From NCBI RefSeq assembly GCF_003008425.1, contig NZ_PXOQ01000006.1, forward strand, positions 62,001 through 126,000: a DNA stretch of 64,000 nt, read 5' to 3'. The translations under genes and the position numbers were made by a program. Below the pieces are notes generated by a model, which had not been told where the DNA came from, made no database searches, and worked only from the letters and a program-made list of their open reading frames with translations. Shown here in pieces: positions 1 through 64,000 of the stretch; position 1 is the stretch's first letter; every line of letters starts with the position of its first letter. The stretch is from Aurantibacter aestuarii (GTDB taxonomy: Bacteria; Bacteroidota; Bacteroidia; Flavobacteriales; Flavobacteriaceae).

Positions 1-556
1 CTACAGATTCTACAGTAACACCGTTATTTGGGATTGAAGGTGAAAAATCCTCTGAAGTTGCACTTGCAGACACCTCTTTTAAACCAAATGAATTATTAGA
101 TAAACCAACTATTTTAACTTCAGTATTTATAGCTGTATTATTGAAAGCTTTATTAGTAAATGCTGTTCTTTTAACTGTAAATGGAGAAGTGTTACTTGGT
201 GTTTCTACAACATTAGAAGCGTAACCTGCATCTAAATTTACGGCTAAGATTGGAGCCAAATACTTACTGTCTGCAGTTTGGCTTAAAACCACAACTTTAG
301 AACCCTCCTTTTCGGCAGCTTGTTTAATAGCTGATGCATAAGATTTTGCGTTGAAAGGTTTTAGGTTTGCGTTAGAAACATTTAGTACTTTATCTACACC
401 ATAAGTTCCTAATGCGGAAACATCATTAGAGTTTATTGCGATAGCGGTCACTGTTGTTCCCATTTGTTCAGCTACTGCTTTAGCGTAAGACGCTGCTTCA
501 AAAGCTGTTTTTTTAAATTTTCCGTTTTCTGATTCTGTATATACTAAAACTGACAT
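1..556 (-). CDS. etfA: Electron transfer flavoprotein subunit alpha, partial (3' end outside window)
   Basis: The first 185 residues of EtfA are visible, starting MSVLVYTESENGKFKK at an ATG complementary to 554-556 and running off the left edge without a stop. This is the N-terminal half of the alpha subunit. The C-terminal FAD-binding domain lies outside. With EtfB it forms a soluble heterodimer that carries electrons from acyl-CoA and other flavin dehydrogenases to ETF:quinone oxidoreductase. It follows etfB on the same strand after a gap of about 100 bp that holds two palindromes. The family call rests on the N-terminal sequence and the etfB neighbour. Confidence 0.93.
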   Translation of the reverse strand, partial: MSVLVYTESENGKFKKTAFEAASYAKAVAEQMGTTVTAIAINSNDVSALGTYGVDKVLNVSNANLKPFNAKSYASAIKQAAEKEGSKVVVLSQTADSKYLAPILAVNLDAGYASNVVETPSNTSPFTVKRTAFTNKAFNNTAINTEVKIVGLSNNSFGLKEVSASATSEDFSPSIPNNGVTVESV

Positions 557-570
557 CTTTATAATTTTTT

Positions 571-643
571 GTCATCCTGAACTTGTTTCAGGATCTCATT
601 AAACTTTTCTTAAATTTCCTAAGGTTCCGAAACAAGTTCGGAA
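571..643. repeat. Two small palindromes between etfB and etfA
   Basis: Stem ATCCTGAA with loop CTTGT and the matching right arm lies at 574-594, and stem TTCCGAA with loop ACAAG at 625-643. Both arms pair perfectly in each. They belong to the same type as three palindromes at 48701-48869: the loop stays CTTGT or its complement while the stems differ in a compensated way. They sit in the transcribed gap of the etfBA operon. Function is unknown. Confidence 0.75.
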
Positions 644-658
644 TTATTTAAGATGTGA

Positions 659-1405
659 CTAAATTACTTTAGCTTCGTTATGAAGTAAGTTAACTAACTC
701 GTCTAAATTATCTGCATCCACAAGTTTTACTGCGCCTTTTGGTGCTGGTTTTTCAAAACTTAAGGAGCTGGTTTCTGTTTCAGCAGATGCTGCTTCAACA
801 ACATTTAAAGGTTTCGTCCTTGCAGTCATAATCCCTCTCATGTTTGGAATACGTAAATCGTTTTCTTCCACTAAACCTTTTTGACCTGCTATAACCAATG
901 GTAAACTAGTAGAAACAGTCTCTTTTCCGCCGTCTATCTCTCTAACTGCCTTAGCGTTTGAACCATCTATTTCTAAAGAAATACAATTGGTTACAAAATT
1001 AGCATCTGTTAATTCTGCTAACATCCCTGGAACCATACCGCCATTATAGTCTATAGATTCACGACCAGCAATCACTAAATCATAGCCACCATCTTTAACA
1101 ACTTTTGCTAATTCCTTAGCAACTTGGAAACCGTCTTTTGCTTCAACATCTACCCTAATAGCATTATCTGCTCCAATAGCTAATGCTTTTCTTAATGTAG
1201 GTTCTGTTTCTTTTCCTCCAACATTTACGACATCTACGCTTGCACCTTGTTTTTCTTTAAACCACATAGCGCGTGTTAAACCAAACTCATCATTAGGATT
1301 AATAACATATTGCACACCATTAGTGTCAAACTTGGTGTCGTTTTCTGTAAAATTAATTTTTGAAGTCGTATCTGGTACGTGACTAATACATACTAAAATT
1401 TTCAT
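659..1405 (-). CDS. etfB: Electron transfer flavoprotein subunit beta
   Basis: The 248-residue protein is full length for EtfB (about 250). It begins MKILVCISHVPDT, the usual beta-subunit start, and carries the AGRESIDYNGGMVPGMLAE segment of the nucleotide-binding core. EtfB binds AMP and docks partner dehydrogenases, while FAD sits mainly in EtfA. It is the first gene of an etfB-etfA pair on the minus strand. It is divergent from pdhB, with a 205-bp shared upstream region that should hold both promoters. Nothing in the sequence looks damaged. Confidence 0.95.
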   Translation of the reverse strand: MKILVCISHVPDTTSKINFTENDTKFDTNGVQYVINPNDEFGLTRAMWFKEKQGASVDVVNVGGKETEPTLRKALAIGADNAIRVDVEAKDGFQVAKELAKVVKDGGYDLVIAGRESIDYNGGMVPGMLAELTDANFVTNCISLEIDGSNAKAVREIDGGKETVSTSLPLVIAGQKGLVEENDLRIPNMRGIMTARTKPLNVVEAASAETETSSLSFEKPAPKGAVKLVDADNLDELVNLLHNEAKVI

Positions 1406-1610
1406 AGGTTAACTTTTAATAAATTATCTGTTCTCACGCGTAAAATTCCGTTATTTTTGTAGGATTACAAAATTAATGCTGAAATAATTACGAGATTACG
1501 AAAATAAAACATTTTCAATTAATTTCCTATGCATGCATAATAAATTTTAAATAAAAGTTTAACTTATATTTTTTGATTTATCCTTATTTTCGCGTCACAA
1601 TATTTGATTT

Positions 1611-2591
1611 ATGAAGACAATTCAATTTAGAGAAGCCATTTGTGAAGCCATGAGTGAAGAAATGCGCAGAGATGAGAGCATTTATTTAATGGGGGAAGAG
1701 GTTGCTGAATATAATGGTGCTTATAAAGCGTCTAAAGGTATGCTTGATGAGTTTGGAGCAAAACGTGTTATCGATACACCAATTGCTGAGTTAGGTTTTG
1801 CTGGTATAGCAATTGGTTCTACTATGACAGGAAACCGTCCAATAGTAGAGTATATGACTTTTAATTTCTCGTTAGTTGGAATTGATCAAATTATTAATAA
1901 TGCCGCTAAAATTAGACAAATGTCTGGCGGTCAGTTTAAATGTCCTATTGTTTTTCGTGGCCCAACCGCTTCTGCGGGTCAATTAGCAGCAACACACTCT
2001 CAGGCTTTTGAGAACTGGTTTGCAAACACACCTGGTTTAAAAGTTGTAGTACCATCAAATCCTTACGATGCTAAAGGCTTATTAAAGTCGGCAATACGCG
2101 ATGACGATCCAGTAATTTTTATGGAAAGTGAGCAAATGTATGGAGATAAAGGTGAAGTGCCAGAAGGTGAATATACAATTCCTTTAGGTGTTGCCGAAAT
2201 TAAGCGCGAAGGTACCGATGTAACTATTGTATCCTTTGGTAAAATTATTAAAGAAGCTTACAAGGCTGCTGAAGAACTAGAGAAAGATGGTATCTCTTGT
2301 GAAATTATCGACTTAAGAACAGTAAGGCCATTAGATAAGAAGACAGTTTTAGAGTCTGTTAAAAAAACGAATCGTTTAGTAGTTCTTGAAGAAGCTTGGC
2401 CATTTGGAAATGTGTCAACAGAGCTAACCTATATAGTACAGTCTGAAGCATTTGATTATCTAGATGCTCCTGTTGTTAAAATTAATACAGCAGACACCCC
2501 AGCACCATATTCGCCAGTATTATTAGCGGAGTGGTTACCTAATCATGAAAGTGTGATTAAGGCTGTTAAAAAAGTAATGTATAAAAAATAA
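1611..2591 (+). CDS. pdhB: Pyruvate dehydrogenase E1 component, beta subunit
   Basis: The 326-residue protein matches the beta subunit of the alpha2beta2-type E1 (transketolase-like pyrimidine domain, then transketolase C-terminal domain). The MGEEVAEYNGAYK segment near residue 27 contains the glutamate that activates thiamine diphosphate in this family. E1 decarboxylates pyruvate and passes the acetyl group to the lipoyl arm of E2. E1 alpha and E2 are not in the window, so the complex is encoded at separate loci. A strong terminator follows at once, so the gene is probably monocistronic. The branched-chain 2-oxoacid E1 beta is a less likely alternative. Confidence 0.92.
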   Translation: MKTIQFREAICEAMSEEMRRDESIYLMGEEVAEYNGAYKASKGMLDEFGAKRVIDTPIAELGFAGIAIGSTMTGNRPIVEYMTFNFSLVGIDQIINNAAKIRQMSGGQFKCPIVFRGPTASAGQLAATHSQAFENWFANTPGLKVVVPSNPYDAKGLLKSAIRDDDPVIFMESEQMYGDKGEVPEGEYTIPLGVAEIKREGTDVTIVSFGKIIKEAYKAAEELEKDGISCEIIDLRTVRPLDKKTVLESVKKTNRLVVLEEAWPFGNVSTELTYIVQSEAFDYLDAPVVKINTADTPAPYSPVLLAEWLPNHESVIKAVKKVMYKK

Positions 2592-2613
2592 TTTATTATT
2601 TTCGTAAGCATAT

Positions 2614-2650
2614 AAGCTTCATTAACTTGTAGTTAATGAAGCTTTTTTTT
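2614..2650 (+). terminator. Rho-independent terminator after pdhB
   Basis: A perfect 14-bp stem (2614-2627 with 2631-2644) closes a TGT loop and runs into a T tract ending at 2650. Confidence 0.92.
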
Positions 2651-2665
2651 GCCTAACCCATAGCT

Positions 2666-5149
2666 ATGAAAACCTATTTTGTATTATTAATTCTTTTTTG
2701 CAGTTCGTTTCTTATGGCACAAACCAAAGTTAGTGGTTATGTCTTAGACGAAATGAACGAGCCTGTTCCATTTGCAAATGTCATATTTAAAAACTCTACA
2801 AAAGGAGTTATTACCAATGAGAATGGTAAGTTTTATATGGAGGACGACCAAACTTGGGAAACGCTTATTGTTTCTTTTGTAAGTTATGAAACTAAAGAAG
2901 TTCCTTTAAAAAAAGGGGCTAATTACGATTTAAAAATAATTTTAAAAGAAGAAGTTGCAGCTTTAAATGAGGTAGTTATTGTTACTGGGAAACAGTCCAA
3001 AAAAAATAATCCAGCGATAGATATTTTAAGAAAAATATGGGCCAATAAACGAACTAATGGTTTAAATAAATACAAACAATATCAATACGATAAATACGAA
3101 AAAGTAGAATTCGATTTAAATACTATTGACAGTGCTACTATAAAAAGTAAGCTGTTTAGAGGTATGGAATTTGTTTTTGACCAAGTTGACACCTCAAAAG
3201 TAACAGGTAAAACCTATTTGCCAATGTTTATTAATGAAGCAGCAAGTGAGGTTTATGGAGATAATATTCTTAATGAAAAAAGAGAAATCTTGCGTGGGAA
3301 TAAGAATTCTGGATTTAGTAATAATCAAACCATAATAGATTTTATAGATGATTTATATAGTGAATATGACATTTATGAAAACTATTTAAAATTTTTCGAT
3401 AAAAGTTTTACCAGTCCATTATCAAGAACAGGTATAAACACCTATAACTATGTATTAGCAGATAGTACGTTTATTGATAATAAGTGGTGTTATAACATTA
3501 TATATTATCCACGTCGAAAAAATGAGTTAACCTTTAAAGGTGATTTTTGGGTGGCAGACACCACGTTTGCTATTAAAAAAATTAATATGCAAGCGTCTAA
3601 AAGTGCTAATATAAATTGGGTTAAAGAAATTTATATCGAGCAAGAATTTGATGTTTTAAATGATTCTGTATTTCTTATTAAACGTGATTATTTTATGTCG
3701 GATTTTGCTTTCAATAAAAAAGAGGAGTCTAAAGGTATTTACGGAAAACGAACAACGCTATACGATAATTATCAATTTGATATCAAAAAGGAAAAGGATT
3801 TTTACTCTAAAAAAGTATACAGTTTCGATGAAGATCTTTATAATCAAGATGACGAGTTTTGGAATAAAAAACGTCTGGAGCAGCTAAGTAAAGATGAAAA
3901 AGGTGTTTATGTGATGCTGGATTCTCTAAAAAAAACAAAAAAATTTAAACGTTTATATAATATTGGTAGCATCTTGGCTTCTGGTTATATAGAGTTTGAT
4001 GAGCTAAATTTAGATTACGGACCTATATTTTCTACATTTGGATTTAATGAAGTTGAAGGAGTCCGACTTAGAGCAGGAGGACGTACCTATTTTGGTCAAA
4101 ACGATTTATGGCGTTTAGAAGGATTTACGGCTTATGGGTTTAGAGACAATAAGTTTAAATACGGTATTTCTGGAAAGTGGCTTTTAGATAAGAAATCCCG
4201 ATTAATTATTTCTGGTGGTAACAGGCGTGATGTTGAACAAATTGGTGCAAGTTTAACAACAAGTACAGACGTTCTAGGTCGTAGTTTAGCATCTTCGTCC
4301 GTCATTGGTACAGGAGCAAACGATAAACTAACCAATATCAATCTATCAACTTTAGCGTTAGAATTAGAACCTGCACGAAATTTTATTACGCGTTTAAGTG
4401 GTACATACAGAACCTTAGAGTCTGCATCTAAAACCTTTAGTTTAGACTATTTTAAACCGGATGGAACTATAGAGGGCGAAATACAACAATTTGAAACGAC
4501 ATTATCGCTCACTTATTTTCCAAAACGTGAAATGACTGGATTTGGTGTAGAGCGCAAAACTAAAAATGACGATTTTGCAACCTTATTTGCGCAAGTTACA
4601 AAAGGCGATGAAGGGTTTTTAGGAAGTGATTTTAATTATACTAAATACCAATTTTCTTATACACAACCTTGGGCTGTAGGAGGACTAGGACGTTTAACTT
4701 CGTCTATAGAAGCGGGGAAAACTTTTGGTCAAATTCCGTTAGGCTTAATGAGTATTGTTCCTGGAAATCAGACTTATTTTTCTATTTATAATACCTTTTC
4801 TAATCTGGATTTTTATGAATTTGTAACCGACGAGTATCTTACGCTACATTTAGAGCATAATTTTAACGGGCGTATTTTTTCAAGAATTCCTTTTCTAAAG
4901 AAGCTAAACTGGAGAGAGATTGTTGGATTTAGAGGAGTTGTAGGTGATATTTCTGATGAAAACAGAGCAATAAATGCATCAGGATTGCCTTATAATGCTC
5001 CTAATAAAGAAGCGTATTATGAATACAGTTTTGGAATCGCGAATATTTTTAAGGTTTTTAGAATAGATTTTAATTTTAGAGGTAATTACTTAGATAATCC
5101 CGATGCTAGAAAATTTGGAGTAACTGGAGCATTTGGATTTTATTTCTAA
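2666..5149 (+). CDS. DUF5686 outer-membrane protein with CarboxypepD-like domain
   Basis: The 827-residue protein begins with a signal peptide (about residues 1-19, ending LMAQ). An immunoglobulin-like CarboxypepD regulatory domain follows (about 21-105), with the typical GVITNENGKF turn. The long remainder is of the DUF5686 type, with many alternating aromatic and polar stretches like outer-membrane beta strands. The last residues, FGVTGAFGFYF, end in an aromatic as barrel proteins do. The family is common in Bacteroidota and its molecular role is unknown. It stands alone between the pdhB terminator and a lipoprotein gene. There is no TonB plug domain, so it is not a standard TonB-dependent receptor. 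Confidence 0.85.
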   Translation: MKTYFVLLILFCSSFLMAQTKVSGYVLDEMNEPVPFANVIFKNSTKGVITNENGKFYMEDDQTWETLIVSFVSYETKEVPLKKGANYDLKIILKEEVAALNEVVIVTGKQSKKNNPAIDILRKIWANKRTNGLNKYKQYQYDKYEKVEFDLNTIDSATIKSKLFRGMEFVFDQVDTSKVTGKTYLPMFINEAASEVYGDNILNEKREILRGNKNSGFSNNQTIIDFIDDLYSEYDIYENYLKFFDKSFTSPLSRTGINTYNYVLADSTFIDNKWCYNIIYYPRRKNELTFKGDFWVADTTFAIKKINMQASKSANINWVKEIYIEQEFDVLNDSVFLIKRDYFMSDFAFNKKEESKGIYGKRTTLYDNYQFDIKKEKDFYSKKVYSFDEDLYNQDDEFWNKKRLEQLSKDEKGVYVMLDSLKKTKKFKRLYNIGSILASGYIEFDELNLDYGPIFSTFGFNEVEGVRLRAGGRTYFGQNDLWRLEGFTAYGFRDNKFKYGISGKWLLDKKSRLIISGGNRRDVEQIGASLTTSTDVLGRSLASSSVIGTGANDKLTNINLSTLALELEPARNFITRLSGTYRTLESASKTFSLDYFKPDGTIEGEIQQFETTLSLTYFPKREMTGFGVERKTKNDDFATLFAQVTKGDEGFLGSDFNYTKYQFSYTQPWAVGGLGRLTSSIEAGKTFGQIPLGLMSIVPGNQTYFSIYNTFSNLDFYEFVTDEYLTLHLEHNFNGRIFSRIPFLKKLNWREIVGFRGVVGDISDENRAINASGLPYNAPNKEAYYEYSFGIANIFKVFRIDFNFRGNYLDNPDARKFGVTGAFGFYF

Positions 5150-5229
5150 ACACGAAAGTCAAAAAATTAACAAGACCTTATCATAGTTTTTTAATGATGT
5201 TGTGTAAGTTTAATAAATTCTTTTATACA

Positions 5230-6021
5230 ATGAAAAATTTATTACTACTTAGTTTTTTTATTATCTTTAGTACGTCCTGCTCTAAGGACGATGACTCAAG
5301 TTCAGCAACTAACTCTAACTCGAACAGTTCTACAAACAGTACATCCACCTCAAACAACCTTTCTGTGGGTGCTTCAGCAAATGGACTGCTTTCAGCAGAT
5401 AAATTTACAAGTATGGTCGTTGAAATTGTCTATGTGGAAGGCTTTCAACCTACAACAACTGCTGTCAATAATTTTGTGACATTCTTGAATAATAGAACAT
5501 TTAAGCCTAATGGAATTACGGTACAGCAAAGGTCTATTCCTTCACCAAACCTATCGACCTATACTATTCAGCAAATTATAGATATAGAAAATGCAAATAG
5601 AACTGCATTTAGTACAGAAAATCAAATTGCCGTTTGGGCCTATTTTTCTGATGGAGCATCTTCAGGTAATTCGGGAAATAGCGTTGTTTTAGGTACAGCA
5701 TATAAAAATACTTCATTTGTAATATTTGAAGAGACTATTCATGGGTTAAGTGATAGTGCGTTTGAGCCAGAAAGAAGTGATATAGAATCTACCGTAATAC
5801 AGCACGAATTTGGTCATATATTTGGATTAACAGATCTAGGAAGTCCTTTACAATCGCAACACGAAGACCAAGCGCATCCTAAACATTGTGATGTAGATAC
5901 TTGTTTAATGTTTTGGCAAGCAGAAACAGGTTCTGGAATTATGGGTATGGTAAGTGGAGGAAATATTCCTCAATTAGATGCGCAGTGTATTGCCGATTTA
6001 CAAGCTAATGGCGGTAAATAA
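5230..6021 (+). CDS. Metzincin-like zinc metalloprotease lipoprotein
   Basis: The start is taken at 5230, where MKNLLLLSFFIIFSTSCSK forms a lipoprotein signal with Cys at residue 17. A frame opening 36 bases upstream would put non-signal residues ahead of it. The 263-residue protein has a Ser/Asn-rich linker and then a catalytic segment: HEFGH at 192-196 and Gly at 199 give the HExxHxxG core of metzincins. Residues 219-227 read HCDVDTCLM, which matches the HC-x4-C-x-M half of the archaemetzincin signature, displaced by an insert of about 18 residues. The protease call is firm. The exact family and substrate are unknown. It is probably anchored on the outer membrane. Confidence 0.8.
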   Translation: MKNLLLLSFFIIFSTSCSKDDDSSSATNSNSNSSTNSTSTSNNLSVGASANGLLSADKFTSMVVEIVYVEGFQPTTTAVNNFVTFLNNRTFKPNGITVQQRSIPSPNLSTYTIQQIIDIENANRTAFSTENQIAVWAYFSDGASSGNSGNSVVLGTAYKNTSFVIFEETIHGLSDSAFEPERSDIESTVIQHEFGHIFGLTDLGSPLQSQHEDQAHPKHCDVDTCLMFWQAETGSGIMGMVSGGNIPQLDAQCIADLQANGGK

Positions 6022-6131
6022 AGTTTTAATGCTTTATTAAAATAGTTTCAATTAAATTTATAGGTATTCATTTTTTAAACATATTTAGATTTACTACTTT
6101 TGCAGACTTAAAAATTTATAAAATAGAGTAA

Positions 6132-6659
6132 ATGAGTCCAGCAGGTAAAGTAAGTTTTGATGCTTTGGTAGAAATTCCAAAAGGAAGTCGTAATAAATAT
6201 GAATATGATTTTGAATTAAAGAAAATACGTTTCGATCGTATGCTTTTTTCTTCAATGATGTATCCTGGAGATTATGGTTTTATACCAGAAACTCTGGCTT
6301 TAGATGGAGATCCATTAGATGTTTTAGTTTTAGGTCATGAACCAACGTTTCCAATGTGCGTAGTTGAAATTAAGCCAATTGGAGTGTTTCACATGGCTGA
6401 TGAAAAAGGTCCTGATGAAAAAATTGTATGTGTACCTGTTTCAGACCCTATTTGGAGTAAGAAAAACGATATATCAGACATTAATCCACACAGATTAGAT
6501 GAAATAACACACTTCTTTCAGGTTTATAAAGATTTAGAGAAGAAAAAAGTGGACATCGGAAGTTGGGGAGACGCAAAAGAAGCTTACGATATCGTTCAAA
6601 AATGTGTGGAACGTTACGAATCTAGTGAGCATAAAGCAAAAGGAGACTTTAAGATATAA
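6132..6659 (+). CDS. ppa: Inorganic pyrophosphatase (family I)
   Basis: The 175-residue protein is the usual length for a bacterial soluble family I pyrophosphatase, which hydrolyses PPi to two phosphates in the cytoplasm. The hallmark LDGDPLDVLVLG segment (about residues 57-68) supplies the Mg-binding aspartates, and the YPGDYGFIPETL stretch precedes it as expected. A TACTTTTG box at 6095-6102 fits the -7 element of Bacteroidota promoters. A terminator follows the gene, and the membrane pyrophosphatase gene comes next on the same strand. Confidence 0.95.
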   Translation: MSPAGKVSFDALVEIPKGSRNKYEYDFELKKIRFDRMLFSSMMYPGDYGFIPETLALDGDPLDVLVLGHEPTFPMCVVEIKPIGVFHMADEKGPDEKIVCVPVSDPIWSKKNDISDINPHRLDEITHFFQVYKDLEKKKVDIGSWGDAKEAYDIVQKCVERYESSEHKAKGDFKI

Positions 6660-6680
6660 TTGTTTCTTTATTTAATATTT

Positions 6681-6712
6681 AAGCCTTTCAAGTTTTGAAA
6701 GGCTTTTTTTTT
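6681..6712 (+). terminator. Rho-independent terminator after ppa
   Basis: An 11-bp perfect stem (6681-6691 with 6695-6705) has a 3-nt loop and is followed by a T tract. Confidence 0.92.
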
Positions 6713-6843
6713 ATCTTTTTCAGAAGTCTTAATTATTATATTCTCAATAGTTGTATTTCTATAATATGATTTTAAAAATATTTTATAAGTATTTTTGAAT
6801 TTAGTACATTAGAAGAATCTAATACTAATCAAAAATAAAATTT

Positions 6844-9333
6844 ATGGAATCATTAATGATCTACATGCCAATTCTTATGGCAGTTATTGGCTTATTATAT
6901 ATGCTAGTTAAAAAAACTTGGGTATTAAAACAAGATGCTGGAGATGGCAAAATGAAAGAAATTTCAGATTATATTTATGAAGGTGCTCTAGCGTTTCTAA
7001 AAGCCGAATATAAATTATTGGCCATTTTTGTTGTAATTGTAAGTGCTTTACTTGCAATCGTTGCGTATTTTATAGACACTACTCATTGGTTAATAGTAGT
7101 GGCGTTTATTTTTGGAGCTATATTCTCTGCATTTGCTGGAAATATTGGGATGAAAATAGCAACAAAAACGAATGTTAGAACAACTCAAGCAGCTAAAACA
7201 AGTTTGCCTAAAGCATTAAATATTTCTTTTGGTGGAGGTACGGTAATGGGTTTAGGAGTGGCAGGACTTGCTGTTCTAGGACTAACAGGTTTTTTCTTGC
7301 TTTTTTATGCTTTTTTTATGGATAGTCAATGGACGTCTACACAAGCAATGACTATTGTTTTAGAAACTTTAGCTGGTTTTTCTTTAGGAGCAGAGAGTAT
7401 TGCGCTTTTCGCGAGAGTTGGTGGAGGTATTTATACTAAAGCGGCTGATGTAGGTGCAGATTTAGTAGGTAAGGTTGAAGCGGGGATTCCAGAAGACGAC
7501 CCAAGAAACCCGGCAACTATTGCAGATAACGTTGGAGATAATGTTGGTGATGTGGCAGGTATGGGAGCCGATTTGTTTGGGAGTTACGTAGCGACTGTTC
7601 TTGCAGCTATGGTTTTAGGAAATTATGTGATAAGGGATATGGGTGGAAATATCACTGAATTTGGTTTTAGTGGTATCGGTCCAATTTTACTGCCAATGTC
7701 TATTGCTGGTGTTGGAATTATAATTTCAATTATAGGTACGCTATTAGTTAAAATTAAATCAAATGAAGCTAAAGAAGCTCAGGTTATGGGAGCTTTAAAT
7801 CTAGGTAACTGGACTTCTATAATATTAGTAGCAATATCTTGTTATGGACTTTGTATGTATATGTTGCCAGAAACCATGCGTATGAAATTTTTTGGTGAAG
7901 GCTATATTGAAATTTCATCAATGCGCGTATTCTATGCTACCTTAGTAGGTCTTTTTGTAGGCGGAGTTATTTCTTCTATTACAGAATATTATACAGGTTT
8001 AGGTAAAAAGCCAATTTTAGCTATTGTTCAAAAATCGAGTACGGGTGCAGGAACTAATATTATAGCAGGTTTAGCAACAGGAATGATTTCTACGTTTCCT
8101 TCAATATTATTATTTGCTGGAGCAATTTGGGCATCTTATGCATTGGCAGGATTTTATGGTGTGGCACTAGCAGCATCTGCAATGATGGCAACAACTGCTA
8201 TGCAATTAGCAATTGATGCATTTGGTCCTATTAGTGATAATGCTGGTGGTATTGCAGAGATGAGTGAGCAAGATCCAATAGTTAGAGAACGCACTGATAT
8301 TTTAGACTCGGTAGGAAACACTACAGCAGCCACAGGAAAAGGTTTTGCTATAGCTTCTGCAGCATTAACCTCATTAGCTCTTTTTGCAGCTTATGTGACA
8401 TTTACAGGTATTGATGGGATAAATATTTTTAAAGCACCTGTATTAGCTATGTTGTTTGTTGGAGGTATGATACCAGTGGTTTTTTCTGCATTAGCCATGA
8501 ATGCTGTAGGAAAAGCAGCTATGGAAATGGTTTATGAAGTGAGAAGACAGTTTAAGTCTATTCCAGGAATTATGGAAGGTACTGGTAAACCAGAATATGA
8601 TAAGTGCGTTGCTATTTCTACTGAAGCCTCTTTGAAGGAAATGATGTTGCCAGGTTTGTTAACTATTGGTTTCCCACTTGCAATTGCCTTTATACCATTA
8701 CTATTTGGAATGAGTCATTTGGCTATTGCTGAAATGCTTGGTGGGTACATGGCAGGTGTTACCGTAAGTGGTGTGTTATGGGCAATATTTCAAAATAACG
8801 CAGGAGGCGCTTGGGATAATGCCAAAAAATCTTTTGAAGCAGGAGTAATGATTAATGGTGAAATGACTTATAAAGGTAGTGATGCTCATAAAGCTGCTGT
8901 AACTGGAGATACTGTTGGAGATCCATTTAAAGACACTTCTGGTCCTTCCATGAATATCTTAATTAAATTAACGTGTTTAATAGGTTTAGTTATCGCTCCT
9001 ATCTTGGGTAACCATAGTGAAACCGTTATAGAAGATCGAGAAGTCAATATATTTATTGATGAAAATGGAGAGCGTACCATTTTAAAAGAAGGCGAAACCA
9101 TAAAGATTATAGATGCTGAAACTTTAAATTTAGAAAACAGTACTCAAACCTCTGTTGAAATGATTAAAAATGAGGAAAATGATCAGGTTACAGCAGAAGT
9201 GACTATCACTAAAACGTTAAACGGAAAAACCACTACAGAAAATAAAACTTTTACCGGAACAGAAGAAGAGGTTAGAGATCAACTTAAAGATGTAGAAGGC
9301 GTTAAAATAAAAATTAAAGATAAAAGCGAATAA
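6844..9333 (+). CDS. hppA: Membrane-bound ion-translocating pyrophosphatase, K+-dependent type
   Basis: The 829-residue polytopic protein couples PPi hydrolysis to Na+ or H+ export. The catalytic signature is present ([19 protein letters not shown], then [19 protein letters not shown]). The [10 protein letters not shown] segment has Ala where K+-independent enzymes have Lys, so it should need K+. Na+ or H+ cannot be told apart by eye. The last membrane segment ends near residue 722. A hydrophilic tail of about 105 residues follows, rich in Glu, Lys and Thr; with an even number of helices it would face the periplasm. A TATTTTTG box at 6790-6797 is a possible -7 element. The gene lies next to ppa. 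Confidence 0.93.
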
Positions 9334-9360
9334 TAAAACATTGTTTTAAGTCTTATTCAA

Positions 9361-9389
9361 AAAAAACCATACAGTTGTATGGTTTTTTT
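9361..9389 (+). terminator. Rho-independent terminator after hppA
   Basis: Stem CCATAC/GTATGG (9367-9372 with 9377-9382) is extended by A-T pairs and followed by seven T. Confidence 0.85.
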
Positions 9390-9428
9390 ATTAATTTTAA
9401 TGTTTCATTAAATCTCTAAAAAAGTTTC

Positions 9429-10433
9429 ATGGGTTGGTTCTCTAAAGATCCTTTACAAATTATTGCTTTCCATAGTTACGGCTCAAATTCGCATTTTTTT
9501 GCAAGAGGTCGCGCTCTAGAAGACGAGTCTATTGATTTAATGAGAAAGAATATTTTTTCAATGGTTATTAATACCTATAAAACCTTTGAAACTGATGAAA
9601 TTAAAAACACCAAATTAAATTTAAAACTCCCAAATAATAAAATATTAAAGGCTGTAACAGATAATAATGGTTACTATAAGTTTGATACCAGTTTAGAAGA
9701 TTTAAAATCTTTAACTAATGAGGAAGGTTGGTTGCAATTTGAATTATCTTATGATGATGTTAATATCAACCGCACTATACAGAACCAAAATCGATTTCCA
9801 GGAGAGATGCTTATACCGTCTAAAAAAGCGGTATTTGGTGTGGCTAGTGATATTGATGATACCATTTTGCATACAGGAGTTGTTTCAACCTTAAAATGGC
9901 GTGTTATATACAATACAGTATTTAAAAATGTTAAGCGTCGTTTGCCTCTAGAAGGTGCTGCAGAATTTTATCATTTATTACATCAAGGAATTACTGGAGA
10001 TAATGCTAATCCTATTTTTTATGTAAGTCACAGTCCATGGAATTTATACAGGTATCTTGAGTTTTTCTTGAAACAAAATAATTTTCCAAAAGGACCTATT
10101 TTACTAAGGAGTTTTAGCGATTTTTTAAATAGAAAACGTTTAAAAGATAAACCTCAGAAACAAAAAGAAATTGTTAATCTTCTAAAAACTTATCCCGATT
10201 TACCATTTATACTTATTGGAGATAGTGGTGAAAAGGATATTGACATTTATATTGAAATTGCAAAAGCATTTCCTAAAAGAATATTAGCTATTTATTTAAG
10301 AAGTGTAAAGCATAAAAAGAAAATGATACGAGTTAAAACACTAGCCGATAGTTATAACGAAGTTCCTATTCTCTTAGTAAAAGACAGTAATGAAGCTAAG
10401 GCACATGCAAAAAAATCTGGTTTTATAGTCTAA
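9429..10433 (+). CDS. App1-family phosphatidate phosphatase-like protein (DUF2183)
   Basis: The 334-residue protein has the App1 catalytic domain. The segment ASDIDDTILHTG carries the DxDxT motif of HAD-type phosphatases (Asp141, Asp143, Thr145), and FILIGDSGEKDIDIY near residue 260 is the second acidic motif. Yeast App1 dephosphorylates phosphatidic acid. The bacterial substrate is not known. About 130 residues ahead of the catalytic core resemble a beta-rich accessory domain. No signal peptide is seen, so it should be cytoplasmic. The gene stands alone between the hppA terminator and a convergent kinase gene that ends 2 bases away. Confidence 0.85.
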   Translation: MGWFSKDPLQIIAFHSYGSNSHFFARGRALEDESIDLMRKNIFSMVINTYKTFETDEIKNTKLNLKLPNNKILKAVTDNNGYYKFDTSLEDLKSLTNEEGWLQFELSYDDVNINRTIQNQNRFPGEMLIPSKKAVFGVASDIDDTILHTGVVSTLKWRVIYNTVFKNVKRRLPLEGAAEFYHLLHQGITGDNANPIFYVSHSPWNLYRYLEFFLKQNNFPKGPILLRSFSDFLNRKRLKDKPQKQKEIVNLLKTYPDLPFILIGDSGEKDIDIYIEIAKAFPKRILAIYLRSVKHKKKMIRVKTLADSYNEVPILLVKDSNEAKAHAKKSGFIV

Positions 10434-10434
10434 A

Positions 10435-11049
10435 TTAAAAAAGTCCGTTTATTTCAGCATCAATACGGTTAATAATGCTCCCTAAATCTTCAGGTTTAGC
10501 TACAAAATCTAAATTATCTACATCAATAATTAACAACTTTCCTTTTGTGTACCCTTGTATAAATGCTTCATAGCGTTCATTTAATCGGCTTAAATAATCA
10601 ATACTTATAGAGTTTTCATAATCTCTGCCACGCTTGTGTATTTGGGCAACCAAGTTTGAAATGCTACTACGTAAATATATAAGTAAATCGGGCCCATCTA
10701 CAAAACTCTCCATTAGGTCAAATAAAGACTTATAATTTTCAAAATCTCTATTGGTCATTAAGCCCATTGCATGTAAGTTTGGTGCAAAAATATGAGCATC
10801 CTCGTAAATAGTTCTATCTTGTATAATGTCTTTACCGCTTTCTTTTATTTGTGCTACCTGTCTAAAACGACTATTTAAAAAGTAGACTTGCAGGTTAAAA
10901 CTCCAGCGCTCCATTTGGTTGTAAAAATCATCCAAATACGGATTGTCAACAACATCTTCAAGTTGTGCTTCCCAATTAAAATGCTTTGCTAATAATTTAG
11001 TAAGTGTTGTTTTTCCTGCTCCAATGTTTCCTGCTATAGCAACGTGCAT
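10435..11049 (-). CDS. Deoxynucleoside kinase
   Basis: The 204-residue protein begins MHVAIAGNIGAGKTTLTKLL, a Walker A loop right at the N-terminus as in the deoxyadenosine/deoxyguanosine kinase family. The DRTIYEDAHIFA segment (about residues 79-90) matches the DRS-like motif that contacts the sugar. It phosphorylates salvaged deoxynucleosides to monophosphates. Base preference cannot be read from sequence. It lies 2 bases downstream of the secreted-protein gene ending at 11052 and is probably co-transcribed with it. Confidence 0.9.
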   Translation of the reverse strand: MHVAIAGNIGAGKTTLTKLLAKHFNWEAQLEDVVDNPYLDDFYNQMERWSFNLQVYFLNSRFRQVAQIKESGKDIIQDRTIYEDAHIFAPNLHAMGLMTNRDFENYKSLFDLMESFVDGPDLLIYLRSSISNLVAQIHKRGRDYENSISIDYLSRLNERYEAFIQGYTKGKLLIIDVDNLDFVAKPEDLGSIINRIDAEINGLF

Positions 11050-11051
11050 AT

Positions 11052-11825
11052 TTAAAAGTTTAATTTGTATTTGTAAATTTTATTTAGCTCGTAAATATAA
11101 AGGTTTTGTTGCGATACAAAAAAAGAATTTATCAGTTGATGTTCGAGAGGTATAGACTCAAATGTTTTAGTGCTTTTATTGTAAAATATTAGCATTTCCT
11201 TCTTTCTTAAAATAAGATGTTCATTAAATGATGCAATTTCCTCAAAACCTTCATTTTTAAAACTATACTCAACTATTCCTCTATAATTATAACAAGTTAA
11301 ATTATCTTCAGTAAGTAACCATATATAATTATAATCGCTAGTAATATCTAGTATTTTTTTAGTAATAGGATTTGTAGAAAAAGTCGTTTCCTTAGTGAGG
11401 TAATTAAATTGTTCTAACTTTAATGTAATTTGATTAAATAACCATACAAAGTTTTTTTGTGTCGGTGTAATTAAGGATACCATTTTAAAATCTGGCAATG
11501 TGTTAAAATTTGTAATCGAAATTTCGGACAATCTATTATCTAAAACTACCAAAGCATTAGTGTCTTTATAAAAAATAAATGTTTTTAAAGGGTTAAATGT
11601 GTTAATACTTTCTACAGGTCCTAAAGACAAGTTGCTATAATTGAAAGTCGTATAAGGATTCTGTTTTTTTAAAGATTTATCGTTTAAATAGTAGGAATAG
11701 TCAAAATTATCTATACTCACCATAGAGTCTCTAGGTGTTGAAATCACTTCAATTAAGTCCGCAGTTACCTGGGAATAACTCGTGGAAATAAATAAAAGGA
11801 GTATTAAAATAAGATTAGTTTTCAT
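11052..11825 (-). CDS. Secreted protein of unknown function, possibly beta-propeller
   Basis: No family is recognised with certainty. The 257-residue protein has a signal peptide (MKTNLILILLLFISTSYSQ, cleavage after about residue 19). The body shows short repeated beta-strand pairs such as FNYLTKETTF, YIWLLTEDNLTCYN and LYIYELNKIYKY, spaced roughly 40 residues apart, which would suit a beta-propeller. That fold is inferred. It is the upstream gene of a two-gene unit with the deoxynucleoside kinase. A periplasmic or surface location is likely. Confidence 0.6.
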   Translation of the reverse strand: MKTNLILILLLFISTSYSQVTADLIEVISTPRDSMVSIDNFDYSYYLNDKSLKKQNPYTTFNYSNLSLGPVESINTFNPLKTFIFYKDTNALVVLDNRLSEISITNFNTLPDFKMVSLITPTQKNFVWLFNQITLKLEQFNYLTKETTFSTNPITKKILDITSDYNYIWLLTEDNLTCYNYRGIVEYSFKNEGFEEIASFNEHLILRKKEMLIFYNKSTKTFESIPLEHQLINSFFVSQQNLYIYELNKIYKYKLNF

Positions 11826-11969
11826 TTTATACTTTTAATATGATAGTTCCTATTTAAATTAATTTTGGTGTTAACTCTTGAGGCAAGTAAATTATTTTAA
11901 CAAAATCTTAACAGGTGTAGAGTTAACAAAACAGTCTAAAGGTAGTCTAAAAAGTGTAAGCAATATATA

Positions 11970-12872
11970 ATGACAATGAAAAAAAGTTTAAAAATCATCT
12001 TATTACTAGTTATTACTTTAATAACTCAAAATGGTATAGCTCAAAAGGAGTTTACAGGTAAAGCTACATACGTTTCTAAAACAACGGTTGATCTGGACCA
12101 GTGGGGCGGAAAAGAAATGTCTCCAGAACGTAAAAAAATGATAATGGATCGCATGAAATCATTTTTAGAAAAAACCTACATATTAACATTTAATAAAACA
12201 GAATCAATCTTTAAGGAAGAAGAGCAATTAGACGCTCCGGGTTCAGGTGGTTTTGGTGCCATGATGGGAAGTTTTTCAGCTGGAGATCAATATAAAAACG
12301 TGAAGGATAATGTTATTCTGCAAGAGCAAGAATTCTTCGGAAAACAATTTTTAATTTCAGATTCTATTCCGCAGTTAAAATGGGAAATGACTGGAGAGAC
12401 GAAACAAATTGGGCAATATACGTGTTTTAAGGCGACTGCAATGAAGCCTGTGGATGAATTTGATTTTTCAAACATGAGAAGAAAAAGAGGAGATGAGAAG
12501 AAGAACGAAGAAAAAGAACAAACCGAAAAAGCAAAAGACACCACTAAAACCGCAACATCGGCTTTTATGGAAGGTATAGAAATGCCAAAAGAAGTAGAAG
12601 TTACAGCTTGGTATACTTTGCAAGTCCCAATTAACAATGGTCCAAGTGAGTATGCTGGATTACCTGGGTTAATTTTAGAAGTAAACTCTGGTAGAACAAC
12701 CATTTTATGTACTTCTATAACTTTAAATCCTTCAGAGAAGACTGAAATAGAAAAACCTAAAAAAGGAACTAAGGTTACAAAGCAAGAATACGCAGATATC
12801 GTTAAAAAGAAAATGGAAGAAATGAGAGAAATTTACGGTGGTCGTGGCGGAAGAGGCGGTGGACGTAGATAA
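11970..12872 (+). CDS. GLPGLI family protein
   Basis: The 300-residue protein has a signal peptide ending IAQ and the defining GLPGLI motif at about residues 230-235, followed by LEVNSGRTTILCTS. A charged Glu/Lys-rich insert covers about residues 170-190, and the C-terminus is a Gly/Arg-rich run. The family is found in Bacteroidota, usually beside an outer-membrane TonB-receptor-like protein, as here. No biochemical function is established. The start could also be the second Met, two codons on (11976). Confidence 0.9.
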   Translation: MTMKKSLKIILLLVITLITQNGIAQKEFTGKATYVSKTTVDLDQWGGKEMSPERKKMIMDRMKSFLEKTYILTFNKTESIFKEEEQLDAPGSGGFGAMMGSFSAGDQYKNVKDNVILQEQEFFGKQFLISDSIPQLKWEMTGETKQIGQYTCFKATAMKPVDEFDFSNMRRKRGDEKKNEEKEQTEKAKDTTKTATSAFMEGIEMPKEVEVTAWYTLQVPINNGPSEYAGLPGLILEVNSGRTTILCTSITLNPSEKTEIEKPKKGTKVTKQEYADIVKKKMEEMREIYGGRGGRGGGRR

Positions 12873-12901
12873 TCTTTACTAGTTATATTAAATTCAACCA
12901 A

Positions 12902-15613
12902 ATGAAATATATATTTTTTTTAGCAACGCTATTTGTAACTACAATTAGTGTTGCTCAAGTGAGCTTTACAGGTGTCATTAAGGACAGTATTGGTCAACCT
13001 CTGGAGCTCGCTAATATTGTGGCTATTAACAAAGCCACAAACAAAATGGATGCTTACGCCATAACTAACGATAAAGGTAAATTCAAATTAAGTTTAGAAG
13101 CCAATTCAACCTATAATGTTCAAGTAAGTTATATTGGGATGAAAACCAAAACTGAAGAAATTTCTACTCAAGAGAACAGTCTAGTTAAGGATTTTTCACT
13201 TTTTGAAGATAGTGCTTTAAATGAAGTAGAGCTTACCTATGAAATGCCAGTCACTATAAGTGGTGATACCTTAATCTATAATGCAGATTCTTTTAAAAGC
13301 GGTACAGAGCGAAAACTTGAGGATGTCCTTAAAAAGTTGCCAGGCGTAGAGGTTAACGATGATGGTGAAATTGAAGTTGAAGGAAAAAAGGTAGGTAAAG
13401 TTATGGTTGAAGGCAAAGATTTTTTTGATGGAGACTCAAAGCTTGCAACAAAAAATATTCCTGCAGATGCTGTCGATAAGGTGCAGGTTCTTAAAAATTA
13501 TTCTGAAGTAGGACAATTGGGCGGTGTTACAAATAATCAAGATAATATTGCAATTAACATTAAGCTTAAAGAAGGTAAAAAGAATTTTTGGTTTGGTACT
13601 GTTACAGCAGGAGCAGGTGTGGCCACAAATCAGGATTTGTACTTAGCGCAACCAAAACTTTTTTATTACAGTCCAACATATAGTATCAATTTTATTGGCG
13701 ATTTAAATAATATTGGAGAAACTGCCTTTTCAAGAAGAGATTTTTTCAATTTTTCAGGCGGCTTCCAGCAACCTAGTACAAAAAGTGGTACTAATATTAA
13801 TTTAGGTGGAAATGATTTAGGTTTTCTTCAGTTGCAAAATAATAGAGCGAAGGATATTAATAATAAATTCGGAGCTTTAAATTTTAGTTACGCACCTAAA
13901 AAAACTTTAGATTTAGGAGGCTTTGTTATTTTTTCAAGTAGCCGAATTGATTTACAAGAAAATAGTTCTAAAATTTATACAGATGATAATTTAGGGATTC
14001 CAAATGAGCAGACGCAGAGTTTAACTGAGCAAAAAAGCGATTTGGGTATGGTTAAGTTAAGTGCTAAATATAAGCCAAACGCGAGCAATCAGTTAGATTA
14101 CGATATTATAGGCAAATTATCTAATGAGACTCAAAACCAAAATTTTGCATCTTCTGTTATTGGTGATTTAGATCAAATAGAAAGTAATAATCCCTATAGC
14201 ATTAAGCAAAGTTTAAACTATTACTATACTTTAAATGAAAAAAACATATTTGCTTTTGAAGGACAGCATTTGTTATCGAAAGAGGATCCTTTTTACAACG
14301 CATTTATAGAACAAAATGCGACTTATGCCAACACAGGAACAGCTTTGGGTTTCGATCCTAATCAAAATGGTTACGATATAGCTCAGGAAAAAGAAGTTAA
14401 ATCAAATCAACTCGATGTAAAGGTAGATTATTGGAATATTTTAAATAAAAAAAGTGATATTAATTTTACACTAGGAACTATTCAAAGTGTACAAGACTTT
14501 AATAGTAATTTATTTCAAAATTTGGATAGTGGAGAGACAAATAATAGTACACCTAGTATTAACGATGGATTGGATTTTAACGATGTAAATTATTTGTTTA
14601 GTGATGTTTATTTAGGGTTTCATTACCGACTAAAAACCGGAAAATTTACATTTACACCTGGGTTTTCTGCACATGCATACGCTGCAACAAACACTCAGTT
14701 TAATGAAGAGTATAAACAAACTTTCACAAGAGTTTTGCCAGATTTTAATATGAGATTGCAGTTAAAAAATAGTGAACAGTTAATTTTTAATTATAGAACA
14801 CAAACCAATTTTACAGATGTTTCTCAACTAGCAAGAGGTTTAGTTTTAAACAATTATAATTCTTTAAATGCAGGAAATCCTGAGTTAGAAAATTCGTTGT
14901 CTCACAATCTAAATCTAACATACTTTAGCTTTAACATGTTTAACTATACTAATGTTACGGCAAACATAAACTACAACAAGAGTATTGATAATATTAGGAA
15001 TCAATCTTTATTTGAACCAGGTAGTGTTGTAAGTATTGGAGCTCCATTTAATTCAAACTTTGCTGATGAGACTGTAACAGCTTTTGGTCGTTTTGAAAGA
15101 GCATTTGGTAAGTTAAGAGCAAGCGCAAATGGAACATTTAATTATTCTAAGTTTAATCAGTTTATCAACACTCGGAGAACAGTTAATGAAAATTATACGC
15201 AAAATTATAGAGTTGGTTTAAGATCTAACTTTAGAGAAGCACCAAATTTTAATGTAAGTTATAATTATACCATTAATGATAATGACCAAGGTAGTACACG
15301 TTCAAAGTTTTACACTCATGCACCTTCAGTTGAATTTGACGCACTAATATTGAAGTCATTTACATTTAAAACAGATTACACATATAATGATTTTAGAAAT
15401 AGTGAAACTTCAATAAACACGTTTGACTTTTGGAATGCTTCATTAGCCTATAGAAAGGATCAGGATAGTAAATGGGAATATGAAGTTAAAGCAACCAACC
15501 TATTAAATACCAAATCTCAGAACAACACATCTAATAACGCATTATTCGTAAGTTCTACAGAGTATTTTATACAGCCACGTTTTGTAACTTTTAGGGTTAT
15601 TTACTCGCTTTAA
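12902..15613 (+). CDS. TonB-dependent receptor-like outer-membrane protein (GLPGLI partner)
   Basis: The 903-residue protein has, in order, a signal peptide (1-19), a CarboxypepD-like domain (about 22-110), a plug-like domain containing LEDVLKKLPGVEVNDDGEIEVEG (about 140-215) and a long outer-membrane barrel. The C-terminus, FVTFRVIYSL, fits a last beta strand. The architecture is that of SusC-like or ferric-siderophore-type receptors that import ligands with TonB energy. The ligand is unknown. It lies 29 bases after the GLPGLI gene and probably shares its transcript, which ends at the terminator near 15660. Confidence 0.87.
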   Translation: MKYIFFLATLFVTTISVAQVSFTGVIKDSIGQPLELANIVAINKATNKMDAYAITNDKGKFKLSLEANSTYNVQVSYIGMKTKTEEISTQENSLVKDFSLFEDSALNEVELTYEMPVTISGDTLIYNADSFKSGTERKLEDVLKKLPGVEVNDDGEIEVEGKKVGKVMVEGKDFFDGDSKLATKNIPADAVDKVQVLKNYSEVGQLGGVTNNQDNIAINIKLKEGKKNFWFGTVTAGAGVATNQDLYLAQPKLFYYSPTYSINFIGDLNNIGETAFSRRDFFNFSGGFQQPSTKSGTNINLGGNDLGFLQLQNNRAKDINNKFGALNFSYAPKKTLDLGGFVIFSSSRIDLQENSSKIYTDDNLGIPNEQTQSLTEQKSDLGMVKLSAKYKPNASNQLDYDIIGKLSNETQNQNFASSVIGDLDQIESNNPYSIKQSLNYYYTLNEKNIFAFEGQHLLSKEDPFYNAFIEQNATYANTGTALGFDPNQNGYDIAQEKEVKSNQLDVKVDYWNILNKKSDINFTLGTIQSVQDFNSNLFQNLDSGETNNSTPSINDGLDFNDVNYLFSDVYLGFHYRLKTGKFTFTPGFSAHAYAATNTQFNEEYKQTFTRVLPDFNMRLQLKNSEQLIFNYRTQTNFTDVSQLARGLVLNNYNSLNAGNPELENSLSHNLNLTYFSFNMFNYTNVTANINYNKSIDNIRNQSLFEPGSVVSIGAPFNSNFADETVTAFGRFERAFGKLRASANGTFNYSKFNQFINTRRTVNENYTQNYRVGLRSNFREAPNFNVSYNYTINDNDQGSTRSKFYTHAPSVEFDALILKSFTFKTDYTYNDFRNSETSINTFDFWNASLAYRKDQDSKWEYEVKATNLLNTKSQNNTSNNALFVSSTEYFIQPRFVTFRVIYSL

Positions 15614-15636
15614 AATACTACAAAGTAAAAATTAAG

Positions 15637-15667
15637 GAAAACGTCTCAAATTTTGAGGCGTTTTTTC
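15637..15667 (+). terminator. Rho-independent terminator after the receptor gene
   Basis: CGTCTCAAA at 15642-15650 pairs with TTTGAGGCG at 15652-15660 (one G-T pair, inner pairs open to form the loop). A T tract ends near 15666. Confidence 0.85.
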
Positions 15668-15697
15668 TTGCTTTTTAAATTACATATAATATATTTG
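15668..15697 (+). promoter_or_regulatory. Promoter of tRNA-Tyr
   Basis: TTG at 15668-15670, a 19-base spacer and TATATTTG at 15690-15697 match the Bacteroidota housekeeping consensus. The box ends 11 bases before the tRNA. The tRNA-Gly gene has the same spacing and the same -7 box. Confidence 0.8.
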
Positions 15698-15708
15698 CAT
15701 TCGCTTTT

Positions 15709-15790
<82 letters not shown>

Positions 15791-15797
15791 CATCTTT

Positions 15798-15831
15798 AAA
15801 AGTCTGTACATCTTTTGTGCAGACTTTTTTA
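15798..15831 (+). terminator. Terminator after tRNA-Tyr
   Basis: AGTCTGTACA (15801-15810) pairs with TGTGCAGACT (15816-15825) with one G-T pair. A run of T follows. Confidence 0.9.
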
Positions 15832-15875
15832 TTTTTAAGAAATAAGGATGGCTTTTGTACTCTAAATTGTTTTGT

Positions 15876-15907
15876 AAAAAAAAGCACCCTAACTAATTAG
15901 GGTGCTT
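15876..15907 (-). terminator. Rho-independent terminator after pruA
   Basis: A perfect 11-bp stem (15882-15892 with 15897-15907) has loop CTAA. Read on the minus strand it is followed by an eight-base T run (A run at 15876-15883). Confidence 0.9.
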
Positions 15908-15933
15908 ATCATATATTTTAGGTGTATTTTAAA

Positions 15934-17562
15934 CTATTCTCCTAAAAAAGGATATCTGTAATCTATAGGAGTTACAAAAGTTTCTTTTATCATTCTTGGT
16001 GAAACCCAACGTAATAAATTTAAAGCGCTACCAGCTTTATCATTAGTTCCTGAACCTCTAGCACCTCCAAAAGGTTGTTGTCCTACAACAGCTCCTGTTG
16101 GCTTGTCGTTTATATAGAAGTTACCTGCGCAGTTTTGTAATGCTTCAGTTGCTTCAGTAATTGCATAGCGATCTTTAGAAATAATGGCTCCTGTTAATGC
16201 GTAATCACTTGTTTGGTCTACTAGTTTTAAGGTTTCAGAGTATTTGTCATCTTCATACACATAAATAGTAATAACGGGACCAAAAAGCTCTTCGCTCATG
16301 GTTTTATATTTAGGATCTGTAGTTAATAAAACTGTAGGCTCTATAAAGTAACCTTTGCTCTTATCATAATTTCCACCAGCAATAACTTCTACTTTAGCGT
16401 CTGCTTTTGCTTCATCTATATATTTAGCTAATTTGTCGAAAGAACCTTCATGAATAACTGCAGTAACAAAATTATTAGTATCTGCAGGGGAGCCTTGTTT
16501 AAACGACTTTAAATCTTCAATTACAAACTTCTTCACATCATCCCAAATCCCCTTAGCTATGTAAGCACGAGATGCTGCACTACATTTTTGACCTTGAAAT
16601 TCAAAAGCACCTCTTACAATAGCGGTTGCTACTTGTTTAGCATCTGCGGTTTTATGGGCTACAATAAAATCTTTACCTCCAGTTTCTCCAACTATTTTTG
16701 GGTATGTTTTATAATTATGAATATTGTTTCCAATTTGTTTCCATAGTTCTTTAAACACATAAGTTGAACCTGTAAAGTGTAAACCAGAAAAATCCGGACT
16801 TGCCAAAACAGTATCTGTAATCATTTTTGGGTCTCCAAAAACAACATTAATAACACCAGCAGGAACTCCAGCTTCTTCAAAAATATCCATAATTACTTTT
16901 GCTGAAAAGATCTGGCTGTCACTTGGTTTCCAAACTACAACGTTACCCATTAAAGCCATACATGCAGGAAGATTTCCAGCAATAGCAGTAAAATTAAATG
17001 GTGTCACAGCGTAAGTAAACCCTTCTAAAGGACGATATTCTAATCGGTTCCAAGCATCACTAGTACTTTCTGGCTGGTCATGATAAATATCGGTCATATA
17101 CTGTACGTTAAAACGTAAAAAGTCAACAAGCTCACATGCCGAATCAATTTCTGCTTGGTGTACTGTTTTAGATTGAGCAATCATAGTAGCTGCATTAATT
17201 TTTGCTCGGTATGGACCTGCAACTAATTCTGCTGCTTTTAAGAAAATACCTGCGCGCTGTTCCCATGGCATTAGACTCCATTTTTTACGAGCTTCTAATG
17301 CGGTTGCTATAGCTTCATCGACGTGTTTTTTTTCTGCTAAATGATAGGTTCCTACAATATGTTTATGGTCATGTGGAGGTGACATAGTGCGGGTGTTTCC
17401 TGTAGTAACATCTTTTCCATTAATGTACATTGGTACATCAGTTTTGCTATTAAAGTATGTATCGTATGCTTCTAGTACCGCTTTACGTTCTGGCGATCCT
17501 GGAGCATAACTTTTTACTGGTTCATTTACCGCAATTGGCACATTAAAAAATCCTTTACCCAT
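15934..17562 (-). CDS. pruA: 1-pyrroline-5-carboxylate dehydrogenase (L-glutamate gamma-semialdehyde dehydrogenase)
   Basis: The 542-residue aldehyde dehydrogenase matches the stand-alone PruA/ALDH4 type: long N-terminal arm, catalytic Cys in FQGQKCSAASRAY, general-base Glu in VGETGGKDF, and C-terminal QPFGGARGSGTNDKAG. It oxidises glutamate semialdehyde to glutamate with NAD+, the second step of proline breakdown. The proline dehydrogenase gene is not adjacent. On the minus strand a TAACTTTG box (complement of 17596-17603) lies 33 bases upstream of the start and fits a -7 element. A terminator follows, so it is probably monocistronic. Confidence 0.94.
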   Translation of the reverse strand: MGKGFFNVPIAVNEPVKSYAPGSPERKAVLEAYDTYFNSKTDVPMYINGKDVTTGNTRTMSPPHDHKHIVGTYHLAEKKHVDEAIATALEARKKWSLMPWEQRAGIFLKAAELVAGPYRAKINAATMIAQSKTVHQAEIDSACELVDFLRFNVQYMTDIYHDQPESTSDAWNRLEYRPLEGFTYAVTPFNFTAIAGNLPACMALMGNVVVWKPSDSQIFSAKVIMDIFEEAGVPAGVINVVFGDPKMITDTVLASPDFSGLHFTGSTYVFKELWKQIGNNIHNYKTYPKIVGETGGKDFIVAHKTADAKQVATAIVRGAFEFQGQKCSAASRAYIAKGIWDDVKKFVIEDLKSFKQGSPADTNNFVTAVIHEGSFDKLAKYIDEAKADAKVEVIAGGNYDKSKGYFIEPTVLLTTDPKYKTMSEELFGPVITIYVYEDDKYSETLKLVDQTSDYALTGAIISKDRYAITEATEALQNCAGNFYINDKPTGAVVGQQPFGGARGSGTNDKAGSALNLLRWVSPRMIKETFVTPIDYRYPFLGE

Positions 17563-17779
17563 AATATATTATGTTTTTTTATTTATAAATATGGACAAAG
17601 TTACCAATTTTTTTCTGAAAATTGAGGTTAAGGTAAGATGGCTTTTCTTTCTGAAAGCACTTTAATCTTTTAAGACTACTGTATATAGTTTTCAGGCGTT
17701 TTTATGAGCAATTCTAGAAATGGAAAATACTTCGGAATTTAATAATTATGTAGGAAAGAAATAAAGAAAAAATTAGATG

Positions 17780-18166
17780 TTAATTAAGTGCATATGGCGC
17801 ACTTAATTTAAAGGTAGGTATTGCAACGTTAAAAGTTTTAGTGCTATTTAAATTTACCATTTTGTAATAGCCACGCATTGCGCCAATAGGTCCAGTTAAT
17901 AAACAGCCAGAATTATATGTGTGAGAATCTCCGGGATTTAAAACAGGTTTTTTGCCTATAACACCATCGCCTTCCACTTCAATAGTATCATTAAGCGCAT
18001 CCATTATGGTCCAATGTCTTGCGTTAAGTTGTACAGTATGCTTACTTTGGTTGGTTATTGTAACTTGATAACCAAATGCAAAATTTATTTTATAGTTTTT
18101 GTAAAATGTACCTTCAAAAAACGTTTCAACAGAAATTTTTATACCACTTGTAATTTGTTCAACCAT
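17780..18166 (-). CDS. apaG: ApaG domain protein
   Basis: The 128-residue protein has the full ApaG fold length (about 125 in proteobacteria) and the signature region NARHWTIMDA, EVEGDGVIGKKPVLNPGD and GCLLTGPIGAMRGYY. ApaG proteins are fibronectin-III-like. Their role, tied to Co2+/Mg2+ resistance in enterobacteria, is unsettled. No signal peptide is seen. It lies about 220 bp from pruA and about 80 bp from the T9SS plug gene, both on the same strand. Confidence 0.92.
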   Translation of the reverse strand: MVEQITSGIKISVETFFEGTFYKNYKINFAFGYQVTITNQSKHTVQLNARHWTIMDALNDTIEVEGDGVIGKKPVLNPGDSHTYNSGCLLTGPIGAMRGYYKMVNLNSTKTFNVAIPTFKLSAPYALN

Positions 18167-18249
18167 TTTTTTAACACGTTTGCTAAGCTAATTTAATAAA
18201 AATATTTTTTATCTCTTTTAACTGGCTGATTTTTAACTAAATTATAAGT

Positions 18250-19500
18250 TTAATTTGTAATATTTACCGAGCTGGTTTCTCCAAAACCTATTAAGCGATC
18301 ATATCGGGCTCCTAAATCTCTGTAATAAACTAAAACTTTATAGCTATTCTCTGTTTGCCAGAAATTTCCACAAACAAAATTTTCATCGACTTTTTTGGTT
18401 TTATCATCTACAACAACATACTTGTAATTATAAAAACCTTGTTTTAAAAGTACAGGTGTAGAATAAATTAATTCATTTTTATAATAGTTCATTTTAGTTT
18501 CGTCTGTAATTTGATAATTATTAAAGTTGCCATAAACGTGTAAGGATTTTCCTTTAGGGAGTTGCTCCATAGCTAAAGAGAAATGTACAAACACATAATC
18601 GGCTTCTATATTGATATTGTCCACATCTATAGCGGTTATCAAAAAATTACCGTTAATATCTGGGTTATAGGTGTAACGTTGATTTTTTCTAGGAATATTT
18701 GTGAATAAAATATTTTCATATATATCATTCAATTCCACAAATTGAACACCGTTAATAGCGACCCTAACATCTTTATTTTCAAAATAGAAAAATTCATTTC
18801 CTGCATCAAAACTTGTTTCTTTTATATATCTATAAGTTAATTCGTTACCTAAAATATATTGTGGTTTTATTCCAGAAATAGCGGTGTTCAAATTATTGTT
18901 TTGCACAATTAATGTTTTAACCGTTTGGGTTGGATTATTAAGCTGAATATTAATTGGGTTAATTACAATATCTACCGTTTGTTTAGTATCTATCTTACTT
19001 ACGTCTCGAGATCTTTTTATTTGAAGCCCTACGTTTGCACCATTCTCATGAATCATAAATTTTCTGGAAAATACAACAGTGTCTTCATCATTATAAATAA
19101 AAATCATATAATTCCCTGACTTTGTTAATCCCTGTGTGTACTGGTTTGGAATTTGAAGCTTGTAATGCGAATAAATCTGATAGGTATTTAATGAATTTTC
19201 ATAATTTCGAATTCTCTGTTTGTCAAAACCATTTAAAAATTCTGCTTTAGCTAAAACCGAAGGTGTCCAGTCGTAATTGTAATGTTCAATTCGGTAATAA
19301 TAATCTTCTTCATTACCATTTAATGCATCAAATTCTAAAACCACAAAATCTCCTAAACTTAAAACAGGAAGCTGGCTTTCTGGAGTATTACCTTTAAAGG
19401 TTATGGTCTTAATATAATTTGGAGCTTGAACTTCTTCAACCTGACTAAAAACCGTGGTACCGAAAAGAAATAAAACTAAAAAGGTTATTTGTTTAAACAT
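18250..19500 (-). CDS. Type IX secretion system plug protein (DUF5103)
   Basis: The 416-residue protein has a signal peptide (MFKQITFLVLFLFGTTVFSQ) and then two beta-rich domains of the DUF5103 type. The first contains FVVLEFDALNGNEEDYYYRIEHYN, the second the C-terminal FNNYQITDETKMNY and GFYNYKYVVVD stretches. In Flavobacterium johnsoniae a protein of this family plugs the periplasmic side of the SprA translocon in the type IX secretion system. The family call is from sequence. The plug role is from that work. The gene is divergent from nqrA. The M43 protease at 25886 is a T9SS cargo in the same window. Confidence 0.85.
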   Translation of the reverse strand: MFKQITFLVLFLFGTTVFSQVEEVQAPNYIKTITFKGNTPESQLPVLSLGDFVVLEFDALNGNEEDYYYRIEHYNYDWTPSVLAKAEFLNGFDKQRIRNYENSLNTYQIYSHYKLQIPNQYTQGLTKSGNYMIFIYNDEDTVVFSRKFMIHENGANVGLQIKRSRDVSKIDTKQTVDIVINPINIQLNNPTQTVKTLIVQNNNLNTAISGIKPQYILGNELTYRYIKETSFDAGNEFFYFENKDVRVAINGVQFVELNDIYENILFTNIPRKNQRYTYNPDINGNFLITAIDVDNINIEADYVFVHFSLAMEQLPKGKSLHVYGNFNNYQITDETKMNYYKNELIYSTPVLLKQGFYNYKYVVVDDKTKKVDENFVCGNFWQTENSYKVLVYYRDLGARYDRLIGFGETSSVNITN

Positions 19501-19690
19501 TTTTTTAATAGATATGTGTTTAGAAAAGTAAAGATAAACAAAATTTGTGCCTTAGTATATTTCTTTATTTAGATTAATTATAAATAAAGGAGATACCTAT
19601 TTGTAATACTAATTTTTAGCGATTTAGTTCGTAAATTCGCACGGATTTTTATAATCAAATTCAGTATAACCATTAATACTAAAATTTCAT

Positions 19691-21043
19691 ATGTCAAAGG
19701 ACATTAAAATTTCTAAAGGACTGGATATAAAGCTTGTAGGGCAAGCAGAACTAACTACAGAAACTGCTATTTTAAGCAATTTTTATGTTGTTCGCCCTGA
19801 AGATTTTCATCTGGTTACACCAAAGCTTGTCGCTAAAGTTGGTGAAAAAGTTAAAGCTGGTTCAACCTTATTTTTCGATAAAGCAAACGAATCAATCAAA
19901 TTTGCATCGCCGGTTTCAGGAGAAGTTGTAGAAATTATACGTGGTGAAAAGCGTAAGGTTTTGGCAATCAAAATTCAAGCTGACAAAACTCAAGAATTTC
20001 ATGATTTTGGAAAGTTAGAAGCTTCAGCAAATGCAGAAGCTATCAAAACTCGTTTATTGGAATCTGGTGCTTGGGCTTTTGTTAAACAACGTCCTTACGA
20101 CGTAATTGCTAAGCCAAGTTCAGAGCCAAAATCAATTTTTGTATCGGCTTACGCAAGTGCACCTTTAGCAGCAGATTTAGATTATACTTTAGCAGGTAAA
20201 GAAGCAGAGCTTCAGGCAGCTGTTTCTGCTCTTGCAAAATTAACTGCAGGTAAAGTACATGTAAGTGTAGGGAAAAAATCTAATTCTCCATTCGCTAACT
20301 TAAGCGATATCACTTTACACAAAGTTTCTGGCCCGCATCCTTCAGGAAATGTAGGTACTCAAATAAATAAATTAGATCCTATCAATAAAGGAGAAGTTGT
20401 TTGGACAGTTTCGCCTCAGGATTTAGTAATTATTGGAGAGTTATTACTAACTGGTAAGTTTAATGCAGAGCGTATCATTGCTTTTGCAGGTTCATCAGTT
20501 AAAAAACCTCGTTATTTTAAAACTAAAATCGGTGCTGAGGTGTCTACAATGGTTTATGATAATGGAGTGGAACAGGATGGGAATGACCGTATTATTTCTG
20601 GTAATGTATTGTCTGGAAAACAAGTAAAACCTGATGGGAATTTAGATTACTACAGTAATGTGATTACCGTAATTCCAGAAGGTGATGATTACGAATTTTT
20701 CGGATGGAATAAGCCAATTTTTAATAAAGTGTCAACCTCTAGAGCTTTAACCTTTTCTTGGTTAATGCCTAATAAAAAATTCGACCTAAACACTAATACA
20801 AATGGAGAGCACCGTGCATTTGTTACCACAGGTAGCTATGAAGAAGTGTTTCCGTTAGATATTTTTCCTTTACAAATCTTAAAAGCTTGTAAATATCAGG
20901 ATTTAGATGAAATGGAAGCTTTAGGAATGTACGAAGTTGCGCCGGAAGATTTTGCTCTAACAGAATTTATTTGTGTGTCTAAACAGCCACATCAAAAAAT
21001 CATTAGAGAAGGTTTAGATTTAATGTATAAAGAAATAGGATAG
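19691..21043 (+). CDS. nqrA: Na+-translocating NADH:quinone reductase subunit A
   Basis: The 450-residue protein is the first gene of a complete six-gene nqrABCDEF operon. NqrA is the peripheral cytoplasmic subunit, with a biotinyl-lipoyl-like N-terminal domain (here about residues 30-95, containing KVGEKVKAGSTLFFDK) and an SLBB-like middle part. Length agrees with the family (about 445). It binds quinone or inhibitors and contacts NqrB. Two bases separate it from nqrB, so translational coupling is likely. The upstream region is shared with the divergent T9SS plug gene. Confidence 0.95.
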   Translation: MSKDIKISKGLDIKLVGQAELTTETAILSNFYVVRPEDFHLVTPKLVAKVGEKVKAGSTLFFDKANESIKFASPVSGEVVEIIRGEKRKVLAIKIQADKTQEFHDFGKLEASANAEAIKTRLLESGAWAFVKQRPYDVIAKPSSEPKSIFVSAYASAPLAADLDYTLAGKEAELQAAVSALAKLTAGKVHVSVGKKSNSPFANLSDITLHKVSGPHPSGNVGTQINKLDPINKGEVVWTVSPQDLVIIGELLLTGKFNAERIIAFAGSSVKKPRYFKTKIGAEVSTMVYDNGVEQDGNDRIISGNVLSGKQVKPDGNLDYYSNVITVIPEGDDYEFFGWNKPIFNKVSTSRALTFSWLMPNKKFDLNTNTNGEHRAFVTTGSYEEVFPLDIFPLQILKACKYQDLDEMEALGMYEVAPEDFALTEFICVSKQPHQKIIREGLDLMYKEIG

Positions 21044-21045
21044 TT

Positions 21046-22260
21046 ATGGGATTGAAAAGTAATTTACATAATTTAAAATTAAAGTATCAGGGTACAAAAA
21101 TGGCGCCAGCATTTAACGCCATTCATACCTTTTTATACTTGCCAAATGAGACCACTCATGGAGGAACGCACATTAAGGCGGCAGACGATTTAAAGCGTAC
21201 CATGAATATTGTAATTATGGCTTTAGTGCCATGTTTGCTATTTGGTATCTTTAATGCAGGTTACCAGCACTATGCGGCAATTGATGCAGCAAAAGGCATT
21301 GCGACGGAAGCGTCTTTATTTGGAAACTTCTTAACGTGGGATAACTTTGTAATTGGTGCATGGACGGTTTTACCATTAGTTATTGTGTCTTATGGAGTAG
21401 GACTTTTAGTAGAATTTATATTTGCTATTATAAAAGGTCATGAAGTTGAAGAAGGCTACTTAGTAACAGGAATGTTAGTGCCATTAATCGTACCTATTGA
21501 CATTCCATTATGGATGCTTGCTGTTGCGGTAGTATTTGGAGTTGTTATAGGTAAAGAGGTTTTTGGTGGTACAGGAATGAATATTCTTAATCCAGCTCTT
21601 ACTATTCGTGCCTTTTTATTCTTTGCATATCCAACTTGGATGTCGGGAGATAAAGTATGGGTTCATGAAGCAGTAGAGCGTGCAGGAACTGCAGATGCTA
21701 TTTCAGGAGAAACTTTATTAGGAGCTTATGCTCAAAACAGTAGTCTGGCAGGAATAGATTATATGGATATGTTCTTTGGATTTATTCCAGGTTCTGTAGG
21801 AGAAACCTCAAAATTGTTAATTATTCTTGGAGCAGCTATTTTAATATTTACAAAAGTAGGAAGCTGGAGAATTATTTTTAGTACAGTTATAGGTGCTTTA
21901 ATTATGGGACTTATTTTTAATGGAGTTGTTGATGCTGGTTGGATTGGAGAGTCTAGTAAGTTTTATGGACTAATGAGTGTGCCATTCTGGCAACATTTAA
22001 TTATTGGTTCAATACTTTTTGGAGCAGTTTACATGGCAACAGACCCGGTTTCTGCATCGCAAACCAATAAAGGAAAGTGGATTTATGGTTTCTTAATAGG
22101 ATTTATTTCTATCATGATACGTGTATTTAATCCAGCTTACCCAGAAGGTGTATTTTTAGCAATTTTATTAATGAACGTATTCGCTCCAACTATTGATCAC
22201 TATGTGGTTCAAGGTAATGTGAAGAAACGAATGAAACGTTTAAAAGTTAAAACAGCATAA
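21046..22260 (+). CDS. nqrB: Na+-translocating NADH:quinone reductase subunit B
   Basis: The 404-residue integral membrane subunit carries about ten hydrophobic segments and is the main Na+-path subunit with NqrD and NqrE. Thr223 in the sequence ISGETLLGA matches the SG-x-T site where ApbE attaches FMN through phosphoester linkage. Riboflavin is also bound by NqrB in the known enzyme. Start and stop are tightly packed between nqrA and nqrC (2-base gaps). Confidence 0.95.
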   Translation: MGLKSNLHNLKLKYQGTKMAPAFNAIHTFLYLPNETTHGGTHIKAADDLKRTMNIVIMALVPCLLFGIFNAGYQHYAAIDAAKGIATEASLFGNFLTWDNFVIGAWTVLPLVIVSYGVGLLVEFIFAIIKGHEVEEGYLVTGMLVPLIVPIDIPLWMLAVAVVFGVVIGKEVFGGTGMNILNPALTIRAFLFFAYPTWMSGDKVWVHEAVERAGTADAISGETLLGAYAQNSSLAGIDYMDMFFGFIPGSVGETSKLLIILGAAILIFTKVGSWRIIFSTVIGALIMGLIFNGVVDAGWIGESSKFYGLMSVPFWQHLIIGSILFGAVYMATDPVSASQTNKGKWIYGFLIGFISIMIRVFNPAYPEGVFLAILLMNVFAPTIDHYVVQGNVKKRMKRLKVKTA

Positions 22261-22262
22261 TT

Positions 22263-23060
22263 ATGGCAATTAATACAGATAAAAATTCATATACGATCAT
22301 CTTTGCAGTAGCAATGGTAGTCGTTGTTGGTTCTTTATTAGCATTTACAGCATCTTCTCTTAAAGGGACAATTACTGCAAATGAAGAAAAAGAAAAACAA
22401 CAAAATATTCTTTATGCTTTAGGAGTAAATGAGAATGGCGAATCTGATATCGTTTTTGTATCTACCGATAAAGTAGAAGATGTCTTTAAAACAACTATTA
22501 AAGAACAAATTGTACTAGAAGTTAAAGATGGTAAAATTATTAAGGAGCAAAATCGTGAAGAGTATAAAGCTGCTAATAATGGTCAAGAGCCTTATTTAAT
22601 AGATATTAAAAAGCAACAGGCATTAGCTAAGGAAGGTAAGCCTAGAAAATTACCTTTATTTGTTGGAGAACAAGACGGTAAAACTGTTTACGTAGCACCT
22701 ATAAGAGGTAAAGGTTTATGGGATGCTATATGGGGTTTTGTGGCTTTAGATGAAAATATGATTGTTAGAGGTACTTATTTTGATCATAAAGGAGAAACTC
22801 CTGGATTAGGAGCCAACATTAAGCAACGTTATTTTATGGACGATTTTTATGGAGAGCGTTTGTTAACCGAAAATGGTGTATTTAAAGGAATCACTGTAGC
22901 AAAAGGTAATAACGATCCTAAAAATGAAGATAAAGACGACTATGAAGTTGATGCACTTGCGGGAGCAACAATTACAGGAGATGGTGTGTCGGCTATGATA
23001 AAAGCAGATTTAAAATTATATCTGCCTTATTTTGAAAACTTAAAAAACAAAACGAACTAA
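22263..23060 (+). CDS. nqrC: Na+-translocating NADH:quinone reductase subunit C
   Basis: The 265-residue protein has one N-terminal membrane helix (about residues 10-30) and a periplasmic FMN-binding domain. Thr236 in DALAGATITGDGVS is the expected covalent FMN site, in the same D-x-x-[AS]-G-A-T context that ApbE recognises. NqrC passes electrons from the NqrD/E iron centre to the FMN of NqrB. It is 1 base from nqrD. Confidence 0.95.
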   Translation: MAINTDKNSYTIIFAVAMVVVVGSLLAFTASSLKGTITANEEKEKQQNILYALGVNENGESDIVFVSTDKVEDVFKTTIKEQIVLEVKDGKIIKEQNREEYKAANNGQEPYLIDIKKQQALAKEGKPRKLPLFVGEQDGKTVYVAPIRGKGLWDAIWGFVALDENMIVRGTYFDHKGETPGLGANIKQRYFMDDFYGERLLTENGVFKGITVAKGNNDPKNEDKDDYEVDALAGATITGDGVSAMIKADLKLYLPYFENLKNKTN

Positions 23061-23061
23061 C

Positions 23062-23706
23062 ATGGGATTACTTTCAAAAAAAGATGGTGTTCTAATTACA
23101 GACCCATTAACAGATAATAACCCAATTACCATACAGGTATTAGGTATTTGTTCGGCATTAGCTATTACAGCAGAGCTTAAAGCATCTTTAGTAATGGGTA
23201 TTGCAGTACTTTTTGTATTAGGAATTGGTAACGTTGTTATCTCTTTAATGCGTAACATTATTCCTTCAAAAATTAGAATTATTGTACAACTTATCGTTGT
23301 TGCAGCTTTAGTAATTATAGTTGACCAAGTTTTAAAAGCTTTTGCTTACGAGCTAAGTAAAACACTTTCGGTTTTCGTAGGTTTAATTATTACCAACTGT
23401 ATCATTATGGGACGTTTTGAAGCTTTCGCTTTAGGTAACGGACCTTGGAGATCTTTTCTGGATGGTATTGGTAATGCTTTAGGGTATGCAATCATCTTAG
23501 TTATTGTTGGATTCTTTAGAGAATTATTGGGTTCTGGTACATTATTCGGAATTCCAGTTTTAGGAGATCCAATTGAAAAAACAGGTGTATACAGTATTGG
23601 TTACGAGAATAACGGATTTATGTTAATGCCACCTATGGCCTTAATTATTGTAGGTCTAATTATTTGGGTACAACGTAGTAGAAATAAAGCTTTAATTGAA
23701 GACTAA
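23062..23706 (+). CDS. nqrD: Na+-translocating NADH:quinone reductase subunit D
   Basis: The 214-residue membrane protein has six hydrophobic helices. It includes the VGLIITNCIIMGRFEAFA segment, with the Cys near a membrane centre that together with NqrE holds an iron cofactor between inward and outward halves. NqrD is homologous to NqrE and to RnfE. Length is normal. It lies 33 bp before nqrE. Confidence 0.95.
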   Translation: MGLLSKKDGVLITDPLTDNNPITIQVLGICSALAITAELKASLVMGIAVLFVLGIGNVVISLMRNIIPSKIRIIVQLIVVAALVIIVDQVLKAFAYELSKTLSVFVGLIITNCIIMGRFEAFALGNGPWRSFLDGIGNALGYAIILVIVGFFRELLGSGTLFGIPVLGDPIEKTGVYSIGYENNGFMLMPPMALIIVGLIIWVQRSRNKALIED

Positions 23707-23739
23707 TACGTCTTTTTAAGAAATTTAAAATAAATAACA

Positions 23740-24459
23740 ATGATAGAGCACATCGAATTATTTTTTAAGTCAATTTTTATTGACAATATGGTGTTTGCGG
23801 TTTTCTTAGGTATGTGTTCATACTTAGCCGTATCTAAAAAAGTAGCTACTGCGGTAGGTTTAGGAGCAGCTGTAATTTTTGTATTAGCTATTACAGTTCC
23901 TATTAACTGGTTATTAGATCAATATTTATTACAGCCTGGAGCCTTAAAATGGTTAGGCGAAGAATATGCAACTTACGACTTAAGCTTTCTTTCATTCATC
24001 ATGTTCATTGCAACCATTGCAACCATGGTACAGTTAGTAGAGATTGTAGTTGAAAAATTTTCACCTTCATTATACAACTCATTAGGTATTTTTCTTCCAT
24101 TAATTGCAGTAAACTGTGCTATTTTAGGAGGATCTTTATTTATGCAGTCTAGAGAAATTGAAACCTTAAGTTTGGCTTTCAATTATGGTATTTCTTCAGG
24201 AATTGGTTGGTTTTTAGCAATTCTTGCTATTGCAGCTATTCGTGAGAAAATTAGATATAGTAATGTGCCAGCACCTTTAAGAGGTTTAGGGATTACATTC
24301 ATCATTACCGGGTTAATGGGTATTGGATTCTTAAGTTTTGGAGGAATGTTAACAGGCGGTGAAGAAGAAAATGCTGAAACAAAAGAACAAGCTGCTGAAG
24401 TTAAAATGATTTCAGAAGAAGATAAAGAATTAGCTAATAACACTAAAACAATAAAGTAG
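23740..24459 (+). CDS. nqrE: Na+-translocating NADH:quinone reductase subunit E
   Basis: The 239-residue membrane protein has six helices and the conserved PLIAVNCAILGGSLF segment, whose Cys is paired with the one in NqrD. The usual family length is near 200; here a charged C-terminal tail of about 35 residues (GGEEENAETKEQAAEVK and on) extends it. The tail is soluble-looking and of unknown use. It lies 1 base before nqrF. Confidence 0.95.
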   Translation: MIEHIELFFKSIFIDNMVFAVFLGMCSYLAVSKKVATAVGLGAAVIFVLAITVPINWLLDQYLLQPGALKWLGEEYATYDLSFLSFIMFIATIATMVQLVEIVVEKFSPSLYNSLGIFLPLIAVNCAILGGSLFMQSREIETLSLAFNYGISSGIGWFLAILAIAAIREKIRYSNVPAPLRGLGITFIITGLMGIGFLSFGGMLTGGEEENAETKEQAAEVKMISEEDKELANNTKTIK

Positions 24460-24460
24460 T

Positions 24461-25765
24461 ATGATTTTAGCAGGAACATTTGGAACAGTCGCAACAACTG
24501 TTGTCGCGTTTTTAATAATATTATTAGTGTTGGTATCACTATTACTATTTGTAAAACAAAAATTATCACCATCAGGTCCCGTAAAGATTTTAATTAATGG
24601 TGAAAGAGAGATTGAAGTTGCTTCAGGAAGCACTTTACTATCTACTTTAGGAAGTAACAAAATATTTTTACCATCTGCTTGTGGTGGTGGTGGTACATGT
24701 ATTCAATGTGAATGTCATGTATTATCTGGTGGAGGAGAAGCTCTACCAACTGAAACACCTCACTTTTCAAGAAAAGAATTAGCTCATGGAGCTCGTTTAT
24801 CTTGTCAGGTAAAAGTAAAGCAGGATATGGAAATTACAATTCCAGAAGAGGTATTTGGAATTAAGAAATGGGAAGCAACTGTAGTACGTAATTATAATGT
24901 AGCTTCTTTTATTAAAGAGTTTGTAGTTGAAATCCCTGAGGATATGGGCTACAAAGCTGGAGGATATATTCAAATTGAAATTCCTGAATGTACAGTTAAT
25001 TTCAAGGATATGGATATTACTGCTCACCCAGAAGAGCATGATACACCGGATAAATTTCAAGCTGAGTGGGATAAGTTTAACTTATGGCCTTTAGTAATGA
25101 AAAACACCGAAACTGTGGAAAGAGCTTATTCTATGGCTTCTTACCCTGCAGAAGGGCGTGAGATTATGCTAAATGTTCGTATTGCTACGCCACCATGGGA
25201 TCGTAACAAAAACGGATGGATGGATGTTAACCCAGGGGTTGCTTCATCTTATATTTTCAACTTAAAGAAAGGAGATAAATGTGTTATCTCTGGACCTTAT
25301 GGAGAGTTTTTTATTAACGAATCTGAAGCAGAAATGCTTTATGTTGGTGGAGGAGCTGGTATGGCACCAATGCGTTCTCACTTATATCACTTATTCAAAA
25401 CATTGCGTACTGGTCGTAAAGTTACGTATTGGTATGGAGGACGTTCTAAAAGAGAGTTATTCTATTTAGATCACTTTAAGCAGTTAGAAAACGAATTCCC
25501 TAACTTTAAATTTTATTTAGCTTTATCTGAACCAATGGAGGAAGATAATTGGAAAGTTAAAGAGAATATTGATGCACCAGGTGACGGTTTTGTAGGATTT
25601 ATTCATAATTGTGTAATAGACAATTATTTAAATCACCACGAAACGCCAGAAGATATTGAACTTTATTTCTGTGGACCACCTTTAATGAACAAGGCTGTTC
25701 AAAAAATGGGAGAAGATTTTGGTATTCCAGATGAGAACATCAGATTTGATGACTTTGGAGGCTAA
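24461..25765 (+). CDS. nqrF: Na+-translocating NADH:quinone reductase subunit F
   Basis: The 434-residue subunit takes electrons from NADH. One N-terminal membrane helix (about 8-30) is followed by a 2Fe-2S ferredoxin domain with Cys74, Cys80, Cys83 and Cys115. Next come the FAD-binding domain with RAYSMASYP and the NADH-binding domain with YVGGGAGMAPMRSH. The cysteine spacing equals that of the Vibrio enzyme. It is the last gene of the operon and is followed by a strong terminator. NqrM, the small assembly protein that follows nqrF in proteobacteria, is absent. Confidence 0.96.
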   Translation: MILAGTFGTVATTVVAFLIILLVLVSLLLFVKQKLSPSGPVKILINGEREIEVASGSTLLSTLGSNKIFLPSACGGGGTCIQCECHVLSGGGEALPTETPHFSRKELAHGARLSCQVKVKQDMEITIPEEVFGIKKWEATVVRNYNVASFIKEFVVEIPEDMGYKAGGYIQIEIPECTVNFKDMDITAHPEEHDTPDKFQAEWDKFNLWPLVMKNTETVERAYSMASYPAEGREIMLNVRIATPPWDRNKNGWMDVNPGVASSYIFNLKKGDKCVISGPYGEFFINESEAEMLYVGGGAGMAPMRSHLYHLFKTLRTGRKVTYWYGGRSKRELFYLDHFKQLENEFPNFKFYLALSEPMEEDNWKVKENIDAPGDGFVGFIHNCVIDNYLNHHETPEDIELYFCGPPLMNKAVQKMGEDFGIPDENIRFDDFGG

Positions 25766-25781
25766 TTTTTAAGAATATGAT

Positions 25782-25816
25782 AAAAAAACCGCAAAAACCA
25801 TTTTGCGGTTTTTTTT
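25782..25816 (+). terminator. Rho-independent terminator of the nqr operon
   Basis: Stem AACCGCAAAA with TTTTGCGGTT and loop ACCA is extended by A-T pairs and followed by a T tract. Confidence 0.93.
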
Positions 25817-25885
25817 ATGTTAAATATTTACATATATTTAGCAATTAGTAATTTTAACAAAATTTTAATTTATAAAACGTTCATT

Positions 25886-28675
25886 ATGAGAAAAACTACT
25901 CTATTGAGTTTATTATTTTTATTGTCTGTTTCATTTTCAGCTTCAATTGCACAAAATTCTAGCTTTAAAAGTACACAAGACTTAAAAAATAATAAACCAG
26001 TGCAATCTAAGGTTAATCAAATACCTGGTATAGGAGTTGCATTAAATCAAGAAAATCAGAATTTCTACAATCAAACAGGTGTTGTTAAATGTATTACAGA
26101 CGAAATAAATGCACAGCACACATCTCCTGAAGCAAGACAACGTTTTGAAGATTGGTTAGCTCCATTAGTTCAAGAGTATAAACAAAATATCGCTCAGCAA
26201 AAAGCTACAGGAAATTTTGTTCAAGCCACTTATAATATTCCAATTATATTTCATGTTGTTTCAGGTTCAGCAAGTGATGCAGCCAACCTTAGTCAGGCTC
26301 AAATAAATGCACAAATTGACCAGTTAAATATTGATTTTGCAAATTTAGCAGGTGCTGATGGTGGTTTCTGGGATGGTCGTGATGCAGATTCAGATATCCA
26401 ATTTGTGCCTGCAGCTGTGGACCCATCTGGAAGCCCTTTAGCAGAGCCAGGAATTAATCGAGTGTTTGGTTATCCAGGTACTTTAGGGCAAGCAGATTTT
26501 GAAAACAACATTAAACCAGCTACTCAATGGGATAGAACTATGTATGCAAATATTTGGACTGGAAACCTAAGTGGTGGTTTATTAGGATATGCACAATTTC
26601 CTGATAATTCTACATTACCAGGGATGCCAGCAGGTTCTGGTGGAGCTGTTAATACAGATGGTGTTGTTTGTTTATTTAGTTCTATAGGTTCTACTGCAAT
26701 GCCTTACCCAGGAGGAGCACCATATAATCAAGGTCGTACTTTAACACATGAAATTGGACACTGGATTGGTTTACGCCATATTTGGGGTGATGGTGGTTGC
26801 GGAGCAGACGATTTTTGCGCAGATACTCCCAATGCAGGTGGTTCAAACTTTGGTTGTCCAACTGTAGATTCTTGTACAACTGATGCAGACAGAGATATGG
26901 TTGAAAACTATATGGATTATACAGACGATTCTTGTATGGACATATTTACCACAGACCAAGTAGCTAGAATGATTGTAGTTTTACAAAATTCTCCAGGAAG
27001 AACAGAATTACCAAATTCAACAACTGGTGATTCTGGTCCTGTAATTTCTTTTGCTTCATCTTTAACTAATGTGATTGAAGGTTCTGACTGTTCTTTTACA
27101 GATTTTACAATTGATTTAAATATTGGTGATGCCCCTTCAAATAACGCTACTGTTAACTTATCAGTAACTGGAGGAACGGCAACTAATTTAGAAGATTTTG
27201 AGCTTTTAACTCCTACAGTAAATTTTGCAGCTGGATCGACAGCTCCTCAAACAGTGACTTTGAGAATTTTTAATGATAGTTTTGGAGAAGGTAACGAAAA
27301 TGCAACAATTGAGTTTACTGTGAATGCTAATGGAGGTGATGCTACTGCAGGAAACTCAGTATTTACATTAACAATTGAAGATGATGATGTTGATCCTTTA
27401 TTTGGAGGTGCTCCGGTTACAATTGCTTCTGATGATTTTGAATCTGGTTTTGGTAATTGGACTGTAACAGGTGCTCCTTCAGCAACTAATTTTGCTTTAG
27501 CGACAAATGCAACTATTGCCGATGCAGGATTCTTTAATACAGATGAGTCAAATACGACAACTTATGCATATGTTAATGATGATGATTGTAACTGTGATAT
27601 GTCTAATGAAAGAATGGCTTATAATAATTCAATTGATTTAGCAGGAATATCAAATGCAAGTATCAGTTTAGATTACGCATTTAGTGATACCTATGGTGGG
27701 ATTGCTTCTGTACAACTATCTACAGATGGTGGTGCGACTTGGCCAAATGCTGCAATTTTAGCAAATACTGGGACAGGAGATGAGTCTAACATTCCATTTG
27801 CAACTGTTAATATTGATTTAAGTGCTTTTGCAGGTCAAGTAGTAAATTTATCAGTACATTATAATGATGAAGCTGGCTGGGCAGGTGGTTTAGTAGTGGA
27901 TAACTTTGAAGTTTCTGCTCCAGGACCTGCCGATATTCAAACTGCAGTAAATGCAGGAACTTCAGAAGACCAAATAAATTTAATTGGCTCAGGAGAGGCT
28001 TATGGATTAGATACTATTTCAGATAATGCAATTTTAAATGTTAATGTATTAGATGGCTTTAGTTACGATTGTACTACGGTTGCAGTATCAAGAGCAGGTA
28101 CTTCAGCTCAACCATTTAATGGTAGTATAGCACCAGCGTTAGTAACAGATAAAGCTTATACAATTACACCTAGTGCGGATTCAGCTGTAGGCTCTACACA
28201 AATTTCTTTCTACTTCTCAGAAGCAGAATTAGCAGGTTGGGAAGCAGCTACAGGAGATTCTAGAGCTAACCTTCAAATAGGTAAAGATAATGGTGCTTCT
28301 TTAGAAACCGTATCGGCTACTATTACAGCTTTTGGTTCTGATTGGAAAGTAACAGGTAACTTTGCATCTGGTTTAAATGGAACTTATTATTTCGGTAATA
28401 TGGCTTTCTTAAGTACAGAAGATTTTACTTTCGATAGTTTTGTAATGTATCCAAACCCATCAAATGGTTCTTTAACTATTGGTTTTAATACATCTAACGA
28501 CGTAAATGTTAATTTATATGATATTAGAGGTCGTTCAGTTTTAAATAAGAATTTTAATGCTTCTGGTTCTAAGTTTAACCAAACACTTAATTTAGCATCT
28601 TTAGCTACTGGTGTTTATGTGGTTAAAATTAACAGTGGTTCAAATACCATGTTTAGAAAACTTATAGTTAACTAA
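25886..28675 (+). CDS. T9SS-exported M43 family zinc metalloprotease
   Basis: The start is at 25886, where MRKTTLLSLLFLLSVSFSAS gives a signal peptide. An earlier in-frame ATG at 25817 lies inside the nqr terminator and would hide it. The 929-residue protein has a propeptide, then an M43 (pappalysin/cytophagalysin) domain with HEIGH at 288-292, third His 298, and Met-turn NYMDYTDDSCMD. A Calx-beta-like repeat follows (GNENATIEFTV), then a beta-sandwich of the FESGFGNW type, and a C-terminal type A sorting domain (MYPNPSNGSLTI to the end). It should be secreted or surface-attached through T9SS and degrade protein or peptide. It has its own terminator. Confidence 0.93.
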   Translation: MRKTTLLSLLFLLSVSFSASIAQNSSFKSTQDLKNNKPVQSKVNQIPGIGVALNQENQNFYNQTGVVKCITDEINAQHTSPEARQRFEDWLAPLVQEYKQNIAQQKATGNFVQATYNIPIIFHVVSGSASDAANLSQAQINAQIDQLNIDFANLAGADGGFWDGRDADSDIQFVPAAVDPSGSPLAEPGINRVFGYPGTLGQADFENNIKPATQWDRTMYANIWTGNLSGGLLGYAQFPDNSTLPGMPAGSGGAVNTDGVVCLFSSIGSTAMPYPGGAPYNQGRTLTHEIGHWIGLRHIWGDGGCGADDFCADTPNAGGSNFGCPTVDSCTTDADRDMVENYMDYTDDSCMDIFTTDQVARMIVVLQNSPGRTELPNSTTGDSGPVISFASSLTNVIEGSDCSFTDFTIDLNIGDAPSNNATVNLSVTGGTATNLEDFELLTPTVNFAAGSTAPQTVTLRIFNDSFGEGNENATIEFTVNANGGDATAGNSVFTLTIEDDDVDPLFGGAPVTIASDDFESGFGNWTVTGAPSATNFALATNATIADAGFFNTDESNTTTYAYVNDDDCNCDMSNERMAYNNSIDLAGISNASISLDYAFSDTYGGIASVQLSTDGGATWPNAAILANTGTGDESNIPFATVNIDLSAFAGQVVNLSVHYNDEAGWAGGLVVDNFEVSAPGPADIQTAVNAGTSEDQINLIGSGEAYGLDTISDNAILNVNVLDGFSYDCTTVAVSRAGTSAQPFNGSIAPALVTDKAYTITPSADSAVGSTQISFYFSEAELAGWEAATGDSRANLQIGKDNGASLETVSATITAFGSDWKVTGNFASGLNGTYYFGNMAFLSTEDFTFDSFVMYPNPSNGSLTIGFNTSNDVNVNLYDIRGRSVLNKNFNASGSKFNQTLNLASLATGVYVVKINSGSNTMFRKLIVN

Positions 28676-28698
28676 GTTTTTTAAGTCCTTATAAAGTT

Positions 28699-28731
28699 AA
28701 AGCCCAACACTTATGTGTTGGGCTTTTTTTT
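28699..28731 (+). terminator. Rho-independent terminator after the M43 protease gene
   Basis: A perfect 11-bp stem (28700-28710 with 28715-28725) has loop TTAT and is followed by a T run. Confidence 0.93.
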
Positions 28732-28775
28732 GTAATAACTTATAATTAATAAGCTTTAAATTGTAATTTTGAATT

Positions 28776-29153
28776 ATGAGAAAAGCATTATCAGCACAAG
28801 AATTGCATAATCTAGCCATGAATCATGTTGGGAAAGATTTAGAGCAAAGAGGTTTCGAATTTATAGCTATTAATAGTAAATTAAAAAGGCATCCTCAATT
28901 TGTTTGTATGGATAAAAATAAACAGTATTATTTTGTTATAGTAAAAGCTGTAATGTTACCAGATAACGCCAACAACTATGACGTGGTTTGGATGGAATCT
29001 TTTAAAAAGCATGCCTATGAAAAAGATGCTAAGGTACTTTATGCAGGTGTTGGTTTAGGAAATCCTGATGGTGAAGATTTACCTATTTATTTAAATGAAG
29101 CTTATCTTATTGAATATAACGGTATCCAGGTTTTAGATATGAATTTAAATTGA
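28776..29153 (+). CDS. Small cytoplasmic protein upstream of apbE, unknown function
   Basis: The 125-residue protein has no signal peptide or membrane segment. It shows an alpha/beta pattern with conserved-looking stretches RHPQFVCMDKNKQYYFVIVKA and VLYAGVGLGNPDGEDLPIYL. Its shape recalls a restriction-endonuclease-like or NTF2-sized fold, but I do not recognise the family firmly. Proteins of this kind have sometimes been labelled NqrF, yet it has no 2Fe-2S, FAD or NADH motif, so that label would be wrong. It ends 1 base before apbE and is very likely co-transcribed with it. A role in NQR flavinylation or assembly is a guess from position. Confidence 0.6.
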   Translation: MRKALSAQELHNLAMNHVGKDLEQRGFEFIAINSKLKRHPQFVCMDKNKQYYFVIVKAVMLPDNANNYDVVWMESFKKHAYEKDAKVLYAGVGLGNPDGEDLPIYLNEAYLIEYNGIQVLDMNLN

Positions 29154-29154
29154 T

Positions 29155-30135
29155 ATGAAGTATATTTTGTATGTATGGTTGTGTTTACTCTTTATGGGAT
29201 GCCAAAACACGCTAGAATTAATAAAATTGAGTGGACCAGTTTTTGGTACCAGTTATAATATTCAATACTATGATCAAAAGTCTAGAGATTTTACAAAAGA
29301 TATAGATAGTCTGTTTAAAGAGATTAACAACTCTATGTCTAACTATCAAGAAAACTCTAAAATTTCAAAATTAAATAGAAACGAAAACTATAGTTTAGAC
29401 AATTATTTTATAACTGTTTTTAATGCTTCAAAAAAGATATATAGAGAAACTGAAGGTGTTTTTGATCCCACTATAGGTAGTTTAGTTAATTTTTGGAATT
29501 TTGGTTCTGAAACAAATACCAAAGCAATAGATAGCTCTAGTATAGATAGTTTAATGCGTTTTGTTGGATTTAACAAAGTCACTCTACATAATAATAAAGT
29601 AGTAAAACCAAACCAAGGCTATTTAGATTTTAATGCTATAGCAAAAGGCTATGGTATAGATGTTATAGCAGAATTTTTATTAGCTAAAGACATAAGTAAT
29701 TTCCTTGTTGAAATTGGAGGAGAAATAAGAGTGTCTGGTAACAATCTTAATAAAGAAGCGCATTGGAAAATTGGTATTCAAAACCCAGATTTTAACGGTG
29801 AATCCAGTTACAATAAGGTTATTAGTTTACAAAACGAATCTATGGCAACTTCGGGTGTTTATAGAAAATTCAAAACCGATAGTTTGGGGAATCGATATGC
29901 GCACATAATAAACACAAAAACTGGTTATCCTGCTAAAACAAATATATTAAGTGTTTCTGTAATAGCTAATAATTGTATGTTGGCAGATGGTTACGCAACT
30001 GCTTTGCAAGCAATGGACTTAGAGCACATAAAACAATTTTTAGCTCGTAAAAAGCAGCTTAAGGCTTATGTTATTTTTGAAAATTATATGAAACAGATAG
30101 AAGTATTATCTTTTAATGGTTTCCCGATTGAGTAA
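29155..30135 (+). CDS. apbE: FAD:protein FMN transferase (lipoprotein)
   Basis: The 326-residue protein starts with a lipoprotein signal (MKYILYVWLCLLFMGCQN, lipid Cys at 16). It has the ApbE motifs GPVFGTSYNI, FDPTIGSLVNFWNF, LDFNAIAKGYGIDVIAE and VEIGGEIRVSG, and near the C-terminus the acidic Mg site with ADGYATAL. ApbE uses FAD to attach FMN to Thr residues of NqrB and NqrC on the periplasmic side. It lies 3.4 kb after nqrF on the same strand, beyond the M43 gene, and is coupled to the 125-residue protein. Confidence 0.94.
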   Translation: MKYILYVWLCLLFMGCQNTLELIKLSGPVFGTSYNIQYYDQKSRDFTKDIDSLFKEINNSMSNYQENSKISKLNRNENYSLDNYFITVFNASKKIYRETEGVFDPTIGSLVNFWNFGSETNTKAIDSSSIDSLMRFVGFNKVTLHNNKVVKPNQGYLDFNAIAKGYGIDVIAEFLLAKDISNFLVEIGGEIRVSGNNLNKEAHWKIGIQNPDFNGESSYNKVISLQNESMATSGVYRKFKTDSLGNRYAHIINTKTGYPAKTNILSVSVIANNCMLADGYATALQAMDLEHIKQFLARKKQLKAYVIFENYMKQIEVLSFNGFPIE

Positions 30136-30147
30136 ATGATAAATTTA

Positions 30148-30930
30148 TTACTTGTATACCACAGGAATAATTTCCCCTTTTGCTAAACAATATTTTTTAA
30201 TGTCTTCTTCAGGAAGTTGTGCAGTGTAATCTACTTCATCTACTTTAAAACCGATGTGTCTTAATTTATCAAAATAATCACGACCATAAATTCGCACATG
30301 GTCGTATTGCCCAAAAATTTTTGCGCGTTCGTCTTTATCGGTAATAGAATCATCTTCAAAAGTAATGTCTCTATTTAAATCTTGTGGGATTTGCAAAATA
30401 GCCATTCCGCCAGGTTTTAAAACGCGATATAATTCTTGCATTGCTTTGGTATCGTCTGGTATATGTTCTAACACATGATTACAAAAAATAACATCATAAG
30501 ACTCATTTTGAAAAGGTAAATTACAGATGTCAGCTTTTACATCGGCAATAGGAGATTCTAAATCGGTTGTGGTGTAGTTAATATGCTCTAAAGCTTTAAA
30601 TCGTTTTAAAAAACATTGTTCTGGAGCAAAATGTAAGACATCTTTTTTTACAGTTGAAGTATTTTTAGGCTGAAGAAAATCCGTTTCATGTAGCAAGTAT
30701 AACCATAATAGTCTATGACGTTCTAAAGATAATGTAGATGGCGATAAAACATTGTTACGTTGATTGCCATAACCATATGGTAAAAAGCTCTTAAAACTTT
30801 TTCCGTCTATAGGATCTGTATAAGTATTGCCTTTTAAAACTAGTGCTAAAATAGGTTTAACGATATAGCTTAATCGAATTAATAAAGGTCTTGGAACTTT
30901 ATTTAAAATATATTTAAAAAGCTTTTTCAA
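30148..30930 (-). CDS. Class I SAM-dependent methyltransferase
   Basis: The 260-residue protein has a Methyltransf_11-type core: DVLHFAPEQCFLKRF (motif I region, about residue 95), DLESPIADVKADICNLPF (motif II/III), FCNHVLEHIPDD and LKPGGMAILQIPQ. An N-terminal segment of about 60 basic and hydrophobic residues may bind membrane or substrate. The substrate is unknown. Similar proteins often lie in cell-envelope or polysaccharide contexts, but no such genes are adjacent here. It is on the minus strand, 8 bp after the small membrane protein gene. Confidence 0.85.
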   Translation of the reverse strand: MKKLFKYILNKVPRPLLIRLSYIVKPILALVLKGNTYTDPIDGKSFKSFLPYGYGNQRNNVLSPSTLSLERHRLLWLYLLHETDFLQPKNTSTVKKDVLHFAPEQCFLKRFKALEHINYTTTDLESPIADVKADICNLPFQNESYDVIFCNHVLEHIPDDTKAMQELYRVLKPGGMAILQIPQDLNRDITFEDDSITDKDERAKIFGQYDHVRIYGRDYFDKLRHIGFKVDEVDYTAQLPEEDIKKYCLAKGEIIPVVYK

Positions 30931-30937
30931 AAGGAGA

Positions 30938-31135
30938 TTAAGAGTTTAAAAAATCTTTAAACTTTTTTGAAGTGAAAAGCTTAATAATTAACAATATAAA
31001 ACCTATTACAATTAATAGAGTAGCTAATATTAAAGCTTCTTGTGCAAACTGTAAATGTAGAATTTTAAAGACTGCCGAGATAATACTTAGTGCAAAACCA
31101 GAGATTAATACCGCAAGAATATGTTTTACTTTCAT
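30938..31135 (-). CDS. Small two-helix membrane protein, GldL N-terminal-like
   Basis: The 65-residue protein is almost entirely two hydrophobic helices (about 7-27 and 33-53), followed by a short basic tail KLFTSKKFKDFLNS. The stretch VFKILHLQFAQEALILATLLIVIG resembles the FKIxHxxxAxxLLxxG pattern of the first membrane hairpin of GldL, the T9SS motor protein. Related stand-alone small proteins are frequent in Bacteroidota. This resemblance is by eye and motor function is not implied. It is tightly packed between map and the methyltransferase gene. Confidence 0.65.
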   Translation of the reverse strand: MKVKHILAVLISGFALSIISAVFKILHLQFAQEALILATLLIVIGFILLIIKLFTSKKFKDFLNS

Positions 31136-31138
31136 AAT

Positions 31139-31951
31139 TTAAAGTTTTATAGCTCTAAACTCATCTTCTTCATTTGACACAATACCTAATGCATCATAAA
31201 TATATTTAAAAGTCGATAGTAATTCGGGTTTACCATTTACAATAGCCACATCGTGTTCAAAGTGTGCACTTGGTTTATTATCTTTAGTGGTAATAGTCCA
31301 GCCATCACGATGTTGTTTAATATTTTTGGTTCCTAAATTTATCATAGGTTCAATAGCTACTACCATACCTTCAATAAACTTTTTACCTCGTCCACGTTTA
31401 CCATAATTTGGCATTTCAGGATCTTCATGCATGACACGCCCTAATCCATGACCCACTAATTCTCTAACGACTCCATAGCCATGATCTTCACAATATTTTT
31501 GAATAGCATAGCCAACATCTCCAACACGATTGCCAATCTTAAACTCTTTGATTCCTTCGTACAAAGACTGTTTGGTTACTGCTAAAAGCTTTTCAGTTTC
31601 TAGGTCAATTTCACCTACAGCAAACGTATAAGCATGGTCTCCATAAAAACCGTTTTTTATAGCACCACAATCTACCGAAATAATATCACCTTCTTCTAAT
31701 GGTGTGTTATTTGGAATACCATGTACAACCTGAGAATTAGGGCTCATACATAAGGTGTTAGGGAAATCGTACAATCCTAAAAAACCAGGAATAGCTCCTT
31801 GAGAACGGATGTATTCTTCCGCAATTTTATCTAATTGCAAAGTAGTTACACCAGGTTTTATGGCTTTTGCAACTTCTCCAAGTGTTCTTGATACAATTAA
31901 TGCACTTTCACGCATTAATTCAATTTCTTCTAATGTTTTTGCTATAATCAT
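31139..31951 (-). CDS. map: Type I methionine aminopeptidase
   Basis: The 270-residue protein removes the initiator Met from nascent chains in the cytoplasm. The five metal ligands sit in the expected motifs: SVDCGAIKNGFYGDHAYT (two Asp), GHGLGRVMHEDPEMPNYG (His), MVVAIEPMINL (Glu) and HFEHDVAIVNG (Glu). An N-terminal extension is lacking, as in the type I bacterial form. It belongs to a compact minus-strand run gpmI-HAD-map-small membrane protein-methyltransferase with gaps of 3 to 9 bp. Confidence 0.95.
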   Translation of the reverse strand: MIIAKTLEEIELMRESALIVSRTLGEVAKAIKPGVTTLQLDKIAEEYIRSQGAIPGFLGLYDFPNTLCMSPNSQVVHGIPNNTPLEEGDIISVDCGAIKNGFYGDHAYTFAVGEIDLETEKLLAVTKQSLYEGIKEFKIGNRVGDVGYAIQKYCEDHGYGVVRELVGHGLGRVMHEDPEMPNYGKRGRGKKFIEGMVVAIEPMINLGTKNIKQHRDGWTITTKDNKPSAHFEHDVAIVNGKPELLSTFKYIYDALGIVSNEEDEFRAIKL

Positions 31952-31960
31952 CTGCTTAAC

Positions 31961-32359
31961 TTAAAATCTAAAAAAGCCTTTTTTCTTTTTCTGTTTTGGA
32001 GGTTTTTCGTTGGTAAGGAGTTGGTAAATTTCACCCCAGCCTAATACGCCTCCTAAATTTCTATCGTCTATAAATAAATCTGCATTCACTTTTCGGCTTA
32101 CCGAACCATCAAACTCTTCTTCTGGAAAGCTTTTATTTACCGCATAAAATTCTACTCCATTTTCTTTACAAAATGTAACTGCTTCATCTAATTTTTTACC
32201 GTGTCTGTAGGTCCATAAAATTAGCCTATGTCCATCGCTTTGAAGTCTTTTAAGCGTTTCGAATGCAAACATACGTTCATTACCAATGTTAGGATATGCA
32301 TCCTCTACAATGGTGCCATCAAAATCTATTGCTATTATTTTAGAGTTGGTTAAATTCAT
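31961..32359 (-). CDS. HAD-type hydrolase, BT0820 family
   Basis: The 132-residue protein shows the minimal HAD core: IIAIDFDGTIVEDAYP (DxDGT nucleophile motif), LILWTYRHGK (motif II Thr) and NADLFIDDRNLGG (acidic motif). There is no cap domain insert, and the C-terminus is a basic stretch PPKQKKKKGFFRF. BT0820-type proteins are small phosphatases of unknown substrate. It lies 5 bp after gpmI and 9 bp before map, so it is probably part of one transcript. Confidence 0.9.
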   Translation of the reverse strand: MNLTNSKIIAIDFDGTIVEDAYPNIGNERMFAFETLKRLQSDGHRLILWTYRHGKKLDEAVTFCKENGVEFYAVNKSFPEEEFDGSVSRKVNADLFIDDRNLGGVLGWGEIYQLLTNEKPPKQKKKKGFFRF

Positions 32360-32364
32360 AACAG

Positions 32365-33882
32365 CTATATTAATGGTTGTTGTGTCATAGCTTCTGGCTG
32401 CTCAACACCTATAAGTTTTAAAATAGTAGGGGCAATGTCTCCCAAAACCCCATCGTTAATATGTTCTAATTCAGGGTCTATTAAAATTAATGGCACTGGA
32501 TTGGTCGTGTGAGCAGTATTTGGTGTACCATCTGGATTAATCATGGTTTCACAGTTACCGTGGTCGGCAATTAATAAAGTGGTATATCCACTCATTAAAC
32601 CGGTTTCAATAATAGTTTTAGCACAGGCATCTACGGTCTCACACGCTTTTATAGCTGCAGGCATGCTACCTGTATGTCCAACCATATCTCCATTGGCAAA
32701 ATTTAAACAAACAAAATCCACTTCGCCCTTTTCCAATTCAGGAACTAAAGCATCTGTAAGTTCGTATGCACTCATTTCTGCTTTTAAATCGTAAGTAGCA
32801 ACTTTTGGAGAGTTTCGTAAAATACGTTCTTCACCTTCAAAAGGTTCTTCTTGTCCACCAGAAAAGAAAAATGTTACATGTGGGTATTTTTCAGTTTCGG
32901 CAATTCGAATTTGTTTTTTCTGGTGTGCTGCTAAAACTTCACCTAAAGTATCTTTTAAATTGTCTTTTTTATAAATAACATCAATACCGTTAAAAGTATC
33001 ATCGTAACTGGTCATGGTTACATAACGCAAATCGAGTTTTTTCATTAACAAATCGCTAAAATCATTTTGAGATAGAGCATTGGTAAGCTCCCTCCCGCGA
33101 TCTGTTCTGTAATTAAAAAATACAACCACATCACCATCTTTAACTTGTGTTAAAGGAGCGTCATTTGCGTCTGTTTTAATAATAGGTGTTATAAACTCAT
33201 CCGTAACAGTATTGTCGTATTGCTTTTGTATACTTCCTGTTAAGTCCTGACTTTTTTCTCCAATGTTGTGAACTAATCCATCATAAGCCACCTTAATTCG
33301 TTCCCAACGGTTATCTCTGTCCATTGCATAATAACGACCTGTTACAGAGGCAATTTGTGTATGTTTATTTTTAGTATACTGCTCTATGTCTTCTATAAAC
33401 CCTATACCAGATTTTGGGTCGACATCTCGGCCATCTGAAAAGGCATGAATAAATGTCTTTTCTAAGCCCATGTTTTCACAAACGTCAATTAAACCTTTTA
33501 AATGACTTATATGAGAATGAACGCCACCATCACTTAAAAGCCCTAATAAATGAACATCTTTACCATTAGTCTTGGCGTATTCCAATGCATTTTTAAGTGC
33601 AGGTTCATCTTTTAAGGTGTTATTTTGAACCGCTAAATTAATCTTTACTAAATCTTGATAAACGATACGTCCAGCACCCAAATTCATGTGTCCAACTTCA
33701 CTATTACCCATTTGTCCTTCAGGTAACCCTACATGTAAACCATCGGTTCTTAATTGGGCATTTGGAAATTTTTCATATAAACTGTCTATGAATGGTGTAT
33801 TAGCTTGATCGATAGCTGAAACTTTTGGATCAGGAGATTTTCCCCAACCATCAAGAATCATTAATATGACTTTTTTATTCAT
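32365..33882 (-). CDS. gpmI: 2,3-bisphosphoglycerate-independent phosphoglycerate mutase
   Basis: The 505-residue protein interconverts 3- and 2-phosphoglycerate using two Mn ions. It belongs to the alkaline-phosphatase superfamily: MILDGWGKS carries the first metal Asp, GQMGNSEVGHMNLGAGR the phosphorylated Ser. IADHGNCETMINPDGTPNTAHT carries later metal ligands. Length is normal (about 510). It heads the minus-strand run down to 30148. A TATATTTG box (complement of 33902-33909) 20 bases upstream suits a -7 element and overlaps the edge of the terminator of the M48 gene. Confidence 0.95.
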   Translation of the reverse strand: MNKKVILMILDGWGKSPDPKVSAIDQANTPFIDSLYEKFPNAQLRTDGLHVGLPEGQMGNSEVGHMNLGAGRIVYQDLVKINLAVQNNTLKDEPALKNALEYAKTNGKDVHLLGLLSDGGVHSHISHLKGLIDVCENMGLEKTFIHAFSDGRDVDPKSGIGFIEDIEQYTKNKHTQIASVTGRYYAMDRDNRWERIKVAYDGLVHNIGEKSQDLTGSIQKQYDNTVTDEFITPIIKTDANDAPLTQVKDGDVVVFFNYRTDRGRELTNALSQNDFSDLLMKKLDLRYVTMTSYDDTFNGIDVIYKKDNLKDTLGEVLAAHQKKQIRIAETEKYPHVTFFFSGGQEEPFEGEERILRNSPKVATYDLKAEMSAYELTDALVPELEKGEVDFVCLNFANGDMVGHTGSMPAAIKACETVDACAKTIIETGLMSGYTTLLIADHGNCETMINPDGTPNTAHTTNPVPLILIDPELEHINDGVLGDIAPTILKLIGVEQPEAMTQQPLI

Positions 33883-33911
33883 TCTGTAAAGATTTGAATT
33901 GCAAATATATT

Positions 33912-33942
33912 AAAAAAGAACAGCCTAATGGCTTAGGCTGTT
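33912..33942 (-). terminator. Terminator after the M48 peptidase gene
   Basis: AACAGCCTAA (33919-33928) pairs perfectly with TTAGGCTGTT (33933-33942). Read on the minus strand it is followed by T-rich TCTTTTTTA. Confidence 0.88.
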
Positions 33943-33964
33943 TGGTAATTATTGTAATTGTAGA

Positions 33965-34768
33965 TTAATCAAAAAATCCTTGGTTTTCTAACTGGATTTC
34001 TGGAGACTTCCTATATTTCGTTATGGAGGCTTTAATTTTTTCAATGCGATTATCTGGGTCCGGATGCGTGCTTTGAAATTCTGGTTGCCTGTTTGGTCCG
34101 GCTGCTGCTTTTAAAATTTCCATAACACCAATCATTTCATGCGGATTATAGCCTGCTTTTATCATAAATAAAACACCTAAATCGTCACTTTCCAACTCAT
34201 CTCCACGTCCGTTTTTTAATAATGTATTTTGTCCAATTTGACCAACTATGTTTCCTGCGTCTGCACCAACTGCTCCCGCGGTCGATAAACCTTGCCAATA
34301 TTCGCTTTCTGCTATACGTTCTGCACTATGTTTTCCAAGGACATGACCTATTTCATGACCTAAAACTCCTGCAAGTTGGTCTTCATTCTCTAACTGTGAG
34401 AAGAGCGCATAAGTAATAAATATTTGTCCTCCAGGCAAAGCAAACGCATTGATTGTGTTAGGATCTGCTAAAAGATGAAACTCATATTTGTATGGCGTTT
34501 GTTTTGCAATACTATTATTAACCAGTTTAGCACCCACTTGATCTACTAATCCTTGAAAATTTTCATTTGGATACAAACCTCCATGTTGCTGTGCCATAGT
34601 AGGTGCACTTTGTAAACCCATTTGGATTTCCTGTTCGGTAGTCATAGAAATGGTTTGCTGTCTTCCTGTGTATGGGTTAACTTCTTGTTGACTACATTTT
34701 TTAAAATAAAAAAAAGCGGCTATGGCAAGACCTATTAGAATACGATATTTAAAATTTTTACCTCTCAT
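33965..34768 (-). CDS. M48 family metalloprotease (LoiP/BepA-like)
   Basis: The 267-residue protein starts with a short hydrophobic segment ending near Cys25 (FFYFKKCSQQEVNPYTGRQ). That could be a membrane anchor or an atypical lipoprotein site. The M48 core has HEIGHVLGKHSAERIAE (HExxH) and the downstream Glu in GRGDELESDDLGV. PEFQSTHPDPDNRIEKI is the usual C-terminal motif of periplasmic quality-control peptidases such as LoiP and YfgC. It probably cleaves misfolded envelope proteins. It is monocistronic, ending at the terminator near 33920. Confidence 0.9.
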   Translation of the reverse strand: MRGKNFKYRILIGLAIAAFFYFKKCSQQEVNPYTGRQQTISMTTEQEIQMGLQSAPTMAQQHGGLYPNENFQGLVDQVGAKLVNNSIAKQTPYKYEFHLLADPNTINAFALPGGQIFITYALFSQLENEDQLAGVLGHEIGHVLGKHSAERIAESEYWQGLSTAGAVGADAGNIVGQIGQNTLLKNGRGDELESDDLGVLFMIKAGYNPHEMIGVMEILKAAAGPNRQPEFQSTHPDPDNRIEKIKASITKYRKSPEIQLENQGFFD

Positions 34769-34808
34769 GATACTAAATTGGGTTGATTAGATTATAAAAC
34801 TACAAATT

Positions 34809-35291
34809 TTAAGACTTGTTAAAAGTAGTTTTAAGTAAATTTTTAGACATCATAATGTGTGTACCAACACCTTCAATATTAAAATAGGCACCAGTTTCAT
34901 GGTAGTTGTTTCGTTTGTAAAAGTTTACAGCGTTCTCGCGTGCATTAAACCAAATTAAATCTGCTTGTTTAATTTTACAATGTTCTTCACCTTTTTTTAG
35001 AAGTAAGTTACCTAAACCTAAACCTTGGTATTGATGTAGAACTGCCATACCTCTTAACTGGTATTGTTTAGATGCTGAAAAATGCAGGTTACTATTGCCC
35101 ATATAACTTGCAACTGCAACTAATTTATCAGTATAAAACAGTCCAATATGGAATGTTGTATTTAAATTGTCTCCATCAAATTTACAGGATTCTATGGGTT
35201 TTCCAGGTCTTAATACGGGTAGTCTAACCTCATAAGTTTCTTCAGGATTAATAGTTTTAATGAAAATTTTAGAGGAGTCAATAGATTTCAT
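34809..35291 (-). CDS. GNAT family N-acetyltransferase
   Basis: The 160-residue protein has the acetyl-CoA binding segment QLRGMAVLHQYQGLGLGNLLLKKGEEHC (Q/RxxGxG/A at about residues 100-106) and the C-terminal NARENAVNFYKRNNYHETG strand-helix pair typical of GNATs. The substrate is not predictable. It is divergent from a second, unrelated-looking GNAT gene across 38 bp. Confidence 0.88.
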   Translation of the reverse strand: MKSIDSSKIFIKTINPEETYEVRLPVLRPGKPIESCKFDGDNLNTTFHIGLFYTDKLVAVASYMGNSNLHFSASKQYQLRGMAVLHQYQGLGLGNLLLKKGEEHCKIKQADLIWFNARENAVNFYKRNNYHETGAYFNIEGVGTHIMMSKNLLKTTFNKS

Positions 35292-35329
35292 TTATATAAA
35301 CTTAATTATTTTTACTTAAAAAACGACTT

Positions 35330-35755
35330 ATGTCTGTAGTGTATAAAAAATTAATGAAAAAAGATAGTGATAAAATTATTACTTATTTTGAGATATTAAA
35401 CGATTATAAAGTTGATAAAACAGTTCTTGAAAACCGAATTTCTGAAATGTTTAGTCAGAATTATGAGTGTATTGGTTTTTTTTTAGATGATAAGCTTATT
35501 GGAATGTGTGGGTTATGGTTTATGACTAGGCATTATGTGGGAAAAAGTATAGAAATAGATCATTTTTATATAGAGGATGCACATAGAAACAAAGGTTTTG
35601 GAAAAGATTTTTTTAAATGGCTTTATCTTTATGCGGAAGAAAAACAGGTAAAAACCATAGAATTAAATACTTATGTAACTAACCATCCGTCCCATAAATT
35701 TTATTACAATGAAGGTTTTAATATTTTAGGCTATCATTTTTTAAAGAAATTGTAA
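35330..35755 (+). CDS. GNAT family N-acetyltransferase
   Basis: The 141-residue protein has DHFYIEDAHRNKGFGKDFFKWL (motif A, RNKGFG) and FYYNEGFNILGYHFLKK (motif B) of the GNAT fold. The sequence differs clearly from the divergent neighbour at 34809, so this is not a tandem duplicate. The substrate is unknown. It ends 48 bp before tRNA-Gly, whose promoter overlaps the gene's trailing sequence. Confidence 0.88.
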   Translation: MSVVYKKLMKKDSDKIITYFEILNDYKVDKTVLENRISEMFSQNYECIGFFLDDKLIGMCGLWFMTRHYVGKSIEIDHFYIEDAHRNKGFGKDFFKWLYLYAEEKQVKTIELNTYVTNHPSHKFYYNEGFNILGYHFLKKL

Positions 35756-35761
35756 AATGAG

Positions 35762-35791
35762 TTGCAGGAATTAAATTTGTTATTATATTTG
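35762..35791 (+). promoter_or_regulatory. Promoter of tRNA-Gly
   Basis: TTG at 35762-35764, a 19-base spacer and TATATTTG at 35784-35791 give the same geometry as the tRNA-Tyr promoter. The -7 box ends 11 bases before the tRNA. Confidence 0.82.
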
Positions 35792-35802
35792 CATCCGGAA
35801 AT

Positions 35803-35875
35803 GCGAGAGTAGCTCAGTTGGTAGAGCGTCAGCCTTCCAAGCTGAATGTCGCCGGTTCGAACCCGGTCTCTCGCT
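35803..35875 (+). tRNA. tRNA-Gly (anticodon TCC)
   Basis: Acceptor GCGAGAG (35803-35809) pairs with CTCTCGC (35868-35874), and the discriminator is T at 35875. Anticodon stem TCAGC/GCTGA holds anticodon TCC at 35836-35838. The T-arm is GCCGGTTCGAACCCGGT. Length is 73 nt, without an encoded CCA. Confidence 0.97.
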
Positions 35876-35877
35876 CA

Positions 35878-35908
35878 AAAAAGCTTCACTTTACGGTGAA
35901 GCTTTTTT
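35878..35908 (+). terminator. Terminator after tRNA-Gly
   Basis: AAGCTTCAC (35881-35889) pairs with GTGAAGCTT (35896-35904) across a 6-base loop, followed by a T run. Confidence 0.9.
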
Positions 35909-35962
35909 TATGCTTTAATTTTGATGTGATTAAAATTTAGGATGAGAAGTTTATACAGAGCG

Positions 35963-36022
35963 TAGCCGAAGTAAACCCGGTCTCTCGCTCTAAAAGCTTC
36001 ACTTAATGGTGAGGCTTTTTTT
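35963..36022 (+). repeat. Duplicated 3' end of tRNA-Gly with its terminator
   Basis: The 17 bases at 35860-35876 (AACCCGGTCTCTCGCTC) recur exactly at 35974-35990. The GCCG that starts the T-arm also recurs at the same 5-base distance upstream (about 35965), while the T-loop has diverged. A second copy of the terminator follows at 35994-36017 with a compensating G-T pair. It looks like a partial tRNA duplication or the scar of an element that used this tRNA gene as its attachment site. Confidence 0.8.
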
Positions 36023-36024
36023 AT

Positions 36025-36726
36025 TTAAAATGTTATTAGAGTATCTGGTTTTATTTCGTAAGGTTTTTGGTCTTTTTCAAAAATCCGCGCTTCTAAATTT
36101 CCTTTTAAAAGTATAGTCTCATTTTTAACTTCTAACCAGCTTCCTTCTCTTAAACCAATAACAGGAAGGTTGTTTTGAGTGTGAAATTCATTAATCCTTG
36201 TCTCTCTGGTTTCTCCCATATGCTTACTATTAACTTCTGGATCCAAATAGTGCGGATTAATATTAAAAGGTACCAGCTGTAAGGCATTAAAACTTGGTGG
36301 ATAAACAATAGGCATATCGTTTGTGGTTTTTATGTTTTGCCCACAGATATTACTTCCTGCACTCGTGCCTAGATAAGGTGTTCCATCTGAAATAACGTTT
36401 TTTAATATATCGACACAGTTATTCTTGTAGAGCTCATTAAGTAACACAAAAGTGTTGCCTCCACCAGTAAACATACCTTCCGCATTTTTAATCGCTTCGA
36501 CAGGATGTTTAAATTCATGTAAACCTTTTATCTCTATGTCAATTATTTTAAAAGCGTCTGAAGCTTTTTTTGTATAGGCGTCATAACTAATTCCGCCAGG
36601 TCTTGCATAAGGAATAAATAAAATAGTTTTACAGTTTTTAAAATGTGTTTTTAAAACAGGTAGCAGATAGTCTAAATAATCTCCATTAAAAAGTGTAGAG
36701 GTACTTGCCAGAAGGATATTTTTCAT
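36025..36726 (-). CDS. pepE: Dipeptidase E (S51, Asp-X dipeptidase)
   Basis: The 233-residue protein matches PepE: the glutamine-amidotransferase-like fold with nucleophile Ser in YLGTSAGSNICG, the GMFTGGGNTFVLL strand before it, and FNINPHYLDPE with the catalytic His. It hydrolyses dipeptides starting with aspartate in the cytoplasm. It is divergent from the four-gene run starting at 36841, which ends with an M1 peptidase. Confidence 0.92.
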   Translation of the reverse strand: MKNILLASTSTLFNGDYLDYLLPVLKTHFKNCKTILFIPYARPGGISYDAYTKKASDAFKIIDIEIKGLHEFKHPVEAIKNAEGMFTGGGNTFVLLNELYKNNCVDILKNVISDGTPYLGTSAGSNICGQNIKTTNDMPIVYPPSFNALQLVPFNINPHYLDPEVNSKHMGETRETRINEFHTQNNLPVIGLREGSWLEVKNETILLKGNLEARIFEKDQKPYEIKPDTLITF

Positions 36727-36840
36727 TCTTAAATTCGTCTTTTATAAGGTAAACTTACACTTTTAACAAAAAATTACAAGCATTATCACTAATAAATACG
36801 AAGATTTGAGCGTACTTTATATAACCAAAAAATCCAAACC

Positions 36841-37644
36841 ATGAAACAGACTTACTTCTATATTATTCTATTATACTTTTTCTCTGTAACACTGGGTTTT
36901 TCTCAATCTATAAATCGTCAAGAGATTAATGGACAGATATTTTTTAATCTAGCTGAAAAAGATGGTATAACGGTTTTTAATTTATCTTCAAATAAAGGAA
37001 CTATAACAGATGAAGAAGGAAAGTTCGTAATTCAGGTTGCAGAAAAAGACGTTTTAGAATTTTCATCATTATTAATACAAAATCAAAAAATAACAATTAC
37101 CGAAAAAGATTTAAAAAACAAGTCTATTAAAGTTTTTCTAGTAGAACTGGTAAATAACTTAGATGAAGTTACAGTTTTAGAAGATGGCTTGTCTGGAGAT
37201 TTAGATAAAGATGTTGAAGATATTGAGGTGTTTAATACTGATATAGATGTTGGTTTAAATTCTATTGATATGAGTAAAGATCAATTTTCTGCAGACTATA
37301 AAACAGCTGCAGATAATATTATAACAAGACAGGGACAATTTTACAACATGGCAGATGGTATGGCAATTGTTAAACTAGTGGCTGGATTATTTAAAAGCGA
37401 TAAAAAAGAAATAGAAAGACGACAAGAAGCTAACGAATTAAGAATAAAAGCTTTAAAACTTGAAAATAAATATTCTACCAACTACTACATAGCAAATTTT
37501 AATATTCCCGAAGACAGTGTTCAGGAATTTATTGCTTATGCTGAAAAAGATTTGGATCATAATTTATTATTAAGAGGTAAAGAACTACATCTAATTGAAT
37601 ACCTAAACATGAAAAGTAAAATGTTTTTGGAAGAAAAGAAATAA
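36841..37644 (+). CDS. CarboxypepD-like domain protein, secreted, unknown role (copy 1)
   Basis: The 267-residue protein has a signal peptide (about residues 1-21, ending GFSQS) and a CarboxypepD-like beta domain (about 24-100, with NLSSNKGTITDEEGKFVIQV). A helical, charged C-terminal half follows (KEIERRQEANELRIKALKLE). It is similar in layout to the next gene, sharing the IxGxI…D-G-I-x-V start, the VNNLDEVTV / VNDLDEVTL junction and a helical end, so the two look like a divergent tandem pair. It is the first gene of a run of four on the plus strand. Function is unknown. Confidence 0.72.
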   Translation: MKQTYFYIILLYFFSVTLGFSQSINRQEINGQIFFNLAEKDGITVFNLSSNKGTITDEEGKFVIQVAEKDVLEFSSLLIQNQKITITEKDLKNKSIKVFLVELVNNLDEVTVLEDGLSGDLDKDVEDIEVFNTDIDVGLNSIDMSKDQFSADYKTAADNIITRQGQFYNMADGMAIVKLVAGLFKSDKKEIERRQEANELRIKALKLENKYSTNYYIANFNIPEDSVQEFIAYAEKDLDHNLLLRGKELHLIEYLNMKSKMFLEEKK

Positions 37645-37647
37645 GAG

Positions 37648-38430
37648 ATGAAATATGTTTTTATTATCTTTTTTATAATACCAATTTTAGGTAGTAGTCA
37701 AATCATAGAAATTTCTGGTAAAATAGAAGGGAAAGATGATCTTGATGGTATTCATGTAATTAATAAAACTTCAAATTATTACGCTGTAACAACTGTAACT
37801 GGAGATTTTAAAATAAAAGTAAAAACTAACGACACGATTGTGTTTTCTTCAATTTTATATAAATTAAAAGAAGTTGTTGTGACACCTATTATCTATAAGA
37901 GTAAATACTTGTCTACTGTTTTAGAGACATTTGTAAATGATCTAGATGAGGTAACCCTTGGAAAAGTTTTAACGGGAAATTTAAGTCTTGATGTGGCAAA
38001 CCAAGGTAATAAAAAGCAAATTAATTTTGCAGATGTTGGTATCCCTGGCTATACTGGTAAACCTCTAACTCAAAGTGCTAGACGTTTAAAAGAGGCCTCT
38101 AACTTTATGCCTACAGTCGGTGGTGGTTTTGGAGGTGGTGGGGTTGGTTTGCAAATAAACCCCATAATTAATGCCATAACAGGAAGAACTAAAGAATTAA
38201 AACAACGCGTTTTACTAGAAAATAAAACATCACTTTTAGAGAAAATTAAATCTCAATTTGCTGCAACTTTTTTTGAATCTTATGAGTTACCTGAAGATAA
38301 AAGAGAAGAGTTCTTTTTGTATTGCTCAGACCAGCCCAATTTTATTGCCCAAACCAGAACTTTAGATCTAAACACTGTTTTATTTCTTGAAAAGTATTAT
38401 GCCTTATATTTGCAGCAAATTAATAAATAG
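37648..38430 (+). CDS. CarboxypepD-like domain protein, secreted, unknown role (copy 2)
   Basis: The 260-residue protein has a signal peptide (1-17, LGSSQ) and a CarboxypepD-like domain (about 22-100). VNDLDEVTLGKVLTGNLSLD follows, then a Gly-rich hinge (VGGGFGGGGVGLQ) and a helical C-terminus that includes FFLYCSDQPNF. Compare FIAYAEKDLDH in copy 1. It starts 3 bases after copy 1. Pairing with copy 1 and the downstream DUF6702 and M1 peptidase genes suggests one transcript. Confidence 0.72.
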   Translation: MKYVFIIFFIIPILGSSQIIEISGKIEGKDDLDGIHVINKTSNYYAVTTVTGDFKIKVKTNDTIVFSSILYKLKEVVVTPIIYKSKYLSTVLETFVNDLDEVTLGKVLTGNLSLDVANQGNKKQINFADVGIPGYTGKPLTQSARRLKEASNFMPTVGGGFGGGGVGLQINPIINAITGRTKELKQRVLLENKTSLLEKIKSQFAATFFESYELPEDKREEFFLYCSDQPNFIAQTRTLDLNTVLFLEKYYALYLQQINK

Positions 38431-38482
38431 AAAGTATTCGGAATACTTTTTGTTATTAGTTTAAAACTAATTAATAATTTAC

Positions 38483-38989
38483 ATGAAATTCCTTCACAAA
38501 CTAATCCTAATTACAGGTTTTACTTTATTATTTACTTCTGTAGCACTTCACAAATATTATGTAAGTATAACAGAAATTGAGTATGTCAAAGAAAAAAAAT
38601 CGGTGCAAATTATTACAAGAATTTTTATAGACGATTTTGAGCGTTTATTACGAGAACGTTATGATGATGCTATTAGATTAGATAGCGGTAAAGATGAAAA
38701 AGAAATTGATAAAGTGATTAACAAATACATTTTATCCAAAATGCCAATAGAAATTAATGGTGTATTACAAACACCAATTTATATTGGTAAAGAATACGAT
38801 GATGATATACTTTACATTTATTATGAGATTGAAAATATTTCAGAAATAAAAACATTTCATATTGAAAATAAGACGCTTTTTGACTTGTTTGAAGATCAAA
38901 AAAACATTGTTAGAACTAAAATTAATGGACGTAATAAGACTTTTATCTTAATTCCTCAAAACGATAAAGGAATGTTAAACTTTAATTAA
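38483..38989 (+). CDS. DUF6702 family exported protein
   Basis: The 168-residue protein has an N-terminal signal or anchor (about residues 5-22) followed by HKYYVSITEIEYVKEKKSVQI and IDDFERLLRERYDD. This is the pattern of DUF6702 proteins, which occur beside M1 peptidases in Flavobacteriia. The fold looks like a single beta-sandwich. No catalytic motif is seen. It lies 52 bp after copy 2 and 60 bp before the M1 peptidase. Confidence 0.8.
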   Translation: MKFLHKLILITGFTLLFTSVALHKYYVSITEIEYVKEKKSVQIITRIFIDDFERLLRERYDDAIRLDSGKDEKEIDKVINKYILSKMPIEINGVLQTPIYIGKEYDDDILYIYYEIENISEIKTFHIENKTLFDLFEDQKNIVRTKINGRNKTFILIPQNDKGMLNFN

Positions 38990-39049
38990 CATTATACCAA
39001 TCTCTTAAATAGTGTTAAATTCACGCGATTAAGTAACTAAATTTATAAA

Positions 39050-41350
39050 ATGAAAGCATTTAAGTATCTACTACTTTCTGTTTTATTCGTATCTGCTACT
39101 GCTATAGCACAAGACGAACAACAAAAGAAAGAACCACAACCAAGTCATTCAAACACCAACAAGTTTAGACAACTTTACCAAGAGTTTTCTACGCCAAACG
39201 AGTATAGAGCAGCGTCTGGAGCTCCAGGTCATGCTTATTACCAACAACAGGCAGATTACAAAATGGATATTGTTATAGATGATGTAAAAGCAAAACTTTT
39301 TGGAGAAGAAACGATTACTTACACAAACAATTCACCAGACGTGTTAAAATACCTTTGGGTACAATTAGACCAGAATGTTAGAGCAAAAGATTCTAAGTCG
39401 CCTTTAATTGAAGGTAGTGGTGTACGACAAGTACAACAAGCTTCTTCATTTGCAAAAGACTTTTTAGGAGAACCTTTTGAAGGTGGTTTTAATATTGAAT
39501 TTGTTAAAGATAAAAATGGTAAACCATTACCTCACACTATTAACAGAACAATGATGCGAGTTGAATTACCAGAACCAATGAAAACTGGTGATAAATTTTC
39601 ATTTTCTATTAAATGGAATTATAATATAAACGATTACATTAAAGATGGTGGGCGTTCAGGTTTTGAATATTTCCCAGAAGATGATAACCGTTTATATGTT
39701 ATTGCTCAATTCTATCCAAGAATGGCAGTATACAATGATGTAGAAGGATGGCAAAACTCTCAATTCTGGGGACGTGATGAGTTTGCGTTGCCATTTGGAG
39801 ATTTTGATGTTAATATTACTGTGCCAGAAGATCATATTTTAGATGCTACAGGTGTGTTAACTAATCGCAAAGATGTGTTTTCAGATAAAATGATGGAGCG
39901 TTACGAAAAGGCTAAAAAATCTTATGATGAGCCGGTTGTAATTGTTACTCAAAAAGAAGCTGAAAAAGCTGAAAAGAAAAAAGCAACTAAAACTAAAACT
40001 TGGAAATTTAGTGCAAAAAACGTTCGTGATTATGGATTTGCGACTTCTCGTAAATTTATTTTTGACATGATGGCTGTTAAAATAGGAGACAAAGATGTTA
40101 TGGCAGTGTCATTATATCCTAAAGAAGGAAACCCACTATGGGAAGACTGGTCTACTAAAGCAGTTGCAAGTACTCTAAAGTCTTATTCTCGTATGACATT
40201 CGATTATCCTTACCATAAAGCTATTTCAGTACATGCAAGACAGCAAGGTATGGAGTATCCAATGATTTGTTGGAATTATGGTCGTCCGGAAAAAGATGGT
40301 TCTTATGACGATAGAACTAAATACGGAATGATGAGTGTAATAATACATGAAGTTGGACATAACTTTTTCCCAATGATTGTAAATAGTGACGAGCGCCAGT
40401 GGACATGGATGGATGAAGGATTAAATACTTTTGTGCAATATGTAGCAGAACAGGATTTTGGTGAGTGGTATCCAAAAGCATTATCTAAAGGCGATGCAAA
40501 GTATCCATCACGTCGTGGTCCAGCAGCAAAAATAGTGTCTTATATGGGTGGCGATCAAAATTATATTGCACCAATAATGTCTAAAGGTTTAAATACCTAC
40601 CAGTTTGGAAATAATGCTTATGGAAAACCAGCAACAGGTTTAAATATTTTAAGAGAAACTATTATGGGACGTGAGTTGTTTGACTATGCGTTTAGAGAAT
40701 ATGCTAACCGTTGGATGTTTAAACATCCTACACCAGAAGATTTCTTTAGAACTATGGAAGATGCTTCTGCGGTAGATTTAGATTGGTTCTGGAGAGGTTG
40801 GTTCTATACTACAGATTATACAGATATTGCTATTAAAGAAGTAAAAACCTTTAAAGTAGCCGAAACGCCAAAAGATATGGTGAAAAACATGGCACAACGT
40901 TATAATATGGCAGAAAAAGATATTCCTGCGTTAGTTTATATGGTTGAAGAAGGTAGTGATGAAGATAAGATGTCTAATAAAGCTAATGTATTAGATAATT
41001 CTCAGTCTTTAAAATCTTACGTCATGGATAACTTTACACCAGCAGAGCGTAAAAGTTTAAAAAATCCTAAGTATTTCTATAATGTGACTTTTGAAAAACC
41101 AGGACCATTAGTAATGCCAATTATTGTAGAGTATACTTACGAAGATGGTACTAAAATGACAGAAACTTATCCAGCAGAAATCTGGAGATTAAACGATAAA
41201 GAAGTGAGTAAAGCTATAGCTTCTGAAAAGAAAATAGTAAGCATCATGGTAGATCCTAACGAGGAAACTGCAGATGTGGATACAACAAATAATTCATGGC
41301 CAGCAAAAGCTGAAATGAGCGAATTTGATAAAATGAAGAATAAAAAGTAA
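39050..41350 (+). CDS. M1 family metallopeptidase
   Basis: The 766-residue exported protein (signal peptide 1-20, ending AIAQ) has the M1 zinc site HEVGH at 433-437 and the third ligand Glu456 after exactly 18 residues (WTWMDEGLNTF). The usual upstream GxMEN substrate motif is replaced by QGMEYPMICW. A Lys-rich insert of about 40 residues lies near 300-330. It probably trims peptides in the periplasm or at the surface. It ends the run begun at 36841, closed by a terminator. Confidence 0.92.
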   Translation: MKAFKYLLLSVLFVSATAIAQDEQQKKEPQPSHSNTNKFRQLYQEFSTPNEYRAASGAPGHAYYQQQADYKMDIVIDDVKAKLFGEETITYTNNSPDVLKYLWVQLDQNVRAKDSKSPLIEGSGVRQVQQASSFAKDFLGEPFEGGFNIEFVKDKNGKPLPHTINRTMMRVELPEPMKTGDKFSFSIKWNYNINDYIKDGGRSGFEYFPEDDNRLYVIAQFYPRMAVYNDVEGWQNSQFWGRDEFALPFGDFDVNITVPEDHILDATGVLTNRKDVFSDKMMERYEKAKKSYDEPVVIVTQKEAEKAEKKKATKTKTWKFSAKNVRDYGFATSRKFIFDMMAVKIGDKDVMAVSLYPKEGNPLWEDWSTKAVASTLKSYSRMTFDYPYHKAISVHARQQGMEYPMICWNYGRPEKDGSYDDRTKYGMMSVIIHEVGHNFFPMIVNSDERQWTWMDEGLNTFVQYVAEQDFGEWYPKALSKGDAKYPSRRGPAAKIVSYMGGDQNYIAPIMSKGLNTYQFGNNAYGKPATGLNILRETIMGRELFDYAFREYANRWMFKHPTPEDFFRTMEDASAVDLDWFWRGWFYTTDYTDIAIKEVKTFKVAETPKDMVKNMAQRYNMAEKDIPALVYMVEEGSDEDKMSNKANVLDNSQSLKSYVMDNFTPAERKSLKNPKYFYNVTFEKPGPLVMPIIVEYTYEDGTKMTETYPAEIWRLNDKEVSKAIASEKKIVSIMVDPNEETADVDTTNNSWPAKAEMSEFDKMKNKK

Positions 41351-41381
41351 ACCTAATAATTGATTGTTTACTTAATAAGTT

Positions 41382-41409
41382 AAAAGCCGACAAATTTTGT
41401 CGGCTTTTT
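41382..41409 (+). terminator. Terminator after the M1 peptidase gene
   Basis: AAAGCCGACAAA pairs with TTTGTCGGCTTT and is followed by T. Confidence 0.9.
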
Positions 41410-41412
41410 CAT

Positions 41413-41439
41413 TTGTATCAAAACATCTTACTATATTTG
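41413..41439 (+). promoter_or_regulatory. Probable tatA promoter
   Basis: TATATTTG at 41432-41439 equals the -7 box of both tRNA genes. TTG lies at 41413-41415, with a 16-base spacer. The box ends only 4 bases before the GTG start of tatA, so initiation would give a leaderless or nearly leaderless mRNA. Confidence 0.6.
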
Positions 41440-41443
41440 TAGC

Positions 41444-41731
41444 GTGATACATGCAACAACATTATTATTTATAAGCGGTGGTGAAATAGGATTTATTTTA
41501 CTTATCGTGGTTATGGTGTTTGGTGCCGATAAAATTCCTGAAATTGCTCGTGGTTTAGGAAAAGGGATCAAACAGGTGAAGAATGCCACGAACGATATTA
41601 AATATGAGATCACTAAAAGTGTTGAAAAACAAGTTGGCGATACTAATGTTACTAAAGACATTAACGACGAACTAAACAAAGTTAAAGACGACTTAGAAGA
41701 ATTTACAGGCTCGGTAAGACGAAAAATGTAA
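41444..41731 (+). CDS. tatA: Sec-independent translocase TatA/TatE family protein
   Basis: The 95-residue protein has a short N-terminal membrane helix (GEIGFILLIVVMVFG) and then the FGADKIPEIARGLGKGIKQVK amphipathic hinge with the conserved FG. A charged helical tail follows. It forms the pore of the twin-arginine pathway with TatC, which is not in the window. The start is a GTG at 41444. No ATG exists upstream in frame, and the next Met lies inside the membrane helix. The promoter box directly upstream suggests a leaderless start. Confidence 0.9.
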   Translation: MIHATTLLFISGGEIGFILLIVVMVFGADKIPEIARGLGKGIKQVKNATNDIKYEITKSVEKQVGDTNVTKDINDELNKVKDDLEEFTGSVRRKM

Positions 41732-41775
41732 GTAGAAAAATATTTCTCACAAAAGTAAAATAGAGTGCAATTGAA

Positions 41776-42117
41776 ATGAAAAAAAAATTACATAAAATTT
41801 TTCTGATACTTATTGGAATTCTTTTAGTAGGAAAAATATCAAATTGGTTTTTGAATTACAGTGAAGAAATAAATCAAATTCTAAACGCGGGAATGTTTAC
41901 TCTAATAGGAACCGCATACGTAGTTGGAGGTTTTGGTTGGAACAAAAAATTGGTTAATGTAATTTTTTTGATTTGTGGAGTTTATTTAATTGTAATGAAT
42001 TTCATAGAAGATTTCGATTTAAAATCAATTATCGGAATAGTTTGTCTGGTAATACCAATGATAATTGCAAGATTTTCATCAGATGAAACAGAAGAAAATG
42101 AATTTGTTGGAAAGTAA
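41776..42117 (+). CDS. Small multi-pass membrane protein, unknown
   Basis: The 113-residue protein has about four hydrophobic segments (roughly 8-24, 36-52, 60-76 and 80-98) and an acidic tail DETEENEFVGK. I do not recognise a family. It is 44 bp after tatA on the same strand and may be read through from it, but the AT-rich codon use and lack of a link to Tat functions argue for independence. The 160 bp after it hold no gene or clear terminator. Confidence 0.55.
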   Translation: MKKKLHKIFLILIGILLVGKISNWFLNYSEEINQILNAGMFTLIGTAYVVGGFGWNKKLVNVIFLICGVYLIVMNFIEDFDLKSIIGIVCLVIPMIIARFSSDETEENEFVGK

Positions 42118-42276
42118 AAATACTAAATCTAATACTTTATAATCGCAATAATGCTAATTTAACAATTTTTGGATTTAATCTAAGTTTATAATGCTGCTTC
42201 TAAATCTAAAAATTCTGTACATTAACCCATTGCTTATAGTAAAACAATATCTTTAGAAATCTTGTTTAGTGGTTTT

Positions 42277-42918
42277 TTATTTTTTACGGCTTATTGTTAA
42301 TCCATCACGAATAGGTAAAAGTACAGTCTCTACACGTGGATCATTTTTAAGAAGCTCGTTATAATCTAAAAGTACTTTGGTAGAAATATCCTTATCCTTT
42401 AAAGGTTCCACCACTTTTCCATGCCATAATACATTATCAGAAAGTATAATACCACTAGGATTAAGTTGGTCTATAATTAAATTGAAGTAATTAACATAGT
42501 TGGGTTTATCGGCATCAATAAAAACCAAGTCAAATTTACTTTCCAATTTCGGTATAATATCTAATGCGCTACCAATATGTTGGTAGATTTGAGAACCAAA
42601 CCCAGACAAGTCAAAATACTTACGTTGGAAGTCTTCTAACTCTTCATTAATATCTATGGTGTGTATTTCGCCATCTTTTTGTAAACCTTCCGCTAAACAC
42701 AGCGTAGCATAACCGGTAAAGGTCCCTAATTCTAATATGGTTTTTGGGCGTACTAGTTTAGAAATCATACTTAATACACGACCTTGATAAGGTCCAGAAA
42801 GCATAATCGGTTGTAATATTTTCTGGTAGGTTTCACGCGTTAATTGCTGCAATAATTCGGGTTCATTTTCAGAATGTGCCACAACGTATTCGTCTAATTT
42901 TTCTGGTAGGAAGTACAT
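42277..42918 (-). CDS. Class I O-methyltransferase
   Basis: The 213-residue protein matches the caffeoyl-CoA O-methyltransferase-type family in bacteria (MT3): ILELGTFTGYATLCLAEGL (SAM motif I), IHTIDINEEL, FDLVFIDADKPNYVNYF (metal-binding Asp) and ILSDNVLWHG (Asp-Asn). The activity is probably Mg-dependent methylation of a catechol-like hydroxyl. The substrate is unknown. Its neighbours encode aromatic-amino-acid breakdown, which may or may not be coincidence. A repeat cluster lies directly upstream (42981-43144). Confidence 0.9.
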   Translation of the reverse strand: MYFLPEKLDEYVVAHSENEPELLQQLTRETYQKILQPIMLSGPYQGRVLSMISKLVRPKTILELGTFTGYATLCLAEGLQKDGEIHTIDINEELEDFQRKYFDLSGFGSQIYQHIGSALDIIPKLESKFDLVFIDADKPNYVNYFNLIIDQLNPSGIILSDNVLWHGKVVEPLKDKDISTKVLLDYNELLKNDPRVETVLLPIRDGLTISRKK

Positions 42919-42980
42919 AGTTTAATAAAATAATTCAAATTTAAGAATTTTTAAGCCTTTAGTCTAATTTACCTTATTTA

Positions 42981-43102
42981 GTCATTTCGAAGAGTAGAGA
43001 ATCGTTAAATCAGCGGAATAAATCACATAAAACATATAAAAACAGGATCTCAATAAAGCTTTTAAGAGCAACGAATGTGATGTCTCAATACTTCGACATG
43101 AC
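42981..43102. repeat. Inverted-repeat element without a gene
   Basis: GTCATTTCGAAG at the left (42981-43003) and the complement-strand GTCATGTCGAAG at the right (43079-43102) form imperfect inverted arms of about 24 bases, enclosing about 75 bp of non-coding sequence. The arms belong to the same family as those around the GIY-YIG gene next door. Confidence 0.65.
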
Positions 43103-43120
43103 TATAAAACTATATTGGTT

Positions 43121-43535
43121 GTCATTTCGACGTTAGGAGAAATCGCACAAGTATATTAATTTTAAATAATTTCATTATTTAGTGTTTCCCATTTCGGATT
43201 GAAATTACTAATTAATAAGTTCTTCTTTTCTCTGCGCCATTTTTTTAATTGTTTTTCTCTGTATATAGCATCTTTAGGATAATTAAAGCCTTCATAATAT
43301 ATTAAATAGATACAATTATATTTACCTGCGAACGATTTTTTGGCATTGTTACTGTCAAAATAATGTTGAGCTAATCTGTTTTGAATATTATTTGTAACTC
43401 CAATATATAGCGTTGTTCTGTATTCATTAGTGACGATGTAGACAAAATAATTATAAAGCATAACTTAGATTTTATGTTAATATAGTTACTTGTACAAAAA
43501 TCAAATAATGTGATGTCTCCATACGTCGACATGAC
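43121..43535. mobile_element. Putative GIY-YIG cassette bounded by 24-bp inverted repeats
   Basis: The left arm 43121-43144 (GTCATTTCGACG...) and the complement of the right arm 43512-43535 (GTCATGTCGACG...) match at 20 of 24 positions. The small GIY-YIG gene sits between them with 17 and 50 bp of spacer. No target-site duplication is evident. Mobility is an inference from structure. Confidence 0.5.
43162..43461 (-). CDS. Small GIY-YIG nuclease domain protein (A)
   Basis: The 99-residue protein is a single GIY-YIG domain of the UvrC/Slx1 N-terminal type: FVYIVTN and LYIGVTNNIQNRLAQH (Tyr and Arg of the catalytic site), then AIYREKQLKKWRREKK with the metal-binding Glu. There is no DNA-binding domain beyond the basic helix. 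The natural substrate of these stand-alone proteins is unknown. It is enclosed by inverted repeats, and a different GIY-YIG gene lies at 46257. It is not related to the kynurenine genes around it. Confidence 0.9.
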   Translation of the reverse strand: MLYNYFVYIVTNEYRTTLYIGVTNNIQNRLAQHYFDSNNAKKSFAGKYNCIYLIYYEGFNYPKDAIYREKQLKKWRREKKNLLISNFNPKWETLNNEII

Positions 43536-43563
43536 AACTCAACAAAGTGTTTTATAAATAACC

Positions 43564-44649
43564 TTACCCCAAAATTCTTTTCACTAATTTATCTTTAGCA
43601 GCTTGGTCATCGCCACATAACCATTGAATAACGTTGTCTTCCCAAATAGCATCACGCTCCACTTTAGTAATAATAGAACGGTCTATAGCTAAATCTAAAA
43701 TTTTACCAGGATAAGAAGCTTGTTTTTCACTTTCCATTTCACCTAAAGGATAAGGATCATCTAAGCCCATAAGGACTTGCTTAGAACCTTGATTTTTAAT
43801 TAAAAGCTGTAAACCACCAGTGTCATGCACTAAGGTGTCAAAAAAGATGTTTTTATGTCCTACGGCTTTTCTAGGGTGACTTTTGCCTTCAAATAAATCG
43901 GGTCTACCATCAAAACCTTGAATACGACGTCCTAAATTTATTTGTGCTAATTGTCCACCATGCGCAAAACAAGTTCGCATATTTGGATATTTATCTTGAT
44001 AACCATTTAAAGTTAAAAAATGATAGGCATCTGCACATTGTGCCAACATCCAAATTAAATGAAAACGCCAAGAAGTGTTTTCTAATTTTATAAATTTCTC
44101 ACCATCGTATGGGTGAATTTCTACTGCTAAATTGTACTTGTTAGCCAATTCAAAAATAGGCTCATTTTCTTCATCAAAAATACATCGCCACGTTCCAATA
44201 GTATCCATGTAATGTGTTGGCAGGCATAATAATTGCATACCTAATTCTTCAACACAACGTTCAATTTCCCAACAAGCACCGCGTACAAAACCCGGATGCA
44301 CCACAAAACCAGTTGTAAATTTACTAGGGTTTTCACGTTGTACTTTTGCGTTAAAATCGTTTTGAAAACGTAAAGCTTGCTTCATTTCTTCCACACGTAA
44401 ACCGTTTCCGTATAACTGAGACAGGTTTAAAACCACCGCATGGTCAATTTTAAAACGCTCCATCCACGCTAACTTTTCATCTAAAAAAAACGACGAATCT
44501 GTAATAGGTCGATTCCAGTCCTTTTGTAACATGTATTTTCGGTCTTTATCAACCCAAAAAATACCTTTATCTTTCATAAACTGAGGGATTTCCTCAGGAT
44601 AAGGTAATAAGTGCGAATGTCCGTTTATTCTTAGTTTACGTTTTTCCAT
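43564..44649 (-). CDS. 2-amino-3-carboxymuconate-6-semialdehyde decarboxylase
   Basis: The 361-residue amidohydrolase fits the ACMSD family: metal-binding HSH in INGHSHLLPYPEE, EIHPYDG, TCFAHGGQL and the Asp in GLDDPYPLGEME. It removes CO2 from ACMS made by the adjacent dioxygenase, directing carbon to 2-aminomuconate rather than to quinolinate and NAD. It is the most downstream kynurenine gene here, 36 bp after the dioxygenase gene on the minus strand. Confidence 0.9.
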   Translation of the reverse strand: MEKRKLRINGHSHLLPYPEEIPQFMKDKGIFWVDKDRKYMLQKDWNRPITDSSFFLDEKLAWMERFKIDHAVVLNLSQLYGNGLRVEEMKQALRFQNDFNAKVQRENPSKFTTGFVVHPGFVRGACWEIERCVEELGMQLLCLPTHYMDTIGTWRCIFDEENEPIFELANKYNLAVEIHPYDGEKFIKLENTSWRFHLIWMLAQCADAYHFLTLNGYQDKYPNMRTCFAHGGQLAQINLGRRIQGFDGRPDLFEGKSHPRKAVGHKNIFFDTLVHDTGGLQLLIKNQGSKQVLMGLDDPYPLGEMESEKQASYPGKILDLAIDRSIITKVERDAIWEDNVIQWLCGDDQAAKDKLVKRILG

Positions 44650-44685
44650 AAGATGTTTAAAACTATTTTAATTTTTGCCTACTGC

Positions 44686-45219
44686 CTAATCAATCTTTAC
44701 TTTATTTGGTGCTTCCATAACATCTCCGCAGTTAGGGCAGGTACGTTTTAGTTGATCACCATAATATTTATCAAAAATTATAGGCATGTCGGTTTCAATA
44801 TTTTTTACTGTAAAATCTTCTTCATACAATTTAGTAGTACAAGATTCGCAAAACCAAAGTAGGGCATCACGCATTCCTTCAGGTCTCTGGTATTCTATAA
44901 CCAAACCAACCGTATTAGCGCCTCGTTGTGGAGAATGTGGTACTTTAGAAGGCAGTAAATAAATATCACCTTCCTTAATATGCACGTCTTTTGGCACACC
45001 ATTATCAATAATTTTAAGCACAATATCGCCTTCAACCTGATAGAAAAATTCTGGCGTTTCATTATAGTGATAATCCTTACGGTTATTTGGTCCGCCAACT
45101 ACCATAACTATAAATTCTCCGTCTTTCCAAACCACTTTATTTCCAACTGGCGGTTTTAAAAGATGACGATTTTCCTCAATCCAGGCTTTAAAATTTAAAG
45201 GAGATACTAAATTACTCAT
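44686..45219 (-). CDS. 3-hydroxyanthranilate 3,4-dioxygenase
   Basis: The 177-residue cupin has the Fe site in NETPEFFYQVEGD and KVPHSPQRGAN. The C-terminal rubredoxin-like second Fe site, CESC and CPNC, is typical of bacterial enzymes of this kind. It opens the ring of 3-hydroxyanthranilate to ACMS. The ACMSD gene follows directly. A long imperfect hairpin lies upstream between it and the SDR gene (45232-45320). Confidence 0.94.
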   Translation of the reverse strand: MSNLVSPLNFKAWIEENRHLLKPPVGNKVVWKDGEFIVMVVGGPNNRKDYHYNETPEFFYQVEGDIVLKIIDNGVPKDVHIKEGDIYLLPSKVPHSPQRGANTVGLVIEYQRPEGMRDALLWFCESCTTKLYEEDFTVKNIETDMPIIFDKYYGDQLKRTCPNCGDVMEAPNKVKID

Positions 45220-45231
45220 AGTTTCATATTT

Positions 45232-45320
45232 TGGGCGTTACCCTAAAGGGTCAGGCTTTCGCAACTCGCTTTTTTAGGTGCAACCTTTCGACTCCGCTCA
45301 AGGTGACGCCTAAAAAGAGC
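45232..45320. repeat. Composite palindromic repeat between dioxygenase and SDR genes
   Basis: GCGTTACCC/GGGTCAGGC form a first small hairpin near 45235-45257. A second, larger imperfect stem pairs about 45268-45287 with 45300-45320 (about 17 of 21 positions), with CGACTCCGCT in the loop. The GACTCCGCTC core is the complement of the GAGCGCAGTC core at 46241. It may act as an mRNA processing or attenuation site. Confidence 0.6.
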
Positions 45321-45436
45321 TTAAACAATTGCTCAATCCTTAACGCAAATTCTTCAATTCAATAAAATTAGCAATAATAAATTAATTAATTACTGCTCAT
45401 AACAATAGTTTAAAACACTTATTTTAAAAGATAAGA

Positions 45437-46219
45437 TTATAAACTTTTGGTTCTTCCACCATCAACTGGAAGATTTATACCATTTATGTACGCTGCTTTT
45501 CCACTCGCTAAAAATGTAATGGCTGCAGCTAATTCTTCAGGCTTAGCAAAACGCTTTGCAGGAACTGCATTTTTCATAGCGTTGCTGGCTTCATCTTCTG
45601 TTACTCTAGTTTTAGCCGATTTATTTTTAATAATTTCTGTTAAACGCTCTGTTCCTGTAGCTCCAGGAAGTATATTGTTTACTGTAATTCCGAATTGGCC
45701 CAGCTCGTTAGCTAAAGTTTTACTCCAATTAGCTACAGCGCCACGAATAGTATTACTTACTCCAAGTCCGTCTAAAGGTTGCTTCACCGATGTTGAAATG
45801 ACGTTAACAATTCTACCGTATTTCTCTTCTTTCATAAACGGAACAACCGCTTGAGCCAATACGTGATTACATTTTAAATGTTGGGTAAATGCACTTTCAA
45901 ATTCATCTACTTCAGCTGCAAATACAGGTCCGCCTTTTGGTCCGCCAGTATTATTTACCAACACATGAAATCCGTGATTGTTAGCTATAAATTCAGAAAC
46001 CTTGGTTTTTAATTCCGAAGGATTAGAAAAATCTGCCACAATATAATCATGATTTCTATGCTGAGGTAACTCGGCTAAAGTCGCTTTTAATTTGTCTTCG
46101 TTTCTTGCAATAAGGGTTACAATAGCGCCTTCTTCGGCTAAAGCTATTGCAGTTGCTTTTCCAATTCCTGCTGTACTACCGCAAACTAATGCGTGTTTAT
46201 TGTTTAAGTCTAAGTTCAT
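45437..46219 (-). CDS. Atypical short-chain dehydrogenase/reductase-like protein
   Basis: The start is set at 46219 (MNLDLNNKHALVCGSTAGIG, 260 residues). An earlier start at 46264 would translate the palindromic repeat at 46233-46258. The Rossmann motif GSTAGIG and NNTGG are intact. Where classic SDRs have Tyr-x3-Lys this one has Ser155-NTI-Arg159, so the usual catalytic pair is missing, as in the divergent BKR-like SDR subgroup. It lies among kynurenine genes and may act on a muconate intermediate. That role is inferred only from position. Confidence 0.82.
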   Translation of the reverse strand: MNLDLNNKHALVCGSTAGIGKATAIALAEEGAIVTLIARNEDKLKATLAELPQHRNHDYIVADFSNPSELKTKVSEFIANNHGFHVLVNNTGGPKGGPVFAAEVDEFESAFTQHLKCNHVLAQAVVPFMKEEKYGRIVNVISTSVKQPLDGLGVSNTIRGAVANWSKTLANELGQFGITVNNILPGATGTERLTEIIKNKSAKTRVTEDEASNAMKNAVPAKRFAKPEELAAAITFLASGKAAYINGINLPVDGGRTKSL

Positions 46220-46232
46220 AATTTTTATTTTT

Positions 46233-46258
46233 GTCAGGTCGAGCGCAGTCGAGACCTC
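46233..46258. repeat. Palindromic repeat at the end of GIY-YIG gene B
   Basis: AGGTCGAGCGCAG and the facing GTCGAGACCT form an imperfect palindrome. The last codon and stop of the GIY-YIG gene (TGA, complement of 46257-46259) overlap it. The same GAGCGCAGTCGAGACCT core recurs at about 50479-50495. Confidence 0.75.
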
Positions 46259-46577
46259 AATCATTTTCTGGTTTATATTTAGAGTGAGTTACATTTCTAC
46301 ATTCTGATAAAATTTGTAATAAATCAAAATTCCCATTTGCTAATGCATATTTCTTTTTAGCACTCCATTTTTTTATTTTCTTTTCAAAATATATTGCTTG
46401 TTCTACGCTGTTAAACTCTTGTTGAAATATTAATTCTAAAGGTCTTCTTTTGTATGTAAAACAGGTTTTATTTAATCCGTTTTGGTGTTCTTCAAATCGT
46501 CTAATTATGTTATTTGTTATTCCAGTATAAGTTAACCCGTCTGAACATTTCAAAATGTAAACATAATACGTTTTCAT
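46257..46577 (-). CDS. Small GIY-YIG nuclease domain protein (B)
   Basis: The 106-residue protein has YYVYILKCSDGLTYTGITNN (GIY-YIG motif with Thr in the second half: YTG), Arg in NIIRRFEEH and Glu in AIYFEKKIKKWSAKKK. The sequence is distinct from protein A at 43162 but has the same single-domain layout. Its stop lies in one palindromic repeat, and its start codon touches a 79-bp repeat (46578-46656). It splits the kynurenine operon between the SDR and aldehyde dehydrogenase genes, so it looks like an insertion. Confidence 0.9.
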   Translation of the reverse strand: MKTYYVYILKCSDGLTYTGITNNIIRRFEEHQNGLNKTCFTYKRRPLELIFQQEFNSVEQAIYFEKKIKKWSAKKKYALANGNFDLLQILSECRNVTHSKYKPEND

Positions 46578-46656
46578 AATTAACCTCTCGTTAAGCTGCG
46601 CTTGCTATCTTCAATTCAAATATATTTGAATTTCAATAATGCTCGAGGAGACATTT
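46578..46656. repeat. 79-bp intergenic repeat, copy 1
   Basis: It starts AATTAACCTCTCGTTAAGC and ends CTCGAGGAGACATTT. A perfect 20-bp palindrome AATTCAAATATATTTGAATT sits in the middle. It lies between the aldehyde dehydrogenase stop and the GIY-YIG B start, touching the start codon. It differs from copy 2 at one position. Confidence 0.92.
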
Positions 46657-46663
46657 CGTTACT

Positions 46664-48103
46664 TTAATACTTTATACACACATTTTTAGGCTCAGTAAAA
46701 AAGCGTAAAGCTTCAAAACCACCTTCACGACCAACACCAGATGCTTTTACGCCACCAAAAGGTGTTCTTAAATCGCGCATCATCCAAGTGTTTACCCAAA
46801 CAATACCTGCTTGTAATTGGTTACTCATTTGCATGGTTCTGGTTAGGTTGTTAGTCCATAAGGTTGCCGATAATCCGTATTTTACTTTGTTTGTCATGTC
46901 TAAAACTTCGGCTTCAGTCTCAAAAGGCATAATCGTTACCACAGGTCCAAAAATCTCTTCTTGGTTGACGCGGCAATCATCAGTTGGGACTTCTATAACT
47001 GTAGGTTCTAAATAGTAGCCATTTTCAAAACCTTCAACTAAGATCTCGTTTCCTCCACAAAGAATTTTTCCGCCTTCATCTTTAGCTATTTGTATGTATT
47101 CTTTTACTTTTTCTAGGTGTGGTTTAGAAACCAAAGCGCCAATATTTGTGTCTTTTTTAGATGGATGACCAACATTTAAAGCTTTTACTTTTGCTACAAA
47201 ATCGGTTTTAAATTTTTCGTAAATCGAGGCTTCCACAAAAATTCGGCTTCCGCATAAACAAATCTGACCTTGATTAGCAAACGACGAACGTACTGTGGTT
47301 TCTAACATATCATCATAATTACAATCTGCAAAAATGATGTTTGGGTTTTTTCCGCCTAATTCTAAAGATAACTTTTTAAACATAGGCGCTGCCACACGTG
47401 CAATGTGTGCTCCAGTTGCTGTTCCACCAGTAAAACTAATGGCTTTGATGTCTTCATGTTCTATAATGGCTTGTCCTGTTGTGGTTCCTAAACCATGCAC
47501 AATATTTAAAACACCTTTTGGTAAGCCAGCTTCGTTGCAAATTTCGCCTAATAAATAAGCAGTCATTGGTGTGACTTCGCTTGGTTTTGCTACTACACAA
47601 TTTCCTGCTGCTAACGCAGGTGCAATTTTCCAGGTAAATAAATACAAAGGTAAATTCCATGGTGAAATACAACCTACTACACCAATAGATTGACGTAAGG
47701 TGTAATTTATAGCGTCTTGACCAACGCTTTCGTGACTTTCGCTTGCAAATTGCGTAATAGCATTACCAAAAAACCTAAAATTACTTGCCGAACGCGGAAT
47801 ATCTACAGCTTTGGCTAAGCTAATGGGTTTTCCGTTGTCTTTGCTTTCAGCTTCTGCTAAACGCTCTAAATTGGCTTCTATTAATTCTGAAATTTTTATA
47901 AGGATACGGCTGCGTTCTTCTAAAGTAGTTTTTGACCACTGCTTAAAAGCAGATTTAGCAGAACAATAGGCTAGCTCAACGTCTTCTCTAGAGGAATTAG
48001 GAATTTGACTATAAATCATGCCATCACTTGGGTTGTAATTGTCTATCCAAGTGTTATTTACTGGATTTTTAAATTCGCCGTTTATGTAGTTTTTTATGTT
48101 CAT
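46664..48103 (-). CDS. Aldehyde dehydrogenase, probable 2-aminomuconate-6-semialdehyde dehydrogenase
   Basis: The start is taken at 48103 (MNIKNYINGEFKNP, 479 residues). An ATG 24 bases upstream (48127) is also in frame but adds atypical residues. The NAD-dependent ALDH core has Glu in KLSLELGGKNPN and the catalytic Cys in FANQGQICLCGSRIF, plus the C-terminal TPFGGVKASGVGREGG. Family and context fit oxidation of 2-aminomuconate semialdehyde, the product of ACMSD, to 2-aminomuconate. It is flanked on both sides by copies of the 79-bp repeat. Confidence 0.88.
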   Translation of the reverse strand: MNIKNYINGEFKNPVNNTWIDNYNPSDGMIYSQIPNSSREDVELAYCSAKSAFKQWSKTTLEERSRILIKISELIEANLERLAEAESKDNGKPISLAKAVDIPRSASNFRFFGNAITQFASESHESVGQDAINYTLRQSIGVVGCISPWNLPLYLFTWKIAPALAAGNCVVAKPSEVTPMTAYLLGEICNEAGLPKGVLNIVHGLGTTTGQAIIEHEDIKAISFTGGTATGAHIARVAAPMFKKLSLELGGKNPNIIFADCNYDDMLETTVRSSFANQGQICLCGSRIFVEASIYEKFKTDFVAKVKALNVGHPSKKDTNIGALVSKPHLEKVKEYIQIAKDEGGKILCGGNEILVEGFENGYYLEPTVIEVPTDDCRVNQEEIFGPVVTIMPFETEAEVLDMTNKVKYGLSATLWTNNLTRTMQMSNQLQAGIVWVNTWMMRDLRTPFGGVKASGVGREGGFEALRFFTEPKNVCIKY

Positions 48104-48146
48104 TTCATTAACAGATTTTAGAACCAAGAATAGAATTAAGACTTTA

Positions 48147-48225
48147 AATTAACCTCTCGTTAAGCTGCGCTTGCTATTTTCAATTCAAATATATTTGAAT
48201 TTCAATAATGCTCGAGGAGACATTT
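48147..48225. repeat. 79-bp intergenic repeat, copy 2
   Basis: It is identical to copy 1 except for one base (CTATTTTC for CTATCTTC). It lies between the RidA-family stop and the aldehyde dehydrogenase start, 44 bp upstream of the 48103 start on the minus strand. Confidence 0.92.
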
Positions 48226-48260
48226 TCATTGGTACATTTTCAAATTAGCTAATTGCTAAA

Positions 48261-48668
48261 TTATTTTACCGGTTTGTACGCCATCACCTTAATCTCAATC
48301 ACTAAATCTGGATGAGGTAATTGGTGAACTGCAACGGTTGTACGTGTTGGTCCGGTTTCTTTTTCGAAAAACTCGCCATAGGCTTTGTTGTAATCTGCAA
48401 AGTCATTCATGTTTACTAAAAAAGAGGTGACATCGACCACATCTTTTAACGTTGCGCCAACTTTAGCAAGGTTGCGCTCAATGTTTTTTAGCACTTCCTG
48501 TGTTTGAACATAAGCATCTAACTTTTTGGTGTTCATATCGTCAATTAATTCAACGCCTGCAATGGTGTTGTCTGGTCGTCTAGAACTTGTTCCTGATACA
48601 AATATGAAATCGCCCACTTGTTTTACGTGTGGATATGCGCCTCTTGGTGTTACTATTTTTTCTGCCAT
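48261..48668 (-). CDS. RidA family protein, probable 2-aminomuconate deaminase
   Basis: The 135-residue protein has the RidA/YjgF fold and the conserved Arg in [28 protein letters not shown]. One branch of the family deaminates 2-aminomuconate in tryptophan and nitrobenzoate breakdown. Its position next to the 2-aminomuconate-semialdehyde dehydrogenase supports that reaction here rather than the general 2-aminoacrylate deaminase. The substrate assignment is inferred from context. Confidence 0.87.
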
Positions 48669-49025
48669 AATCTTGTTCTTATGATTTTTTATTTTATGTG
48701 ATGCTGAAACAAGTTCAGCATGACGTTTGTATAATTGACTATTCTGTATTTAGATTAATCAGAATTCACTTCAAAGACTTTTTATTTTACTCTTATTATG
48801 CGATGCTGAAATAGATTCAGCATGACAATGATATTATTTCACATGGTAAATCTGAACTTGTTTCAGATTCTCATCAATTTTTCCTTTAAACTTTAATCAT
48901 AATACTTCTCGATACATTTTAATTTTCCGCTATCGCTTCAATTTAAAACACTCGAAGTGACAAAAACGTAATTGTTACATTGTCAAATTTTCACATTGTT
49001 AAATTAATCCAATTGTTACATTAAT
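48669..49025. repeat. Repeat-filled gap between the RidA gene and kmo
   Basis: This 357-bp gap has no gene. It holds three palindromes: stem ATGCTGAA with loop ACAAG at 48701-48721, stem ATGCTGAA with loop ATAGA at 48803-48823, and stem AATCTGAA with loop CTTGT at 48849-48869. Near 48915-48965 there is a looser repeat with CGCTATCGCTTC and CTCGAAGTGAC. The stems vary while pairing is kept. No strong promoter or terminator for the flanking genes is evident. Confidence 0.8.
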
Positions 49026-50462
49026 TTAGTGATGCATGGTTTTTGCCACATTATCATCATCTAATATATTATTGGTTTCATTTTTCACTTTATCTAAAAG
49101 TGTTTTTAAATAGGTTTGATCTTCTAAATTTGTTGCAGTAATGTCATTATCTGCTAACATATTTAGAATAGCTTTGTCTTGCGCTCTACCACGTAACATG
49201 GCTTCCCTGTAGCCAATGTGCTCATTAAAAGTCACTAAGCTATATTTAGAGGAATACTCTTCTGGAAAGGCTTTTTCAAGAGCCATTTCAATTTTTCGTT
49301 TTTCCTGAAATATAGCCTGACCAACATGATCTTTCATTTCGTGAAAGTTGTCTATGGCTAAATCGGCAATAGCATCGGTATCTTTTTTACGGGTTTTAGA
49401 ATAGGTTTTAAAAATAGTTTCCCAACCCGATTTGTCTAGTTTTAAATCTTTGTGTTGATGTAAAATAGCATCAAATTCTACAACATCTTCAAAAGAAGCA
49501 TTCATACCTTGTCCGTAAAAAGGCACAATTGCATGAGCTGAATCGCCCATAAGTAAGGTATTTCCTTTAAAATTCCATGGGGAACATTTTACGGTTCCTA
49601 ATGGTGCTGTTGGATTTTCGAAAAAGTCTTCAACTAAATTAGGCATTAGTTCTAACGCATCTGGGAATTCTTTTTTAAAGAACTCGGTGACCATTTCCGG
49701 TGTCGTTAAATTGTTAAAGTTATATTCGCCTTCATCATAACTTAAAAATAGAGTTACCGTAAAACTACCATCTAAATTTGGTAATGCAATCACCATAAAA
49801 TCGCCTCTTGGCCAAATATGTAATGCATTTTTAAAAGTTTTATAGTCACCAGTTTCTGAAGGAAGAATACTTAACTCCTTATAGCCATGCGTTAAATAGT
49901 TTTGCGAATAGCTAAATAGAAATTTTTTACCTAAATAATAGCTTTTACGTAAAGCAGATCCTGCGCCATCTGTAGCAATTATAATATCTGCATCTTCTAC
50001 AAATTCTTCTTTTGTATTGTAATCTTGAAAATGGGCTGTGGTATTTTCAAAGTTTACCGACTTACATTTTTTATTAAAATGAATGGTGACGTTTTCTAAA
50101 GCTTCAGCTTCATCTAAAAGCAAGGCATTTAATCCGCCACGAGAAATAGAGTTAATGTATTCATGATCTCGACCGCTATAATTGGACATAAAGGTATTGC
50201 CTTCTTTATCATGAATCATTCGCCCATTCATAGGAATACAAAGTGCTTTTACTTTATCTTCTATGCCTACCAGTTTCATGGCTTTATTACCGCGATCTGA
50301 AAACGCTAAGTTAATAGAGCGACCAGCAGAAATATCTGTTTTTCTAAGATCTGGACGCATTTCGTAAACGGTAACATTGTAGCCGCGTTGTCCCATGCGA
50401 AGCGCTAATAAGCTTCCGCAAAGTCCTGCGCCAATAATTAGTATGTTTTGTTTGTTCTCCAT
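49026..50462 (-). CDS. kmo: Kynurenine 3-monooxygenase
   Basis: The 478-residue FAD enzyme begins NILIIGAGLCGSLLALRMGQRGY (dinucleotide-binding GxGxxG) with EMRPDLR as the ribose contact. The mid-region has LLMGDSAHAIVPFYGQGMNASFED (second FAD motif). It hydroxylates kynurenine to 3-hydroxykynurenine using NADPH and O2. The family ends in hydrophobic residues in eukaryotes; this one ends in a hydrophilic tail, so it should be soluble. Downstream of kynU on the minus strand, separated by a small unknown gene. Confidence 0.95.
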   Translation of the reverse strand: MENKQNILIIGAGLCGSLLALRMGQRGYNVTVYEMRPDLRKTDISAGRSINLAFSDRGNKAMKLVGIEDKVKALCIPMNGRMIHDKEGNTFMSNYSGRDHEYINSISRGGLNALLLDEAEALENVTIHFNKKCKSVNFENTTAHFQDYNTKEEFVEDADIIIATDGAGSALRKSYYLGKKFLFSYSQNYLTHGYKELSILPSETGDYKTFKNALHIWPRGDFMVIALPNLDGSFTVTLFLSYDEGEYNFNNLTTPEMVTEFFKKEFPDALELMPNLVEDFFENPTAPLGTVKCSPWNFKGNTLLMGDSAHAIVPFYGQGMNASFEDVVEFDAILHQHKDLKLDKSGWETIFKTYSKTRKKDTDAIADLAIDNFHEMKDHVGQAIFQEKRKIEMALEKAFPEEYSSKYSLVTFNEHIGYREAMLRGRAQDKAILNMLADNDITATNLEDQTYLKTLLDKVKNETNNILDDDNVAKTMHH

Positions 50463-50475
50463 TTTTATGTTGTTT

Positions 50476-50496
50476 GTTCGAGCGCAGTCGAGACCT
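50476..50496. repeat. GAGCGCAGTCGAGACC repeat upstream of kmo
   Basis: GTTCGAGCGCAGTCGAGACCT starts about 14 bases before the kmo start. The same core occurs at 46239-46257. Confidence 0.7.
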
Positions 50497-50527
50497 GTTT
50501 TAATATCAAAAATTGTTCTTCACTATA

Positions 50528-50603
50528 AACCTCTCGTTAAGCTGCGATTGCTATCTTCAATTCAAATATATTTGAATTTCAATAATGCTCGAGGAGACAT
50601 TTT
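50528..50603. repeat. 79-bp intergenic repeat, copy 3 (76 bp)
   Basis: It runs from AACCTCTCGTTAAGC to CTCGAGGAGACATTT with one base changed against copy 1 (GCGATTG for GCGCTTG) and the first three bases missing. It lies between the small gene at 50626 and kmo, again upstream of a minus-strand gene. Confidence 0.92.
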
Positions 50604-50625
50604 AGTTCTATATTATAAAGGAACT

Positions 50626-50970
50626 TTAGTTTTTTAACTTCTGTTTTAAATATTGATAATCATCATAATCTAATTTTAATTGAGTTAATGACATTTTTTG
50701 AAGATTAGAATTTACATCTTGAAAAGTTACTATATCACTCTTTGAATTAAATTCAATTTTAGAAAAATCTGAATACTCTTGATTAAATTTTAGTTCGTCT
50801 TTTATAATAAGTAGGACTTTTTTTTCTGTAATTAGAAAGAAATCATGTCCTCTTTCCATAAATAAACTTAACCATCCAAATAATTGGTATTGCCAAAAAC
50901 CAATATCGCTTTTAGTCTTTATTTTAACTAAAATTTCTTCATCTTTAATTATTTTGTAATATGGGTTCAA
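50626..50970 (-). CDS. Small protein of unknown function in the kynurenine operon
   Basis: The 114-residue protein has no signal peptide. The pattern (IIKDEEILVKIKT, FFLITEKKVLLIIKDE, IEFNSKSDIVTFQD, a final helix DYDDYQYLKQKLK) resembles a bacterial PH-like domain: seven strands and a C-terminal helix. That is inferred by eye. It starts 5 bases after the kynU stop and precedes a 79-bp repeat and kmo, so it is probably co-transcribed. No catalytic motif is visible. Confidence 0.55.
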   Translation of the reverse strand: MNPYYKIIKDEEILVKIKTKSDIGFWQYQLFGWLSLFMERGHDFFLITEKKVLLIIKDELKFNQEYSDFSKIEFNSKSDIVTFQDVNSNLQKMSLTQLKLDYDDYQYLKQKLKN

Positions 50971-50975
50971 AATTT

Positions 50976-52241
50976 TTATAAGATATTTTTTAATTTCTCT
51001 ACCATATTATACACATCTTGAAAAGAATTGTATAATGGTACAGGAGCACAACGAATGACATCTGGTTCGCGCCAATCTGTAATTACACCAGCTTGGGTTA
51101 ATTTATCGTGTAAACTTCTGTCGGCATTTTTAACTTGAATAGATAATTGGCAACCGCGTTCTTTTGGATGACTTGGTGTTATAATTTTAATATCGGAATT
51201 ATTTAAACCATTTATTAAAAATTCAAAGTAATTGGTTAACTCTTTAGATTTTTCAAGCATGTTATTAAACCCAGCTTCTTTTACCACATCTAAAGACGCT
51301 CTAATTGCTGCCATAGATAAAATGGGCGGATTACTTAATTGCCAACCTTCGGCACCAGGTAATTGGTCGAATTCATCACGCATTCTAAAACGTGTTTGTT
51401 TGTTATGACTCCACCAACCTGTAAATCGGTTTAAGTCTTTATTATTAGCGTGACGCTCGTGCACAAATGCACCAGACAAACTTCCTGGTCCAGAATTTAA
51501 GTATTTGTAAGTACACCACACTGCAAAATCGGCTCCAGAATTGTGTAAATCTAAGTTGACATTTCCTGCGCCATGCGCACAATCGAAACCAACCATGCAG
51601 CCATGTTGGTGGCCTAGATTTGTAATTCGTTTTAGGTCGAAAAATTGACCAGTGTAGTAATTTACGCCGCCAATCATTACTAAAGCAATTTCATTGCCAT
51701 GCTCGTTTAGAATGTGTTCTAAATCCTCATAATTGGCTAATTCTTCACCTTTTCTCGCTTTCCACAGTATTAAACCTTCTTTATCGTCATAACCATGGTG
51801 GCGTAATTGCGATTCTACCGCATACTTATCGCTTGGAAACGCATCGGCTTCTATTAAAATTTTATAACGTTTAGGGGTTGGTTGGTAAAAACTAACCATC
51901 ATAAAATGAAGGTTTGCCGTAAGGGAATTCATAACAACCACTTCCTTGTTTTTAGCACCAACAATGTCCGCCATAGTTTCGGTTAAAAACTCGTGATAAT
52001 GTAACCACGGATTTTTACCTTCGGTATGACCTTCGACACCTAAACGTGCCCAATCATCTAATTCTTGATCTATGTAACTTTTAGTGTTTTTAGGTTGAAG
52101 CCCTAAAGAATTTCCGCAGAAATAAATTAAATCGTTTCCGTTTTTATCTTTTGGGATATGAAATTGACTTCTAAAGTGAGCTAAAGTGTCGTTTTGGTCT
52201 AAATGTTTAGCGTATTCTAGACCAGATTTGTATGTCGTCAC
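50976..52241 (-). CDS. kynU: Kynureninase
   Basis: The 421-residue PLP enzyme has FCGNSLGLQPKNT near the N-terminus, GFDCAHGAGNVNLDLHNSG and the PLP-lysine segment AVWCTYKYLNSGPGSLSGAF. It cleaves 3-hydroxykynurenine to 3-hydroxyanthranilate and alanine. Length is normal. It is the first kynurenine gene on the minus strand. The upstream 120 bp include the terminator of the DUF6503 gene, so a promoter should lie near 52242-52300. Confidence 0.95.
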   Translation of the reverse strand: MTTYKSGLEYAKHLDQNDTLAHFRSQFHIPKDKNGNDLIYFCGNSLGLQPKNTKSYIDQELDDWARLGVEGHTEGKNPWLHYHEFLTETMADIVGAKNKEVVVMNSLTANLHFMMVSFYQPTPKRYKILIEADAFPSDKYAVESQLRHHGYDDKEGLILWKARKGEELANYEDLEHILNEHGNEIALVMIGGVNYYTGQFFDLKRITNLGHQHGCMVGFDCAHGAGNVNLDLHNSGADFAVWCTYKYLNSGPGSLSGAFVHERHANNKDLNRFTGWWSHNKQTRFRMRDEFDQLPGAEGWQLSNPPILSMAAIRASLDVVKEAGFNNMLEKSKELTNYFEFLINGLNNSDIKIITPSHPKERGCQLSIQVKNADRSLHDKLTQAGVITDWREPDVIRCAPVPLYNSFQDVYNMVEKLKNIL

Positions 52242-52304
52242 TAGGTATGGTTTTATGATTCTCTCAAAAATAAGAATTATAAGCTTAGAAATAAAACGTT
52301 TGAA

Positions 52305-52340
52305 ATAAAAGAAAAACGCTTTAACAAATGTTAAAGCGTT
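52305..52340 (-). terminator. Terminator after the DUF6503 gene
   Basis: AACGCTTTAAC (52315-52325) pairs perfectly with GTTAAAGCGTT (52330-52340). On the minus strand it is followed by T-rich TTTCTTTTATTTC. Confidence 0.88.
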
Positions 52341-52364
52341 GCATATTATTTAAAGTATTGAAAA

Positions 52365-53036
52365 TCATTCGGTTTTAACTTCTAGATTTGTAAAGTGTAA
52401 TTTCCAATTTCCTTCTGCTTTAGTGCTACTTGTTGGGAAAGTGATGTTGTTTATGGTTTTGTAATCTCCAAAAGCAGTAGTCATACTTGGTTCTGGATTA
52501 TTTTTTTGTCTAAAAATCCATTCTTCAATTAAAAAATCGTCATTATAATAAATATCATAAGCATCACCTGGTGTGTAGCCGCCATCTCCAGTGTATAATA
52601 AGGTGATTTTGTTTAAATCCTTTTTACTTATTGGCGCTTGTACTTTTACAGGTTCAGAAATTGAAGTTCCCGAATCCCAAACCAGTTGAAATGCTGGTAA
52701 TAACCAGAATTTATCGTTTATAAAACCTTGATCGGCTCTTTGGCTTAAGCTATCTACTTCTGCTCTTAAATAAGTAATCGTTTCCGTTTTAGAAATGGCA
52801 GTGACTTGATTGGTTTTTGGTTTCCAGATCCACGTACGGTCGTAATGTGTAGAATTTTTATCGACATTAAAAGTAAATGTTAACTCGGTTACTTTATTCC
52901 AGTGGTTAATGCCATGAGCTTCTGCAATTTTTTCGGCAACCGTTAATTCCTTTACAGGCTCTGTGTTTTGTTTTTCGCTTTGTTTACAAGATAAAAAGCA
53001 AAACATAGTAGTTAGTAGTGATAGGTATAGTTTCAT
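52365..53036 (-). CDS. DUF6503 family lipoprotein
   Basis: The start is at 53036 (MKLYLSLLTTMFCFLSCKQS, lipid Cys at 17), 223 residues. A longer frame from 53129 would overlap the divergent methyltransferase gene and lack a signal. The body has ELTFTFNVDKNSTHYDRTWIWKPKTNQV and YIYYNDDFLIEEW-like beta strands; the family seems to be a beta-barrel or LolA-like fold in Bacteroidota envelopes. Role unknown. It ends at its own terminator ahead of kynU. Confidence 0.82.
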   Translation of the reverse strand: MKLYLSLLTTMFCFLSCKQSEKQNTEPVKELTVAEKIAEAHGINHWNKVTELTFTFNVDKNSTHYDRTWIWKPKTNQVTAISKTETITYLRAEVDSLSQRADQGFINDKFWLLPAFQLVWDSGTSISEPVKVQAPISKKDLNKITLLYTGDGGYTPGDAYDIYYNDDFLIEEWIFRQKNNPEPSMTTAFGDYKTINNITFPTSSTKAEGNWKLHFTNLEVKTE

Positions 53037-53112
53037 AAAATAGAATTTATGTAAAGTTAGAAATCTAAATTGAACTTTATGTGTTATTTTAGAGCAATCA
53101 TTAGTAAAATTT

Positions 53113-53913
53113 ATGAGTATACAAAACACTTATTTCGAAACCAATAAAGCGACATGGAACACTAAAGTCGATGTACATGCTAAGAGTGAGATGTATAAAT
53201 TAGAGGCTTTTAAGAAAGGTGAAACGTCCTTAATGCCTTATGAATTAAATGCTTTAGGTGATGTTAGCGGGAAATCTTTATTGCATTTGCAATGCCATTT
53301 TGGGCAAGATACTTTAAGTTGGAGTAGAGCAGGAGCAACATGTACAGGTGTAGATTTTAGTGATAAAGGTATTGAGTTAGCAAAGTCTTTAAATGAAGAA
53401 TTAGGTTTAGATGCCGAGTTTGTGTGTTGTAATGTTTTAGATACGTCCACGTATGTTAAAGGTACTTTTGATATTGTTTTTACCAGTTATGGTGTAATTG
53501 GTTGGTTGCCCGATTTAAAACCTTGGGGACAAATGATTGCTGAAAAACTAAAACCTGGAGGTGTTTTTTATATTGTAGAATTTCATCCTATTGTGTGGAT
53601 GTTTGACTATTTAGAAGGAAAAGCTGTTATGACTTATGGTTATATGCAGGATGAGGTTATTTATGAAGCGTATGAAGGTACGTATGCAGATACAGCTTCT
53701 AAAATGATAAGTAAAGAATATGGCTGGAACCATGGTTTAAGCGAAGTTATAAATGCTTTAACTGAAGCTGGTTTGCATATAGATTATTTAAATGAACACA
53801 ATGCATCGCCTTATAATATACTACCAGATTTGGTTGAAACTCCAAATGGTATGTTTGAAACCAAAGACCATTTATATCCTTTAATTTTTGAATTGAAAGC
53901 GACGAAGGTTTAG
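53113..53913 (+). CDS. Class I SAM-dependent methyltransferase
   Basis: The 266-residue protein has a degenerate SAM motif I (LLHLQCHFGQDTLSWSRAGA), acidic motif GVDFSDKGIELAKSL, and LKPGGVFYIVEFHPIVWMFD. The substrate is unknown. It is divergent from the DUF6503 gene over 76 bp and is followed at once by the heptanucleotide repeat array that borders the mrr island. Confidence 0.88.
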   Translation: MSIQNTYFETNKATWNTKVDVHAKSEMYKLEAFKKGETSLMPYELNALGDVSGKSLLHLQCHFGQDTLSWSRAGATCTGVDFSDKGIELAKSLNEELGLDAEFVCCNVLDTSTYVKGTFDIVFTSYGVIGWLPDLKPWGQMIAEKLKPGGVFYIVEFHPIVWMFDYLEGKAVMTYGYMQDEVIYEAYEGTYADTASKMISKEYGWNHGLSEVINALTEAGLHIDYLNEHNASPYNILPDLVETPNGMFETKDHLYPLIFELKATKV

Positions 53914-53917
53914 TCTA

Positions 53918-53987
53918 CAGTTTGCAGTCTTCAGTCTTCAGTTGGCAGTCTGCAGTCTTCAATTATCAGTTATCAGTTATCGGTTTT
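53918..53987. repeat. Heptanucleotide repeat array, left border of mrr island
   Basis: Ten consecutive 7-base units start with CAG or a one-base variant, such as CAGTCTT, CAGTTGG, CAGTCTG, CAGTTAT. The register is kept exactly from 53918 to 53987 while the last three or four bases vary. Confidence 0.85.
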
Positions 53988-54024
53988 TATTACTTATATT
54001 CTGGTGTTGGCAACAGTACTTTTT

Positions 54025-54891
54025 TCATATTTTCGAAAACCAATCGGCATTTACTGTTACTTCTTCGATAAGTTCTGTCTTAACTCCGAGATTAAATTCC
54101 TTTAATTTATCACACAATAAATCTCCATCTATTAAATCAATTGGCGGAGCTCCATCTCTTGTAGCTTCTTTAATTGCTTCTCTTGTATAATTACCTGTTG
54201 TAATAAAAAGTCCCTTATCAGCTCTTCCTTGCATCGCTCCTCTAAAATCTCTAATATCTCCAGAACCAACAGAACCTTTATACCTTTTAGATTGAAAAAA
54301 TACGTGAAAACTTAAAAATCCATTTAGTCGTACAATTCCTTTTCCGTCAATTCCACCATCGCTTGATTTTCCAGTGACTTCTACTTGAACAAATCCACTT
54401 TCTCGTAAAATTCTTTGGCAAAGTCTTTCAAACGCAGAAGGTTCGATTTTTAAAATAACTGAAATCAGATGTTCTTTCCAATCAATTTCTTCTTCTATTT
54501 CGTTCTCAATTTCTTTTTTGGTTTGCTTTTTATCAGTTTTCGGCTTTCTAACTTTTTCCCTGACAGTTTTTAGTATTTCGTCGGAATCTAATTCAGTTGT
54601 ATCAATTTCATTATCAACTAAAGCCCAAACTCCTCGAGAAGAATTGTCAATTAACCCATATTTTTTTAAATAAGTTCTTGCCCAAGCTAATCGATATTCA
54701 ACTTTAGATTGAACTCCATTTTCATCGTGAGGTATTTCTAATATTTCGTCATCAATTTCAGCTACTTCATAAACTTTTTCATTTATCTCGTCAATCGAAC
54801 CGGAGCCTCCTAATAATTTGAGAGCTTCCAATGTTGGAATCATCAATTTATCGTGAGTTGGTACTTTATTAAAAATCTTTTTTCTTCCCAT
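54025..54891 (-). CDS. mrr: Mrr-type restriction endonuclease
   Basis: The 288-residue protein has an Mrr N-terminal winged-helix domain (about 10-95, LEALKLLGGSGSIDEI ... GVWALV). A Lys/Glu-rich coiled linker (about 105-140) follows, then the Mrr catalytic domain. The PD-(D/E)xK site is Asp182 in GGIDGKG with Gln200-Ser-Lys202 (FFQSKRY), and Glu155 lies in the first helix. Mrr cuts methylated DNA in E. coli; target here is unknown. It may be a defence gene gained as part of the small island bounded by heptanucleotide repeats. The 155-residue gene upstream is on the same strand. Confidence 0.92.
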   Translation of the reverse strand: MGRKKIFNKVPTHDKLMIPTLEALKLLGGSGSIDEINEKVYEVAEIDDEILEIPHDENGVQSKVEYRLAWARTYLKKYGLIDNSSRGVWALVDNEIDTTELDSDEILKTVREKVRKPKTDKKQTKKEIENEIEEEIDWKEHLISVILKIEPSAFERLCQRILRESGFVQVEVTGKSSDGGIDGKGIVRLNGFLSFHVFFQSKRYKGSVGSGDIRDFRGAMQGRADKGLFITTGNYTREAIKEATRDGAPPIDLIDGDLLCDKLKEFNLGVKTELIEEVTVNADWFSKI

Positions 54892-54972
54892 TCGGTTTTT
54901 TTGTATTGTGGCTAAAGGTTTTGTATAAGAAAAGTCGGCAAAAAGAGCAACGTACTTAGGTTAAGCCTAAAA

Positions 54973-55440
54973 CTAGTAATTTTTTTTATACTTTGTTGGC
55001 AGCTGGTTTCTTATTTGATTCAATAATTTAAAAAATTCAGTTCCATTAAATTCAGTCCATTTTTTTGAGTATAATCGTTTTTCATTTTGAATCAGCCTAA
55101 TTTCAGGTTCAGAACATTTAAAGTATAATTCAACATTATATAATTTTATTACCCAACTTTTGAAGTGGTCATTTGGGGTTTCTAATTCCAAATTGTTATG
55201 AAATATTAATCCGTTCGATTTGAAAATTTCCGCAAACACTTTGTTCCAGTATGAGTAAGTTCTGTTTTGTATTAGTTCAAAGTCAACAATGTCAGATATA
55301 ATTTTTTCGAGTCCAATATATTCATCAGTTCCATCGATTCCTATTAAATTTCCTGTAATTCGAGTCGCATTTATGTTATACCAACCCATTCTGGTTCCGT
55401 CAAAATCAAAAGTCCAATCTGGAAAGTTCGTTACTCTCAT
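54973..55440 (-). CDS. Hypothetical protein upstream of mrr
   Basis: The 155-residue protein has no signal peptide. It shows an alternating strand/helix pattern with many Trp and Tyr (FPDWTFDFDGTRMGWYNINATRI, VELYFKCSEPEIRLIQ). I recognise no family or catalytic motif. It is 81 bp upstream of mrr and on the same strand, inside the repeat-bounded segment. A link with mrr is possible but unproved. It might be an orphan cargo gene. Confidence 0.5.
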   Translation of the reverse strand: MRVTNFPDWTFDFDGTRMGWYNINATRITGNLIGIDGTDEYIGLEKIISDIVDFELIQNRTYSYWNKVFAEIFKSNGLIFHNNLELETPNDHFKSWVIKLYNVELYFKCSEPEIRLIQNEKRLYSKKWTEFNGTEFFKLLNQIRNQLPTKYKKNY

Positions 55441-55611
55441 TCTTTATAGTTTGAGTTTTGTCAACTTGCTGCCAACTTGTTATATCACAACTTTTGTTAC
55501 TGTTATCTCGTAAATATAATTTAATTATTTTATACCATGAGACTTTTGTTTTTGTAGTTTAAATAGAACTATTAAGAAGTGAAACTCCAATTTGATTATC
55601 ATTTAAAATAA

Positions 55612-55646
55612 AAAAGTCTCAAATTAACATCTAATTTGAGACTTTT
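55612..55646 (-). terminator. Terminator after msrA (perfect 15-bp hairpin)
   Basis: AAAAGTCTCAAATTA (55612-55626) pairs with TAATTTGAGACTTTT (55632-55646), loop ACATC. Its minus-strand copy is followed by TTATTTTAAATG. It serves msrA, whose stop is at 55708, beyond the heptanucleotide array. Confidence 0.88.
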
Positions 55647-55656
55647 AAATTGCTAA

Positions 55657-55705
55657 CAGCTAACAGCTAACAGCTAACAGCTAACAGCTAACAGCTAACA
55701 GCTAA
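55657..55705. repeat. Heptanucleotide repeat array, right border of mrr island
   Basis: Seven exact tandem copies of CAGCTAA, with a partial copy in front. The array ends 2 bases before the msrA stop codon. It shares the CAG start and 7-base period with the array at 53918. Confidence 0.93.
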
Positions 55706-55707
55706 TC

Positions 55708-56361
55708 TTACTTCAATACACTTGGCATTTTACGCTTAAATTTGTTTAACCTAGGGATTGACACATTTTGTATGTAAGGATTTTCTGGATGTAATTTTTC
55801 GTAATCTTGGTGGTAATCTTCGCCCATCCAAAATTTTTGAAACGGATACACTTCCGCAGCTATTTCTGCATTTAATTGTTTTGCTAAAGCTGCTTTTTTA
55901 GTGTCTATAATTTGTTTTTGCTCGTCATTTTGATAAAACAAAATCGAGCGGTATTGAGAACCATTATCGGGACCTTGTCCGTTTACTTGTGTAGGGTTTT
56001 GAGAGGCAAAATAGACATCTACCAAAGTTTCAAAACTCACTTCGTTAGCATCGTAAATAACTTCTACAGCTTCTGCATGACCTGTTCTTCCTGTATTGCT
56101 AGCTTCGTAGGTTGGGTTTTTAGTATGTCCGCCTGCATATCCATTATAAACTTCCTTAACACCTTTTACACTTTCGTAAACAGCTTCTACACACCAGAAA
56201 CAACCAGATGCAAAATAGGCTTTAGATAAGCCTTCTTCCATTGGCACTTCTACAGGTTTGGCGTTTGTAACTTCATTTTGTTTTTCGGACATTTTATTTT
56301 GAGCTGTGTTTTGACAGCTAAACATTAAAATGGTAATTAGAGATAAAATAATAGATTTCAT
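55708..56361 (-). CDS. msrA: Peptide methionine sulfoxide reductase A (lipoprotein)
   Basis: The start is at 56361 (MKSIILSLITILMFSCQN), giving a lipoprotein with Cys at 16; a longer frame from 56445 has no signal. The 217-residue protein has the MsrA motif ASGCFWCVEAVYESVKGV (nucleophilic Cys in GCFWC), YNGYAGGHTKNPTYE and the C-terminal FWMGEDYHQDYEKLHPENPY. It reduces methionine-S-sulfoxide, here probably in exported proteins. It stands behind the zinc-ribbon-type gene's terminator. Confidence 0.95.
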   Translation of the reverse strand: MKSIILSLITILMFSCQNTAQNKMSEKQNEVTNAKPVEVPMEEGLSKAYFASGCFWCVEAVYESVKGVKEVYNGYAGGHTKNPTYEASNTGRTGHAEAVEVIYDANEVSFETLVDVYFASQNPTQVNGQGPDNGSQYRSILFYQNDEQKQIIDTKKAALAKQLNAEIAAEVYPFQKFWMGEDYHQDYEKLHPENPYIQNVSIPRLNKFKRKMPSVLK

Positions 56362-56430
56362 AGGGTTTCTTTTTTCTTTTTGTCGAATAAAATTAAAAAA
56401 CCTTAATTTGAAAAGGTATAAAATTGTCAC

Positions 56431-56466
56431 AAAAAAAGCCTTCAAATGGTATTGAAGGCTTTTTTA
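56431..56466 (-). terminator. Terminator after the coiled-coil gene
   Basis: AAAAAAGCCTTCAA pairs with TTGAAGGCTTTTTT across a 6-base loop. T run on the minus strand. Confidence 0.9.
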
Positions 56467-56484
56467 TATCTTTTTTGCTTAGGA

Positions 56485-57264
56485 TTATAGTTTTGCAAAC
56501 ATTTTATCCATTTTAGCTTTTTGTTCTTCAGCTAATTCTGCATCTACTAATATACGTCCAGAATGTTCGTCTGTAATAACTTTTTTACGTGCAGCAATTT
56601 CCATTTGTACTTGTGGTGGAATTGTAAAGTAAGAACCTCCAGAAGCACCTCTTTCAATTGGTACAACAGCTAAACCGTTTTTAGCCGCATGACGTATACG
56701 CTCGTAAGCTTTTACTAAACGATCTTCTAATTTATCTTTATATTCTGCCGATTTTTCAGCTAAAGCTTCTTCTTCCTTTTTCGTTTCGTTTAAGATAGCA
56801 TCTAATTCACCTTTTTTGTGTTTTAAATGGTCTTCACGCTCGGAATTGTGTGCTTTAGTTTTATCAATCACTTCTTTTTTCTGCTCAATTTGAGCTTTGA
56901 ACTCACGAATGTGTTTCTCTGCTAATTCAATTTCTAATTCCTGAAATTCAACTTCTTTAGTTAAAGAATCAAATTCACGATTGTTACGAACATTTTTTTG
57001 TTGTTCGGTATATTTTTTAATTAAAGCTTTAGACTCTTCAATTAAATTTTTCTTATCGCTAATTTGTGTGTCTATGTCTTTTAAACTGTTCTCTAACTTT
57101 TCTAAACGTAATTGTAATCCAGAAACTTCATCTTCTAAATCGCTCACCTCTATTGGTAATTCGCCACGAACACTTCTTATTTCGTCAATTCTTGAATCGA
57201 TAAGTTGTAAATCATATAACGCTCTTAAACGTTGCTCTACCGTAGTTTCTTTCTTTTTTGCCAT
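56485..57264 (-). CDS. Coiled-coil protein of the C4-type zinc-ribbon (CdsZ-like) family without the cysteines
   Basis: The 259-residue protein is a long coiled coil (about residues 30-175), then a C-terminal segment RGASGGSYFTIPPQVQMEIAARKK, TDEHSGRILVD. The family normally has CxxC followed by CxxCGR in this segment. Here positions 208, 211 and 235 are Ser and 232 is Asp, so no cysteine remains. The segment layout (IPPQ, GRIL) is otherwise retained. The family may act in nucleic-acid handling; role unknown. It lies 3 bp after the Nif3-like gene and is probably co-transcribed. Confidence 0.85.
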   Translation of the reverse strand: MAKKKETTVEQRLRALYDLQLIDSRIDEIRSVRGELPIEVSDLEDEVSGLQLRLEKLENSLKDIDTQISDKKNLIEESKALIKKYTEQQKNVRNNREFDSLTKEVEFQELEIELAEKHIREFKAQIEQKKEVIDKTKAHNSEREDHLKHKKGELDAILNETKKEEEALAEKSAEYKDKLEDRLVKAYERIRHAAKNGLAVVPIERGASGGSYFTIPPQVQMEIAARKKVITDEHSGRILVDAELAEEQKAKMDKMFAKL

Positions 57265-57267
57265 GTT

Positions 57268-58362
57268 TTAAAAATACTTAACAGGATTTGTGTTTGTCTC
57301 TGATAAAATGATGGCAAAATTATGAATTTTTTTTGTAAGTATCGCTACTAATCCGTTTTTTGTGAACTGTTCGCTCTCATAATGTCCAATATCGGCTAAA
57401 AGGATGTCGTTTTCGGCACTAAAAAAGTCATGGTATTTTAAGTCGGAAGTTACGTAAACATCTGCTTTTGCTCTCTTTGCTGCAGCTATACCAAATGCGC
57501 CAGAGCCACCTAATACTGCAACACGTTTTACGGTTTTATTTAAAAATTTAGAATGTCTAATAGTACTGGTTTGCATATAAGATTTTAAATATTCTAAAAA
57601 TGCTTTTTCTGGAAGTTCTGTTTCCAGTTCTCCTACCATGCCAATACCAATGGTCTGGTTGTCGTTTTCTATAGAAATTACTTCGTAAGCTACAGTTTCA
57701 TAACTATGGTTTTGGTGTAATGCAGAAATGATCTTAGACTCTAAATGTTTAGGAAAAAGCACTGAAATTTGAGTTTCTGGCTCTGTACGAAGTTCATTTC
57801 TTTCGCCTTTTACAGGATTGGATAAATCGTTCCCCATAAATGTACCTTCGCCATTTACATTAAAACTACAATTGCTGTAGTGCTCAATATGTCCCGCTCC
57901 AGCATTAAATAAAGCTTCTCTAAGATCTTTAGCTTCGTCATCTGGTACGTAAGTGGTTAATTTTTTTAAAGTGTTTTTTTGCGGTATTAAAATCTTGGTG
58001 TCTTTTAGTTGTAACTGATTGCAAATCATTTTATTTACACCAATTACCGAATTATCTAAAGCGGTATGAATGGCATAGATGGCAATATTATGTTGTATCG
58101 CTTTTAAAACTGTGCGCTCCACATAAGTTTTTCCTGTAAGACTTTTTAAACCCTTGAAAATAATAGGATGAAAGCTGCATATAAAGTTACAGCCTTTTGC
58201 TATCGCTTCGTCCACAACCGCTTCGGTGGTATCTAAAGTTACTAAAATACCTTTTAGTTTTTCAGTTTTATCGCCTACCAAAAGACCCACATTGTCAAAA
58301 TCTTCTGCGTAAGCAATAGGAATTTCAGTTTCTATAAGTTGAATGACGTCGGATATGTGCAT
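57268..58362 (-). CDS. Nif3-like dinuclear metal centre protein
   Basis: The 364-residue protein matches the YbgI/YqfO (Nif3) family: DNVGLLVGD, NFICSFHPIIFKGLKS, AIYAIHTALDNS (His and Asp metal ligands). An inserted middle domain (about 130-240) of the YqfO type follows, then VLGGSGAFGIAAAKRAKADVYVTSDLKYHDFFSAE and LLADIGHYESEQFT. Hexameric toroid in known members. Annotated by some as GTP cyclohydrolase type 1-like, but activity is unsettled. It precedes the coiled-coil gene with a 3-bp gap and is divergent from lpxK. Confidence 0.92.
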   Translation of the reverse strand: MHISDVIQLIETEIPIAYAEDFDNVGLLVGDKTEKLKGILVTLDTTEAVVDEAIAKGCNFICSFHPIIFKGLKSLTGKTYVERTVLKAIQHNIAIYAIHTALDNSVIGVNKMICNQLQLKDTKILIPQKNTLKKLTTYVPDDEAKDLREALFNAGAGHIEHYSNCSFNVNGEGTFMGNDLSNPVKGERNELRTEPETQISVLFPKHLESKIISALHQNHSYETVAYEVISIENDNQTIGIGMVGELETELPEKAFLEYLKSYMQTSTIRHSKFLNKTVKRVAVLGGSGAFGIAAAKRAKADVYVTSDLKYHDFFSAENDILLADIGHYESEQFTKNGLVAILTKKIHNFAIILSETNTNPVKYF

Positions 58363-58430
58363 AATATTTTGTGGTTTAAAGAATAAAACAAATATAAAAT
58401 TTTTACTTTCGTTACAAGTTATAACCGTCC

Positions 58431-59444
58431 ATGAAACTATTAAGACTTTTATTATTTCCTATAGTGCCTATTTATTATTTAGTGACTTGGCTTAGAAATA
58501 AGGCTTACGATTATGGTTGGTTTGCTTCAAAATCTTATAATTTTCCACTTATTTGTGTAGGAAATTTAAGTGCTGGAGGAACAGGAAAGTCTCCTATGGT
58601 TGGTTATTTAATTCAGCTTTTAAAAGATGATGTTAAACTGGCTACTTTAAGCCGAGGTTACGGTAGAGAAAGTAAAGGTTTTGTTTTAGCAGATAAGAAC
58701 TCTAGCTTTAAAGCGGTTGGAGATGAAAGTTTTCAGTACTTTGAAAATTTTAGTACAGACATTACCGTTGCGGTTTGTGAAGACCGACAAAATGGAATTG
58801 AACAATTAAGATCTTTGGAGCCTACTCCTGACGTTATAATTTTAGATGATGCATTTCAGCATAGAAAAGTTAAAGCAGGTTTAAATATACTTTTAACGAC
58901 GTATTATAGCTTATTTACAGACGATATAGTCTTGCCTACAGGAAATTTAAGAGAACCAAAGTCTGGTTATAAAAGAGCACAAATTATTGTGGTTACTAAG
59001 TGCCCAGAGCATTTAAGTGAAGAAGAAAAACAAAAAATAACGGCTAAGATAAACCCATTAGAGCATCAAAGTATCTACTTTAGTTATATAGGTTACTCTA
59101 AAACAGTAAAGTCAGTAGATAACGAGTTAAGTTTGGATACGTTTAAAGATTTCACCTTAGTTACTGGTATTGCAAATGCCAATCCATTGGTTAAATATTT
59201 AAAAGCTGAAGGCTTAGTCTTTAAGCATTTGGAATATAAAGATCACTACAATTTTAATGCTTTGGATATTTTAAAAATAAGTAACTCGGGTGAGTTGATT
59301 TTAACTACAGAAAAAGATTTTATGCGCCTAAAAGATGAACCGCTTTTAAAGGATAAATTATTTTATTTACCAATAACGGTACATCTAGACAAACCAGAAC
59401 AATTTAATACTAAAATTAAAACTTACATAGCTGCTAATCTATAA
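58431..59444 (+). CDS. lpxK: Tetraacyldisaccharide 4'-kinase
   Basis: The 337-residue protein phosphorylates lipid A disaccharide at the inner membrane. An N-terminal membrane-facing helix (about 5-25) precedes the P-loop GNLSAGGTGKSPM (Lys53), and DVIILDDAFQHRKV is the DxDD-type metal site. VTGIANANPLVKYLKAEG is the C-terminal domain link. Length agrees with the family (about 330). Its 3' end overlaps the convergent histidine kinase gene by 11 bases. Confidence 0.94.
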   Translation: MKLLRLLLFPIVPIYYLVTWLRNKAYDYGWFASKSYNFPLICVGNLSAGGTGKSPMVGYLIQLLKDDVKLATLSRGYGRESKGFVLADKNSSFKAVGDESFQYFENFSTDITVAVCEDRQNGIEQLRSLEPTPDVIILDDAFQHRKVKAGLNILLTTYYSLFTDDIVLPTGNLREPKSGYKRAQIIVVTKCPEHLSEEEKQKITAKINPLEHQSIYFSYIGYSKTVKSVDNELSLDTFKDFTLVTGIANANPLVKYLKAEGLVFKHLEYKDHYNFNALDILKISNSGELILTTEKDFMRLKDEPLLKDKLFYLPITVHLDKPEQFNTKIKTYIAANL

Positions 59445-61659
59445 TTTTAGCTTTTGTAAGTTCGGTATACAATATTTTCTCAAACACATCTTGTTTAAAA
59501 GGTTTAGAAATAATGTTTGTAAATCCAGTTTCTTTAAATTCTTTAATTTTGTCGTCTAAAGTTACTGCGGTTAGTGCAAATATGATAAGATCTTTATTAA
59601 ATGCTCTAATTTGTTTGGTGGCTTCAATACCACTTATACCTGGCATATGAATATCCATTAAAATAACATTGTATTTATCCTGTTTAGCTGCTATTACAGC
59701 GTCTTCTCCATTGTCTACAATACTGCTGCTAATATTCATTTTTGATAAAATCTTTTGAGTAATCATCTGGTTAATTTTATTATCCTCAACAATTAAAACA
59801 TTTATTTTATCTAATTCTTTTTTACTGATGTTTCTAAAGTAGTTTTCAGCGGTTTGTTCTTCAACTTTATCGGCTTTAATCATAGGAATTTCAAAATAGA
59901 ATAAGGTTCCTTTATCTATTTCACTTTCAATATTTATAGTGCCGCCTAAAACATCTATTAATCCTTTAACAATGGATAAACCTAGACCGGTTCCTCCATA
60001 TTTTCGGTTTATTTCTACAGAGCCTTGAGAGAAACTTTCAAAAATATTGTCTTGCTTTTCTTGGCTTATACCAATTCCGTTGTCTTCAACTTCAAAAAGT
60101 AATCTGTATTTTAATTTCTTATGACTTTGTTTTTTTACCCTAACCCAAATGGTGCCATCTTTTGTAAATTTTATAGAGTTTCCAATAAGATTTATTAAAA
60201 TTTGAGAGAGTTTTACTTGGTCTGAAATAAATGTTTCTGGTAAATCTTTATCGTAGTCTAAGCTAATTTTTACGCTGTTATTTGTTTGTGCGTTGTTAAG
60301 TGCAGAGATTATGTTTTGTATATTTTGCTTTAGATTAAATGGTTGATTTTCTACGTCAACTTTTTGTGCTTCAATTTTATTAACTTCTAAAATGTCATTA
60401 ATAAAAGTAAGTAAATAGTCTCCTGAAAATTTTAGAGATTTTAGATGATGTATTTGTTCTTTTTTTGGTTCTTCATCCAAAAGAATATTGGTTAAACCAG
60501 TAACCGCATAAAGAGGTGTTCTAAGTTCATGCGTAACGGTAGATAAAAAGTTAGCTTTTGCTTTTGTAGCTTGTTCTGCTTTATCTTTTGCAATTACTAA
60601 TTCTTTGTTTTTTTTAGAAAGTTCGGAATTAGATTTTTTACGAATAGTGTTGTTTTTATAAAGCGAAATGGTAAATAATGATAGTATGGTTATTAAAGCA
60701 ATACTTAATAATGTGGTGACTTTATTTATAGCTTTAGTATTCTTAAGTTCTTCAAAATTTTCAATTTTTTCAATTTGATATTCTGTTTCGTTATTACTTA
60801 AAAATTCCAAACGTTTTTTTGTAGAAAGTTTGGTGCTTTTAACAGCGTCTAATGAGTCGTTATAACGTATGTGTTTTTTTAAATAATAAATTGCCTTTTC
60901 ATTTTCACCTTTAAGTGCTTCTATATCGCTAATTACTATAAAGCTGTTTTTTAAAACCTCTATAATATTATTGTCTTCCGCAATCATATAACCTTTATAA
61001 GAAGTTCTTGCACCACTGTCTAAATTAATTAGCCTAGATTCAATATGTCCTTTATAAAGATAGGCGGCGCTTAAAATGTCTAAGTCTTTTTTCTGATTGG
61101 CATTTTTTATACAATTGTCAAAAGCTTCAAGAGCGTAGGTGAATTCGTCTTGTTTATAGTGTGCAATTCCTTTTTTAAGAGTGGTATACAGTTCTTCATC
61201 TATATTGCCGGCTTCTTTAAATAAGTCTTTGGCAATCTCATAATATTTTTTAGAGCTATCAAATCTAAATTGAGCTAAAAAGTTGTCTGCTAAACCATCG
61301 TAACTTTTGGCAAGACTATTTTTATCATCTACTAATTCTTGTTTTTCAATTGCTTTTCTAAAAGATAACTCTGCTTCTTCATACTCTTCCATTTCTAAAA
61401 GAAGTAATCCAATTTGATAATATACTGCTCCTGTAATTTTGTTTTCCTTGATGTCTTTTGCTATTTTTAAAGCATCATCAAAATCTTTTCGGGCTTGGTA
61501 GTACTGGTCAGTTTCCTTGCTGTTTTTTCCTTTTTCTAGAAGATTTTTAACCTGACTTTTAAAATTGTTTAACTCCTGTGTTGTAAATTCCTGTGCAAGC
61601 AAATGGCTTTTACAAAAAAGTAAAACACAAAAAAGTAAAACTAATTTTAAAGATTTCAT
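59434..61659 (-). CDS. Hybrid histidine kinase with periplasmic TPR sensor and receiver domain
   Basis: The 741-residue protein has a signal peptide (1-22), TPR-like helical repeats (about 30-290), one membrane helix (about 314-334), a coiled linker, HisKA with STVTHELRTP (His377), HATPase (N box NLIGNSIKF, DNGIGI, GGTGLGLSIV) and a receiver domain. In the receiver, NVILMDIHMPG gives phospho-acceptor Asp669, with Lys719 in SKP. There is no HPt or DNA-binding domain, so the output goes to an unlinked partner or stays within. The stimulus is unknown. The 3' end overlaps lpxK by 11 bases. Confidence 0.93.
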   Translation of the reverse strand: MKSLKLVLLFCVLLFCKSHLLAQEFTTQELNNFKSQVKNLLEKGKNSKETDQYYQARKDFDDALKIAKDIKENKITGAVYYQIGLLLLEMEEYEEAELSFRKAIEKQELVDDKNSLAKSYDGLADNFLAQFRFDSSKKYYEIAKDLFKEAGNIDEELYTTLKKGIAHYKQDEFTYALEAFDNCIKNANQKKDLDILSAAYLYKGHIESRLINLDSGARTSYKGYMIAEDNNIIEVLKNSFIVISDIEALKGENEKAIYYLKKHIRYNDSLDAVKSTKLSTKKRLEFLSNNETEYQIEKIENFEELKNTKAINKVTTLLSIALITILSLFTISLYKNNTIRKKSNSELSKKNKELVIAKDKAEQATKAKANFLSTVTHELRTPLYAVTGLTNILLDEEPKKEQIHHLKSLKFSGDYLLTFINDILEVNKIEAQKVDVENQPFNLKQNIQNIISALNNAQTNNSVKISLDYDKDLPETFISDQVKLSQILINLIGNSIKFTKDGTIWVRVKKQSHKKLKYRLLFEVEDNGIGISQEKQDNIFESFSQGSVEINRKYGGTGLGLSIVKGLIDVLGGTINIESEIDKGTLFYFEIPMIKADKVEEQTAENYFRNISKKELDKINVLIVEDNKINQMITQKILSKMNISSSIVDNGEDAVIAAKQDKYNVILMDIHMPGISGIEATKQIRAFNKDLIIFALTAVTLDDKIKEFKETGFTNIISKPFKQDVFEKILYTELTKAKIID

Positions 61660-61694
61660 TTTCAGGATTAAAGCGTATAACTTTTAAAATAACG

Positions 61695-62693
61695 CTATTT
61701 TTTTGAATTGAGCAAATGGATTAAGTCTATTATACGGCTGGAATAAGCCGATTCATTATCATACCATCCAATAATTTTAACCATATTACCAATAACAGAT
61801 GTCATTTGTGAATCAAAAATACAAGAGTGTTTATTACCAACAATATCTATAGATACAATTGGATCTTCTGTATATTCCAGTATGCCTTTAAAATTTTGTT
61901 GAGAAGCTTTTTTGAAGGCCTCATTTATTGTTTCTATACTAACTTCTTTTTTAACATTAAAAGTAATATCGGTTAAAGAGCCATTTGCTACAGGAACTCT
62001 TATACCACAGCCTCCAATGACATCATTTAAATCTGGGAAAATTTTAGTTAAAGCTTTAGCAGCTCCTGTTGTTGTAGGAACAATACTTTGTCCTGCAGCA
62101 CGAGCACGTCGTAAATCGCGATGCGGTTGGTCGTGTAAACTTTGGTCTGTAGTGTAGGAGTGAACCGTTGTAATATAAGCTTGATTAATCCCGCATAACT
62201 CATTTATTATTGAAATCATAGGAGCAGCATTGTTAGTCGTACAAGAAGCATTAGAAATAATTTCTTCTGTGCCACTAATTATAGTGTCATTTACTCCAAG
62301 AACAATTGTTTTTATGCTGTCATCTTCTGCAGGAACACTTAAGATAACTTGTTTAGCTCCATTTTTTATATGAAAATTTAAATCTTCTTTTGTCTTGAAT
62401 TTTCCAGTCGCTTCAATGACAAAATCTGGATTATAAGTAGACCAGTCTATGTTTTTTGGGTGGTTCTGTTGAAGTAAATCGATAGAATTTCCATTAACTA
62501 TAAGTTGGTTATGAGTATGACTTATATCTCCTTTAAAAACACCATGAATACTATCGTATTTAAATAGGTGACATAATGTTTTGGTATCAGCCAAATCATT
62601 TATAGCAAGGACTTTGATGTTTTGATGATCTTGAAGTAGTCTTAAAACTCGTCTGCCAATACGTCCAAAACCATTTATAGCAACGGTAATCAT
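61695..62693 (-). CDS. gap: Glyceraldehyde-3-phosphate dehydrogenase
   Basis: The 332-residue protein has the Rossmann start VAINGFGRIGRRVLRLL, catalytic Cys in SNASCTTNNAAPM, and WYDNESAYSSRIIDLI at the C-terminus. It starts 1 base after the lipA stop. Position after lipA suggests co-transcription. A second gap gene may exist elsewhere in the genome, as is common in this group. Whether this copy works in glycolysis or gluconeogenesis cannot be seen from sequence. Confidence 0.94.
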   Translation of the reverse strand: MITVAINGFGRIGRRVLRLLQDHQNIKVLAINDLADTKTLCHLFKYDSIHGVFKGDISHTHNQLIVNGNSIDLLQQNHPKNIDWSTYNPDFVIEATGKFKTKEDLNFHIKNGAKQVILSVPAEDDSIKTIVLGVNDTIISGTEEIISNASCTTNNAAPMISIINELCGINQAYITTVHSYTTDQSLHDQPHRDLRRARAAGQSIVPTTTGAAKALTKIFPDLNDVIGGCGIRVPVANGSLTDITFNVKKEVSIETINEAFKKASQQNFKGILEYTEDPIVSIDIVGNKHSCIFDSQMTSVIGNMVKIIGWYDNESAYSSRIIDLIHLLNSKK

Positions 62694-63581
62694 TTAATTG
62701 ATATGTTTTTGAGCCTTGTAAGATGAGCGTACTAAAGCACTACTTTCTACATGTCTAAATCCTAAATCTAAACCAATTTTTTCATACTCAGCAAATTGGT
62801 CTGGAGTAATAAACTGTTTTACAGGTAGGTGTTTTTTACTAGGTTGAAGGTATTGACCAATAGTTACTACATCGACTTGGTTTTTACGTAAATCTTCCAG
62901 TGTTTGAATCACTTCTTCTCGTTTTTCGCCTAGTCCAAGCATGATTCCAGATTTAGTTCGTCTTTGTCCGGAATTTTTAAGATAATTTAATACCTCCATA
63001 CTTTTATCGTATTTGGCTTGTATACGAACTTCTCTGGTTAATCTACGAACCGTTTCTATATTATGCGACACTACTTCTGGAGCCACCTCAATAATACGGT
63101 CAATATGTTTTGTTATACCTTGAAAATCTGGAATTAAAGTTTCTAAGGTTGTTTCAGGATTCATACGGCGAACAGCTTTTACCGTTTCTGCCCACATAAT
63201 GCTTCCCATATCTTTTAAATCGTCTCGATCTACACTGGTTAAAACTGCATGTTTAATTCCCATAATTTTAATGGAACGTGCTACTTTTTCTGGTTCATCC
63301 CAGTCAACTGTTTCTGGTCTACCAGTTTTTACACCACAAAATCCGCAAGAACGCGTACATATGTTTCCTAAAATCATAAACGTTGCAGTTCCTTCCCCCC
63401 AACATTCACCCATATTAGGGCAACTACCTGAAGTACAAATAGTATTTAGGTTATACTTATCTACTAAACCCCTTAATTCTGTGTATTTTTTACCTGTAGG
63501 TAATTTTACACGTAACCATTTAGGTTTGGCTTGTCTTTCTGGTAATATATTTGAAGCTGTTTTAGTTTCCATTTGTGACAT
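62694..63581 (-). CDS. lipA: Lipoyl synthase
   Basis: The 295-residue radical-SAM enzyme inserts two sulfurs into octanoyl groups. The auxiliary cluster cysteines are in CTSGSCPNMGECWGEG, the SAM cluster in CTRSCGFCGV, and the C-terminal Ser in LVRSSYKA. The start MSQMETKT allows a second Met three codons on. Lipoic acid is needed by the pyruvate dehydrogenase complex whose E1 beta is at 1611. It is upstream of gap and downstream of a sigma-factor gene on the same strand. Confidence 0.96.
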   Translation of the reverse strand: MSQMETKTASNILPERQAKPKWLRVKLPTGKKYTELRGLVDKYNLNTICTSGSCPNMGECWGEGTATFMILGNICTRSCGFCGVKTGRPETVDWDEPEKVARSIKIMGIKHAVLTSVDRDDLKDMGSIMWAETVKAVRRMNPETTLETLIPDFQGITKHIDRIIEVAPEVVSHNIETVRRLTREVRIQAKYDKSMEVLNYLKNSGQRRTKSGIMLGLGEKREEVIQTLEDLRKNQVDVVTIGQYLQPSKKHLPVKQFITPDQFAEYEKIGLDLGFRHVESSALVRSSYKAQKHIN

Positions 63582-63639
63582 TTTTCTTCAGTTACAAAGA
63601 TACGAAGTATTTAACTAAACTCTAAGTTTAGAACGGGAC

Positions 63640-64000
63640 TTAACTTTTAATAATTTCCGCTAAAAGCTTTTTAGCTCTAAGTAATTTTACTTTTATATTA
63701 GTTATAGGTTCATCAAGTTCTAAAGCCATTTGTTTATAGCTAAATTCTTGAAAATAGCGTAACTGAATAACCTCCTGATAGTGCGGTTTTAAACGTTTAA
63801 TATCTCTTAAAAGTTTGGCCAAGTTTTGTTCTGTAATTAATTTATCTTCTATAGAAGGCGAGTCGTCTAAAATTTTATAAGCTTCATCGCCAGATCGAGT
63901 CGTATGTTGTTTTAAAATAGAAGTGGTTTCCTTTCTTATTAAATCGATATGAAGATTCTTGGAAATAGTAATTAACCAGGTTTTAAACGCGTAAGCATCA
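63640..64000 (-). CDS. ECF-type RNA polymerase sigma factor, partial (5' end outside window)
   Basis: The reading frame is open from the stop at 63640 to the right edge, giving 120 residues without a start codon. DAYAFKTWLITISKNLHIDLIRK fits sigma region 2.3-2.4, and a variable linker follows. KPHYQEVIQLRYFQEFSYKQMALELDEP fits region 4 with its helix-turn-helix. It is a sigma-70 family ECF factor and would direct transcription of stress or envelope genes. The regulon is unknown. No anti-sigma gene is visible; it may lie outside. Confidence 0.92.
   Translation of the reverse strand, partial: DAYAFKTWLITISKNLHIDLIRKETTSILKQHTTRSGDEAYKILDDSPSIEDKLITEQNLAKLLRDIKRLKPHYQEVIQLRYFQEFSYKQMALELDEPITNIKVKLLRAKKLLAEIIKS

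Follow-up and report, generated by a model that had tools for sequence, protein, structure and literature searches.

A GIY-YIG nuclease gene between GTC-tagged hairpin repeats in Aurantibacter aestuarii: probable gene-bearing form of a REPIN-like mobile unit

Background

Can a small nuclease gene and the repeats that enclose it form a mobile unit although no transposase is encoded between them? This question is raised by a 415-bp segment of Aurantibacter aestuarii (Flavobacteriaceae; RefSeq assembly GCF_003008425.1, contig NZ_PXOQ01000006.1), located at positions 43121-43535 of the window, that is, the whole stretch of 64,000 nt analysed here (contig positions 62,001 to 126,000). An original prediction, made from the letters alone, had described the segment as a GIY-YIG gene of 99 residues between 24-bp inverted repeats, a candidate mobile cassette whose nuclease might recognise the repeats and spread them in the way of RAYT proteins and REP elements.

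Hairpin repeats tagged with CGTC or TGTC were defined as a REP superfamily by Di Nocera et al. in 2013 (PMC3733652). The superfamily was found in Bacteroidetes and Proteobacteria, includes RPE-4 and RPE-6 of Rickettsia, and has Neisseria members that were equated with dRS3 (PMC3733652). Its repeats possess an unpaired CGTC (or TGTC/CCTC) tag, a stem of 8-9 bp that starts with AT, and a tail that is mostly CCA; transposase genes flanked by them were sought, none was found, and the repeats were said to "apparently lack a dedicated transposase" (PMC3733652).

Organization of the gene-bearing element

The element comprises the following features.

43121-43535: gene-bearing element of 415 bp, a GIY-YIG gene within a head-to-head pair of TGTC-tagged hairpin repeats
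43121-43148, plus strand: left REP, GTCATTTCGACGTTAGGAGAAATCGCAC, tag GTC, stem ATTTC/GAAAT
43508-43535, minus strand: right REP, GTCATGTCGACGTATGGAGACATCACAT, tag GTC, stem ATGTC/GACAT, compensatory to the left arm
43162-43461, minus strand: GIY-YIG nuclease gene, 99 aa, single domain, intact ORF (PF01541, E=5.7e-16)

The gene was thus as predicted, and so were the arms, 43121-43144 (GTCATTTCGACGTTAGGAGAAATC) and 43535-43512 on the minus strand (GTCATGTCGACGTATGGAGACATC), which were correct in coordinates and sequence and identical at 20 of 24 positions. Taken alone, this match is within chance for an AT-rich stretch, since the best 24-bp inverted match in 60 dinucleotide-type shuffles of a 750-bp AT-rich stretch had a mean of 17.5 and a maximum of 20; the single-locus match was therefore left out as proof. 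Two of the four differences, T to G at position 6 and A to C at position 21, form one base pair of a hairpin (ATTTC..GAAAT versus ATGTC..GACAT), and this compensatory change gave the first hint of structured repeats. TTGTCAT reads inward from both ends of the element, with the tag left unpaired as in CGTC REPs. Folding energies of single window arms were weak (z between -0.3 and 0.6); a whole gene-less dimer folded well (z -4.4). No transposase was present within 43121-43535, as had been stated, and the GIY-YIG protein was the sole protein encoded there.

Residues Y8, Y19, G21, R29, H33, and E69 were invariant in 23 homologues of the 99-aa protein. Its AlphaFold2 model (pLDDT 92.8) showed a bare GIY-YIG fold, and a fold search with this model returned UPF0213 (1zg2) as the best match followed by SLX1, both with modest scores. 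For the nuclease, dN was about 0.2 with dS saturated, and the closest pair gave 0.04 versus 1.28, which indicates purifying selection on the protein. Small, made of a single GIY-YIG domain, and with its catalytic residues intact, it has the build of an Ssn-type nuclease (see below).

Other repeats and nucleases in the window and genome

Further repeats and a second nuclease gene were found in the window.

42981-43102: 122-bp element without a gene, from the same repeat family, with arms at 42981-43003 (plus strand) and 43079-43102 (minus strand)
46257-46577, minus strand: GIY-YIG nuclease gene, subfamily B, KCSD type, 106 aa, 2.8 kb from the first gene
46233-46255, minus strand: REP downstream of this second gene, minus-strand sequence GTCTCGACTGCGCTCGACCTGAC
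46584-46652, minus strand: long-loop REP of 69 bp, upstream of the second gene
48153-48221, minus strand: the 69-bp long-loop REP again, near-identical, in unrelated flanks
50530-50598, minus strand: the same 69-bp REP a third time, near-identical, in unrelated flanks
571-596 (plus strand), 48698-48724, 48800-48826, and 50472-50494 (all minus strand): single REPs of other families

The gene-less element directly adjoins the gene-bearing one, and the second nuclease gene is enclosed by an arm pair differing from that of the first. Pattern searches of the 2.9-Mb genome found few copies of the window-arm repeat family (family A), about 11 in all; the arm 12-mer GTCATKTCGAMG had six exact matches, four of them at the locus of these two elements. 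Gene-less copies lie on other contigs at C4:556749-556835 (87 bp) and about C4:497591-497679, and a gene-less hybrid of this family and another lies at C4:437900. Two other families were dispersed, namely the GTCATGCTGAATTTATTTCAGCATCAC family with 13 copies (control 0), many of which surround another GIY-YIG gene at C6:521048, and the GTCTCGACTGCGCTCGACCWGAC family with 21 copies (control 0), one of them just downstream of the 46257-46577 gene. Head-to-head dimers are scattered in the genome, as is the case for CGTC REPs.

Association of gene and repeats across bacteria

The association was assessed at 80 GIY-YIG loci from public genomes of Bacteroidota, Verrucomicrobiota, Proteobacteria, Clostridia, and Cyanobacteria, where the two 250-bp flanks of the gene were compared and their highest-scoring inverted match was taken as the arms (score of at least 14). 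Inverted arms were present at 52 of 79 GIY-YIG loci versus 8 of 812 shifted control positions on the same contigs. With the tag left open, GTC ranked first of the 64 trinucleotides before a hairpin, and a GTC-tagged hairpin occurred on both sides of the gene at 24 of 78 loci versus 3 of 806 controls. The common form of the repeat was GTC-ATNNY-GA-N(5-8)-GA-RNNAT-C, with stems varied but complementary. Among 48 arms picked by their upstream-downstream match alone, without a hairpin criterion, 31 had GTC followed at once by a fully paired 5-bp stem, compared with 0.98 expected from shuffles; a hairpin search with 6-bp stems after the tag gave little signal, and 5 bp was taken as the working length. 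GA was opposed to GA inside the stem in 57 of 72 arms, the usual arrangement being the 5-bp stem with 0-2 inner pairs, while continuous longer stems were seen in loci L002, L038, and L040. As in the definition of CGTC REPs, the stem begins with complementary AT; the tail is mostly CT or CA instead of CCA.

Ten more homologue loci, taken from plasmid-collection records of which some are chromosome-sized, mostly had arms when read by eye, and none was seen by eye at the Rhizobium K1/93 homologue (L168). The homologue of Neisseria gonorrhoeae (L164, 40% identical) sits amid GTCATTCCCGCGCAGGCGGGAATC-type repeats. An armless gene at a constant syntenic position, named beforehand as a finding that would speak against a cassette, was not seen as a rule, although about one third of the GIY-YIG loci had no clear arms by the measures used. 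Judged by sequence comparison, the association of the gene with outward-facing repeats is established beyond reasonable doubt.

Correspondence between repeat sequence and nuclease

Arm similarity followed protein similarity (Mantel r=0.27; r=0.22 for different genera only; p=0.0002). On the protein tree, stem type changed 24 times versus 33.6 after shuffling (minimum 28 of 300 shuffles), and with one row per genus 20 changes were counted versus 25.1, a number as low being obtained in 1 of 300 shuffles. ATTTC stems were found in all of the nearest scored relatives of the window nuclease, i.e., in Allomuricauda, Tenacibaculum, Salinimicrobium, and genome G008. The clearest case was genome G014, where four GIY-YIG genes had four different repeats in flanks read by eye; in G008, four GIY-YIG genes sharing 34-50% identity likewise had differing flanking repeats by eye. 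These comparisons show repeats that are evidently matched to the nuclease subfamily, each repeat type going with its own enzyme as in RAYT/REPtron systems and each enzyme being tied to a specific repeated sequence as in Ssn-type nucleases. They strongly imply that the window nuclease recognises its own repeat sequence.

Co-occurrence in related genomes

A homologue of the nuclease was present in 32 of 60 relatives. In these, the general REP pattern gave 275 matches versus 97 for the control pattern, and in the 28 relatives without a homologue it gave 69 versus 76 (Mann-Whitney p=1.7e-5 for genomes with versus without a homologue, phylogeny and genome size being ignored). The sister species (G001) had neither a homologue nor any repeat match, with 2 matches in the control. 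Arms and gene, whose co-occurrence the original prediction had proposed to check, were found together in 13 of 14 repeat-rich relatives, and the comparison of genomes shows that those with an excess of repeats nearly always hold the gene as well. The exception, G017, had 19 REP pattern matches versus 2 in the control; in its fragmented assembly of about 220 contigs no small GIY-YIG protein was found, only longer ones, e.g., of UvrC size. Arms common without gene linkage had been named as the other adverse finding: gene-less copies do exist, but nearly always in genomes that hold the gene, G017 excepted. The idea of an arm-recognising nuclease thus gained support on two sides, as the arm sequence tracks the protein and, with the same exception, no excess of repeats over background was seen in genomes without a homologue.

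Site occupancy and movement

The region 43564-52241 on the minus strand is an operon for kynurenine/3-hydroxyanthranilate degradation, with genes for kynureninase, KMO, a deaminase, ALDH, SDR, 3-HAO, and ACMSD. In the window and in related genomes, this operon has been invaded repeatedly by REP elements. Empty sites in relatives, which were to be looked for, were found: several relatives lack any insert at the two window junctions, and in further relatives these junctions are taken up by other repeats or genes. The ACMSD-OMT junction, which holds both 42981-43102 and 43121-43535 in the window, has a spacer of 0 bp in nine relatives, TAA being followed at once by ATG; other relatives have there one repeat, or dimers without a gene, belonging to other families, and L059 has a decayed B-type GIY-YIG gene. 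At the ALDH-SDR junction, the gene found in the window at 46257-46577 is also present in G192, G006, and G115 (frameshifted), gene-less dimers are present in G030 and G162, and unrelated genes in several relatives; the junction is bare in G062 and G109, among others. Comparison of the junctions shows that occupancy differs between relatives in both gene and repeats.

At the same ALDH-SDR junction, G092 (L213) carries a 98-aa ORF between the arm pair that forms a gene-less dimer in G030. A search for the family of this ORF gave no convincing match, and it is possibly another cargo of REP arms.

In Sphingobium, the gap between fnrL and a regulator gene contains the nuclease gene in 4 of 8 aligned loci (frameshifted in TYG73), and in TYG64 and TYG74 (L175-L176, plasmids) it contains one fused repeat whose left half comes from one arm and whose right half comes from the other; in TYG64 it reads CGTCACCCCGGG|TCAAGCCCGGGGTGACG. 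From its sequence, this repeat looks like an excision scar. Sites in Shinella are present or absent in sequences too diverged for the ends to be placed.

The most telling sign of movement is the trio of 69-bp long-loop repeats (46584, 48153, and 50530), which are 97-100% identical, lie on the same strand with unrelated flanks, each occupy a separate gap of the kynurenine operon, and occur nowhere else in the genome; they show that one repeat was copied recently within the window. A similar local same-strand trio was observed in G203 (C4:393838, 395292, and 399337).

No target-site duplication was seen at the ACMSD-OMT, ALDH-SDR, Sphingobium, or 69-bp-copy sites, whose ends are too diverged for a firm test, and no clean young insertion was resolved among the sites compared. 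Taken together, the gene-less copies, the vacant sites, and the near-identical repeats in new positions indicate that the units move. The mobile cassette originally suspected is in this way supported by vacant junctions and gene-less dimers as well as by the arm-gene association across phyla.

Interpretation and alternative explanations

These findings suggest that 43121-43535 is probably a REPIN-like mobile unit with a matched nuclease, namely the form of a GTC-tagged REP dimer that carries the gene, and the gene-less dimers are proposed to be its non-autonomous form. We infer that the nuclease cleaves the arms, with a preference for single-stranded DNA, and contributes to their spread. Two head-to-head hairpin repeats, with a TGTC tag and the stem ATNNY..RNNAT, would enclose the nuclease that recognises them; they would fold as hairpins once the DNA is single-stranded, and the GIY-YIG enzyme would nick at the GTC tag or close to it. 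Replication or repair might then copy or join the strand thus freed or nicked into a further intergenic site, in many cases one close by.

The foremost alternative, unlikely but deserving of weight, is that the protein is a host-useful single-strand nuclease of the Ssn type which tunes DNA uptake or recombination, the repeats being kept as targets and their spread being incidental. The Ssn nuclease of Neisseria meningitidis is reported to cleave single-stranded DNA at a repeated sequence and to modulate natural transformation. The low dN relative to saturated dS would fit such a role, and the N. gonorrhoeae homologue lies amid repeats that were equated with dRS3 (PMC3733652). However, the patchy distribution of the gene (in 32 of 60 relatives), its position inside its own repeats, the vacant sites, and the decayed copies in L026, L043, L044, L059, and G115 give a selfish look. 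A host role and a selfish element do not exclude each other.

A homing-type passenger, in which REP dimers spread otherwise and GIY-YIG genes invade them by cutting the repeats, appears rather improbable. GIY-YIG enzymes do include homing endonucleases, the same junctions are gene-less in some relatives and gene-bearing in others, and the arms in G092 enclose a different ORF of 98 aa; yet repeats stay at background where no homologue was found, which is unexpected if they spread alone. Homing endonucleases are recognised by an intron, an intein, or a conserved target gene together with a DNA-binding domain, whereas the present nuclease is intergenic, is not inserted in a conserved gene, and has a single domain with no separate DNA-binding part.

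MITEs typically have terminal inverted repeats and occur as short forms without a gene, and both are present here. Nevertheless, it is very improbable that the unit is an ordinary insertion-sequence MITE on which a DDE or HUH transposase acts in trans and which carries the GIY-YIG gene as cargo, in view of the arm sequence that tracks the GIY-YIG protein, the failure to see a target-site duplication among the diverged ends at the junctions compared, and the report of no transposase genes between CGTC repeats (PMC3733652). Terminator-like hairpins placed by coincidence around an ordinary housekeeping gene, a reading that the chance-level arm match of the window alone would allow, are scarcely credible and were refuted by the arm association (52 of 79 versus 8 of 812), the GTC tag test, and the co-occurrence among relatives.

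With the mobile REP unit as the preferred reading, small GIY-YIG nucleases are the best candidate for the enzyme behind the movement or upkeep of a bacterial repeat class that is very common. A broader proposal, on which our judgement is evenly divided, is that they are the missing mobilisers of the whole CGTC/GTC REP superfamily, including Neisseria dRS3 and the GTCATTCC.. and GTCATTGCGAG.. repeats, independently of HUH enzymes and with one nuclease per repeat sequence. If true, this would be a second, HUH-independent system of REP spreading, would explain the purpose or multiplication of dRS3 and similar repeats, and would provide a rule by which the DNA targets of many small GIY-YIG nucleases are predicted from the adjoining repeats. 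CGTC repeats occur in many bacterial phyla and were enzyme-less in the 2013 report (PMC3733652), and the pairing makes the question directly testable.

Comparison with known systems

The window repeats resemble CGTC REPs in tag, AT-start stem, head-to-head dimers, and intergenic place. They differ in that CGTC REPs have 8-9 continuous pairs and a CCA tail, whereas most arms here have 5 bp, GA/GA, and 0-2 pairs with CT or CA, and in that CGTC REPs were described without a dedicated transposase, whereas each repeat type here goes with a GIY-YIG nuclease.

A GIY-YIG family of site-specific nucleases, Ssn, is reported to have been described in Nature Communications in 2025 as enzymes that, in Neisseria and beyond, cleave single-stranded DNA at repeated sequences, the stress reportedly being on cleavage chemistry and transformation. 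Its members are reportedly small, single-domain, and widespread, with a separate repeated target for each, and in this they are like the nucleases described here; the N. gonorrhoeae homologue amid dRS3-type repeats adds to the likeness. The nuclease-repeat pairing is thus probably already published in the Ssn work, in which case what is new here is the identity of the repeats as CGTC REPs, the anatomy of the gene-bearing and gene-less mobile units, the co-occurrence, and the movement with its vacant sites. Literature searches on GIY-YIG combined with REP-like repeats gave nothing.

UPF0213 and SLX1 (PDB 1zg2 and 7cq2) have the GIY-YIG fold in common with the 99-aa nuclease; SLX1 is larger and has SLX4 as its partner, and neither is known to be tied to flanking repeats. 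The homing endonuclease I-TevI shares the catalytic domain, but the 99-aa nuclease is free-standing, intergenic, without a DNA-binding domain, and placed between hairpin repeats.

The original analogy with RAYT proteins and REP elements stands as a functional likeness, an enzyme matched to repeats, and not as a kinship of enzymes, no HUH/Y1 transposase being involved. RAYT/REPtron/REPIN systems, as the element described here, have an enzyme gene flanked by matched hairpin repeats together with dispersed gene-less dimers; where they possess an HUH/Y1 tyrosine transposase and a GTAG tag, the window element has neither and possesses a GIY-YIG nuclease and a GTC tag. It appears to be a REPtron-like unit in which a GIY-YIG nuclease replaces the RAYT transposase and would drive the spread of its repeats.
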